Source: Lentisphaerae bacterium GWF2_38_69 (lineage in GTDB: Bacteria > Verrucomicrobiota > Lentisphaeria > Victivallales > GWF2-38-69). Taken from it: a stretch of DNA of 44,473 bases. The stretch spans positions 1 through 44,473 of the forward strand of contig MHBE01000001.1 in NCBI GenBank assembly GCA_001803205.1, written 5' to 3'. A model generated the notes under the pieces. The model had not been told where the DNA came from. It searched no databases and saw only the letters and a program-made list of their open reading frames with translations. A program made the position numbers and the translations under genes. This document shows, piece after piece, positions 1 to 44,473 of the stretch. How positions within the stretch are numbered: the stretch's first letter is position 1; each line of letters starts with the position of its first letter.

Positions 1-117
1 CAGTTTTCAACTTTGTTTTATCGCAGTCGTTCTGAAAAGGACTCTTAAAATGCCTCTGTCTTTTTCTTTAGCAAATCAAAAATCAAAAATATTTTGTTTT
101 TCGGCATAGATGAAGCA

Positions 118-824
118 ACTGATATTACAAAGATAAAATGCTAAAAACAAACAATATTGCCAGTGGAACATATCCTTCAATAATATGCTGGCCTCCCAGT
201 GAATCGTGAGACATATAAAACATAAAAGCATATTGCAGCAGCAGGTAAATCCCAAGGCAGATTGTTACAGACACTATAATTGCTACTGGTAAAGCCACTC
301 TCGGATTTTTTGCGTCTCCTGCGAGTTCCGCGCGGCAAGTTTAAAACCGTTAAAAGCAAAGAAGATTCCGCCTGTAGATATTGCGGTAAGCACTCCAAAG
401 TTTCCCCGAGGCATTACTATGCTGATTTTCGTCGTGCCAATATGATAGAAAATTATATGAAAGATAATAAAGAGAGAAATCGTAATAGGCAGAATTATTT
501 TTATTACTGTGATATAGCTGTTAGCCTTAATAATCCATCTTACCGAATAAACGCTTATGATAGTAAAACAAAGAATGCATAAATAAAGCTCAGAAAAACG
601 CCATGTGAAAGATAAGGTATTCTGGCGCTCGAACCTATAATAGGAATCATTGTGCAGATTTCGGGGAATACAAAAGCAATTATAATTACCAGAACTGCCC
701 CCAATATTCATGAGATTAAAGAAGCCGAACCAGAATAGGAAAATGTATATGCTGCTGCAAATAGCCAGCCTGAACCTAGAATTGCGCTTATGGATGCAAA
801 TAAAATTTCAAATATGCTAAGCAT
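118..824 (-). pseudogene. Broken APC-family amino-acid permease
   Basis: Conceptual translation across all three minus-strand frames gives recognisable pieces of an amino acid-polyamine-organocation permease. The N-terminal piece starts at 824 (MLSIFEILFASISAILGSGW) and runs to an in-frame TGA near 713, where the family usually has Trp. The same frame continues beyond it with the EICTMIPIIGSSARIPYLSHG type of motif. Another frame carries the GGIFFAFNGFKLAA segment near 330-370. A further frame carries GDAKNPRVALPVAII (about 320-270) and ends at a stop near 165. At least one nonsense change and two frameshifts are needed to connect them, so this is a decayed transporter. A run of ten G (minus strand) lies nine bases before the start. 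Family assignment is from motif memory. The exact 3' limit is uncertain. Confidence 0.75.
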
Positions 825-833
825 ATCCCTTTT

Positions 834-843
834 CCCCCCCCCC
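834..843 (-). repeat. G10 homopolymer tract before the dead permease
   Basis: Ten consecutive G on the minus strand sit nine bases upstream of the permease start codon, in an otherwise AT-rich sequence. The tract occupies the place of the ribosome-binding site. Tracts like this are prone to slipped-strand length change. Confidence 0.6.
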
Positions 844-993
844 TTATCTTTCAGATTGTTCCCATAGAAGTAATTTGCATGAGAATGTGCCTATAGTCTG
901 CTCTCTTTGAATTTCTAATCAAGAAGAGGAACTTAAGATTTAATATTTTTTGTTTCGCTTTATAATTGCTTGTTTGTGAGATTGAAGGAGCTT

Positions 994-3900
994 TTACATT
1001 GGCCTGTTTTTTCTTGAGATGAATTTTTCATGAACTCTCTGCATGGCGATGAAAACGCCGGGAGTGATATAAAGAGTAATTATTTGCGAGAAAATCATTC
1101 CGCCGACAATGATAAGCCCGAGAGAACGCCTTACAGAACCGTCTGTTCCGTATCCAAGAGCGATTGGAATAGCGCCCATTATCGTGGTAAGCCCTGTCAT
1201 TAAAATGGGTCTGAATCTTACAAGGCAGGCATTGTGAATTGCTTCCCTTGGAGGAACTTTCTTCTTCATCTGCTGAATGGCAAAATCTACCATCATAATA
1301 CCGTTTTTCGCGACTATGCCTAAAAGAAGGAATATGCCTACATAGGCATATAATGAGAGGTCGGCTCCAAAAAGTAAAAGCGTCCCTATCCCGCCAACTG
1401 TAGCGGTGGGAAGAGTGGTTAAAACAGTGAAGGGGTGTATGAAGCTTTCATAGAGAATTCCCAAAACAATATATTTAAGAAATACCGCAATGAGAATCAG
1501 GATAAGAAAACTTTTGATAGTATCTAGGAACTGCTGGATTTCCCCCTGGAATAAACCTCCAATTTCAGAGGGGAAAATTGATGCGGTATATTTTTTTATT
1601 GCATTGGCAGCTTCTTCCATGCTTACCCCTGTGGCAATGTTGAAAGAGATTGTCGCGGCAGCCAATTGCTGATAATGAGTTACCGTTGAAGGTGTCACTG
1701 TGGTATACCACTGCGTAATTGTCGAAAGAGGAATAAGTTTACCTGTCGTAGAGGATTTTACATAGATATTGTCCAGCGCGTCAGGAGAAAGAGCGTATTC
1801 TTCCTTTGCTTCAAGTATTACGTCATAAGTATTTGTGCCCTTATTGAACTGAGTGAAGGCATAATGGCTGAAAGCTGATGTAATTGTTTGTTCAATATTG
1901 GACGCGTCGACTCCCAGGCTGGAAGCTTTCTGTCTCAGAATTGAGAGTTTTATTACCGGCATATTAAGTTCGACATCTGTCTGTACATCAGTGAAGCGTT
2001 TGTCTTCCTGCATTTTATCCAGCAATATCCCAGCGTATTTATCAACTTCGTTTTCGTCGATACCGGTAACAAGGTAGGAATATTGTGCTCCCTGTGCTGT
2101 GCTCTTGGCTCCCGTGGCAATAGAAAGAACTGGTTTCGGCAGCAGGTAAACTGAGGCTATATTGTAAGGAATCTCAGAAATATAATTTCGCATATTACTA
2201 ATAACGGTATTCATGCTCGGCCGTTTTGAAGGATCTTTGAGCATAGCCAGCATAAATCCGCCGGACTGATCAGCTCCTTCACTGGAACCAGTTATGGTGA
2301 AAAAGCGGTCAATATTTGGATCTTTATTCATATCCTGATCAAGGTATGATTGGAACTTTTGCATTTGAGGGGCGGAGATACCAAGAGGGCCTTTTATCTG
2401 CCCGATTATAATTCCGCTGTCGCCTAGCGGTATGAAATTTTTCGGAGTCCAAATATAGAAAATGACTGTCCCTGCTATGCAAATAGCCCAGAGCAAGAAA
2501 GCTATTGAAGGCTTATCCAGAAATATATTAAGGGATTTTGAGTAAGCTGAAATTATTTTCCCAAGAAATCTATCCTTAAAAATTTCAAATTTATTTTTTT
2601 TGAAGGGAGAAAAAGGAGAAAGCATATATGCGCTCATCATTGGAGTAAGAGTCAGAGAGAGCAGACAGGAAGCAAAGATAGTTATTATTACCGTTATAGA
2701 AAATTCTCTGAAAGTTTTTCCCACTATTCCCGGCATAAATACTATGGGGAGGAAAACTATTGCGAGCGAAACAGTCATTGAAATAATAGAAGGCATAATT
2801 TCTTTGGCGCTGTTGATAGAGGCCTGGAATGGAGACTGGCCATTTTCAACATGGCGGACAGTATTTTCGAGGACGACGATTGAATCATCAACGATGAATC
2901 CTATAGCAAGAATAATTGCCATCAGAGAGAGATTGTCTATGGAGTAGCCCAGGAAATACATTACAAGGAAGGTAAATACGATAGTAATCGGAAGAGTTAT
3001 TCCCGGGATTATAGTGTCTTTGATTTTTCCAAGGAAAATGTAAATAACAATCAGGACGAATATAAAAGCGAGGATTAGCGTCGTTTCGACATCAGCTATA
3101 GATCTGATTATGGTTTTGGATGAATCCTGAACTATCTCGACTCTGACATCTTTAGGCATCTGAGCCGTTGCCTTTGCCAGCAGTTCTTGAACAGCCTTGG
3201 AAAGTTCAACGGTATTTGCGTCTGATTTCTTTGTGAGAGCCAGCATAATGGGATTTTTGATAGGTTTTTGACCTTTTTTATAATAATCCATGCAGAAATT
3301 TCTGTTTTCGGAAGAGAAAGTGGCTTTTCCTATGTCTTTTATTCTGACCGGTCGATTGTTCTCATATTTAACTATAAGCTCATTATAATCGATAGGTTTT
3401 TTCAGCTGGGCATCTGCCTCGATAGTATAGGTCTGTGAATTATTGCTTATGGTTCCTCCGGATGACATGATATTCTGGGCATTAATCGCATTGTTGACAT
3501 CATTTAAGGTTACACCCATTGAAGACATAAGTTTCGGATCTACATCGACTCTTACAGCATAAGACGCGCCGTTTATGTCTACTTTTGATACGCCGTCTAG
3601 CATGGTCATCGGCTGAACTATCCTATCGTTGACTATATCGTAGAGTTTAGACCTTGAGAGCTTGTCTGAGTATGCCATTATATACATTATCGGTCTATCG
3701 GAAGGATTGTATTTGGAGAAAGTCGGCTCAAGAACGCTTTTAGGGAGATATTGCATGGATTTTGAAATTGCGCTTTGAATATCAGGGATGAGTTCATTTA
3801 CCTTCAAATCAGGCTGGAATGTGAGCATTATTTTTGACCAGCCATCGGTATTTACTGAAAGGATATTTTCAATGCCTGAAATCTGCATGCACTGCTTTTC

Positions 3901-4101
3901 TATCGGATTTGCCACTGATGTAGCCATAGATTCCGGGCTGGCTCCGCTGTTAAAAGCCCAAATGGTTACTACGGGATATTCAATAGTAGGAAGGTCTGAG
4001 ACAGGCAATCTGAAATATGTCGCTATACCGAAAACAACTACTGCTACCATTATCAGAATAGTCGCTACAGGCCGTCTGATGAAAATTTCTGAGAAGTTCA
4101 T
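994..4101 (-). CDS. RND-family (HAE1) inner-membrane efflux pump
   Basis: At 1035 aa this has the usual AcrB/MdtB length and architecture: an N-terminal membrane helix (MNFSEIFIRRPVATILIMV), a periplasmic porter domain, a membrane block, a second porter domain and a second membrane block. The proton-relay pair is present (VDDS, residues about 404-407), as is the Lys-Asn of the tenth helix (AKNGIMMVDF). The pump therefore looks functional. It would exchange protons for hydrophobic compounds, working with the adaptor encoded just upstream and with an outer-membrane TolC-type channel not encoded here. The two genes are two bases apart on the minus strand and form one operon, which lies behind a cobalamin riboswitch. 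The substrate cannot be read from sequence. The pair is of the hydrophobe/multidrug class rather than an obvious heavy-metal (CzcA) type. Confidence 0.93.
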   Translation of the reverse strand: MNFSEIFIRRPVATILIMVAVVVFGIATYFRLPVSDLPTIEYPVVTIWAFNSGASPESMATSVANPIEKQCMQISGIENILSVNTDGWSKIMLTFQPDLKVNELIPDIQSAISKSMQYLPKSVLEPTFSKYNPSDRPIMYIMAYSDKLSRSKLYDIVNDRIVQPMTMLDGVSKVDINGASYAVRVDVDPKLMSSMGVTLNDVNNAINAQNIMSSGGTISNNSQTYTIEADAQLKKPIDYNELIVKYENNRPVRIKDIGKATFSSENRNFCMDYYKKGQKPIKNPIMLALTKKSDANTVELSKAVQELLAKATAQMPKDVRVEIVQDSSKTIIRSIADVETTLILAFIFVLIVIYIFLGKIKDTIIPGITLPITIVFTFLVMYFLGYSIDNLSLMAIILAIGFIVDDSIVVLENTVRHVENGQSPFQASINSAKEIMPSIISMTVSLAIVFLPIVFMPGIVGKTFREFSITVIITIFASCLLSLTLTPMMSAYMLSPFSPFKKNKFEIFKDRFLGKIISAYSKSLNIFLDKPSIAFLLWAICIAGTVIFYIWTPKNFIPLGDSGIIIGQIKGPLGISAPQMQKFQSYLDQDMNKDPNIDRFFTITGSSEGADQSGGFMLAMLKDPSKRPSMNTVISNMRNYISEIPYNIASVYLLPKPVLSIATGAKSTAQGAQYSYLVTGIDENEVDKYAGILLDKMQEDKRFTDVQTDVELNMPVIKLSILRQKASSLGVDASNIEQTITSAFSHYAFTQFNKGTNTYDVILEAKEEYALSPDALDNIYVKSSTTGKLIPLSTITQWYTTVTPSTVTHYQQLAAATISFNIATGVSMEEAANAIKKYTASIFPSEIGGLFQGEIQQFLDTIKSFLILILIAVFLKYIVLGILYESFIHPFTVLTTLPTATVGGIGTLLLFGADLSLYAYVGIFLLLGIVAKNGIMMVDFAIQQMKKKVPPREAIHNACLVRFRPILMTGLTTIMGAIPIALGYGTDGSVRRSLGLIIVGGMIFSQIITLYITPGVFIAMQRVHEKFISRKNRPM

Positions 4102-4103
4102 TT

Positions 4104-5276
4104 TTATCCTTTTATTGTGGCTGTATCTGGTTTTGAATCATCAGTAATTACATTTACTTTTGCGCCTGAATAAAGATTCTGGAGCCCGACTGTGACTATT
4201 CTATCGCCTTTGGATATGCCTGATTTTCCAGAGAGCACGAAATAATTTTCATAAATTTCGAGAGTGCTAACTTCAACTGTTTCTGCAATATTGTCCTTAT
4301 TTATTTTATAGAGGTAACGGCCTTCGGGTCCTAGTTGGACTGCTTCTTTCGGAACAAGTACAGCATTGGCTCTTGTTCCTATAATGAGTTTTATATCTGC
4401 AAACTGTCCAGGGAGCAGATTGTTAGAGGAGTTGTCCACTTCAGCTCTTAACGGGATAGTGCCTGTCTGAGGATCTGCTGTATTGTTTAAAAAAGTGAGC
4501 GTTCCTTCGTAGTGGTCTTTTTTGGTTACATAAGAATTTGTCTCCTTCATAATGTAAATCATGATTTTCAGAGATCCTTCAGTCATTGCTTTTTTGAGTC
4601 TAGCTATATCTTTTTCCGGAAGAGCAAAGTCTATGTAGAGTTTACTTATGTCTTTAATGTTAAAGAGCACATCGGAAGTTGTCACATAGTTGCCAATATC
4701 TACATTATTAATTCCTATTACACCATCTATAGGAGAACGAATGTAGCAGTGATCCAGATTAATTTTATCCAAAAGCAGCTTAGCTTTGTCCGTTTCAAGT
4801 TTGGCTAGCGAAGATTCCAGGTCAGTCTTCATCTTCTGAAAGTCCTGTTTTGCCATTGCGCCTTTTTCGACAAGCGGAGCATTTTTGTCAAAAAGGTATT
4901 TTTTAAATTCAGCATCAGCCATGTCTTCTTCGACTACTGCCTTGTCGCTAAGACAGTTTGCTTCATAAATTGCAGTATCAAGGGTTACGAGAAGTTCTCC
5001 GGTTTTTACATCTGCAGCTTTTGTGAAAAGAATCTGATTTATCTTTCCTGAGACTTCAGGTTTTACATTTACATTCTGAGATTCAGTTAGATTGCCGAAT
5101 GAATCAATATAGATAGGAATATCTTTTTCTATTGCTTCTTCAGTCTGAACATTCAGTGCGGTAATGCCGGGAGTTGTATGCTGTTTTTCGCATGAAGAAA
5201 GAAATATAAGATATATTGGAAGCAGAGTTAAAATCAATATTTTTATGGATTTTATTTTTGGAAGTGTTCGATTCAT
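4104..5276 (-). CDS. RND periplasmic adaptor lipoprotein (membrane fusion protein)
   Basis: This 390-aa protein has an N-terminal signal with a lipobox (IFLSSC, Cys29), so it is predicted to be lipid-anchored. The order of parts is typical of MdtA/AcrA adaptors: a first biotinyl-lipoyl half (VNVKPEVSGKINQILF), a helical hairpin rich in Glu, Lys and Leu, a second lipoyl half (CYIRSPIDGVIGI), then beta-barrel and membrane-proximal domains (LLPGQFADIKL, VLVPKEAVQLGPEGRYLY). It bridges the inner-membrane pump at 994-4101 to an outer-membrane channel. The start is supported by an AGGAG about 7 bases upstream (near 5284). The leader before it holds a terminator and a cobalamin riboswitch, so the operon is probably repressed when cobalamin is plentiful. 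Confidence 0.9.
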   Translation of the reverse strand: MNRTLPKIKSIKILILTLLPIYLIFLSSCEKQHTTPGITALNVQTEEAIEKDIPIYIDSFGNLTESQNVNVKPEVSGKINQILFTKAADVKTGELLVTLDTAIYEANCLSDKAVVEEDMADAEFKKYLFDKNAPLVEKGAMAKQDFQKMKTDLESSLAKLETDKAKLLLDKINLDHCYIRSPIDGVIGINNVDIGNYVTTSDVLFNIKDISKLYIDFALPEKDIARLKKAMTEGSLKIMIYIMKETNSYVTKKDHYEGTLTFLNNTADPQTGTIPLRAEVDNSSNNLLPGQFADIKLIIGTRANAVLVPKEAVQLGPEGRYLYKINKDNIAETVEVSTLEIYENYFVLSGKSGISKGDRIVTVGLQNLYSGAKVNVITDDSKPDTATIKG

Positions 5277-5297
5277 GTCTTCTCCTGGTTTATCTAA

Positions 5298-5347
5298 AAA
5301 AAAACGCTATCTTCAGTTGTTAAGCAACTGAAAAGATAGCGTTTTTT
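5298..5347 (-). terminator. Intrinsic terminator (riboswitch expression platform)
   Basis: A perfect stem made of AACGCTATCTT and its complement, extended inward by a second CAGTTG/CAACTG stem, is followed on the minus strand by a run of T. It lies between the cobalamin aptamer and the adaptor start codon, exactly where a transcription-terminating expression platform belongs. A-runs on the other side make it potentially bidirectional. Confidence 0.85.
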
Positions 5348-5396
5348 ATCTTCTCAAGCTAATATCTCCCAACCTCGGGGAAATATAACATTGAAC

Positions 5397-5551
5397 AATA
5401 AGCAGGTCTTCTGGCTTCCGGATCACTTTACTTGCCGGCCTTCCCGCAGTTTTTTCCTCTGCAGTGGCATGTGGCTTTCATTCCCGGTTACAGCGGCGGG
5501 TCCGCAACGGATTCGCACCGTTTTCCCTATTATGCATTTACTGCGCTTATT
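5397..5551 (-). promoter_or_regulatory. Cobalamin (B12) riboswitch
   Basis: Read on the minus strand, the segment carries the diagnostic pieces of the cobalamin aptamer in order. These are a closing P1 strand AATAAGC, the GGGAA...CGGTGCGAATCCG block, CCCGCCGCTGTAACCGGG, ATGCCACTG, GGGAAGGCCGG, the B12-box-like GCCAGAAGACCTGC, and the P1 partner GCTTATT. A terminator hairpin and then the RND adaptor gene follow on the same strand. Known family behaviour is that cobalamin binding favours the terminated state and lowers downstream expression. Confidence 0.95.
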
Positions 5552-5554
5552 TTG

Positions 5555-5583
5555 ATTATTTCAATATCATAATCATATGACAA
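5555..5583 (-). promoter_or_regulatory. Promoter for the riboswitch-RND transcript
   Basis: A TTGTCA box (5583-5578), a 17-base spacer and an AATAAT box (5560-5555) on the minus strand place transcription initiation close to 5548, right at the start of the riboswitch P1 helix. The spacing and position fit a sigma-70-type promoter. Confidence 0.6.
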
Positions 5584-5625
5584 GATTAATGCAATAGGTA
5601 AAAGTGAAAATGGAAAATCTGAATA

Positions 5626-6675
5626 TCAAAGTTTTGAATGAATACTAAGAAGTAGGGCTTCGGTGTCATCCCAGCCCAGGCATTCGTCTGTAATAGATAC
5701 TCCGTATTGAAGTTTTACTTTAGAGCTGTGGTTCTGTTTGCCGTGAATAAGATTACTTTCTATCATTGCTCCGATTATGCTTTTTTCTCCTGCAATTTTC
5801 TGTTTTACAATATCGTTAAGGACATCTTTTTGCCTGAAAGCATCTTTGTTGGAGTTTGCATGACTGCAGTCAACTATGATATTCTCCTTGAGTTTCATTC
5901 TTTTTAGGAGCTCTCTTGTGTAAGCTATGTATTCTGAAGTATAATTCGGGCCGTTTGCTCCGCCTCTTAGAACTATATGAGCATATTGATTTCCTTTTGT
6001 ATGGAATATGCCGCTTCTTCCATCTTCAAGCAATCCAAGGAAAGCGTGGTTATGAACAGCTGACTGAATCGCTTCTACTGCAGTTTTAATACTTCCGTCT
6101 GTAGTATTTTTAAATCCAACCGGCATTGAAAGGCCGCTTGCTAATTGCCTATGCGTCTGGGATTCAGTGGTTCTGGCTCCGATGGCAGCCCATGTTATCA
6201 GGTCAGCAATGTATTGTGCAGTTACGGGATCCAGGATTTCAGTAGCTGTGGCAAGTCCGATTTCGTCTATCTTAAGGAGTAGTCTTCTGGCTCTGTCAAG
6301 ACCAGCAGCCATATTGCAGGATTCATTTAATTCAGGGTCGTAGATGAGTCCTTTCCATCCTATGGTGGTTCTTGGTTTCTCAAAATAGACTCTCATTATA
6401 GTGAATATTTTGTCTTCTATTTTCCTGCTCAAATCGTATAATTTTCTTGCGTATTCCAGAGCTTCATCCACGCTGTGGATAGAGCAGGGGCCGACTATTG
6501 CAATAAATTTATCGAGCTTTTTATCCATTATGTTCTGAATCAACTTCCTGTGTCGTGTCACGCTTTCTGCAGCCTGTCCAGACATAGGGAGCTTGGACTT
6601 GAGTTCAAGCGGGGAAAGAAGAGGTTCGAATCTGCTTATATTAACATTGTCTTTAAACATATTTTTGCTGTCCAT
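5626..6675 (-). CDS. aroG: 3-deoxy-7-phosphoheptulonate (DAHP) synthase, class I
   Basis: This enzyme condenses phosphoenolpyruvate with erythrose 4-phosphate, the first committed step of aromatic amino-acid synthesis. The 349-aa protein matches the E. coli AroF/G/H length. Visible family motifs include GPCSIHS (62-68), KPRTTIGWKG (100-109), the long conserved stretch from IGARTTESQTHRQL to MPVGFKN (165-189), VLRGG, and the C-terminal DCSHANSNK metal/substrate segment. Which AroF/G/H isozyme it resembles, and so its feedback inhibitor, cannot be decided here. It diverges from a glycerophosphodiesterase gene. A perfect 9-bp inverted repeat lies between the two starts, so shared regulation is possible. 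No strong ribosome-binding site precedes the ATG. Confidence 0.95.
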   Translation of the reverse strand: MDSKNMFKDNVNISRFEPLLSPLELKSKLPMSGQAAESVTRHRKLIQNIMDKKLDKFIAIVGPCSIHSVDEALEYARKLYDLSRKIEDKIFTIMRVYFEKPRTTIGWKGLIYDPELNESCNMAAGLDRARRLLLKIDEIGLATATEILDPVTAQYIADLITWAAIGARTTESQTHRQLASGLSMPVGFKNTTDGSIKTAVEAIQSAVHNHAFLGLLEDGRSGIFHTKGNQYAHIVLRGGANGPNYTSEYIAYTRELLKRMKLKENIIVDCSHANSNKDAFRQKDVLNDIVKQKIAGEKSIIGAMIESNLIHGKQNHSSKVKLQYGVSITDECLGWDDTEALLLSIHSKL

Positions 6676-6693
6676 TTCTTTTTGAAATCTATT

Positions 6694-6718
6694 TTCATGA
6701 TATTCATTTTATCATGAA
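6694..6718. promoter_or_regulatory. Perfect inverted repeat between divergent genes (operator candidate)
   Basis: TTCATGATA (6694-6702) and TATCATGAA (6710-6718) form 9-bp perfect arms separated by 7 bases, in the 100-bp gap between the divergent aroG and glpQ-like starts. The symmetry suits a dimeric regulator. No regulator is identified. Confidence 0.45.
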
Positions 6719-6775
6719 TAGGCTAAACTTTCAGTTAGGCAATCTACAAAATAAAAATAAAATCAGGAGCAGTTT

Positions 6776-7822
6776 ATGAATTTGAAAAAAACTTTATGCG
6801 CAGGAACCATTCTTATGTCGGCAATAGTTTGCCTTGCAGATGAAAGTTCAGTAGTTAAATACAATGGCGTACCAACTAATGGCGAAACTATTCAAGTCTA
6901 TTCGCACAGGGCAGCTCGCGGTTTAATGCCTGAACAGACGATGCCAGCCTATGTAGAAACTCTTCGCCTTGGCGCTGATTATGTAGATATGGACATCGGC
7001 ATGACAAAGGATGGTGTAATTGTCATTACTCATGACCTTGGGTTGAATCCGAATCTGACCAGAGACGAGAATGGTAAATGGGTTACTGAAGCTATTCCGA
7101 TACATTCAATGACATTTGAGGAATTGCAGAAATATAATGTCGGAAAGCTTAAGCCTGGTTCGAAATACGGTTCATATTTTCCTCATCAGAGGTCGGTTGA
7201 TACTTGTATTCCGACTCTTAAGGGAGTGGTTGATTATGTGAAGAAGGTTGCTGGAGACAAAGTAGGTTTTCAGATAGAAATCAAAAATGATCCGACAAAA
7301 CCCCAATTAACTGCCACGCCTAAGGAGTTTGCCGAAGCTCTTTACAAACTTATGAAAGAAGAAGGCATTATAGACAGGACAGAAGTTCAGGCTTTTGACT
7401 GGCAGTGCCTGATTGAACTCAATAAACTCGATCCAGAAATAAAAACAGCTTATCTTTCAGACCATACAACAGAAGTAATGGACGATACAGAAAAAGGCAC
7501 ATGGATTGCAGGGCTCAAACCAAAGGATTATGATTATTCCCTTCCTAAAATGGTTAAACATTGCGGCGGTTATTGCTGGGAACCATTTGAAGCAGATTTA
7601 ACAAAAAAAGATCTTGATGAAGCGCATAAACTTGGGCTTAAAGTAGTAGTTTGGGGCTGGCCGGAAGAAGAAGGAAGCGAGTTCGACTACAAGACTGTAG
7701 AAAAAATGATAGACTGGAAAGTTGACGGGATAATCACAGACAGACCGGATATCCTGAAAGGGTTGCTTGCAGCGCACGGTTACAACCTGCCTCAAGGTTT
7801 TATAATCAGCGAAAAAATGTAA
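6776..7822 (+). CDS. glpQ: Secreted glycerophosphodiester phosphodiesterase
   Basis: The protein hydrolyses glycerophosphodiesters to glycerol 3-phosphate and an alcohol in the periplasm. At 348 aa it is close to E. coli GlpQ. An N-terminal signal peptide (cleavage near residue 21, VCLA-DE) precedes the TIM-barrel GDPD domain. The active-site segment begins with HR (His44-Arg45) followed by RG..PEQT. A second segment (DMDIGMTKDGVIVITHD) carries the conserved KDG and the second His. The C-terminal segment (GLKVVVWGW...DGIITDRPD) is typical of the family. The first metal-site acid appears as Asp where GlpQ usually has Glu. A good AGGAG lies about 8 bases before the ATG. It is a single gene divergent from aroG and followed by small hairpins. 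Confidence 0.92.
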   Translation: MNLKKTLCAGTILMSAIVCLADESSVVKYNGVPTNGETIQVYSHRAARGLMPEQTMPAYVETLRLGADYVDMDIGMTKDGVIVITHDLGLNPNLTRDENGKWVTEAIPIHSMTFEELQKYNVGKLKPGSKYGSYFPHQRSVDTCIPTLKGVVDYVKKVAGDKVGFQIEIKNDPTKPQLTATPKEFAEALYKLMKEEGIIDRTEVQAFDWQCLIELNKLDPEIKTAYLSDHTTEVMDDTEKGTWIAGLKPKDYDYSLPKMVKHCGGYCWEPFEADLTKKDLDEAHKLGLKVVVWGWPEEEGSEFDYKTVEKMIDWKVDGIITDRPDILKGLLAAHGYNLPQGFIISEKM

Positions 7823-7824
7823 AT

Positions 7825-7878
7825 GTAGCATAGGCCTCTGGACTGTGTAAAAATACACATTCGGGACGAATGTGCTAC
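7825..7878. repeat. Nested hairpins downstream of glpQ (REP-like or terminator)
   Basis: An outer GTAGCA/TGCTAC pair (7825-7830, 7873-7878) encloses GTGTA/TACAC (7845-7858) and a perfect CACATTCG-GGA-CGAATGTG hairpin (7856-7874). The last two are mutually exclusive. There is no strong T-run, so a repetitive extragenic element is as likely as a terminator. A weaker related sequence (TATTCGGAACGATAGTGCTGC) follows at about 7889-7909. Confidence 0.5.
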
Positions 7879-7929
7879 TTTGAAAGACTATTCGGAACGA
7901 TAGTGCTGCAATAAAATAAAGGAGCGGCG

Positions 7930-8028
7930 ATGAAAAGTTGTGGAATTGTGTCATTATTTTTACTATCAATTATTTCCTGTTCATGGCTATTTGCCTACGA
8001 TATTTTAAACAGCATTAAGATAAAATAA
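7930..8028 (+). CDS. Short signal-peptide-like ORF, possibly a gene remnant
   Basis: A 32-residue ORF starts at an ATG with a convincing AAAGGAG about 7 bases upstream. Its sequence is essentially only a secretion signal (MKSCGIVSLFLLSIISCSWL, then FAYD and a short basic tail). It may be a small secreted peptide or the surviving 5' end of a deleted exported protein. Its last bases (TTAAACAGCATTAA) nearly repeat the start region of the next gene (TTTAAAACAGCATTAA), which could mark an old deletion. I recognise no family. Confidence 0.4.
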   Translation: MKSCGIVSLFLLSIISCSWLFAYDILNSIKIK

Positions 8029-8053
8029 TAAGACAAGACAGAAGGAAAACACA

Positions 8054-9031
8054 ATGTCTAAGTTTAAAACAGCATTAACAGTTTTGTCATGTCTGGCAAC
8101 GCTTTTAGTCGTATCATGCTCAAAAGAAAATGCACAAGAAGCAAAGAAAGATTTAATAATTTTCCATGCAGGAAGTCTGAGTTTGCCAGTTAAACAGATG
8201 AAAGAAGCATTTGAGAAAGAGAACCCAGGTGCCAATATTATTAGTGAAGCTGACGGAAGCGTGATGTGCGCAAGAAAGATTTCCGACCTTAATAAACCCT
8301 GCGATGTTTTTATGTCCGCTGATTATAAGGTGATTGACGATATACTTGTTCCGAAGTATGCAGACTGGTGCATAAAATTTGCTTCCAACCAGATGGCTAT
8401 TGTATATACGGATAAATCAAAATACGCATCTGAAATCAATGACAGCAACTGGTATAAGATACTGGAAAAACCCGATGTAGTCTGCGGCAGATCCAATCCT
8501 AATGATGATCCATGCGGATACAGAGCTCTGCTTACTCTGAAACTTGCTGCAATATACTACAAAGACCCGGGACTTTATGACGCGATTGTTCATAATAAAA
8601 AATCTAAAGATGTTCTTATGAGATCGAAAGAGGTAGATTTAATATCATTGCTTCAGGTCGGACAGTTAGACTATATTTCCCTCTATCGTTCTGTAGCCAT
8701 ACAGCATGGTTTTAAGTTTGTCGAACTTCCTCCTGAGATAAACCTTGGCGATTCAAAATTCGAAAAGTATTATGCTCAGGTTTCTCTTGATATTACCGGA
8801 AATAAGCCAGGCTCGGTTATTAATCAGAAAGGAGAGCCTATGACCTACGGTTTGACTATCCCTAAGAATGCGCCGAATCCTGAGCTTGCTATGAAGTTTG
8901 TCAAATTTGTTCTGAGCAAAAACGGCGGTCTTAAAATAATGGAAGACAATGGACAGCCATCTGTCGTTCCCAGTCCTACATCGACTTATAAAGAGTTACC
9001 GCAACCTTTGAAGCAATACGCTTCTGAGTAA
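8054..9031 (+). CDS. wtpA: Molybdate/tungstate ABC transporter substrate-binding lipoprotein (WtpA/ModA-like)
   Basis: This 325-aa protein has a signal peptide with lipobox LVVSC (Cys22). The oxyanion-binding fold follows: FHAGSLS (37-43), EADGSVMCARKISD, DVFMSADYKVID, then FASNQMAIVYT and GRSNPNDDPCGYRALL. These are characteristic of the archaeal-type WtpA/TupA molybdate/tungstate binding proteins. It delivers the anion to the permease and ATPase encoded downstream. A GAAGGAA ribosome-binding site precedes the ATG. The gene for the cognate permease does not follow directly: a four-helix-bundle gene with repeat-like flanks sits between them. Molybdate versus tungstate specificity is not decidable from sequence alone. 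Confidence 0.9.
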   Translation: MSKFKTALTVLSCLATLLVVSCSKENAQEAKKDLIIFHAGSLSLPVKQMKEAFEKENPGANIISEADGSVMCARKISDLNKPCDVFMSADYKVIDDILVPKYADWCIKFASNQMAIVYTDKSKYASEINDSNWYKILEKPDVVCGRSNPNDDPCGYRALLTLKLAAIYYKDPGLYDAIVHNKKSKDVLMRSKEVDLISLLQVGQLDYISLYRSVAIQHGFKFVELPPEINLGDSKFEKYYAQVSLDITGNKPGSVINQKGEPMTYGLTIPKNAPNPELAMKFVKFVLSKNGGLKIMEDNGQPSVVPSPTSTYKELPQPLKQYASE

Positions 9032-9034
9032 ATC

Positions 9035-9069
9035 CTAAACACTAAACACTAAACACTAAACTCTAAACA
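9035..9069 (+). repeat. CTAAACA heptad tandem repeat
   Basis: Five consecutive 7-bp units of CTAAACA, the fourth with one substitution, start four bases after the wtpA stop codon. They form the left flank of the S23-like element. A related AAACACTAAAC stretch occurs in inverted orientation on the right flank at 9481-9492. Confidence 0.75.
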
Positions 9070-9095
9070 AATATTAAATTCAAAATTTATAAACA

Positions 9096-9461
9096 ATGGA
9101 AGAAAAACGAAAATTATATGATCTTGAAGAAAGAACATTAGTTTTTGCTAAAAGTATCAGAAGTTTCGTTAAGGCGCTTCCAAGAAATTTAGCAAATATT
9201 GAAGATGCAAAGCACCTGATTCGTTCTTCAGGCTCAATTGGCGCAAATTACAGAGAAGCAAATGAATCACTAGGGAAAAGAGATTTCTTTATGAGGATAA
9301 GAATATCCAGAAAAGAAGCCAAAGAGTCAATATTTTGGCTTGAACTTATAGATGTTGGAAATAATACAGATTTGGATAGACAACGGAGAGATTTAATTGT
9401 TGAATCAACAGAGTTGATGAAGATTTTTGGTTCAATATTGCAGAAAAGCGGATCAGTTTGA
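9096..9461 (+). CDS. Four-helix-bundle protein (S23/23S IVS-encoded family)
   Basis: This 121-aa, charged, all-helical protein has the hallmark centre of the four-helix-bundle (TIGR02436/S23) family: LIRSSGSIGANYREANES (residues about 47-64), then RIRISRKEAKESIFWLEL. The founding members are encoded inside 23S rRNA intervening sequences, and relatives include the diversity-generating-retroelement accessory protein Avd. No reverse transcriptase or template repeat is visible nearby, so an Avd role is unlikely. No ribosome-binding site precedes the ATG. The protein has no known link to molybdate transport. Its inverted-repeat flanks suggest an inserted element rather than an operon member with a transport job. 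Cellular function is unknown. Confidence 0.85.
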   Translation: MEEKRKLYDLEERTLVFAKSIRSFVKALPRNLANIEDAKHLIRSSGSIGANYREANESLGKRDFFMRIRISRKEAKESIFWLELIDVGNNTDLDRQRRDLIVESTELMKIFGSILQKSGSV

Positions 9462-9518
9462 GATTTATGAATTAGAATTTGTTTAGTGTTTATAGGTTCG
9501 AATTTCGGATTTTAAATT

Positions 9519-10325
9519 ATGAATAATTTCAATCCATTCAGACTTCTTCTTATCCTCTTTGGAGGACTGGTGATGCTTTTTATTCTCGCGCCTCTGGTTT
9601 CCATGGGGCTTAGCTCGCAATTCGGAACACTTGTTGAAACTGCCAAAGACAAAGAGGTTTATGAGAGTATCTGGCTAACATTATGGACATCTATTCTGAC
9701 AACTTTTTTATTTTCCATTTTGGCTATTCCGTTTTCATATTTTCTGGCAAGAAACAATTTTCCTTTGAAGAAACTTCTGTGCGGTTTGATAGATATCCCC
9801 GTTATGATTCCTCATTCTGCAGCCGGTATTGCAATATTAGGAATAATAGCAAGAGGTTCTCCTTTTGGCAGTTTCTGTTCTGAATATTTAGGTTTAAGTT
9901 TTATTGACCATCCCTCAGGGATAATGATAGCTATGGCATTTATAAGTCTTCCGTATCTTATAAATGCTGCCAGAGATGGATTTGAAGCTGTTCCTGTGCA
10001 GCTTGAGAAAGCTGCCTATACGCTTGGAGCGTCTCCTTCAAAAGTGTTTTTCAGGATAAGCCTGCCTCTTGCATGGAGGGCGATACTGTCAGGTTTCGTC
10101 ATGATGTGGGGCAGGGGTTTAAGCGAATTCGGAGCTGTTGTAATAATAGCATACCACCCGATGGTTACTTCGGTATTGATTTTTGACAGATTCAATACTT
10201 TCGGCCTTAAATACGCACAGCCTGTTTCTGTCTTATTTATAATAATCTGTATAATAGTCTTTATACTCTTCCGGATGCTTTCAGGCAAAACCAGAAAATC
10301 TTCTGACTATTCAAGGTATGGGTGA
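9519..10325 (+). CDS. wtpB: Molybdate/tungstate ABC transporter permease
   Basis: This 268-aa membrane protein has about six hydrophobic segments and the binding-protein-dependent permease loop (EKAAYTLGASPSKVFFRISLP, residues about 163-183) that contacts the ATPase. Other ModB/WtpB-type features are IDIPVMIPHSAAGIAIL and GRGLSEFGAVVIIAYHP. It forms the inner-membrane channel for the oxyanion delivered by the lipoprotein at 8054-9031. Its stop overlaps the ATPase start by four bases (GTGA), indicating translational coupling. No clear ribosome-binding site precedes its ATG, whose upstream sequence is the right flank of the S23-like element, so expression may have been altered by that insertion. 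Confidence 0.92.
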   Translation: MNNFNPFRLLLILFGGLVMLFILAPLVSMGLSSQFGTLVETAKDKEVYESIWLTLWTSILTTFLFSILAIPFSYFLARNNFPLKKLLCGLIDIPVMIPHSAAGIAILGIIARGSPFGSFCSEYLGLSFIDHPSGIMIAMAFISLPYLINAARDGFEAVPVQLEKAAYTLGASPSKVFFRISLPLAWRAILSGFVMMWGRGLSEFGAVVIIAYHPMVTSVLIFDRFNTFGLKYAQPVSVLFIIICIIVFILFRMLSGKTRKSSDYSRYG

Positions 10326-11431
10326 GGAAAGTGATAAGACTTGAAGCGATAAATAAAAAGTTTACAGGGTTTGCTCTTAAGGATGTGAATATTGAGGTTT
10401 CCAATGGTGAATACTATGTGCTTTTAGGCAGATCCGGTTCAGGAAAGAGCCTGATACTTGAAATCATTGCAGGTTTGCAGAAACCTTCATCCGGAAAAGT
10501 CATTATTAATGGCAGAGACATAACTTCTCTTCCTATCCATAAGAGGAGAATAGGATTTGTATTTCAGAACCAGTCTCTATTTCCCCATATGACTGTCAGA
10601 GAGAATATAAAATTTGCCCTCAATTCAAAAGAAAGAATTTTGCAGCAAAGTAATATCGATAATTTATCGGATTTTCTTAACATCCTTCATCTTATGGAAA
10701 GATTTCCCCTTTCTCTGTCTTTAGGAGAATCTCATAGGGTCGCGCTTGTCAGGACACTTGTTACCAATCCTTCATGTCTTCTTCTTGACGAACCTCTTTC
10801 TTCTCTTGATGCTCAGTCCAAATATGAAATCCGAAGTCTGCTCAGGAAAATAAATCAGGGAATAGTTTATTTCGGAGAAAGCAATAAAAATAAGCCTATG
10901 ACTGTAATTCATGTGACTCACGACTATGAGGAAGCCTTGGCTTTATCTACAAGAATCTCGGTAATAGAAGAGGGGCTTATTACTCAGGAAGGGAAACCCC
11001 AGGAGGTTTTTAGACACCCTAAGTCTTCTTTTATAGCCAAGTTTATAGGCATTAAAAACTTCTATAGAGGCCATATCTCTAAATCAGACGACTCTGATAT
11101 CTGTAAATTTGAAGTAATCAATGAAGATGAAAACTATTTATATTTCAGTGTTCCGAAACCGGAAATATTTACCCAGGAAGAGTACAGCTTAACTATCAGA
11201 AGCGAGGATGTGATTCTTTCTTTGGACAAGATTGAGTCCAGTGTAAGGAATATATTTCATGGAGTCATTACGGATATCGAAAATGCAGTTAACGGCGTGG
11301 AAATAACTGTGGATATTGGAGGATTGGACATATCATCACTTATTACTTACGGGTCATTTAAAAAGATGAATCTTCAGTTAAAACAGACTGTTTACGCCGG
11401 ATTCAAGGCTTCAGCAGTTAGATTTGCTTAA
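10322..11431 (+). CDS. wtpC: Molybdate/tungstate ABC transporter ATP-binding protein
   Basis: This 369-aa ATPase powers the WtpAB transporter. Walker A is GRSGSGKS (36-43), the Q-loop lies around FVFQNQSLFP (79-88), Walker B and D-loop are LLLDEPLSSLD (153-163), and the H-loop is in VIHVTHD. The signature reads SLSLGESHRVALVRT (131-145), so the usual LSGGQ is changed at its third and fifth positions, a variation seen in this transporter class. The C-terminal 120 residues resemble the TOBE/oxyanion-sensing domain of ModC/WtpC. The GTG start overlaps the permease stop by four bases. An alternative GTG at 10331 would remove three residues. It ends one base from the convergent gene at 11433. Confidence 0.92.
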   Translation: MRKVIRLEAINKKFTGFALKDVNIEVSNGEYYVLLGRSGSGKSLILEIIAGLQKPSSGKVIINGRDITSLPIHKRRIGFVFQNQSLFPHMTVRENIKFALNSKERILQQSNIDNLSDFLNILHLMERFPLSLSLGESHRVALVRTLVTNPSCLLLDEPLSSLDAQSKYEIRSLLRKINQGIVYFGESNKNKPMTVIHVTHDYEEALALSTRISVIEEGLITQEGKPQEVFRHPKSSFIAKFIGIKNFYRGHISKSDDSDICKFEVINEDENYLYFSVPKPEIFTQEEYSLTIRSEDVILSLDKIESSVRNIFHGVITDIENAVNGVEITVDIGGLDISSLITYGSFKKMNLQLKQTVYAGFKASAVRFA

Positions 11432-11432
11432 C

Positions 11433-12134
11433 TCATTTATTATTTGCTTCTTCTTTTCTTAGTTCCTGAATTTTCTTTTTCATAAGTGTAAGTTGTTCAG
11501 GAGTAATCCCATCCATGTATTCCATGTAATCTTGCAGATAATCGTTTCTATTTTCTTCAGCTAGGGATGTCCATTGCTCTTTCGGGATATTAAGGGATTC
11601 AAGTGTTGTTTTATCGCTAGTTGGCAAAAAAACTCCCATCCCGTGGAGCGCTATCCATGCCGGATCATAGTTATGGGGAGTTTGTTTATCCCATTCTAAT
11701 GCCTTTTTAAATAAAACCTTAGAATTATCAATGTTTTCAAATTGAATAATTCTAAGTAGATTTGGCATTTGATAACTCATTGCCTCGGATGAGTCTTCCA
11801 CTGTTAGATCAGTGCATCTCTTTATGTCAAACAAAATTCTGATTCTCGCAGCATATAACCAGAAAATGGCATCTTCGTCCTTATTCTGATAAAAGAAATA
11901 CCTGGCAAGATAAAATAAAACTGCGGGACAATATTGATCTGAGTGTTCAACTATCTTTTTGGCTGTCTGATTTTGTTCTTCTTTATTGCCATTCAGTAAT
12001 AAATCTATGACTTGAATATCTTTTTTGGTGTCAATCTGGGCGTAAACTCCCTGATGCTGTCCCTTGTCGGATTCTGCGTAAATCACACTGCTGGCTATAA
12101 TAAACGGCAAAAGTAATAAAAATATTATTCTCAT
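11433..12134 (-). CDS. Conserved secreted protein of unknown function
   Basis: The 233-aa product begins at the ATG at 12134, chosen because AAAGGAA lies about 8 bases upstream and it is directly followed by a clean signal peptide (MRIIFLLLLPFIIASSVIYA). The mature part is helical. It carries a stretch DEDAIFWLYAARIRILFDIKR with a nearby Cys and Asp, then EWDKQTPHNYDPAWIALHGMG, and a charged Lys/Glu-rich tail. I recall unnamed bacterial proteins with the same WLYAARIR...R and TPHNYD...LHGMG pattern but know no function. It starts 10 bases after the stop of the clostripain-type peptidase, so the two are probably cotranscribed and act in the same compartment. It might be a folding partner or substrate. 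Confidence 0.75.
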   Translation of the reverse strand: MRIIFLLLLPFIIASSVIYAESDKGQHQGVYAQIDTKKDIQVIDLLLNGNKEEQNQTAKKIVEHSDQYCPAVLFYLARYFFYQNKDEDAIFWLYAARIRILFDIKRCTDLTVEDSSEAMSYQMPNLLRIIQFENIDNSKVLFKKALEWDKQTPHNYDPAWIALHGMGVFLPTSDKTTLESLNIPKEQWTSLAEENRNDYLQDYMEYMDGITPEQLTLMKKKIQELRKEEANNK

Positions 12135-12144
12135 ATGCTTTCCT

Positions 12145-14187
12145 TTAGAAAATATAATCCAAATTAGCTTCATCAGGCATATTATCTTCATCATTTTCAG
12201 CTGATTGAGAATCTTTGATTTCCAGACTGCTCTTGATATTAAAACTCTTATAGGCTGACCATACTTTGCGTCCGACTACATCTTCCAGATAGAAAATACC
12301 TGAATATTCTCCGTTGGGTAGGCAACTCTTGCTTATGGTAAGGCTGTCAAGGGTAACTTCCGGCCCTGGCATATATTTCCCACCCATGTTATATAGTAAG
12401 TTTATTTTGTCACCCCTTTTTGGAGGAGTTCCAAGCCATGACAGATGAGGGATAACTTTTCCGTTGTCTTCTTTGCTGTCCCATATACCGATAATTTGAG
12501 CGTTGCTCTTAGTTGGATCTTTTTCGTTAGAGTTTTCTTTAACTACGAGGAATACTGTGTTGCCTTTATATTTAACGGCAAAATAACCCAATGGTTTGTA
12601 ATCAAAGTTTGTACCATTGTTTTTTCCTTTATTTACATCGTTATCCCAGTATATTGGAACTGGTTCTCCACCAATGCAATACTGTTTGCCTGTAACTGCA
12701 AGAGTTATGTCTCCAGATTCCAGATCAAAATCAATATCTGGGTCTATACTAAGCGGTACGAAATACCTGTTCTTTCCTTTTCCTTCAAATTTGCCGATTA
12801 AAAAATATATTTGATTTACCAGTTCAATATCTTGCTGATCTACTTTAATAAAATAATGGGGAGGGTAAGATTTAGGATTGAGGTCAATAATGTATTTATT
12901 TGCAAGAGCTATATCGCCGATTAAGTTTGTGGGATTCTGGATAAAAAGCTTATTGTAGTAGCTGGTAATGAAATCATAATAGTGTTTTGAAAAGCATGAT
13001 GGAGCGTATTTCTGCAAGTTGTCATTAAGAGAAAGGTTTTTATCAAGTTTCTTATCAACAAAAAATATTGAAAGCCCATTGGAGTAAGGTCGGTAATTGC
13101 ATTTTTTATTATATACAACGGTGTCTTTAATTGATTTTTTCAAAGAAGTTGTATCTATCTTGCACTTTTCAGAAATAAGATCTGCCAGATCGTACATGTC
13201 AGTAGTGCCGTGAGAAGCTCTGTCTTGTTCATTGTAAGATTCTGAAAAAGCTCTGGCTATAGCTAGATTACGATAGGCATCGGCTCCTTTCTTGCCTTTG
13301 GTTTTCATTTGTTCTTCAATTTTTTGAATCATTAAATCCCAATTGCTTCTAATGTCTCCAATTTTGGATAAGTCTATTAAAGAATATGTGTATGGCCTGC
13401 CGTCATAATTTTCGAAATTCCAGTCGATGAAATATTTACCAAATTGTGTTGGATGCATGGATGGGTTTTCATTGAGTGATTTTAAGGTTTTTTCAAAAGC
13501 ATCCCCATATTCTATTTCTTCTGAGCCAATCATATAATTGGCATAATCTTTAAGCTTGTATGCCGTCTCAAAATTACCCATTAGACAACATGCAAAAATT
13601 ACCATATCGATTTTTTCCCCCTTAAGTGCAGTTTTTAGGGCGTCAGCAATATCAGAGATGCTTAGTGATTTGCCGTCATCGAGTTGGTCGCTCCCATAGC
13701 CTCCTATAGGACCAGCTCCATGATCCCAGAAAATCAGAACATATTTTTTCGCGGGAAAGTCTTTTATAATATTTTGTACATAGGCAGTAAGTGTATTTTT
13801 ATCCATCATTTTCATTGATGGGTCAGTATTTCCCAGTAGTTCCATGGATGCTTCTCTTTCTCCATATATCCTCCATGCTTGGCAATGAGCAGTACTTATT
13901 CTAGGCGAAGGTAAAACCCATTTATTAGTCCCGCCGGTAACAGCTATGATATTAATTTTGGAATCATTGAAGTGTGTCGAAATTATAGCGTTCAGTGCGT
14001 TGGTGGCCTCTTTATTGTATTCGCCTGTAGTTAGATCTATTCCATTTTCAAGATCGCAGCCATTCAGATATATAATTATTGTGTACTCTGCTGTTTTTTT
14101 ATTTGTATCGGCATAAGAGTTATTAAATGCAAGAATAAATACAAATAGTACAACAATAGTGCTTAGAGTTTTTATTAACTTAATCAT
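12145..14187 (-). CDS. Secreted clostripain-type cysteine peptidase (family C11)
   Basis: This 680-aa exported protein has a signal peptide (cleavage near Ala26) and a caspase-like C11 domain. The strand YTIIIYLNGCDLEN (35-48) is followed by the catalytic His in FWDHGAGPIGGYG (His156) and the catalytic Cys in VIFACCLMGNFE (Cys201 by alignment to the family FDACLMG). The Asp that usually precedes this Cys is Ala here. A region after about residue 400 is a beta-rich C-terminal extension of unknown role. C11 enzymes cut after basic residues and often process themselves. The ATG has a GGTG six bases upstream, and a TATAAT-like box lies in the AT-rich leader. It is followed 10 bases later by a small secreted protein gene. 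Confidence 0.88.
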   Translation of the reverse strand: MIKLIKTLSTIVVLFVFILAFNNSYADTNKKTAEYTIIIYLNGCDLENGIDLTTGEYNKEATNALNAIISTHFNDSKINIIAVTGGTNKWVLPSPRISTAHCQAWRIYGEREASMELLGNTDPSMKMMDKNTLTAYVQNIIKDFPAKKYVLIFWDHGAGPIGGYGSDQLDDGKSLSISDIADALKTALKGEKIDMVIFACCLMGNFETAYKLKDYANYMIGSEEIEYGDAFEKTLKSLNENPSMHPTQFGKYFIDWNFENYDGRPYTYSLIDLSKIGDIRSNWDLMIQKIEEQMKTKGKKGADAYRNLAIARAFSESYNEQDRASHGTTDMYDLADLISEKCKIDTTSLKKSIKDTVVYNKKCNYRPYSNGLSIFFVDKKLDKNLSLNDNLQKYAPSCFSKHYYDFITSYYNKLFIQNPTNLIGDIALANKYIIDLNPKSYPPHYFIKVDQQDIELVNQIYFLIGKFEGKGKNRYFVPLSIDPDIDFDLESGDITLAVTGKQYCIGGEPVPIYWDNDVNKGKNNGTNFDYKPLGYFAVKYKGNTVFLVVKENSNEKDPTKSNAQIIGIWDSKEDNGKVIPHLSWLGTPPKRGDKINLLYNMGGKYMPGPEVTLDSLTISKSCLPNGEYSGIFYLEDVVGRKVWSAYKSFNIKSSLEIKDSQSAENDEDNMPDEANLDYIF

Positions 14188-14530
14188 AAATCACCTATTT
14201 TATTAATAGTATTATGTATGTATCATATTCAATTTTAGTTAATTATAGCAAAAATAAAAAATAATAAGTAGAGGAGTATTGCTTTTAGCTAAAATTTATC
14301 ATCAATACTTTCAGTAGCTATAGTTTAACTGCGTTGGCAATCTAATAAACAAAATCAGAAAACTTCGCTAATGAAGAAGATACAGAAAACCTGAGATTGC
14401 GTTTATCACGCATTTTCGAATAATCAAGGAAGACTAAAAACTGCGATTATTTCAAATTTTATAAAAAGGACTAGTTCGTTTTGCGTTAAAAAGGACTATT
14501 ATTTTTTATAAAAACTTACTTGGATATGAA
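14188..14530. other. AT-rich intergenic region between divergent protease genes
   Basis: This 343-bp gap separates the divergent clostripain-type and trypsin-like protease genes. On the minus strand a TATAAT-like box (GCTATAATTAAC, near 14238-14249) precedes the C11 gene. Near the other gene there is a direct repeat of AAAAAGGACTA (around 14463-14496) and a small TGCG/CGCA hairpin near 14398-14413. I see no coding sequence or structured RNA in it. Confidence 0.5.
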
Positions 14531-15922
14531 ATGTATAAATTAATATTATTTGCTGTATTGCTGATAGTTAGTTCAGTATTTCTATATGCAGATAGTAATT
14601 CTATTGTTACTAAAGACGGTAGAACTTATCATGATATCCAAATAATCCGGCAGACATCTTCAGGCATAGAAATTTCATATCTTAAGCGCCTTGATTCAGA
14701 ATATAGGACTGTAACATCAATTCCTTTTTCTAAAATGAACCAGCAGGATCAGCTAAAATATGAGTATAGCATAGACACGGCAGCACAAGCAAGAGAGATA
14801 AAAAAAACTCTTTTTATGGGTCAAACAAATTCCGAAGCTGAAGATATTAAGCAGAAAATATTAACTTTAGGAAAACCTGTGATTGTTCCTAATGGACTCT
14901 TTTATAATATTGATGCCAGAACTCCTTACAGAATAGGCGATGAATATAAAAGAAAAGTCTACCTGGGCTACGATAAATATGTTCTTTGTAAGGATGATGT
15001 ATGTATTGCCTCTTCTCAGGTCAATGCATTCAAATATCTTTCAGATCTGGATAGGCAAATTTCCGATCTAAAAGAGAAACTGCTTCCGATGTCAGAAGAA
15101 ATATCGGCGATTGAAGGAGAAATTAAAACGCTCAAGGAGCGACTGTCTGAACTAAAAACACCTAAAACCTATACAAATTCCTCAGGTCAGTCTATGACTG
15201 TATCTTATGATCAAACAACTATAAAATCATGTCAGAAGGATATTAAGAAGGCTGAGTCAAAACTGAAGTATTTAAATAAAAAATATGAGTATAGAGTATC
15301 TGCTCTTAGTGCCGAAATAACTTCTAAACAAAATCAGTATGACTATTATTCCCGTTCATTGGCTCTTCTGGACGAGATCGTGCCAATATCAAAATATGAT
15401 ACATTTTATGATTCAGTATTAATAGTGAAATCAGATAACAATTTCTTTGGTTCAGGTTTTTTTGTTACTAAAGACGGCTACATAATTACTAATGAACATG
15501 TAATAAAGGATGCAAAGAAAATTACAGTTACAAACCATGATAAGCAGACTTTTTCGGCGCAGCTTATTGGGGTAGACAAAAAACAGGATCTTGCGCTGCT
15601 TAAAATATCAGGAACCACATTTCCGGCTCTTAAACTTGAGGAGAGCTCTAATGTCAGAGCAGGAGACAAAGTAATTGCCATTGGCACTCCGATGGAACTT
15701 GAGTGGACAATTACAGAAGGTATTGTCAGCGCAAACCGCGGAGATGTGATACAGACTGATGCCGCGCTTAATCCAGGAAATAGTGGAGGGCCATTGATAA
15801 ATATAAAAACCGGTAAAGTTGTAGGGGTTGTCAAATCCGGGGTAGAAACAGCTCAGGGATTGAATTTTGCAGTCGCTCCTTCAGAAATTCACAAAGCCTT
15901 TCCTCTATTGAAGTCTCATTAA
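14531..15922 (+). CDS. Secreted trypsin-like (S1C) serine protease with coiled-coil N-terminus
   Basis: The 463-aa product has a signal peptide (to about residue 20) and then a small beta domain beginning TKDGRTYHDIQIIR, of the KDG type found before many domains in PVC bacteria. A long coiled coil spans roughly residues 165-275 (repeated Leu, Glu and Lys). The chymotrypsin-fold protease domain follows. The triad is His323 (TNEHV), Asp353 (DLALLKI) and Ser418 (GNSGGP). Unlike DegP/HtrA there is no PDZ domain: the protein stops 45 residues after the catalytic Ser. It is predicted to act in the periplasm, possibly as an oligomer held by the coiled coil. No clear ribosome-binding site is visible. 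It ends one base from the convergent CoA-transferase. Confidence 0.85.
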   Translation: MYKLILFAVLLIVSSVFLYADSNSIVTKDGRTYHDIQIIRQTSSGIEISYLKRLDSEYRTVTSIPFSKMNQQDQLKYEYSIDTAAQAREIKKTLFMGQTNSEAEDIKQKILTLGKPVIVPNGLFYNIDARTPYRIGDEYKRKVYLGYDKYVLCKDDVCIASSQVNAFKYLSDLDRQISDLKEKLLPMSEEISAIEGEIKTLKERLSELKTPKTYTNSSGQSMTVSYDQTTIKSCQKDIKKAESKLKYLNKKYEYRVSALSAEITSKQNQYDYYSRSLALLDEIVPISKYDTFYDSVLIVKSDNNFFGSGFFVTKDGYIITNEHVIKDAKKITVTNHDKQTFSAQLIGVDKKQDLALLKISGTTFPALKLEESSNVRAGDKVIAIGTPMELEWTITEGIVSANRGDVIQTDAALNPGNSGGPLINIKTGKVVGVVKSGVETAQGLNFAVAPSEIHKAFPLLKSH

Positions 15923-15923
15923 T

Positions 15924-17378
15924 TTAATCTGGCCATTCCGGCTTGTTCAATCCAATCGGGACAGTTGGGCGATTCCAATGCGCTTTTGTCGCGGAATACT
16001 TTATTGGATGACCGAAATAGCTCATAGCACCGTACCCGGTCGATTCGTTTGAGATGAGTATTCTTTTTATCATGGAGTCATCTATTTTTGGAGGAGGCAG
16101 GGATTTAGCGTCAATTCTTCCAAAGGACTGAAGCCACATTGCTGTCGTGCACAGTGAGACTTTTACATGATAACTTCCGCCTTCTTTAGCTCTTCTTATC
16201 AGAGCAGCAAGGATGCCATAAGCCGCAAGATATCCTGTAATATAATCATTTGGGTAAGTCGGGAGCAGTTTAGGGGCAGAGTCGCCGCCTTGTACATGGG
16301 CTAAACCCGTAACAGTCTGCGCTAACTGTTCCCATCCAGGGTAATTTTTCCATGGACCGGTGTGCCCGTAACAGTTTATAGAAGCATATATAAATCCTTT
16401 TCCTTTTTGGGAAAGCCTGTCTGCAATTGTCTTGGGAGAAAAGCCTAAAGATTCCAGTTTTTCAGGCCTGAAACTGTAAGTAAGCACATCAGCTCCGTTA
16501 TCAATTAGTTTCCAGAGAATGTCTTTGCCCTCCTGCGTTTTCAAGTCAATCTGAGTATTTAGTTTGCCGTGTCCTGTATCCATTACGAAAGGAAGAATTA
16601 CAGGAAGCTGAGGGCCATTAATCCTTATTACAGCAGCGTCCTGTTCTGCTAACATCATCCCGCATGTTGGGCCTGCGAGTACATGAGTAATATCAAGGAC
16701 TTTTATTCCTGAAAGAGGCATAGAATTACTCTTTAATGGAGCAAAAGGCTGAGGAACTCCATCAGAAATTTTCTCTATTTCCACTGCTCTGATAAAACCG
16801 TCGGAATAAACTGATTTATACAGAGCCATACCTTGTTCAGACTGGATCCACTCTTCTGGAGAACGGCACATCGCGCAACAGTAACCTTTGCTTTGCATTT
16901 CTTTTTCAATATCTTCAGCTTTCCATTTCGACAATGATGAAGCTATGGCATCTGGGTCATCGGGGCAATTCAAAATACGAAGGATTCCTCTTCTCAGCGC
17001 CGGATAGCCGCCGTTTATAAAAACAAATTTGTTGTTTTGGGTAGGGTACAGGCCAACTGTAGGGTAATCAATATCCGGAAGGGGAACAGCATAGCCATTC
17101 TGTTTCATGTAGTGGCATCTGTAAGTTGAAAGCGCTGCCTCGGCAACATTAATATTTACTTCCTGTTTCTGCTTACTGCCTTTTCTTATATCCCATATTC
17201 CTGATACGCATGAACTTATAGCTGCAAGAGCTGCTGCTGAAGCTTCTCCTATGTGCCAAGGCGAATCCGTTACAGGATCTTGTCCGGTGATTTTTAGGTG
17301 GGCTGTTTCAGGATCAATTTTACCCAGTCTTAAAAGAAACTCTAGTTGCTTATCAATATTTGTATTTCCCGACTTCAT
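15924..17378 (-). CDS. CoA-transferase family III (CaiB/BaiF) protein
   Basis: This 484-aa protein belongs to the type III CoA-transferases, which move CoA between carboxylic acids. Motifs visible are VLDITHVLAGPTCGMMLAEQDAAVIRI, DLKTQEGKDIL, GADVLTYSFRPEKLESLGF, and INCYGHTGPWKNYPGWEQLAQ. In enzymes such as formyl-CoA transferase the catalytic Asp sits where this protein has Glu (GWEQLAQ). That is common in an uncharacterised subfamily and makes the reaction uncertain. The N-terminal 230 residues, before the usual family start (PLSGIKVLDITH), form an additional CaiB-like half (VNINVAEAALS). An AAGGTGG lies about 8 bases before the ATG. The substrate is unknown and no pathway genes flank it. 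Confidence 0.82.
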   Translation of the reverse strand: MKSGNTNIDKQLEFLLRLGKIDPETAHLKITGQDPVTDSPWHIGEASAAALAAISSCVSGIWDIRKGSKQKQEVNINVAEAALSTYRCHYMKQNGYAVPLPDIDYPTVGLYPTQNNKFVFINGGYPALRRGILRILNCPDDPDAIASSLSKWKAEDIEKEMQSKGYCCAMCRSPEEWIQSEQGMALYKSVYSDGFIRAVEIEKISDGVPQPFAPLKSNSMPLSGIKVLDITHVLAGPTCGMMLAEQDAAVIRINGPQLPVILPFVMDTGHGKLNTQIDLKTQEGKDILWKLIDNGADVLTYSFRPEKLESLGFSPKTIADRLSQKGKGFIYASINCYGHTGPWKNYPGWEQLAQTVTGLAHVQGGDSAPKLLPTYPNDYITGYLAAYGILAALIRRAKEGGSYHVKVSLCTTAMWLQSFGRIDAKSLPPPKIDDSMIKRILISNESTGYGAMSYFGHPIKYSATKAHWNRPTVPIGLNKPEWPD

Positions 17379-17411
17379 AATAGCGCCACCTTAAAATAGA
17401 GTTTAAAAAAA

Positions 17412-17501
17412 TGGCGGAGAGATAGGGATTCGAACCCTAGGTAGAGTTACCCCTACACAACATTTCCAATGTTGCGCCTTCGACCGCTCGGCCATCTCTC
17501 C
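17412..17501 (-). tRNA. tRNA-Ser (anticodon GGA)
   Basis: The minus strand folds as a class II tRNA. The acceptor GGAGAGA pairs with TCTCTCC. The anticodon stem CAACATT...AATGTTG holds GGA, reading UCC/UCU serine codons. A long variable arm (TGTAGGGGTAACTCTACC) precedes the T-arm AGGGTTCGAATCCCT. Discriminator G and an encoded CCA end are present. Confidence 0.97.
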
Positions 17502-17693
17502 TGAAAAAGGTAAGAAAAACATAATTTATATTATTCATTGAAAATGGCAAGCTCTGATATTTTAAAGGCTTGATTATTCCCGAAACCAAAATCGAGTTTC
17601 AATTTTTCAATTCTATTGTTAATTCTCAGAAATCGGTATAGATTAATGCCTACGGGACTAATCCTGTTAAACACAAACAATAAGGAGGAGAAT

Positions 17694-19031
17694 ATGTACG
17701 AATTAAACAAATTCATGGCAGAACTCGAAAGAAAAAATCCAGCTCAGCCTGAATTCATTCAAGCAGCAAAGGAAGTACTCGAAACTGTTATCGACTTTGT
17801 TAATGAAAATCCCCGTTATGTGAAAGAAAAAATTCTTGAGAGAATCACAGAGCCTGACAGAATTTTCAGTTTCAAGGTACAGTGGGAAGATGACAAGGGC
17901 GAACTCCATGTGAATAAAGGGCACAGAGTGCAGTTTAATAATGCTATAGGGCCATACAAAGGCGGCCTTAGGTTTCACCCGAGCGTAACTCTCGGCACAC
18001 TTAAATTTCTAGGTTTTGAACAGATATTCAAGAACAGCCTTACAACACTTCCAATGGGCGGCGGCAAGGGCGGTTCTGACTTTAATCCTAAAGGTAAATC
18101 TGACGCAGAAATCAAGAGATTCTGCAGAGCTTTCATGTCTGAACTTCAGAAATACATCGGTCCGGAAACTGATGTGCCGGCTGGTGACATCGGCGTTGGC
18201 GGCAGAGAAATCGGATATATGTATGGAGAGTACAAGAAGCTCAGAAGCGAAAATACCGGCGTTCTTACTGGTAAAGGAATGAACTGGGGCGGATCGCTTA
18301 TCAGACCTGAAGCTACAGGTTATGGTTCTGTTTATTATGCAGACGAAATGTTGAAAGTTCAGAAAGACAGCATGAAAGGTAAGAGAGTAGCTGTATCGGG
18401 ATTTGGTAATGTTGCCTGGGGCGTATGTATCAAGGCTTCAGAGCTTGGAGCAAAAGTTGTTGCGATTTCCGGCCCGGATGGATATATCCTTGATGAAGCA
18501 GGCGTAAATACTCAGAAAAAATGGGATTACCTGCTCGAACTCAGAGCCACTAATAACGATGTGGTAGAACCTTATGCAAAAGAATTTGGCGCTAAATTCT
18601 TTGCAGGAAAGAAACCTTGGGAAGTAAAGGTCGATATGGCATTCCCATGCGCTTTCCAGAATGAACTAAATGCTGATGATGCCAAAGCTCTTATAGCTAA
18701 TGGTTGCAAATATGTAGTTGAAACATCAAACATGGGTTGCACAGCCGATGCAGTAATAGCACTCCAGAAAGCAAAAGTTCTCTTTGCTCCAGGTAAAGCA
18801 GCTAATGCCGGCGGCGTAGCTACATCAGGACTTGAAATGAGCCAGAACGGAATGAAACTTTCATGGCCGCAGGAAGAAGTTGATAACAGGCTAAAACATA
18901 TCATGGTTGCTATCCATGAAGCAGGCCTCAAATACGGAAAGAGAGCTGATGGATACATTGACTATGTAAAGGGTTCCAACATTGCAGGCTTCAAGAAAGT
19001 CGCTGACGCAATGCTTGACCTAGGATACTAA
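17694..19031 (+). CDS. gdhA: NADP-type glutamate dehydrogenase
   Basis: This 445-aa hexameric enzyme aminates 2-oxoglutarate to glutamate with NAD(P)H, the ammonium-assimilating reaction. Length and sequence match the GdhA (small GDH) family: VQFNNAIGPYKGGLRFHPSV, LPMGGGKGGSDFNPKGKS with the catalytic lysines, PAGDIGVGGREIGYMYGEY, the Rossmann segment VAVSGFGNVAWG, and ANAGGVATSGLEMSQN near the C-terminus. The start at 17694 is fixed by AAGGAGGAG six bases upstream, and a longer in-frame reading upstream lacks such a site. It stands alone, followed by a strong intrinsic terminator. The assumption of NADP preference comes from the family. A second, catabolic-type glutamate dehydrogenase lies 3.7 kb downstream. 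Confidence 0.96.
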   Translation: MYELNKFMAELERKNPAQPEFIQAAKEVLETVIDFVNENPRYVKEKILERITEPDRIFSFKVQWEDDKGELHVNKGHRVQFNNAIGPYKGGLRFHPSVTLGTLKFLGFEQIFKNSLTTLPMGGGKGGSDFNPKGKSDAEIKRFCRAFMSELQKYIGPETDVPAGDIGVGGREIGYMYGEYKKLRSENTGVLTGKGMNWGGSLIRPEATGYGSVYYADEMLKVQKDSMKGKRVAVSGFGNVAWGVCIKASELGAKVVAISGPDGYILDEAGVNTQKKWDYLLELRATNNDVVEPYAKEFGAKFFAGKKPWEVKVDMAFPCAFQNELNADDAKALIANGCKYVVETSNMGCTADAVIALQKAKVLFAPGKAANAGGVATSGLEMSQNGMKLSWPQEEVDNRLKHIMVAIHEAGLKYGKRADGYIDYVKGSNIAGFKKVADAMLDLGY

Positions 19032-19064
19032 TTCTAACTAAATTGGTATATTGAACATATTTAG

Positions 19065-19105
19065 TCGGGCGTTTGGTTTTATATCCAAACGCCCGATTTT
19101 CTTTT
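19065..19105 (+). terminator. Strong Rho-independent terminator after gdhA
   Basis: A perfect 12-bp stem (TCGGGCGTTTGG and its complement, 19065-19076 and 19085-19096) with an 8-base loop is followed by TTTTCTTTT. Confidence 0.95.
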
Positions 19106-19153
19106 CTCTATAGTTCCTATCTGGAAAAATAGAAATAAAATCAATTTAATTAA

Positions 19154-19389
19154 ATGATAGAGTACCCAAGAATCAATCCTATTCTATTTATAATTTCGAA
19201 TATTATCTTCAGAATCCTCTTCAGATATTCAACTTAATGAATGGAGGCATGTCTTTTCACGGAGCAGGAATCGGGGCGATAGTTGCAGGTGTTCTGGTAT
19301 GCAAAAGAATAGATAAAAATTTTTTCCAGGCTATGATTTTTCCGAAGGATTCATTACATATTTCAAGGCATCCCAGCAAGTTTTTATAA
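19154..19389 (+). pseudogene. lgt: Remnant of prolipoprotein diacylglyceryl transferase
   Basis: An ATG at 19154 opens with MIEYPRINPILF, the typical Lgt N-terminus, and reaches a stop at 19235-19237. One frame over, a second segment (19237-19389) reads NGGMSFHGAGIGAIVAGVLV, then FPKDSLHISRHPSKFL and stop. These correspond to the Lgt segments around the conserved GGMSFHG and the HPSQLYE region. Most of the roughly 270-residue enzyme, including many membrane helices, is deleted, so this is an eroded gene. Lipobox-bearing proteins in this window imply that a functional lgt exists elsewhere. Confidence 0.8.
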
Positions 19390-19399
19390 TATCAATATA

Positions 19400-22300
19400 T
19401 CAATTCATTGGCTTGTATATAATGCCTTTTTTATTTCTGCCGTCTATTTTGATTACTGCTGGAGTATTGAATCTGATATGGCGTACATAATTGTCTTCGA
19501 ATTCAGCTTTCTGGTCATTAAGGAAATTAACATTATAAAAGCCGTCATTTAGATAAGGATTGATGGTAAAATATCCGACACCGAAAGAGGTTAGATTCTG
19601 GAAGAAGTGCGTTCCCTGACTCGGATCGATATGAAAATCTTTTAATCCTGATTCAACAATAAGTCTTGCTGCCGATATCTGCGCCCATTTTACAGGTATT
19701 CCCAGCCACGGATCGCTTGAACCCCAGCGTCCGGGCCCTATAAGGATGTAGTTCTTTTTATTTTTCACAAATTGAATGTTTATTCTCTCGACAGTCTCTG
19801 CTATAAGCTTGGTATTGGCTGGATCGAAAGCATCAGGTTTTACATAAACGATATCGCAAATATTATCTAAAATGCCATTGCCTAAAGATTGTTTGCTATA
19901 AATGACAGTGTCTTTTTCCGAGTAATGGTCAAGATTTATCTGCATTTTTTCCTGGGCTGCCACAATGGGCCTGATTTGAAGGAAATGAAAAATCTGAGGC
20001 TGTTCTTTGGTCTTGTCGATATTGACAGAGAATTCTATTTCTACATGGTTATTCATCTCATTCTTGCCAATCTCCAGTAATTTTTGAATTATTTCGGCAA
20101 GCGGGAAGACATCATATTTAAGAATGCTTGAAAAGGTGATAAGTTTTTTCCCTCCTTCCTGCACTCCATCGCGAATTATCTGGTCACGCAAATCATATGT
20201 GGAAGCTACATATTTAAGAGCAGTGTCATTTTCAGCATCTTTTACTCTGAGTTTCAGCAGGTTGACTGTTTCCTCAACGGCCGGGTGAAATTTGTCTGAA
20301 TCAAGGTCTAGAGCATAGAATTCTTTTTGACTGTCTTTCAGCGCATATTCCGGAGAAGACAATTGGAGTACTTTCTTAGGGTATATAGGGCAGAAACGAA
20401 GAGAGATGCCGCCTTCGACTATAGTTTTTCCCAAACCGAAAGCAATATTGGCTATGCCGTCTTCATATTTTTCAGGATCTATCGGGTAGAAATTTACGGA
20501 ACGGGCTACTCCGGAAAGAGTCGGATAGAAACGCTTTTCGTATGCGCTGCCTGAGATTTTCTGTATAACTATTCCCATCTTTTCTTCGTCTATAACATTA
20601 GAAGTAGCAGCAATATAAGCTTTACTTTCTCTAAAAAAAACTGATGCATAGACGCATTTAATAGCCTGTTCCAGCTGAGAGCGTCTTACATTCATATCAG
20701 GGTGGTTATTAGAAATCATGAAAGTGGAATAGACGCCTGCAAAAGGCTGGTAGTGGCTGTCTTCGAGTAAACTTGAAGAACGCACGGCAAGAGGCTCTCT
20801 GATAGATTTGCATATCTCTTCTATATAAATTTTCATTCTTTCGGGGACTGCAGCATTTTTGAAACGCTCTATGACCTCTTCATCAGAGATATCTTTCAGA
20901 GCAAATTCATATAATTTGTTAATTTCCATGAATTCATCAAAAAGGTCGGTTGTAAGGACAATCGTTTTTGGTATGCTGACTACGACATTTTCCCAATTGA
21001 ACATGAGTTTATGCTTTTTTATAAAGGAATCGATGAAGGCTATACCCCTTGCTTTACCTCCAAGCTGACCGTCTCCAAGTCGTGTAAATATGGCATATTC
21101 GTCAATATGGCTTGCTATCACTCCGCGCCCCTTTGTTTTTCTATAGTTTGCAATTGTATCAATCAGGTAACTTCTGACTTCCTCTATGTCATTAAAATCA
21201 TTGAGTCCTTTGGGTTCAAAAAGTTTTGCAATTGCAAAAAGAGCTCTTGCCTTGAGCCAGCGGGAAAAGTGATTGTTTGAAACATGATAAGACAGTGATT
21301 TGGGATTTATGTATTTGAGTTTAAACTGTAGAGCCTTAAGATTGCTGGCTCTTTCTATTTCCACATCCCATTCAGGGTTCATAAAAACGAAGTCACCAAA
21401 GCCGTAATTTTCTTTTATATAATTCTTTAGTTCGATTAAAAGAATCTTAGAATACTTATTTATAAACTTTACGCTTAACTCATTAATAATATCCTGGCTC
21501 CACTCGTCTGAGGACTGGAGAAGAATCGGCAATTTAGAGCCTTCTTTTCTTATTAGCCTGGCGAGTTTGACTCCTGATTCTTTATCCATTTGACCATTTC
21601 TAGGATAAGCAATATCAGATATTACTCCCAACAGATTTTTATTATATTTTTGATAAAGAGATAAAGCATCGTCAAAATTCTTGGCAAGCAGAATTTTTGG
21701 GCGGGCTCTCATCCGAAGCATTTTTTCATGCTCATTAAGACCTTCGGTCATAAGTTCAGCAGTTTGGTCAAAAATAGCTTTGTAAATCGTTGGAAGATAA
21801 GATGAATAATATCTTATTGAATCTTCCACAAGCAAGATGGCCTGGACTCCTTTTTGCATTACATCATATTCGGCATTCATTTTGTCTTCTAGAAGCTTTA
21901 TTATGGCCAGAAGCAGACTGGCATTGCCGAGCCAGCAAAAGACATAGTCGATAGACCTGAGGTCCTCATTTGCCAGCTTCATAGAAACTTCCCGAGAGAA
22001 ATGAGTAAGTACTACTATCGGTATAGCCGGAAACTTTGATTTAACGGTTTTAGCCATTTCGAAGGCGTCAATTTTTCCTACATTCAGCATTGTAATTACC
22101 AGATCAAACTTCTTTTTTTCAAGAAGTTCGAAAGCTATCTCCGAGGAACAGGCCTGTGTGAATTGCGGTGGGTATCTAAGATTTATAGAGGCGTATTCAA
22201 GGAAAATTTTTTCATTTATCCTGCCATCTTCTTCAAGCATGAAATAATCATAATTCGAACAGATAAGCAGGACATTGATTATGCGCTGCTGCATGAGATT

Positions 22301-22408
22301 CTGGAAAGCAATGTCATTGAATTCATATTTATCTGTTACATAGAGTTCGTTATAGTTATGTTTAATCTGCATCTTCATTGATGATACTGTTTCATTATCT
22401 GAGGACAT
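19400..22408 (-). CDS. Two receiver-like domains fused to PEP/pyruvate-binding (PPDK_N) domain
   Basis: The 1002-aa product starts at the ATG at 22408, with GGAG about 9 bases upstream. A TTG five codons earlier overlaps that site. The N-terminus has a degenerate receiver (INVLLICSNYDY ... PIVVLTHFS) and then a better receiver with acidic pocket and phospho-acceptor candidates (AILLVEDS ... GVISDIAYPR, then LLQSS). From about residue 430 follows the ATP-grasp-like nucleotide-binding half of PEP synthase: GQLGGKARGIAF, EPLAVRSSSLLEDSHYQPF, FAGVYSTFM, YPTLSGVARSVNFYP. The phospho-His swivelling domain and the PEP-binding barrel of true PEP synthase are absent, so it cannot run the whole reaction alone. 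A conserved C-terminus (YILIGPGRWGSSDPWLGIPV) follows. It diverges from the large NAD-glutamate dehydrogenase gene. A signalling or regulatory kinase role is inference. Confidence 0.8.
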   Translation of the reverse strand: MSSDNETVSSMKMQIKHNYNELYVTDKYEFNDIAFQNLMQQRIINVLLICSNYDYFMLEEDGRINEKIFLEYASINLRYPPQFTQACSSEIAFELLEKKKFDLVITMLNVGKIDAFEMAKTVKSKFPAIPIVVLTHFSREVSMKLANEDLRSIDYVFCWLGNASLLLAIIKLLEDKMNAEYDVMQKGVQAILLVEDSIRYYSSYLPTIYKAIFDQTAELMTEGLNEHEKMLRMRARPKILLAKNFDDALSLYQKYNKNLLGVISDIAYPRNGQMDKESGVKLARLIRKEGSKLPILLQSSDEWSQDIINELSVKFINKYSKILLIELKNYIKENYGFGDFVFMNPEWDVEIERASNLKALQFKLKYINPKSLSYHVSNNHFSRWLKARALFAIAKLFEPKGLNDFNDIEEVRSYLIDTIANYRKTKGRGVIASHIDEYAIFTRLGDGQLGGKARGIAFIDSFIKKHKLMFNWENVVVSIPKTIVLTTDLFDEFMEINKLYEFALKDISDEEVIERFKNAAVPERMKIYIEEICKSIREPLAVRSSSLLEDSHYQPFAGVYSTFMISNNHPDMNVRRSQLEQAIKCVYASVFFRESKAYIAATSNVIDEEKMGIVIQKISGSAYEKRFYPTLSGVARSVNFYPIDPEKYEDGIANIAFGLGKTIVEGGISLRFCPIYPKKVLQLSSPEYALKDSQKEFYALDLDSDKFHPAVEETVNLLKLRVKDAENDTALKYVASTYDLRDQIIRDGVQEGGKKLITFSSILKYDVFPLAEIIQKLLEIGKNEMNNHVEIEFSVNIDKTKEQPQIFHFLQIRPIVAAQEKMQINLDHYSEKDTVIYSKQSLGNGILDNICDIVYVKPDAFDPANTKLIAETVERINIQFVKNKKNYILIGPGRWGSSDPWLGIPVKWAQISAARLIVESGLKDFHIDPSQGTHFFQNLTSFGVGYFTINPYLNDGFYNVNFLNDQKAEFEDNYVRHIRFNTPAVIKIDGRNKKGIIYKPMN

Positions 22409-22682
22409 AGCGATTTTCTCCAATCAATCAGGCGCTTTTTCTACACGATAGAAATGTAAAAATTATAGAATAAAAGCTGCTTAATATGTTTTACTTTTCC
22501 TTGGAAAAAGAATATCCTGAAGAGCTGTCAGAGTCAATAGGTCTTAAAGTATGTGTGTCTTGATTCTAAAAGGAGCTCTGAAGCTGAGGATTTTTGCGAC
22601 TGATTTGGATTGTTTTAAATTTAATTGTTGTTAAACTAAATAGATAAGAATTAATACACAAGCATTCAGGGAGAGTATAATC

Positions 22683-25600
22683 ATGAATACAGATCAAACA
22701 ACTCATTGCCTGGCTGTGATAAAGCAGTCTCACGGCGAATATATAATTAATTCAGCCCGGAAAGTAAATCTGGATCTGGGAATACTATATGAAGCTGTAA
22801 TCGATCTATCAGAAGAAGGTATTATTACTGCCAGAAGCATTAATCTTGCTGCAGGAATACTTCTAAATGACCTATGGCTTCCCAATTATTTTTTTGAGAA
22901 TATAACAATTGATTCACTGAAAAGCATCCTTGAGACTATAGCTACCAGTCTAAAGGAAAAAGATGGAAAAGTTTCACTAATAGGCAGAGTTTCTCATGGA
23001 AAACTGGCATATGCGCAAGGCAAAGATGCCTATAGTATAAGAATAGCTACAGAAGAAACCAGAGATCAGATGGAGACTGCTATTGGCCCGTATATTAGCG
23101 GGCACAGAAGAGAATATTACTATAGTCCTGACAGCAAGTACTATACATATCTTGTAAGACCCCAATGTATTATAGAATGTAAAAAGGAAGACTTCAGTAA
23201 GTCCCCATTCCTTTTTAGTCTGTCCGATGACTTCAAGACAACTCCGGAAGAGACCAGAATCCGTTACAAAAGTTTCCTGAAGGAGGCTCAGCAGGCAATA
23301 ACTCCCATGATAACTACCTCTTATCTTCCTGCTACGAAAGAGACTAGATTTATGTTTATAAGCGATTTTGCTCTGCCTCAGCTGCCGGTGCTTAGAAGAT
23401 TTTTCGAGGACAATGGGGTCATTTTGAGACGCGCTTACTGGGAGCCGTATTTTACGGGAAGCGATACTCCGTCTTCAATTTGTTCCGTGTATACAATAGG
23501 GGAGATGAATAAAGAACTGGAACTAAAAATGCTTTCAGATCTCTATGCTTTTCTGGCATTTGCCATTAGTCCTGTTACTGAATTGTATGTGAATGGTTCA
23601 CTCACATTTAAAGAGATGCTTTTCGCTGGAAATCTTATTGATTTTACTCATCTGTTTATTTATAAGGAAAGCTATGCAGACACTGAGATATTTCAGAGTT
23701 TAACCAATGCAGACCAGAGAGATGCATTTTCCAACAGGATGCATGATTCAAACAAGAGTTCATATGTATATAGAACTATTACAGAAAAAGCAAAAGACAA
23801 TCCTGACCTGATTAAATATCTTTTCAGGATATTTGATGCTAAATTCAACCCAAGTAAGAAAAATACTATAACTGAAGAGCAAATTACTGAGAAGTATAAA
23901 GATTACATTAAAGCAATATCGATAAGGTTTATGGAAGAATCTGTCTCTTATGAGATATTCAAATACATGTTCAGATTTAATACTGCACTTCTTAAGACAA
24001 ATTTCTACATGGAAGAGAAGAGAGCCTACGCATTCAGGTTCACTAATGCAATTCTGGATCCGCTGATCTTCAACCAGTTCGTGTATGGGATATTTTTTAT
24101 AAATGGACATTATGCGTGCGGGACTCATATGAGAGCTAAAGATATTGCCAGAGGAGGTTTGAGACTCCTTAGGATAACTAAGAGTAATTACGGTTCTGAA
24201 ATTGATAAATCCACTCTTTTGAATTACGCATTGGGACCAAAAGCTCAGCGGCTTAAACATAAAGATATATGCGAGAGCGGTTCAAAAGGTGTTATTGTTC
24301 CTTACCCGCTCTATGCAAATTTCGGGTTTCTGGCACTTATGGACTATACCGATGGAATTATAGATCTGATGCTTCCTTCAAATAGTATTGTAGATTATCT
24401 GGGAATAAATGAGATGGTTTTCTTCGGGCCTGACGAAGGTACCGCTCCAATGATGGACACGGTCTCATTTCACGCACGCGAAAGAGGGTACAAGTATTGG
24501 AGAACCATCACAACAGGTAAAAGTTTTGGAATCCCTCACGAAGTTTATGGAGTCCTCCACAACGGCGATATGTTTGGACTTTTAGACAGAGGAGAAAAAG
24601 GAACTGAACTGCAGATAAACGGAGAGTCTATTCTCACGACCGATAATTCTGAAAAGATTTATGAAGTTATTGGAGGCAAAATCAATGTAAGCGGTATGAC
24701 AACTAGCTGTATTATGGCAAGTTTCAGGACGCTCCTTGAGCACTACGCAGATAAAGAAGAAGAGACTAATTTTATGATGACCGGAGGTCCTGACGGAGAC
24801 CTTGGTTCAAATCAGATACAGTGCTATAGAGGCAAAATTTGTCTTGTTATAGACAGCGGTTCAGTCCTTTATGACCCTAAAGGGTTAAATAAGAAAGAGC
24901 TCATGAAGATAGCATTTATGAGGCATACTTCTCCGAGAGCAAATACTCTGTCTTACCCCAGAGAAGAGCTCAGTAGCGAAGGATTCATGATAGAAAGACT
25001 CAGCAGAGCTGCAACTCTGCCGGACGGAACTGAAGTAGAGGACGGTGCGATATTCCACAGAACTTTCCTGACAAACCCGGAAAACCGTAAGTTTTTTGAG
25101 AAAGCAAACATTAAAGCTTTTATCCCATGCGGGGGAGGCAAGGATTCGATAAACGGAACAAATGTGAAAGATTTTCTATCTAATTTCAAAGAGCTTAAAT
25201 ATATTGTTGAAGGAGCCAATGTATTCTTCGATGATTCAGCAAGAAGGTATATAGCAAGAAATTCCGAGATAAAACACATTAAGGATTCAACTGCAAATAA
25301 AGGTGGAGTTATGTCCAGCTCTTTAGCAGAAGTGCTTCCTGCTTTCCTGCTGGGTGATTTGTACGAGGAAAAGCTCCTCAATGATGTGAAAATCAGATGG
25401 GGATTGATAAGAAATGTAAATAGTATTATACAAAAGTGTTCCTCTGATGAAACGAAAACTCTTATCAATCTCTATGAGAAAAATCAGCGTAATATTCCTC
25501 TTTTTGTTCTTTCAGTTGAGACAAGCGAAGAAATTCTTGCTCTTCAGGATAAATTCGAATCCAAATTAGATAGAATATTAAGTAAAGATGAAGTTGTCTG

Positions 25601-25823
25601 GAAAATACTTGAAAACTATTTACCTGAAGTTCTGGTTAAAAATTTTGGAAGAGATTACATATTAAACACTCTTGGTTCAAATGATCTTGAGGCTTATCGA
25701 AACGCTATTCTCACAAAAAAGCTTTCAGCGATGGCTTTTTACAAGTATGCAGTTGACTGGTCTTCATTCCTCAGCTATGTGGACAAGGATTTTGATGGAG
25801 CTATAAGAAGCATCTTGTCATAA
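22683..25823 (+). CDS. Large NAD-dependent glutamate dehydrogenase (about 115-kDa class)
   Basis: This 1046-aa enzyme resembles the yeast Gdh2/large GDH class, which oxidises glutamate to 2-oxoglutarate and ammonium with NAD. The N-terminal 400 residues are a regulatory region. The catalytic core contains MRAKDIARGGLRLL (483-496), SGSKGVIVPYP, GPDEGTAPMMD, the nucleotide-binding TGGPDGDLGSNQI, and FIPCGGGKDSING with VEGANVFFDDSARRYI. The ATG has GGGAG about 8 bases upstream. It is divergent from the receiver/PEP-binding protein and convergent with the PtsP-like gene 35 bases away, with no hairpin between them. With gdhA it gives the cell both directions of glutamate/2-oxoglutarate exchange, so tight control is expected. 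Confidence 0.92.
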   Translation: MNTDQTTHCLAVIKQSHGEYIINSARKVNLDLGILYEAVIDLSEEGIITARSINLAAGILLNDLWLPNYFFENITIDSLKSILETIATSLKEKDGKVSLIGRVSHGKLAYAQGKDAYSIRIATEETRDQMETAIGPYISGHRREYYYSPDSKYYTYLVRPQCIIECKKEDFSKSPFLFSLSDDFKTTPEETRIRYKSFLKEAQQAITPMITTSYLPATKETRFMFISDFALPQLPVLRRFFEDNGVILRRAYWEPYFTGSDTPSSICSVYTIGEMNKELELKMLSDLYAFLAFAISPVTELYVNGSLTFKEMLFAGNLIDFTHLFIYKESYADTEIFQSLTNADQRDAFSNRMHDSNKSSYVYRTITEKAKDNPDLIKYLFRIFDAKFNPSKKNTITEEQITEKYKDYIKAISIRFMEESVSYEIFKYMFRFNTALLKTNFYMEEKRAYAFRFTNAILDPLIFNQFVYGIFFINGHYACGTHMRAKDIARGGLRLLRITKSNYGSEIDKSTLLNYALGPKAQRLKHKDICESGSKGVIVPYPLYANFGFLALMDYTDGIIDLMLPSNSIVDYLGINEMVFFGPDEGTAPMMDTVSFHARERGYKYWRTITTGKSFGIPHEVYGVLHNGDMFGLLDRGEKGTELQINGESILTTDNSEKIYEVIGGKINVSGMTTSCIMASFRTLLEHYADKEEETNFMMTGGPDGDLGSNQIQCYRGKICLVIDSGSVLYDPKGLNKKELMKIAFMRHTSPRANTLSYPREELSSEGFMIERLSRAATLPDGTEVEDGAIFHRTFLTNPENRKFFEKANIKAFIPCGGGKDSINGTNVKDFLSNFKELKYIVEGANVFFDDSARRYIARNSEIKHIKDSTANKGGVMSSSLAEVLPAFLLGDLYEEKLLNDVKIRWGLIRNVNSIIQKCSSDETKTLINLYEKNQRNIPLFVLSVETSEEILALQDKFESKLDRILSKDEVVWKILENYLPEVLVKNFGRDYILNTLGSNDLEAYRNAILTKKLSAMAFYKYAVDWSSFLSYVDKDFDGAIRSILS

Positions 25824-25858
25824 TAAAAGAAAAATTATGTTGGTTTTAATGATATGCT

Positions 25859-28207
25859 TCATCGCATATTCCAGTTTTTCTCCTGTATCAGATGCTGAAT
25901 TTTTCTATTGGCGAACTCATTATTTAAAAATGACAATACCTGAAAGTCATCAGCCATATCAATGGCCTTAGACATTATAGATTTGCATTCATCTATCGAG
26001 AAATGTCTTATTGTTTCTTTAATCAAAGGCACATATCTCGGTGGCATGCTCATTTCATGAATGGCAGAACCTATTATTAGAGGGATAAAAAGGGGTTTGC
26101 ACGCGACATCGCCGCAAACAGATACTTTTTTATAATTATGAAGCTTGCAGTCGTCCCCGATAATTTTAAGAAGCCTTAAAAAGCCCGGATGCAGTACCAG
26201 GTTTTTATTATGAGCCAGATCATTTGTTCTATCCGCGGCATATAAATATTGAAAGAGGTCGTTAGTTCCTATGCTGATAAAATCTACTTCACGCATTACA
26301 TTCTTGAGATCCATAATAATAGATGGAACCTCTATCATTATGCCAAATCTGTAATTTTTCGAGTAATTGATTCCTGCAGAGGTTAATTCTGCTTTGACCT
26401 CTTCCAATATTTGCTTCAGGCGGATTATTTCATGACAAGTGGAAACCATTGGGAACATAATATTGAGCTTGCCGTTTTCTCCTGCTCTTAAAATGGCCTT
26501 GAGGTGTGGTTTAAGTATTTCAGGTTTTGAGAGTAAAAGTCTGGCTCCCCTTATGCCTAATGCCGGATTTTCCTCTTCAAGATATTCAAGGTATGGAAGA
26601 GGTTTATCTGAGCCTGCATCAAGGGTTCTTATCGTTACTTCGTAATTGTCTACAATCTTAAATACTTTAGAGAATATTTCGTACTGTTCTTCTTCTGTTG
26701 GCAGCCTGTCTCTTATCATATAGAAAAATTCAGTTCGGTAAAGACCTATTCCTTCTGCTCCATATTTATTAAGAAGGATAGTCTCACTTAATAACCCTAT
26801 GTTAGCGCGGAGGAAGATTTTGCTTCCATCGCTTGTTCGTGCTTCCAACCTGGCATTAGCAATATATGGTTCTTTTTCCTTATGGGATAAGAGTGTGCTT
26901 CCGTAGCGATCAATTATAAAATCAGGCGGGTTGACATACGCTATTTCACCATAACAGTCCATGAGTATTATATCATTGTCTCTAACAATGGAAGCTGCTT
27001 TCTTTGCGCTCATGAGAGCTGGAATATTAAGAGCTTTTGCCAGGATTGATACATGTGCAGTAGCTCCGCCTCTTTCGCAAATGATTCCTTTTACATTAGC
27101 GGGCAGTTTCAAAAGGGCAGAAGGCAACATTTCCCTGGCGACTATTATAAGATTTTTCCTTTCAAAGATATCCCCGTCGTTTTCTTCAATATTAACATGT
27201 TTAAGTTTTAGTACAGTCTCAAGGAGTCTTATCATTACATCCTTGAAATCCATAGCTTTATCCCTGAACGACTTATCCTTTAGATTTGAAAAAATTATAA
27301 TATATTCGTCATAAACTTTTTTAAGAGCAAATTCTACTGTGTAGTTATTTGAGATAAGGGTTTCCCTTATTTTGCTTAAAAGAGATTTGTCTTCAAGGAA
27401 GAGCAGATGCGCATGGAATATTGAGGCATCAGCCTCTGAGATGAGAGATAATGCTTTTTTTTCCAGCGCCAGAGTCTTTTCAATAGCAATAGCAAGGGCA
27501 TTATTGAGAATGGATAGTTCTTTTGCTGATGAGTCTGGGTCAGTATGGGTAATATTGATGAATGGATTGTTAGTATCAAAAATATAAGCATTGCCAATCG
27601 CAATTCCTACATTACCGGAAGAACCGGTTATTTTGATAATGTTCTGATGAGGTGAATCGTTAAGTGACGGCGCCTGGTTTCTTTGCTGATCGTAATTTGA
27701 CAGAGCAAGACTTTTCAAGACATCCGCATTCAAAAGTAAATTAGCAAGCTGTGTGCCAATAGTCTTAGCCATATTGACTATGTATTCTGAAAAACATTCA
27801 GACTGAGCAGTTTGCACTACCATGACTCCAAGGCATCTGCCTGCTATATTAAGGGGAATGGCAAGAAATGAAAGATATTCTTCTTCTCCAGAATCCGGAA
27901 AATATTTAAAACCAGGGTGAAAATGAGGGTCTTTGAGATTTAAGATTCTATTTTCTTGGAAGCTCATACCCGTTAGCCCTTCCCCTGGCTTCATCTTTAT
28001 TTCGCCAATAGAATTTGGGCTAAGCCCATAAGTGGCATTGAGGATTAATTCGTCAGAGTCATTGTTATAAACATATATAGAACAAACTTTTGCATTCAAC
28101 CCTGAAGCAACTATTCTTACAATGTCAGAAAGCATGGCATTGTAATCGTTTTGTTTAGCGATTACATCTGAAATAGAATTGGATATTTCAAAAATTTTCT
28201 CAAACAT
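25859..28207 (-). CDS. ptsP: GAF-domain PTS enzyme I (PtsP-like phosphoenolpyruvate-protein phosphotransferase)
   Basis: The 782-aa protein begins with a GAF domain (about 1-150), then the enzyme I domains. An HPr-binding helical region comes first, then the swivelling phospho-His domain with RGGATAHVSILAKAL (active His385), then the PEP-binding barrel (RTEFFYM, RTLDAGSDKPLPYL, GIRGARLLL, MIEVPS, GTNDLFQYLYAADR, and the C-terminal CGDVA). It transfers phosphate from PEP to an HPr-type protein. With its GAF domain it resembles EI-Ntr, which monitors nitrogen status through glutamine or 2-oxoglutarate. No HPr or EIIA gene is present here. The ATG at 28207 is chosen over an upstream TTG, and neither has a clear ribosome-binding site. 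The gene is convergent with NAD-glutamate dehydrogenase. Confidence 0.92.
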   Translation of the reverse strand: MFEKIFEISNSISDVIAKQNDYNAMLSDIVRIVASGLNAKVCSIYVYNNDSDELILNATYGLSPNSIGEIKMKPGEGLTGMSFQENRILNLKDPHFHPGFKYFPDSGEEEYLSFLAIPLNIAGRCLGVMVVQTAQSECFSEYIVNMAKTIGTQLANLLLNADVLKSLALSNYDQQRNQAPSLNDSPHQNIIKITGSSGNVGIAIGNAYIFDTNNPFINITHTDPDSSAKELSILNNALAIAIEKTLALEKKALSLISEADASIFHAHLLFLEDKSLLSKIRETLISNNYTVEFALKKVYDEYIIIFSNLKDKSFRDKAMDFKDVMIRLLETVLKLKHVNIEENDGDIFERKNLIIVAREMLPSALLKLPANVKGIICERGGATAHVSILAKALNIPALMSAKKAASIVRDNDIILMDCYGEIAYVNPPDFIIDRYGSTLLSHKEKEPYIANARLEARTSDGSKIFLRANIGLLSETILLNKYGAEGIGLYRTEFFYMIRDRLPTEEEQYEIFSKVFKIVDNYEVTIRTLDAGSDKPLPYLEYLEEENPALGIRGARLLLSKPEILKPHLKAILRAGENGKLNIMFPMVSTCHEIIRLKQILEEVKAELTSAGINYSKNYRFGIMIEVPSIIMDLKNVMREVDFISIGTNDLFQYLYAADRTNDLAHNKNLVLHPGFLRLLKIIGDDCKLHNYKKVSVCGDVACKPLFIPLIIGSAIHEMSMPPRYVPLIKETIRHFSIDECKSIMSKAIDMADDFQVLSFLNNEFANRKIQHLIQEKNWNMR

Positions 28208-28335
28208 AAACAAAAAAGGGGGTTGAGAGATGTGGTTTGCTACAAATAAACTTTACAATTGATTATAATCAATTTAAAAAGAATTATCAATTAATGCTAG
28301 CATCTTAAAAACAAATTTTAATAAATTTTAATGCT

Positions 28336-29250
28336 ATGAATGAGAATGAGTTTCTGAAAAAAGTAGTCCCATTGTTTAAACAGGGCAATGATATTGTTGT
28401 CGGACCTGGAGATGACTGTGCAGTTTTGAAGATAAACAGCAGCAATGATGACGAATATCTTCTTTATGCAGTTGATCAGGTTGTTTCAGATATTCATTAT
28501 CTTTTCAATGAAGATGATCCCGAACTTGTAGGCAGAAAACTTGTTAAGCGCAATGTGAGCGATATTGCTTCTATGGGCGGAGAACCTACATCAGCCGTAA
28601 TAACTGCTGCAGTCAATTCGAATTTTGAGAGGCTTGAGAAAATCTATTCTGGAATAGCCAGGGAAGCGGAAGTGTGGAATATGAGTGTATGCGGAGGCGA
28701 TTACTCATCAGTTAAGCCCAGGAATCTCGAAGTTTTTACACTGTCCATTTTGGGAAAAGTTAAGAAGGAAAAACTATGCCTGAGGGCGAATGCAAAAGCT
28801 GGTGATCTGATTTTTGCCACAGGGAAATTCGGAAATTCGTTCAACTCCAAACATCATCTTACCTTTACTCCCAGGCTTGAACAATCAAGGTTTCTGGCCG
28901 GCAAATTTACTAATGCCATGATGGATGTAAGTGATGGTTTGCTCATGGATTTAAAGAGATTTGCTGAAGCGTCTAAAGTGACAGCATCATTGTTTACAGA
29001 TAAAATTCCTTTAAGAAGCGGGACTAAATCGCTCAAACACGCCTTAACTGACGGAGAGGACTACGAACTTATCTTTTCAGTTAGACCTGAACTTGAATGC
29101 AGCCTTATCAAAGCGTGGCCATTCAAAGATGTTGAGCTTTCCAGGATTGGCATGGTTTTGAACCATATTGATGGTGTATGCCTTAAGGATTATAAAACTA
29201 ACGCTGACCTGCTTGCCGACGGTCATTTAGGGTTTGAGCATCCGCTATAG
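28336..29250 (+). CDS. thiL: Thiamine-monophosphate kinase
   Basis: ThiL phosphorylates thiamine monophosphate to the active cofactor thiamine diphosphate, using ATP. The 304-aa protein shows the family landmarks GPGDDCAV (23-30), YAVDQVVSDIHYLF, KRNVSDIASMGGEPTSA, CGGDYSS, MMDVSDGLLMDLKRFA and LTDGEDYELIF. It seems complete. Its last 18 bases, together with the 7 that follow, are repeated exactly at 38519-38543. Its 3' end is therefore the left border of the restriction-modification island. The coding sequence is unbroken, as expected when an insertion preserves or restores the target gene's end. Confidence 0.95.
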   Translation: MNENEFLKKVVPLFKQGNDIVVGPGDDCAVLKINSSNDDEYLLYAVDQVVSDIHYLFNEDDPELVGRKLVKRNVSDIASMGGEPTSAVITAAVNSNFERLEKIYSGIAREAEVWNMSVCGGDYSSVKPRNLEVFTLSILGKVKKEKLCLRANAKAGDLIFATGKFGNSFNSKHHLTFTPRLEQSRFLAGKFTNAMMDVSDGLLMDLKRFAEASKVTASLFTDKIPLRSGTKSLKHALTDGEDYELIFSVRPELECSLIKAWPFKDVELSRIGMVLNHIDGVCLKDYKTNADLLADGHLGFEHPL

Positions 29251-29257
29251 TTTCATT
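29233..29257 (+). repeat. Left copy of 25-bp direct repeat (att-like)
   Basis: The last 18 bases of thiL (from TTTGAGCATCC to its TAG) plus TTTCATT are identical to 38519-38543. The repeats bracket the restriction-modification island. hsdM homology begins immediately inside this copy. Confidence 0.9.
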
Positions 29258-31257
29258 TGACAGTATTGCGCCGTTTTGATTGTATCCTGGAACCGACAAA
29301 GGAGAAAGTGCTGAAAGAATTTGATAAACTCAAGGGCAAGTCAGAAAATATTGTGAATGCTCAATTAAGAACAATAACAGGCGTTCCTTTTTATAACCTT
29401 TCCAAACTCAGCTTTAAAAAATTACTGGATGATCCGAACCAGATAGCACCCAATTTAAATAGCTATATAAACTCATTTTCTGAGAATATCTGCCAGATAT
29501 TTGAGCGTTTTGATTTTGGTGTGCAAGTTAACAAGATGAATGAGAAGAATCTTCTTTTCAATGTAGTAAAGAAATTCGCATCCGATGAAATTGACTTGTC
29601 TCCGTCAAAGATTGATAACATGCAGATGGGATATGTCTTTGAGGAACTTATCAGGATCGGGGCTGAACAATCCAACGAAGAAGCAGGAGAGCATTTTTCT
29701 CCACGCGAAGTCATTAGGCTGATGGTTAATCTCCTGCTTTCTCCAGAGACAGATTTAAGAAAGAGCCATGTCGTAAAAACCATTTATGACCCTGCTTGCG
29801 GTACAGGGGGCATGCTTTCCGTTGCAGAAAACTATATCAAAACCCTGAATGCTGAGGCACAGCCTTACCTTTTTGGTCAGGACTGGAACGATGAAGCCTA
29901 TGCCATTTGCAAGGCTGACATGCTCATAAAAGGTGAAGATTCAAACAACATCAAATCTGATTGTACATTCGAGAAAGACGGATTTCCAAAAGATAAATTC
30001 GATTACATGCTGGCTAATCCGCCCTTTGGGGCGGAATGGAAACAACAGCAGCAGTCTATTGAAAATGAAGAATCAACGCTTGGATACGATGGTCGTTTTG
30101 GCGCCGGACTTCCCAGAATCAATGATGGTTCTCTTCTTTTCCTTCAGCACATGATTTCTAAAATGAGGAGACTCCAAGACGGTGGGAGCCGTATTGGTAT
30201 CGTGTTTAATGGTTCTCCTCTTTTTACAGGCGATGCAGGAAGCGGGGAATCAAATATCCGTCAATGGATTATAGAGAATGACTATCTTGAAGCTGTGGTT
30301 GCTCTTCCTGACCAGATCTTTTATAACACAGGCATTTCAACTTACATCTGGATAATAACAAACCGTAAAGAATCAAAGCGTAAGGGAAAAATACAGCTCA
30401 TTGATGGGCGTGAATTTTATGTCAAGATGCGCAAGAGTCTAGGGAATAAGCGTAACCAGATCGGAGACGGAGATGACAATCGTCCTGATCAAATAAGTGA
30501 GATAAGCAAGATATACGGCAACTTTAAGCATGATGAAACCAGATCATTCAAGCTTGATGGCATTGAAAAGCAGCTTATAGTTTCAAAGATTTTTGATAAT
30601 TCTGACTTCGGATACAATAAAATCACAGTTGAGCGTCCTTTGCGTTTGAATTTCCAGGCGAATGCTGACTGTATCTCAAGACTCGAAGAAATACGCTCTT
30701 TCCAGAAAATAGCTGAAAGTGACAAGAAGAATGAAACTATCCGCCAGCAGGAAATTGAGTCAGGGCTTAAACGGCAAAAAGTCATAAAGACAATGCTTTC
30801 AGATTTAGCCAAAGCAACCGGAGAAAAGCTTTTCAAGGATCGCATCGCATTTCTAAAGGAACTGAAATCCATGGATCATAAATCAGGTGTTCGTTTAAGC
30901 GCGGCTGAACTAAAAGCAGTGCTGGAAGCTTTGAGCGAAAAAGATGAAACTGCCGAAGTCTGCCGTGATAGTAAAGGTAAGCCTGAAGCCGACCCAGACT
31001 TAAGAGACACCGAGAATGTACCGCTCAAGGAAAATATAGATGGATATTTCAAACGGGAAGTCTTTCCTCATGTGCCAGATGCCTGGATTGACTACAGCAA
31101 AACAAAAGTGGGTTATGAGCTTCCTCTCAACCGCCATTTCTATCGCTATGAACCGCCTCGCCCGCTTGAAGCTATCGAGGCTGATATTAAAGGTTTGGAA
31201 TCTGAAATAGTTGGTTTATTGGCCGAAGTTACAGGAAGCAACGGCAGAAAGCTATAA
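29257..31257 (+). pseudogene. hsdM: Type I restriction-modification DNA methyltransferase, 5'-truncated
   Basis: HsdM methylates adenine in the site recognised by HsdS. The reading frame begins (TVLRRFDCILEPTKEKVL) in the middle of the usual N-terminal region. Relatives normally have about 45 further residues, ending in ..ILPF before TVLRR. The loss coincides with the left 25-bp repeat. The only nearby start is a TTG at 29257 inside that repeat, with no ribosome-binding site and a stop codon three codons upstream. The catalytic parts are intact: AdoMet-binding DPACGTGG (178-185) and NPPF (254-257), and the C-terminal region reaches a normal-looking end. The N-terminal region usually contacts DNA and HsdS, so methylation is likely lost or weak. 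Residual expression from the TTG is possible. Confidence 0.8.
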
Positions 31258-31312
31258 TTTTAATGTTTTATATTGAATCTGTATTCTAAACTAGCTATCA
31301 TAAAAGAAGCAT

Positions 31313-31357
31313 ACCCGTCGCGCCTCTGTTTGCAAGCGTACTTCGATGGGTCTTTCT
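31313..31357 (+). terminator. Possible hairpin terminator after hsdM
   Basis: ACCCGTCG (31313-31320) pairs with CGATGGGT (31344-31351), with one G-U pair, across a 23-base loop. CTTTCT follows. The loop is long, so this is a weak candidate. It occupies the 170-bp gap between hsdM and the next start. Confidence 0.3.
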
Positions 31358-31429
31358 AGTCATGCAACATATTAACATTTAGAAACATAAATACTTTTAA
31401 TATTCATCTGAGGGAAGGTGGAGGGAACA

Positions 31430-32566
31430 ATGACTGAAGTTTTGGATTTTCTATGTCCACGCCTTGTCGGTAAAAGGTTTGAAGAACACGCAGTACCTCT
31501 TGAAGTTTTAAAGGATTTCGCTGCTTTGGAAGAAATGATGACTGAAGTGGCTAAGTGGCATTATCGCAAAGAACACCCGACTAGAGAAAGACTGCCCAAA
31601 GGCTTTACTGAAGGCATATCAATCAAATTGAAATCACTTGAGGACGGAAGTGTAATGCCTAAGTTCGTCCTCGTTGTTGCGGCGTCTTTGGCAGGACTGC
31701 TTCCATCGGAAAATCAGCAATGTTTTGAAAAAGCTAGAGAAAGCATAATTAGCGCTGTGGACGCAGCTGAACATAGCGAAAACATAACTACTCATCTTCC
31801 CGATTCAATGCTTGGATACTTTGATAAGATAGGGCGAAGCCTGAATGACGACGAATATATTGAATTCAGGCCTACCAATCCGCTAAGACCTGCTAAATTG
31901 AATAAGGAAACGCGTAAAAAACTTGTTTTAGCTTCTTCTCAAACACAGTTCTACACTGAAGACATACAAATTAAAGGTATTATCCCTGAGGCAGATCAGG
32001 GTAAATCATCTTTTACAATTGAACTTATTGACGGTGCGAGGATTTTAGCTCAGCTGGACGATGTACATAGTGAAATAATTATGGGAGCATTCAATAAATA
32101 TAAAAAACAGCAAAGGATAAGTGTCAAAGGCATAGCAAAATATAACAGATATGGTTCAATCCAGAAAATTGAATCAATAGAATATGTAAACCTTATTGAT
32201 GAACTTGATATTTCTGATCGCCTTGAAGATATATCTAAGCTTAAAGACGGCTGGCTGGACGGCAAGGGTATTGCTCCTAGCGCTGATGGACTTAAATGGC
32301 TTGATGAAACTTTTGGCGTTAGTTACGAATCCTCTCTTCCCCTGCCGCATCTTTACCCGACTGCTGAAGGCGGAATTCAGGCAGAATGGACGCTTAACGA
32401 TTGGGAAATATCCCTTGATATAGATATTGCCAGTAAAATCGCTGACTTTCAGGGGGTAAATCTGAAGACTGGCGAGGAAGAAGAAGGCATCTATGATTTA
32501 TCTAAGAAAGAAACTTGGGATGCTATAAATTCGGCTATCCGTAATAAAGCGGGAGTCCTTGCGTGA
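31430..32566 (+). CDS. Unrecognised island protein, first of an overlapping pair
   Basis: I do not recognise a named family. The start at 31430 is chosen for the GGAGGG 4-9 bases upstream, giving 378 aa. The protein is soluble with no signal or membrane segment. N-terminal helical sequence (LEVLKDFAALEEMMTEVAKW) is followed by a mid-section around YTEDIQIKGIIPEADQGKSS that could be a small beta barrel. A C-terminal motif KDGWLDGKGIAPSADGLKWL resembles the GW(L)DGEG-type segment of many uncharacterised bacterial proteins. It overlaps the next gene by four bases (GTGA), so the two are translationally coupled and probably function together. Being inserted between hsdM and hsdS suggests a defence or island-maintenance role. 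That is inference from position only. Confidence 0.7.
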   Translation: MTEVLDFLCPRLVGKRFEEHAVPLEVLKDFAALEEMMTEVAKWHYRKEHPTRERLPKGFTEGISIKLKSLEDGSVMPKFVLVVAASLAGLLPSENQQCFEKARESIISAVDAAEHSENITTHLPDSMLGYFDKIGRSLNDDEYIEFRPTNPLRPAKLNKETRKKLVLASSQTQFYTEDIQIKGIIPEADQGKSSFTIELIDGARILAQLDDVHSEIIMGAFNKYKKQQRISVKGIAKYNRYGSIQKIESIEYVNLIDELDISDRLEDISKLKDGWLDGKGIAPSADGLKWLDETFGVSYESSLPLPHLYPTAEGGIQAEWTLNDWEISLDIDIASKIADFQGVNLKTGEEEEGIYDLSKKETWDAINSAIRNKAGVLA

Positions 32567-32934
32567 AATCTGGCACTCTATTGCATCGCCAAGTTCATCC
32601 AGGCTTTATTCAGAATGGAAAAATATCTTCACAGGCTTTCCGCCCTACGCCAAAAGATGAGAACAAACTTTCAGTTTACAACGGAGATATGATTACAGCT
32701 GAAAAAGCTTATTATCACTTCTGCAAACAGCTCAATTATAGTTCGGCAGGTGTTATGTCTGTTACTCAGGCAGAATGTGCATCTCAATCTCTGCCAATAG
32801 GTGAAGACAAAATACCTTTTCCCGAACATTGCCACATAAACTTTGAAGGCCTTGCTAAAAGCCAGATAGAAAAGAAAGCAAAATTCCTGAAAAACTATGC
32901 AGAATCCCGAGGCTGGCAATTCCGCCCAGAATAA
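32563..32934 (+). CDS. Unrecognised island protein, second of an overlapping pair
   Basis: This 123-aa soluble protein starts with GTG overlapping the stop of the preceding gene. It is notable for many His and Pro residues near the N-terminus (LLHRQVHPGFIQNGKISSQA, then FRPTPKDENKLSVYNGD). The end, FPEHCHINFEGLAKSQIEKK followed by LKNYAESRGW, is compact. From memory, unnamed proteins with the HRQVHP and FRPTPKD pattern occur in other bacteria, next to a larger partner like the one here. I know no function. A toxin-antitoxin or immunity-like pair is conceivable but not shown by any motif. It ends 5 bases before hsdS. Confidence 0.7.
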   Translation: MKSGTLLHRQVHPGFIQNGKISSQAFRPTPKDENKLSVYNGDMITAEKAYYHFCKQLNYSSAGVMSVTQAECASQSLPIGEDKIPFPEHCHINFEGLAKSQIEKKAKFLKNYAESRGWQFRPE

Positions 32935-32939
32935 TATTC

Positions 32940-33608
32940 ATGCGCATTAAGTCCTATCCGAAATACAAACCATCCGGCGTGGAATGGCTCGGCGATGTCC
33001 CAGAGCATTGGAGCGCGTTACCATTACGGAGAGTTATCAGGTCTGTAAAGACTGGATGTACGCCTACAGGAGCTGAAGATTCTGCATTTGATGATAATGG
33101 CTTTAATTGGTTTTCACCCAGCGACTTTTCTGAATCTGTTATTCTCGGGAAATCAAATCGGGCTTTATCTGAAGAAGGGAAAAAAGAGGTGAGAGTATTT
33201 CCTCCCATGACTGTGATGTTAGTTGGGATAGGTGCAACTATAGGTAAGGTCGGGCTTTCAACTGATGAAAGCTCCTGCAATCAGCAGATTAATGGTATTA
33301 TTTGTGGCAACCGCTTGGATTCCTTATTTTCGACATATTACATGAAAACAATGCGAGATTTTATAGTAAAGTGTGGTAAATACACAACGCTTCCTATTAT
33401 AAACCAGGATGAAACAAAGAATTTAATTTTTACTCTTCCCCCTCTCACCGAGCAGCAGGCAATTGCCGCCTTTATTGACCGTGAGACAGCAAAGATTGAT
33501 AACCTTATATCAAAGGTCGAAACGGCTATAGAGAAACTCAAAGAATACCGGACAGCATTGATTTCCGCCGCTGTTACAGGTAAAATTGATGTAAGAGAGG
33601 ATAAGTGA
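32940..33608 (+). CDS. hsdS: Type I restriction-modification specificity subunit, single TRD
   Basis: HsdS supplies DNA sequence recognition for HsdM and HsdR. Here it is only 222 aa, about half the usual 400-460. It has one conserved N-terminal stretch (YKPSGVEWLGDVPEHW), one target-recognition domain, and the C-terminal conserved helix (EQQAIAAFIDRETAKIDNLI, then KLKEYRTALISAAVTGKIDV). In full-length relatives a second TRD lies between repeats of these conserved parts. Recombination between them would give exactly this product. Half-size HsdS proteins can work as dimers recognising palindromic sites, so the gene may be functional. Its stop overlaps the next start (TGATG). Confidence 0.88.
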   Translation: MRIKSYPKYKPSGVEWLGDVPEHWSALPLRRVIRSVKTGCTPTGAEDSAFDDNGFNWFSPSDFSESVILGKSNRALSEEGKKEVRVFPPMTVMLVGIGATIGKVGLSTDESSCNQQINGIICGNRLDSLFSTYYMKTMRDFIVKCGKYTTLPIINQDETKNLIFTLPPLTEQQAIAAFIDRETAKIDNLISKVETAIEKLKEYRTALISAAVTGKIDVREDK

Positions 33609-35296
33609 TGTTTACTACTCAAAAACTGCACGAATTATTGAATTGGCTTCGTAGCCAACAATCAGAAAATGAAGTATTTGAATTTAAAGAAGCAAAGAGA
33701 GATTTTAGCTTTGACAAGATAGGAAAATATTTTTCAGCATTGTCCAATGAAGCCAATCTCAAAAACCGCAATTACGCATGGCTTATATTCGGAGTTCAAG
33801 ATAAAGGTCATGCAATTGTTGGGAGCAGTTACAGAGCAACTCGCTCCGATCTGGATAGCCTTAAAAATGAAATTGCGCAGAAAACTACAAACCGAGTTAC
33901 ATTTATCGATATATTTGAGCTATTTGAACCTGAAGGACGAATCATACTTTTTCAGATACCTCCTGCTCCGCGCGGAATGCCAATAGCATTTGATGGACAC
34001 TATTATGGGCGTGACGGTGAAGTATTATGCGCGCTTAATCCTGAGGAATATGAACGGATACGCTCTCAAACTCAGATTGAAGACTGGTCGGCTGTTATCG
34101 TAGAAGGCGCAACACTTGATGATCTTGATACAACAGCATTACTGAAAGCCCGTGAAAATTATGCTTCAAAGTTCCCTGACAAGGCAGGCGAATTGAGTGA
34201 ATGGGATAATAGTACATTTTTGAATAAGGCTAAAATTACTATAAAAGGCAAAATTACAAGAACGGCGATACTCCTCTTGGGCAAAGAGGAATCAGAACAC
34301 TATCTAATTCCCTGTGATACAAAAATACGCTGGGTGCTCAAGGACTTGCATAACAATGAAAAAGATTATGAAATCTTTTCTCTTCCTTTTTTGCTTGCCG
34401 TGGATAAAGTTCACGCAAAAATAAGAAATCTTAAATACCGCTATTTAAAGGATGGGACTCTTTTTCCGGAAGAAATACTGAAGTATGAACCTTTCATAAT
34501 TCGTGAAGCCCTGAACAACTGCATTGCGCATCAGGATTATAGGAAAGGCGGTAGAATAAATGTGGTGGAAATAGAAGATGAGCAACTGATATTTACAAAT
34601 TATGGCTCTTTCATTCCAGGGTCAGTCGAAAAAGTCGTTAAAGATGATGCTCCAGAGGAGCAATACCGCAATCCTTTTCTGGCAAGTGCAATGTTTAATC
34701 TCAAAATGGTAGATACTGCCGGAGGCGGTATCAAAAAGATGTTCGGATATCAGAAAAGCAGATACTTTCCCTTACCAGATTATGATTTCAGCAATCAAAA
34801 GGTAAAATTGACCATAACAGGAAAAGTTCTTAATGTGGAATTTGCCAGAATCATTGCCAGATATCCTGATATGTCTCTGGATGATATAATGGTGCTCGAT
34901 AAGATACAGAAAAAGCAGCCAATAGAAGAAAAACTAGCAAGGCATTTAAAGAACCTTGGATTTATTGAAGGCAGAAAGCCTGATTACTATATTTCTTCAG
35001 AGATTGCAGCTCGAACCGACAATGATAAATTAAAGACAGACTACCTGAAACAACGCGGATTTGATGACGACCATTACCGTAAAATGATCCTTGATTATAT
35101 TAGCACATATGGATCAGCTACTCGTAAAGAAATTAATACTTTATTGTTGAGCAAGCTGCCGGATGTGCTTAGCGAGTCTAAAAAGCAGAATAAGGTTTCT
35201 AATTTATTAAATTATTTGAGAATAGAAAATAAAATAAAAAATAAAGGTTCTTGTAAGACCCCTAAATATACTTTGCTTAACTCAGCAGATTTATGA
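33608..35296 (+). CDS. AlbA_2 (Schlafen-like) and ATPase-fold protein of the RM island
   Basis: The 562-aa product begins at the ATG overlapping the hsdS stop. The N-terminal AlbA_2/Schlafen-type domain (about 15-130) contains ENEVFEFKEAKRDF, IGKYFSALSNEA and WLIFGVQD. A central region (about 290-400) matches the HATPase-type C-terminal domain of COG2865 proteins, with REALNNCIAHQDYRKGG, LIFTNYG, and TAGGGIKKMF. A winged-helix-like end follows (about 440-560). Such genes are often found inside type I restriction loci (for example between hsdS and hsdR), with no settled function. Suggestions include nucleic-acid-dependent regulation of the restriction system. The reading frame is intact, unlike hsdM and hsdR. 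Its stop codon lies in the first unit of a tandem repeat. Confidence 0.85.
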   Translation: MFTTQKLHELLNWLRSQQSENEVFEFKEAKRDFSFDKIGKYFSALSNEANLKNRNYAWLIFGVQDKGHAIVGSSYRATRSDLDSLKNEIAQKTTNRVTFIDIFELFEPEGRIILFQIPPAPRGMPIAFDGHYYGRDGEVLCALNPEEYERIRSQTQIEDWSAVIVEGATLDDLDTTALLKARENYASKFPDKAGELSEWDNSTFLNKAKITIKGKITRTAILLLGKEESEHYLIPCDTKIRWVLKDLHNNEKDYEIFSLPFLLAVDKVHAKIRNLKYRYLKDGTLFPEEILKYEPFIIREALNNCIAHQDYRKGGRINVVEIEDEQLIFTNYGSFIPGSVEKVVKDDAPEEQYRNPFLASAMFNLKMVDTAGGGIKKMFGYQKSRYFPLPDYDFSNQKVKLTITGKVLNVEFARIIARYPDMSLDDIMVLDKIQKKQPIEEKLARHLKNLGFIEGRKPDYYISSEIAARTDNDKLKTDYLKQRGFDDDHYRKMILDYISTYGSATRKEINTLLLSKLPDVLSESKKQNKVSNLLNYLRIENKIKNKGSCKTPKYTLLNSADL

Positions 35297-35360
35297 GTAT
35301 TTATGAGTATTTATGAGTATTTATGAGTATTTATGAGTATTTATGAGTATTTATGAGTAA
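35291..35360 (+). repeat. Seven-copy 10-bp tandem repeat (TTATGAGTAT) between AlbA_2 gene and hsdR
   Basis: Seven head-to-tail 10-bp units occupy 35291-35360, the last with one changed base. The first contains the TGA of the AlbA_2 gene, and the array ends six bases before the hsdR start. Each unit contains ATG and TGA in different frames, encoding at most a seven-residue peptide from any unit. Copy-number change would alter the spacing between the genes but not either protein. Confidence 0.95.
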
Positions 35361-35366
35361 AAAATA

Positions 35367-38300
35367 ATGAAAGCAACTATAGAAAAAGCCTTTGAAGTTT
35401 ATATACAGGAAACTATGTCAACTCGAGGCTGGATAACAGGCTAGAATCAGGCATGGGACAGGCAGAGAGCTTTATTCTCAGAATATATCATCGCTTTTAT
35501 CAAAGATACTCAGTGCGCACTTTGGGCGCAGATGGAAAAGTTTCACGGTTCTGAACTTCCAGCAAAACTGATTGATACTCTACTTAAAGAGCGTGATACA
35601 AAAGGAACTTTGCATATTGTCCGCCATGGATTCAAGTTCTATGGGAAGACATTCAAACTTGCTTTTTTCAAGCCGGCTCATGGATTGGTTAAAGAAACTA
35701 TCGAACTTTTTAATAAGAATCAACTTCATGTTACCCGACAAGTTGCTTGCCATCTGACTGACTCAAGCACAGTTGATATGGTTTTATCTCTTAACGGTAT
35801 TCCAATCGCGACCATGGAGCTTAAAAATCCGGCAACAGGCCAGACTTGGAAACATGCAGTAGCGCAATACAAAAGCGATCGTGATTCCCGCGCGCCGCTT
35901 TTTCAGTTCAAAAAAGGAGCTATTGTTCATTTTGCCGTCGATCCTGACGAAGTGCACATGGCGACTCGTCTGAATGGCGAAAAGACATTTTTCCTGCCAT
36001 TTAACAGAGGCAGCGCTCCTGGCGAAATTGAGTGCGGAAAGGGTAATCCTCAGCATCCTTCTGGACACCGTACAGGCTATTTCTGGGAAGATATACTCGA
36101 AAAGGAAAGCTTCCTCAATATCATCGGGAGCTTCATATTTCTGGAGATAAGCGAAGAAACAGTTGACGATGGAGAAGGCGGACGGAAGAAGATCACCAAA
36201 GAAACCATGGTCTTTCCTCGCTTTCACCAGTTAGATAGTGTTAGAAAGCTAATCTATACCTCAAGACTCGAACAGTCTGGCAATAATTATCTTATTCAGC
36301 ATCCTGCAGGAAGTGGTAAGACTAATAGCATCTCGTGGTTATCTCATAGGCTGTCAAGTCTTCATACAGAGAGCGATTTAAAGGTTTTTGACTGCGTAGT
36401 GGTTATAACTGACCGCCGTGTTCTGGATAAGCAATTACAGGACGCTATTTATCAGATTGAGCATGCCCAGGACGTAGTTAAGGCCATAGATGAAAACTCC
36501 AGACAGCTTGCCGAGGCTCTGGTGGATGGAACCAAGATAGTTATTACTACCTTACAGAAATTCCCTTTTATTTTGCGCGGATTACTTCATATAGCAGGGG
36601 CAGATAATCCTGATAATCCGGATGAAGTTTCCATTTCAAAGGCTAAAGAATGGCAGGAAGCTATAGCCGCCAGGAAATATGCAGTTATAGTCGATGAAGC
36701 CCATTCCAGTCAGACAGGTGAGACAGCGAGAGAACTCAAGCGTATTCTTGGCGCTGGAACGGAACAAGGCGCCGAAGAAAGCGAACTTGACTGGGAAGAT
36801 GGATTAAATAAGGTTATGGAGTCACGCGGTAAACAGAAGAACTTGAGCTTCTTTGCATTTACAGCAACTCCCAAAGGAAAGACTTTAGAACTCTTTGGAA
36901 GAAAAGGCGCAAACGGAAAACCAGAAGCCTTCCATACTTACTCTATGAAGCAGGCTATTGAAGAAGGATTTATCCTTGATGTGCTCCAGAGATATACCAC
37001 ATACAATACTTATTTCAAATTAGTAAAAAGCGCAGAAGACGACCCTGCAATGCCCAAAAAAAAAGCCGCTAAAAAACTTGGTAAATTCATGGCTTTGCAC
37101 CCTCATAACATTGAGCAGAAGACCGAAATAATGGTTGAGCATTTCAGGGAACATGTTAGGCATAAATTGGGAGGAAGAGCCAAGGCTATGGTTGTAACTC
37201 CCTCAAGGCTCCATGCTGTGCGTTATATGCTTTACTTTAAGAAATATCTCGAAGAAAATCACTACACCGATATCCGTTCATTAGTGGCTTTCAGCGGAAC
37301 AGTTAAGGATCCTGATATAGACTTGGAATATACCGAACCTTCCATGAATATTGATGTGGTAACAGGAAAGCAAATTTCTGAATCACAGTTGCCTGATAAA
37401 TTTGATTCCTCTGATTATCAAGTGCTTCTTGTTGCAAATAAGTATCAGACGAGTTTTGATCAACCGCTCTTATGCGCTATGTATGTAGATAAGCGTCTCG
37501 ATGGCGTTCAAGCTGTTCAAACATTATCAAGACTGAACAGAAATTACGCAGGAAAAGAAGAGCCATTTGTCCTTGATTTTGTCAATGACTCCGAGGAAAT
37601 ATATCTTGCCTTTAAGCCTTACTACAATGTAACTACACTTCAAGAGCCTTCCGATCCTAATCACCTGGAAAAGCTCAAACACGAACTCAATGCAATGCAG
37701 GTCTATCTGTGGTCTGAAGTAGAAGGTTTCTGCCATGTTTTCTACTTACCGCAATACAAGCAAAATCCATCAGACCATGCAAGAATGGAAAAGATGATTC
37801 AACCTGCGGTGGATCGGTTCAAATCTTTGGATGAGGATGACAAAGAAGCGTTTTACGAAAAAATTACAGCTTATGCAAGTTTCTATTCCTTTATCAGTCA
37901 AATAATCCCATATTCAGATCCAGAGCTCGAGATGATTTATAGCTTCAGTCGTTATCTGATTCCTCATCTTGATTTAGGTGATGGCGGCGTTACCCCACAT
38001 CCTGAAAAGGAAGTTGCCTTACAGTATTATCGTATTGAAAAGATAATGTCTGGGTCAATTCCTCTTGGAGTCTGGGAAGAATATGGAGTAAAAGCCCAAC
38101 CGCAGTTGGAACCGGCAAAACAACAGATGAAGAGAATCCTTTATCTGAAATCATACTTACTCTTAATGAGCGTTTTGGCACCGACTTTACGGAAGAAGAT
38201 AGACTTTTCTTTGAGCAGATAAAAGAAAAAGCATCGAAAGATGAACGAATCATCCAAACAGCAAAGGCAAACCCGCTGGATAAATTTCAAATTGGAATTA

Positions 38301-38467
38301 AAGCGATTATCGAATCATTGATGATGCAAAGAATGTCTGAGAATGACATTATAGTTAGCAGATACATGGATGATAAAGATTTCCAGAAAACAATTTTTCC
38401 AATCTTGGCTAAAGATATCTACGAAAGCGTTTTGGAAAATAAAGAGATAACAACTAAAAATATGTGA
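35367..38467 (+). pseudogene. hsdR: Type I restriction endonuclease, with amber codon and frameshift
   Basis: HsdR cuts and translocates unmodified DNA. Its reading begins at 35367 (MKATIEKAFEVYIQETMSTR), but TAG at 35442-35444 interrupts it at codon 26 inside GWITG..NQAWDRQRALF. A restart at the ATG at 35532 (MEKFHGSELPAK) would give an 896-residue ORF to 38222. That ORF is out of frame after about 38090. One base lost from an A run (38090-38093) would explain it, since the +1 frame reads TAVGTGKTTDEENPLSEIIL and continues to the true end at 38467. Nuclease motif (DMVLSLNGIPIATMELKN), Walker A (PAGSGKT), DEAH (VDEAHSS) and motif III (FTATPKG) are intact. Loss of the C-terminal region, which holds HsdM-contacting helices, makes restriction unlikely. 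Confidence 0.85.
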
Positions 38468-38518
38468 TTTGATTGATCCTTAACAAGTATTTTTGCTGTT
38501 TGCTGGCGGCTTTTCGGC

Positions 38519-38543
38519 TTTGAGCATCCGCTATAGTTTCATT
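38519..38543 (+). repeat. Right copy of 25-bp direct repeat (att-like)
   Basis: Identical to 29233-29257 (thiL tail plus TTTCATT), lying just after the hsdR end and about 100 bp before pyrR. The bases on either side differ from those at the left copy. Confidence 0.9.
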
Positions 38544-38561
38544 AGAAAATTCTTATTGTTA

Positions 38562-38590
38562 TTGAAACTCTTTCAAAGAGTCTGTATCGT
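38562..38590 (+). promoter_or_regulatory. Candidate pyr promoter with internal palindrome
   Basis: TTGAAA (38562-38567), a 17-base spacer and TATCGT (38585-38590) form a plausible promoter for pyrRBC. The spacer contains the palindrome ACTCTTTCAAAGAGT (38567-38581), an operator-like position. I do not see the conserved PyrR RNA-binding loop in the short leader. Confidence 0.4.
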
Positions 38591-38647
38591 TCAATTTTAA
38601 GCAAATGAGCAGTTAAATATTTGTTTAAAAAAGGATACTCCGTCTTT

Positions 38648-39205
38648 ATGGAAGAGAAGATTGAAAATCGCCTTATGGATGCCAGGGCGATGGAACTTGC
38701 CATAGAAAGGCTAGCTTCCAAAATAATAGAGCATTTTCCCGGGAAAGAACTCAAAAAGATGGCTTTTCTAGGGATTCAAGAGCGCGGGACATGGCTTTCT
38801 GAAAGACTCTACAAGAGAGTTTTCGCGCAGTCAGGGAATAAGCCGCTTATCGGAACGATCGACACGAGTATGTATCGCGACGATATAGGTTTGAGAAAGA
38901 ATTTATCGAGGATTCTTGAAACCAGTATTCCGTTTGATGTAAACGACAGGAATATTGTGCTTATTGATGATGTGCTTTCATCAGGAAGAACCATAAGAGC
39001 GGCTCTTGACGCGATAACTGATTACGGCAGACCGAAAACTATCAGGCTCGCTGTGCTTGTTGACAGAGGAAGCAGGGAATTTCCGATCGCGGCAGATTTT
39101 ATAGGGATGAAATATGTTGTTTCCGAAAAAGAGAAAGTTCATGTATGCTTCAAAGAGCATGACGGAGAAGATATAGTTTACACTAAAAACAGGAGCGAGA
39201 ATTGA
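38648..39205 (+). CDS. pyrR: PyrR: pyr operon regulator / uracil phosphoribosyltransferase
   Basis: The 185-aa product is a type I phosphoribosyltransferase with the PRPP-binding loop VLIDDVLSSGRT (104-115), plus GTIDTSMYRDDIGLR and ERGTWLSERL typical of PyrR. PyrR binds pyr mRNA when UMP is high, and many forms also make UMP from uracil and PRPP. The ATG at 38648 is preferred, with AAGGA about 12 bases upstream. An upstream TTG reading would add nine residues. It heads the pyrR-pyrB-pyrC cluster and lies one base from pyrB. The right repeat of the RM island lies 105 bases before it, so the island may have changed its upstream region. Confidence 0.93.
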   Translation: MEEKIENRLMDARAMELAIERLASKIIEHFPGKELKKMAFLGIQERGTWLSERLYKRVFAQSGNKPLIGTIDTSMYRDDIGLRKNLSRILETSIPFDVNDRNIVLIDDVLSSGRTIRAALDAITDYGRPKTIRLAVLVDRGSREFPIAADFIGMKYVVSEKEKVHVCFKEHDGEDIVYTKNRSEN

Positions 39206-39206
39206 G

Positions 39207-40145
39207 ATGACAGATATGAAATGGACAAGAAAAGACCTCATCGGCCTGGAGGATTTAAGCGCTGATGAAATTTTATTTATACTTGACACTGCTGAAGAGT
39301 TTAAAAAAGTTAACGAAAGAAGAGTAAAGAAAGTACCGGTGTTGAGGGGAAAAACTGTTATTAATTTCTTTGTAGAACCAAGCACAAGGACAAGAGCCTC
39401 TTTCGAGCTTGCCGAACAGCGACTGAGCGCTGACATTGTAAATATGTCAGCTTCTTCAAGCAGCCTGTCTAAAGGCGAAACGCTCCTTGATACCGCCAAG
39501 AACATAGAAGCTCTCCAGGTGGACATTATAGTAATGAGACATGCAGCTTCAGGAGCTCATCAATTTCTTGCAAAAAACCTAAGATGTGGTGTAATCAATG
39601 CTGGGGATGGAGCTCATGAACACCCCACTCAAGGGCTTCTCGATATTTTCACTATCAGACAGAAGAAGAAAAAAATTAAAGGTCTTAATATCTCTATTAT
39701 CGGTGATATCCTCCATAGCAGAGTAGCCAGAAGCAATATCTATGCGCTGCTTAAACTCGGCGCAAATGTAACAATAGCCGGACCTCCGACGCTACTGCCT
39801 AAACAGTTTGAACAAATCGGCGTAAGAGTCTGTGACAACCTGAAAGACGCCGTTGAAAATGCCGATGTTGTAAATCTCCTCAGGATTCAGCATGAACGCC
39901 AGAGAGCTTCTTATTTCCCGAGTATTGGAGAATACGCTTCGGTTTACGGTATAAACCGCGAAAGCATCAAATATGTCAAAAGAGACGCTCTGATTATGCA
40001 TCCCGGCCCTATAAACAGAGGAGTGGAACTTGAGTCTGAGTTTGCCGATGGCGATCAGTCAGTAATTTTAGAACAGGTAACCAACGGATTGGCTGTCAGG
40101 ATGGCTGTCCTTTATCTTGTCGCAGGATGTTTAAAAACTAACTAA
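39207..40145 (+). CDS. pyrB: Aspartate carbamoyltransferase catalytic subunit
   Basis: PyrB condenses carbamoyl phosphate with aspartate, the committed step of pyrimidine synthesis. The 312-aa protein shows the carbamoyl-phosphate site STRTR (59-63) in FFVEPSTRTRASFE, SSLSKGETLLDT, MRHAASGAHQFLA, GDGAHEHPTQGLLDI and the C-terminal HPGPINRGVELE. It starts one base after the pyrR stop (TGAGATG), so the two are cotranscribed. A second ATG three codons in is also possible. No regulatory PyrI gene is present, so it is probably the simple trimer type. Confidence 0.96.
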   Translation: MTDMKWTRKDLIGLEDLSADEILFILDTAEEFKKVNERRVKKVPVLRGKTVINFFVEPSTRTRASFELAEQRLSADIVNMSASSSSLSKGETLLDTAKNIEALQVDIIVMRHAASGAHQFLAKNLRCGVINAGDGAHEHPTQGLLDIFTIRQKKKKIKGLNISIIGDILHSRVARSNIYALLKLGANVTIAGPPTLLPKQFEQIGVRVCDNLKDAVENADVVNLLRIQHERQRASYFPSIGEYASVYGINRESIKYVKRDALIMHPGPINRGVELESEFADGDQSVILEQVTNGLAVRMAVLYLVAGCLKTN

Positions 40146-40158
40146 GGAGAGTCGGAAA

Positions 40159-41469
40159 ATGGTTAGAAGTAAAGAAGTTTATAATTATATACTAGAAAAG
40201 GCCAGAGTAATTGATCCAAAGAACGGTATTGATGAAGTTCGCGATATCGGAATAGAAAATGGCGTTATTGCTGAACCTGAAAAAATATCTAACGCAAAGA
40301 TAATTAACCTAGAAGGACTCGTTATTGCTCCGGGCTTTATTGATATGCATGTTCATCTGAGAGAGCCTGGAGGGAAAGACAAGGAAACAATTAAAACTGG
40401 GACAATGGCAGCCGCAGCAGGAGGTTTTACGACAATCGTTTCAATGCCGAATACCAATCCTCTTGCTGACAACCCGAGCGTAATTGAGTATATAAAGTCT
40501 CATTGCGAACTTTCTGCCTATGTGAATGTCCTTCCTTCAGGATGTATCTCCAAAGGAAGTGAAGGAATAGAAATGAGTCCAATCGGAGGACTTAAGAAGG
40601 CCGGCATAGTAGCCATTACTGATGATGGAAAATGTGTTCAAAACCATGAGCTTATGAAGCATGTTCTGATGTATTCAAAGACCTTCGGGCTTCCTGTCCT
40701 CGATCACTGTCAAGATCCCTACCTTGCAGAAGGAGGGCTTGTCTCTGAAGGGTACTGGAGCTCTATAAAAGGATTAAGGGGTATTCCTGTAGCGGCTGAA
40801 ACTATTATGGTTTCAAGAGACATCATCCTTGCAGAAGCGGCGGGCTGGAAAGTTCACATACAGCATGTCAGCGCCGGAGATAGTGTAGATATGATAAGAG
40901 AAGCTCAGAAAAAGAAAATCAGGGTAAGCGCTGAAGTTACTCCTCATCATATAGCGCTCACAGACGAGTGCATTAAAGATTATGATACAAACTTCAAAAT
41001 GAATCCTCCTTTAAGAACTGAAGAGGATAGGCAAAAACTCATAAAAGGTTTGCAGGATGGAACTATATCAGTCATAGCCACAGACCATGCACCTCATACG
41101 ACTACTGATAAACTCGTGGAATTTGCTTATGCTCCTTTCGGCGTAATTGGCCTGGAAACTGCTGTTTGCGTCTGTTTGACAGAGCTTTACCATAAAGACC
41201 TTCTTTCCCTGACAGAGCTTGTTTCCAAATTTACTGTCGGTCCTGCTTCAGTACTTGGACTCGATATCGGTTCAATCGAAATAGGAAAAAAGGCTGATTT
41301 GACTATATTTAATCCTGATGAGAAATACACAATAGATTCCGGTAAATTTTATTCAAAGTCAAGAAATACTTCGTTTAACGGGAAAGAAGTCAAAGGAAGA
41401 GTTATCGGCACAATAATATCAGGAAGATTTGTTTTCAGTCAGATTGATGGAATTAAGGGAACCTTCTAA
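40159..41469 (+). CDS. pyrC: Dihydroorotase (class I, PyrC)
   Basis: The enzyme cyclises carbamoyl-aspartate to dihydroorotate, following PyrB in the pathway. At 436 aa it matches class I dihydroorotases. The metal-binding motif is DMHVHLREPG (His64, His66). A metal-bridging residue region is near VAITDDGKCVQN. Further zinc ligands are in DHCQDP and VHIQHVSA, and the catalytic ATDHAPHT segment is followed by FGVIGLE. A TAAGGAGAG lies about 8 bases before the ATG, 13 bases after pyrB, so it belongs to the same operon. An imperfect inverted repeat fills the gap before mutS. Confidence 0.96.
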   Translation: MVRSKEVYNYILEKARVIDPKNGIDEVRDIGIENGVIAEPEKISNAKIINLEGLVIAPGFIDMHVHLREPGGKDKETIKTGTMAAAAGGFTTIVSMPNTNPLADNPSVIEYIKSHCELSAYVNVLPSGCISKGSEGIEMSPIGGLKKAGIVAITDDGKCVQNHELMKHVLMYSKTFGLPVLDHCQDPYLAEGGLVSEGYWSSIKGLRGIPVAAETIMVSRDIILAEAAGWKVHIQHVSAGDSVDMIREAQKKKIRVSAEVTPHHIALTDECIKDYDTNFKMNPPLRTEEDRQKLIKGLQDGTISVIATDHAPHTTTDKLVEFAYAPFGVIGLETAVCVCLTELYHKDLLSLTELVSKFTVGPASVLGLDIGSIEIGKKADLTIFNPDEKYTIDSGKFYSKSRNTSFNGKEVKGRVIGTIISGRFVFSQIDGIKGTF

Positions 41470-41470
41470 T

Positions 41471-41556
41471 AAATGTCCAATTTCGAACACTCAACACCCA
41501 ATTTTGAAATAAAAAACTTGGAAATTGATTATTCCTTGTTGATTATTGGATATTAA
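41471..41556. repeat. Imperfect inverted repeat between pyrC and mutS
   Basis: The stretch reads AATGTCCAATTTCG near 41472-41485, with the complementary ATTGGATATT near 41546-41555 and CCAATTTT paired with GGAAATTG in the middle, giving a long imperfect hairpin of about 85 bases. The AATTTCGAAC segment also resembles the right flank of the S23-like element (TTCGAATTTCGG near 9497-9508). It may be a small repeat element without a protein. Confidence 0.4.
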
Positions 41557-41559
41557 AAT

Positions 41560-44091
41560 ATGCAATTTACCCCAGAGTCTAATGAAACGCTCACTCCCAT
41601 GATGCGCCAGTACATGGATGTCAAGAAAAGTATCCCTGCTGATGCTATTTTACTCTTCAGGCTCGGTGACTTCTATGAGATGTTTTTTGACGATGCCCTG
41701 AGAGCAAGCCGGCTTCTGGATATTACTCTGACCAAAAGGCATTTAGTTCCTATGTGCGGAATTCCTTTTCATGCACTGGACAACTATCTTCCTAAATTAG
41801 CTCAATCAAATGTCAAGATAGCGATAGCTGATCAGGTTGAAGACCCAAAGCTTGCCAAAGGAATTGTCAAAAGAGAAGTTACAAGAATTATTACTCCAGG
41901 AACCCTTGTCGATAGCGCCACGCTTGTCCCTGCTCAGAGCAATTTTCTAGCTTCCGTCTGTTTGGCAAAAAATAAATACGGCCTTGCATATCTCGATGTT
42001 AGCACAGGTAATTTTAAGATAACAGAACTAGATTCTGTCGAAGAACTTTCAAACGAATTATCCAGACTTCAGGCAAAGGAAATCCTTGTCTCTGAAGCTG
42101 CTTTTAACGAATGGAAAACCCAGGATACCAGGATTGTTTCAGATACTTCGGTTTTCTGGACATACTTAGAAGAGGACTGTTTTGACCTGAGTTCTTGCGA
42201 ATCATACCTGAAAGCACATTTTTCTGTCGCCACATTGGAGTCTTTCGGGTGCGAAGGACTTGTCGCAGCAATCCCTGCAGCAGGAGCCGCGCTTAATTAT
42301 GCTATTGAAAATCTTAAACACGACGCACGGTATTTAAATTCTATTAAATATTACAATACCAGAGATTTCATGCTTCTTGACAATGCCACAAGGCGTAATC
42401 TTGAGTTGCTTGAATCAACACGGGGATTGAAAGACGGTGTCCTGATTAATGTCGTCGATGATACCAGAACTTCAATGGGAGCCAGGCTGTTGAGGGAATG
42501 GATAGTTCAGCCCCTTTATTCAAAAGAAAGAATTAATCAGCGCCTTGAAAGCGTCAGCAGCTTGAAAGATGAAGCTCTTACACTTGCTGAACTTCAGGAA
42601 ACTCTATGTGCTGTAAAAGATCTTGAAAGGATTATTGCCAGAATCAATATTGGTTCATCCAATGCCAGAGACCTAATGGCTCTGGCTTCCAGTCTGGAAG
42701 TCCTTCCGGGTTTAAAGAGTATTTTACAATCTTATAGCAATGTCAGCCTGATTGAAGAATTGAATAAGCAGATAAAGCTCTTTCCTGAGATAACAGAGCT
42801 AATCTCAAAGGCGATTCTGGAAGAACCTCCTCTAACTATAACAGAAGGCGGAATGATTAAGGACTCTTATAATACAGAGCTTGATGAGTTCCGATCCTCT
42901 TCGAGAGAGGGCAAGAACTGGATAGCGGCGCTTCAAGCAAAAGAACAGGAACGCACTGGAATCAAATCTCTTAAAATCAGATTCAATAATGTATTTGGAT
43001 ACTACATTGAAATAACAAAATCCAATCTTCAGTCAGTTCCGCAGGATTATATTCGCAAACAAACAATGGTTAATGCAGAAAGATTTATTACACCTGAACT
43101 TAAGGAAGTCGAGAATAAGGTTCTCGGAGCAGATGACAAAGCTAAGGCTCTCGAATATGAAATTTTTCAGCAGATCAGAGAAAAATGCGCATCTTATACA
43201 AAGGAAATAAGAGAAACAGCTCAGGCTATTGCTGCTATAGATGTACTCTCATCTTTCGCGGAAGTTGCAAGAAAAAATGATTACCGCAGGCCGACAATAA
43301 CCAATGATGACACAATTAAAATTGTTGGGGGGAGACACCCTGTTGTGGAATCTCTTCTCAAAGATGAAAGGTTTGTTTCCAATGATACACTCCTGAATAA
43401 TCGAGATAATAATATTATCATCATAACCGGGCCTAATATGGCAGGTAAATCAACTTACATAAGACAGGTGGCTCTGATTGTCCTGATGGCTCAGATGGGC
43501 TCATTTGTCCCTGCTGAACAAGCAGAAATAGGAATTGTAGACAGAATTTTTACCAGGGTAGGGGCTTCGGATGATTTGGCCAAAGGACAAAGTACATTTA
43601 TGGTAGAAATGGTTGAGACTGCCAATATCCTTAATAATGCCACATCCAAAAGTTTAGTTATTCTCGACGAAATAGGAAGAGGTACCAGTACCTTTGACGG
43701 TCTTAGTATCGCCTGGTCTGTGGCTGAATATATTCATAATAGTCCGCACGCAAGAGCAAAAACGCTTTTTGCAACTCATTATCATGAACTTACTGAACTT
43801 GCCATGACTTGTTCAGGCGTAAAAAACTACAATGTGGCAGTCAAGGAGTACGGGGATAAAGTTATCTTTCTCAGACAGATAATTCCAGGAGCTGCCGACA
43901 AGAGTTACGGCATATATGTAGCTAAACTCGCAGGTCTGCCCGAAAAAGTCATTTCAAGAGCAAAAGAAATCTTGGAAAATCTCGAAAATAACGCAGTTAA
44001 AGAAGGTCAGCCAACTCTTGCTTCCCATAAAGGCAAATCCCGCAAAAGACAATTGCTTCCTAACACTCTCGACCAACCCGAACTTTGGTAG
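41560..44091 (+). CDS. mutS: DNA mismatch repair protein MutS
   Basis: MutS recognises mispaired bases and starts mismatch repair. The 843-aa protein has the mismatch-reading Phe-x-Glu (Phe38-Tyr-Glu40 in LGDFYEMFFDD) and connector and lever regions. The ATPase domain has Walker A GPNMAGKSTYIRQ (about 624-636), then GASDDLAKGQSTFMVEM, LDEIGRGTSTFDGLSIAW (Walker B) and FATHYHELTEL. The C-terminal tail is QLLPNTLDQPELW, and the stop is directly followed by a fragment of a DNA methyltransferase gene, so the last residues may have been reshaped by that junction. No clear ribosome-binding site precedes the ATG. Confidence 0.97.
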   Translation: MQFTPESNETLTPMMRQYMDVKKSIPADAILLFRLGDFYEMFFDDALRASRLLDITLTKRHLVPMCGIPFHALDNYLPKLAQSNVKIAIADQVEDPKLAKGIVKREVTRIITPGTLVDSATLVPAQSNFLASVCLAKNKYGLAYLDVSTGNFKITELDSVEELSNELSRLQAKEILVSEAAFNEWKTQDTRIVSDTSVFWTYLEEDCFDLSSCESYLKAHFSVATLESFGCEGLVAAIPAAGAALNYAIENLKHDARYLNSIKYYNTRDFMLLDNATRRNLELLESTRGLKDGVLINVVDDTRTSMGARLLREWIVQPLYSKERINQRLESVSSLKDEALTLAELQETLCAVKDLERIIARINIGSSNARDLMALASSLEVLPGLKSILQSYSNVSLIEELNKQIKLFPEITELISKAILEEPPLTITEGGMIKDSYNTELDEFRSSSREGKNWIAALQAKEQERTGIKSLKIRFNNVFGYYIEITKSNLQSVPQDYIRKQTMVNAERFITPELKEVENKVLGADDKAKALEYEIFQQIREKCASYTKEIRETAQAIAAIDVLSSFAEVARKNDYRRPTITNDDTIKIVGGRHPVVESLLKDERFVSNDTLLNNRDNNIIIITGPNMAGKSTYIRQVALIVLMAQMGSFVPAEQAEIGIVDRIFTRVGASDDLAKGQSTFMVEMVETANILNNATSKSLVILDEIGRGTSTFDGLSIAWSVAEYIHNSPHARAKTLFATHYHELTELAMTCSGVKNYNVAVKEYGDKVIFLRQIIPGAADKSYGIYVAKLAGLPEKVISRAKEILENLENNAVKEGQPTLASHKGKSRKRQLLPNTLDQPELW

Positions 44092-44095
44092 TGGC

Positions 44096-44386
44096 AAAGT
44101 AGTAGCTCCTGAAATCGGCAACAAAATTTATGACGGCGCAGTAGGTTCAGCAGGCTTCTTGTGTGAAGCTTTTGAGTATTTGAGAGCTAACAAGAATCTG
44201 ACGACCAGGGATATTGAAACTCTTCAAAAAAGGACATTCTATGGCAAGGAAAAGAAATCATTGGCCTATATCATTGGCACAATGAATATGATTCTGCACG
44301 GAGTAGAAGCCCCGAATATCATTCACACAAATACTTTGGCGGAAAACCTTGCCGATATTCAAGAAAAAGACCGCTATGACATAATT
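44096..44386 (+). pseudogene. Internal fragment of a second type I methyltransferase (HsdM)
   Basis: About 97 residues in one frame read KVVAPEIGNKIYDGAVGSAGF, then LCEAFEYL, KRTFYGKEKKSLAYIIGTMN, HGVEAPNIIHTNTLAENL and DRYDII. These are the AdoMet-binding half of an N-6 adenine methyltransferase of a subgroup different from the hsdM at 29257-31257. Homology starts five bases after the mutS stop and ends just before where NPPF should follow. The frame then reads unrelated residues to TGA at 44417-44419. Both ends are missing, so it is not functional. It is a second trace of restriction-modification genes in this neighbourhood. Confidence 0.82.
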
Positions 44387-44473
44387 TCAGGAATCTTGAT
44401 CTGGGGGACAAAAGGATGACACATGCAATCATGTTTCGCCGATTCTCTCATATCTTAATACCAGATTGGTACC

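Follow-up and report, generated by a model that had tools for sequence, protein, structure and literature searches.

A cobalamin riboswitch with an intrinsic terminator precedes an RND efflux operon in a Lentisphaerae bacterium and in a second genus of its family

The window (the whole 44,473-nucleotide stretch analysed, MHBE01000001.1 1–44,473, from the genome designated G000) carries on its minus strand a riboswitch leader followed by an RND operon of two genes. The first gene (4104..5276, (-)) encodes a MdtA-like RND periplasmic adaptor of 390 aa with a lipoprotein-like N terminus (TIGR01730, PF16576) and is separated by 2 bases from the second (994..4101, (-)), which encodes a HAE1/MdtBC-like RND permease of 1035 aa matched by PF00873 over its full length. 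Both proteins are intact, with the adaptor scoring 234.4 bits against RND_mfp (TIGR01730, cut-off 94.9) and the permease 870.6 bits against ACR_tran (PF00873) over residues 3–1020. The proton-relay residues of the permease, D405 and D406 in TM4, K932 in TM10, and R962 and T969 in TM11, are present, and the corresponding motifs read GFIVDDSIVVLE, GIVAKN, and RFRPILMT.

The nearest solved structure to the permease is the MdtB chain 9lyq. Its scores against the NCBIfam models for MdtB/MuxB (774.9, cut-off 1584), MdtC (817.6, cut-off 1774), and RND_permease_2 (972.1, cut-off 1250) all stay under the cut-offs, and the protein is consequently described as MdtBC-like, not as MdtB or MdtC. Against the CusA/CzcA family it scores 354.5 (cut-off 701.45) and is not of the metal type by that cut-off. 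The system shares with MdtABC/MuxABC the MdtA-like adaptor, a MdtB/C-like permease, and the proton-relay residues, but differs in having one permease rather than two, in the riboswitch ahead of it, and in lying outside the curated families. No outer membrane factor gene was found from the pump to the contig end, and many RND operons lack an outer membrane factor of their own; the one gene in this interval is a partial amino acid permease gene (283-711 (-)), restricted to positions 124-216 of PF13520 and probably a pseudogene. The adaptor search found no relatives in viral contigs. Elsewhere in the window, a molybdate/sulfate-type ABC set (binding protein, permease, and ATPase; 8054-11431 (+)) is broken at 9096-9461 by a small gene whose product resembles four-helix-bundle (S23) proteins.

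Upstream of the adaptor gene lies a complete cobalamin riboswitch aptamer (5383..5565, (-)), as the sequence-only reading had proposed. A covariance-model search with RF00174 matched 5565-5383 (-) at 112.6 bits, above the gathering threshold of 31.5 (E 1.5e-27), and the match covers model positions 1-189. The conserved core of RF00174 (GCCACUG, GGGAA..CGGUG, and AGCCAGAAGACCUGC) is present in the window alignment and is mostly kept across three leaders, that of the window and two from G001, a MAG from another genus of the same family. This is the one cobalamin riboswitch found in G000 (3.12 Mb, 95% complete). The aptamer is followed by a P13-like hairpin (5362..5386, (-)) with the loop CCGAGGUU, identified from the leader sequence and folding; the loop CGAGG is preserved in the G001 leaders, on a stem that differs. 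A consistent partner for this conserved loop, as for an L5-L13 kissing contact, was sought by plain base pairing and not found.

Between the aptamer and the adaptor gene lies the expression platform, an intrinsic terminator (5296..5346, (-)) recognized from sequence and fold, with a stem-loop of ∼20 bp at about 5346-5302 and a U-run that ends at 5296. The ribosome binding site AGGAG (5282..5286, (-)) and the adaptor ATG at 5276 follow, with no gene between leader and adaptor. The coordinates and the domain scores thus agree with the order described earlier, in which the terminator leads to the RND adaptor and pump without an intervening element.

Folding predicts the P13-like hairpin and the terminator in all three leaders. 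A 20-nt attenuator core, AAGATAAAAAACGCTATCTT, has one match without mismatches in the window against 0.04 expected, matches the second G001 riboswitch leader at 20/20 positions and the G001 pump leader at 17/20, and was not found in the other riboswitch leaders examined. The terminator stem of a G001 leader shows a compensatory C-G to U-A change, and five stem pairs of the terminator and P13 are retained despite two-sided changes in a comparison of three sequences. When the transcript is truncated just after the 5′ arm of the terminator, this arm is predicted in all three leaders to pair instead with an upstream GAAGAUA, which is conserved and reads GAGGAU in G001 contig 83. The resulting possible antiterminator hairpin (GAGAAGAUA / UAUCUUUUC; 5330..5355, (-)) uses the terminator 5′ arm and is predicted to be far weaker than the terminator; switching must therefore be kinetic or rely on contacts outside the fold model. 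In the minimum-energy fold of the full-length window leader, P1, an extended P13, and the terminator coexist, which fits an OFF switch. Cobalamin riboswitches typically repress, as nearly all of those tested do, and we infer an OFF polarity for the window riboswitch from this class norm together with the full-length fold. It would follow that when a cobamide is plentiful (adenosylcobalamin or another accepted form) the aptamer and P13-like hairpin permit the terminator to form and the pump is off, and that when cobamide is scarce the terminator 5′ arm pairs alternatively, allowing read-through and synthesis of the pump.

The promoter of the leader is less clear. A region combining a possible promoter with the 5′ strand of aptamer P1 (5545..5594, (-)) was marked by a consensus scan with weak matches, including two candidate −10 boxes, AATAAT (5560-5555) and TATGAT (5571-5566). 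The combination TTGTCA-17-AATAAT at 5583-5555 is one among 36 promoter-like matches in 8 kb, against 22 expected by chance, and transcription starting ∼7 nt past the AATAAT box would truncate the 5′ strand of P1 (AAUAAGC, 5551-5545). The promoter claimed previously for this leader is accordingly weak. An aroG-like gene lies 60 bp upstream of the leader, and a promoter farther upstream or read-through from this gene is equally possible.

The same order of riboswitch, terminator, adaptor, and pump is found on contig 83 of G001 (JAJXWI010000044.1), so that the pairing looked for among relatives is present in a second genus. G001 and G002, a third genus, make up the family sample besides G000, and no cobalamin riboswitch was found in G002. 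The window pump is 47% identical to the riboswitch-borne pump of G001, and the proteins overall are 38-47% identical. The two riboswitch-borne operons form a clade with a riboswitch-free G001 paralogue (support 100/99 for the pump and 97/99 for the adaptor), whose leader, on contig 116, lacks even a weak RF00174 match. A scan of named genomes with the adaptor alignment gave close kin only in G001. That genome has two cobalamin riboswitches, one before the RND operon and the other before a terminator and an orphan gene (L032:416-2481(-)) for a secreted or membrane protein of 580 aa with C-terminal repeats, to which no Pfam, NCBIfam, or PHROG family was matched. Another G001 protein (L031:5538-6692(-)) has a C-terminal motif like a MYND-type zinc finger, which is unusual in bacteria.

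The window aptamer is 60% identical to that of the G001 pump leader and up to 65% identical to other aptamers. As these aptamers are not mutually closest, a common origin of the leaders is argued from the attenuator core and not from the aptamer. The simplest history to which the sequences point is one ancestral leader in the family followed by duplication and loss, with transfer as a conceivable alternative. The riboswitch very probably governs the RND pump downstream of it.

To place this arrangement more widely, ∼135 above-cut-off cobalamin riboswitch loci from 137 genomes of the order and a sample of 388 genomes of the phylum were searched for RND adaptors and pumps, within flanks of 1.5-3.5 kb of which some were ended by contig ends, so that a few cases may be missed. 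Judged by the Lentisphaera-type pseudopilins and Akkermansia-like proteins met in related genomes, this phylum is taken to be Verrucomicrobiota in the broad sense. An RND operon lies downstream of the riboswitch at only two of these loci, in the window and on G001 contig 83. The genes downstream of the others, called from N-terminal sequences read by eye, look mostly conventional (TonB-type receptors, BtuF-like, CobT-like, and CbiK-like proteins, MetE, NrdD, and a cobopeptide maturase), and some are orphans. Elsewhere in the phylum, no listed riboswitch adjoins the closest adaptor homologues on their contigs. L197 (G203) was considered as a third case and rejected, its RND adaptor and pump being divergent, on the opposite strand, and upstream of the riboswitch.

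The survey also brought out other arrangements. Some cobalamin riboswitches head cobopeptide systems, in which genes for a small peptide and for a CbpB radical SAM maturase follow (L033:3599-4999(-), L034, L035, L037, L041, L043, L046, and L278); the maturase of L033 scores 660.7 bits against TIGR04163 (cut-off 375), and the other loci were assigned by sequence likeness. These loci belong to other families within the order, with at least one elsewhere in the phylum. A pseudopilin-like gene (FTLIELLVVIAIIAILA) follows lower-scoring riboswitches of the order (L048, L106, L107, L108, L112, and L116), with a BtuF-like gene next after it in L048, L112, and L116. At L045 and L103 the gene after the riboswitch is ThiC/BzaF-like and may function in lower-ligand synthesis.

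In a survey covering 197 genomes and 535 cobalamin riboswitch sites, the only targets given are B12 synthesis, transport of B12 or its precursors, cobalt transport, and B12-independent isozymes (PMC3766115). Efflux is missing from these four classes, in keeping with the earlier remark that the target is unexpected. Typical RF00174 riboswitches likewise have a complete aptamer, a P13-like hairpin, and a terminator, and the window riboswitch differs from them by its RND efflux target. Among exporters linked to cobalt chemistry, CzcABC and CnrABC have the common RND architecture, but the window pump is HAE1-like; they are metal-induced and not governed by cobalamin (PMC7689651). The literature searched, outside which most subscription papers lie, yielded no account that links a cobalamin riboswitch to an RND or multidrug efflux system. 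Within that literature, the parts appear ordinary, the combination new, and its lineage range narrow, and the window pump is the first RND pump found so far under a B12 switch.

The gene content of G000 bears on what such a pump could serve. CbiC was not found in G000; there are two CobA/BtuR-type proteins, and none of the PduO type was found. CobS adjoins CobU-like and BtuF-like genes, and the one BtuC-like permease scores under curated cut-offs. The B12 users of G000 include MetH, methylmalonyl-CoA mutase (1199 bits), whose gene adjoins that of a methylmalonyl-CoA decarboxylase, and several B12 radical SAM enzymes, and a corrinoid methyltransferase protein has an activase-like protein nearby. 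No cobalamin riboswitch was detected at the other B12-related genes of G000, the RND operon alone having one. Because CbiC is missing, CobA and CobS are present, and B12-dependent enzymes are encoded, the organism is most likely a corrinoid salvager, apparently without corrin-ring synthesis. This apparent lack makes export of its own corrin precursors unlikely, which goes against the self-made part of the earlier idea that precursors are exported. A second, different RND operon (MdtABC-type, two permeases) starts ∼100 bp beyond cobS and has the same orientation, in a neighborhood (G000:C3:27960-39530; L185, L186) that runs from BtuF-like, CobU-like, and CobS genes through this operon to a homocysteine methyltransferase-like gene. 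The neighborhood was not found in G001 or G002, given which the proximity may be coincidence.

With moderate confidence, it is proposed that the cobalamin riboswitch controls the RND operon by attenuation, off when cobamide is plentiful, and that the most likely task of the pump is in the salvage or handling of corrinoids during shortage. For an apparent salvager that depends on B12 enzymes, acquisition or handling of corrinoids under shortage is the most likely role, in which the pump would secrete a scavenging factor or clear non-functional corrinoids or lower-ligand by-products; any such substrate is a guess. It can be suggested tentatively that the pump is dedicated to B12 acquisition, secreting a siderophore-like scavenger of corrinoid or cobalt at shortage, or expelling useless corrinoids so that useful ones load. 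Enterobactin is exported by MdtABC, AcrB, and AcrD (PMC4178200), and these siderophore-exporting RND pumps would offer a parallel, an exporter used for scavenging a scarce nutrient, if the window switch is OFF at high B12. They differ in that they export a known scavenger, whereas the window pump is paired with no known scavenging compound or biosynthesis, and the genes adjoining the pump include none for a secreted scavenger.

Derepression at low B12 would also suit a pump that exports a metabolite harmful when B12-dependent enzymes stall, such as products of the propionate/methylmalonate branch or homocysteine-related compounds. This follows the same OFF logic, and the mutase and decarboxylase genes side by side and MetH in G000 speak for it. 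However, HAE1 pumps favor larger amphiphilic compounds over small acids, and the pump has no gene link to these enzymes, which leaves such a role possible, if somewhat unlikely. An ON switch, with the pump expelling excess or wrong corrinoids at high cobamide, appears improbable: the P1 3′ side and next bases of the window leader can pair with the antiterminator strand, a geometry from which ON logic could result, but this pairing is absent from the G001 pump leader, and the repression by nearly all tested cobalamin riboswitches stands against it as well.

It is more doubtful still that an ordinary multidrug pump came under the riboswitch after the original target gene was lost, so that the control would be functionless for the pump. 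The RND family is numerous, with eight adaptor-type matches in G000, and an unrelated orphan gene stands behind the other riboswitch of G001, both of which would suit such an accident. Against this, two genera share the arrangement and retain the attenuator core although identity between their pumps is only 47%, and the riboswitch concerned is the sole cobalamin riboswitch of G000. A last alternative, termination of the riboswitch RNA with separate transcription of the adaptor gene from a promoter of its own, has nothing found in its favor and is scarcely credible: the ATG (5276) comes only ∼20 bases after the U-run (5296), the ribosome binding site lies in this gap, and such a promoter would have to sit within the riboswitch.

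With control of the RND operon by the riboswitch, the cobalamin regulon gains a gene class, that of drug-type RND exporters, and a regulatory clue is provided to what an RND pump naturally does, a matter that is usually obscure. The arrangement suggests that export may belong to the response of B12-dependent bacteria to corrinoid shortage, and a corrinoid-related substrate, if one were found, would add a new step to the B12 economy.
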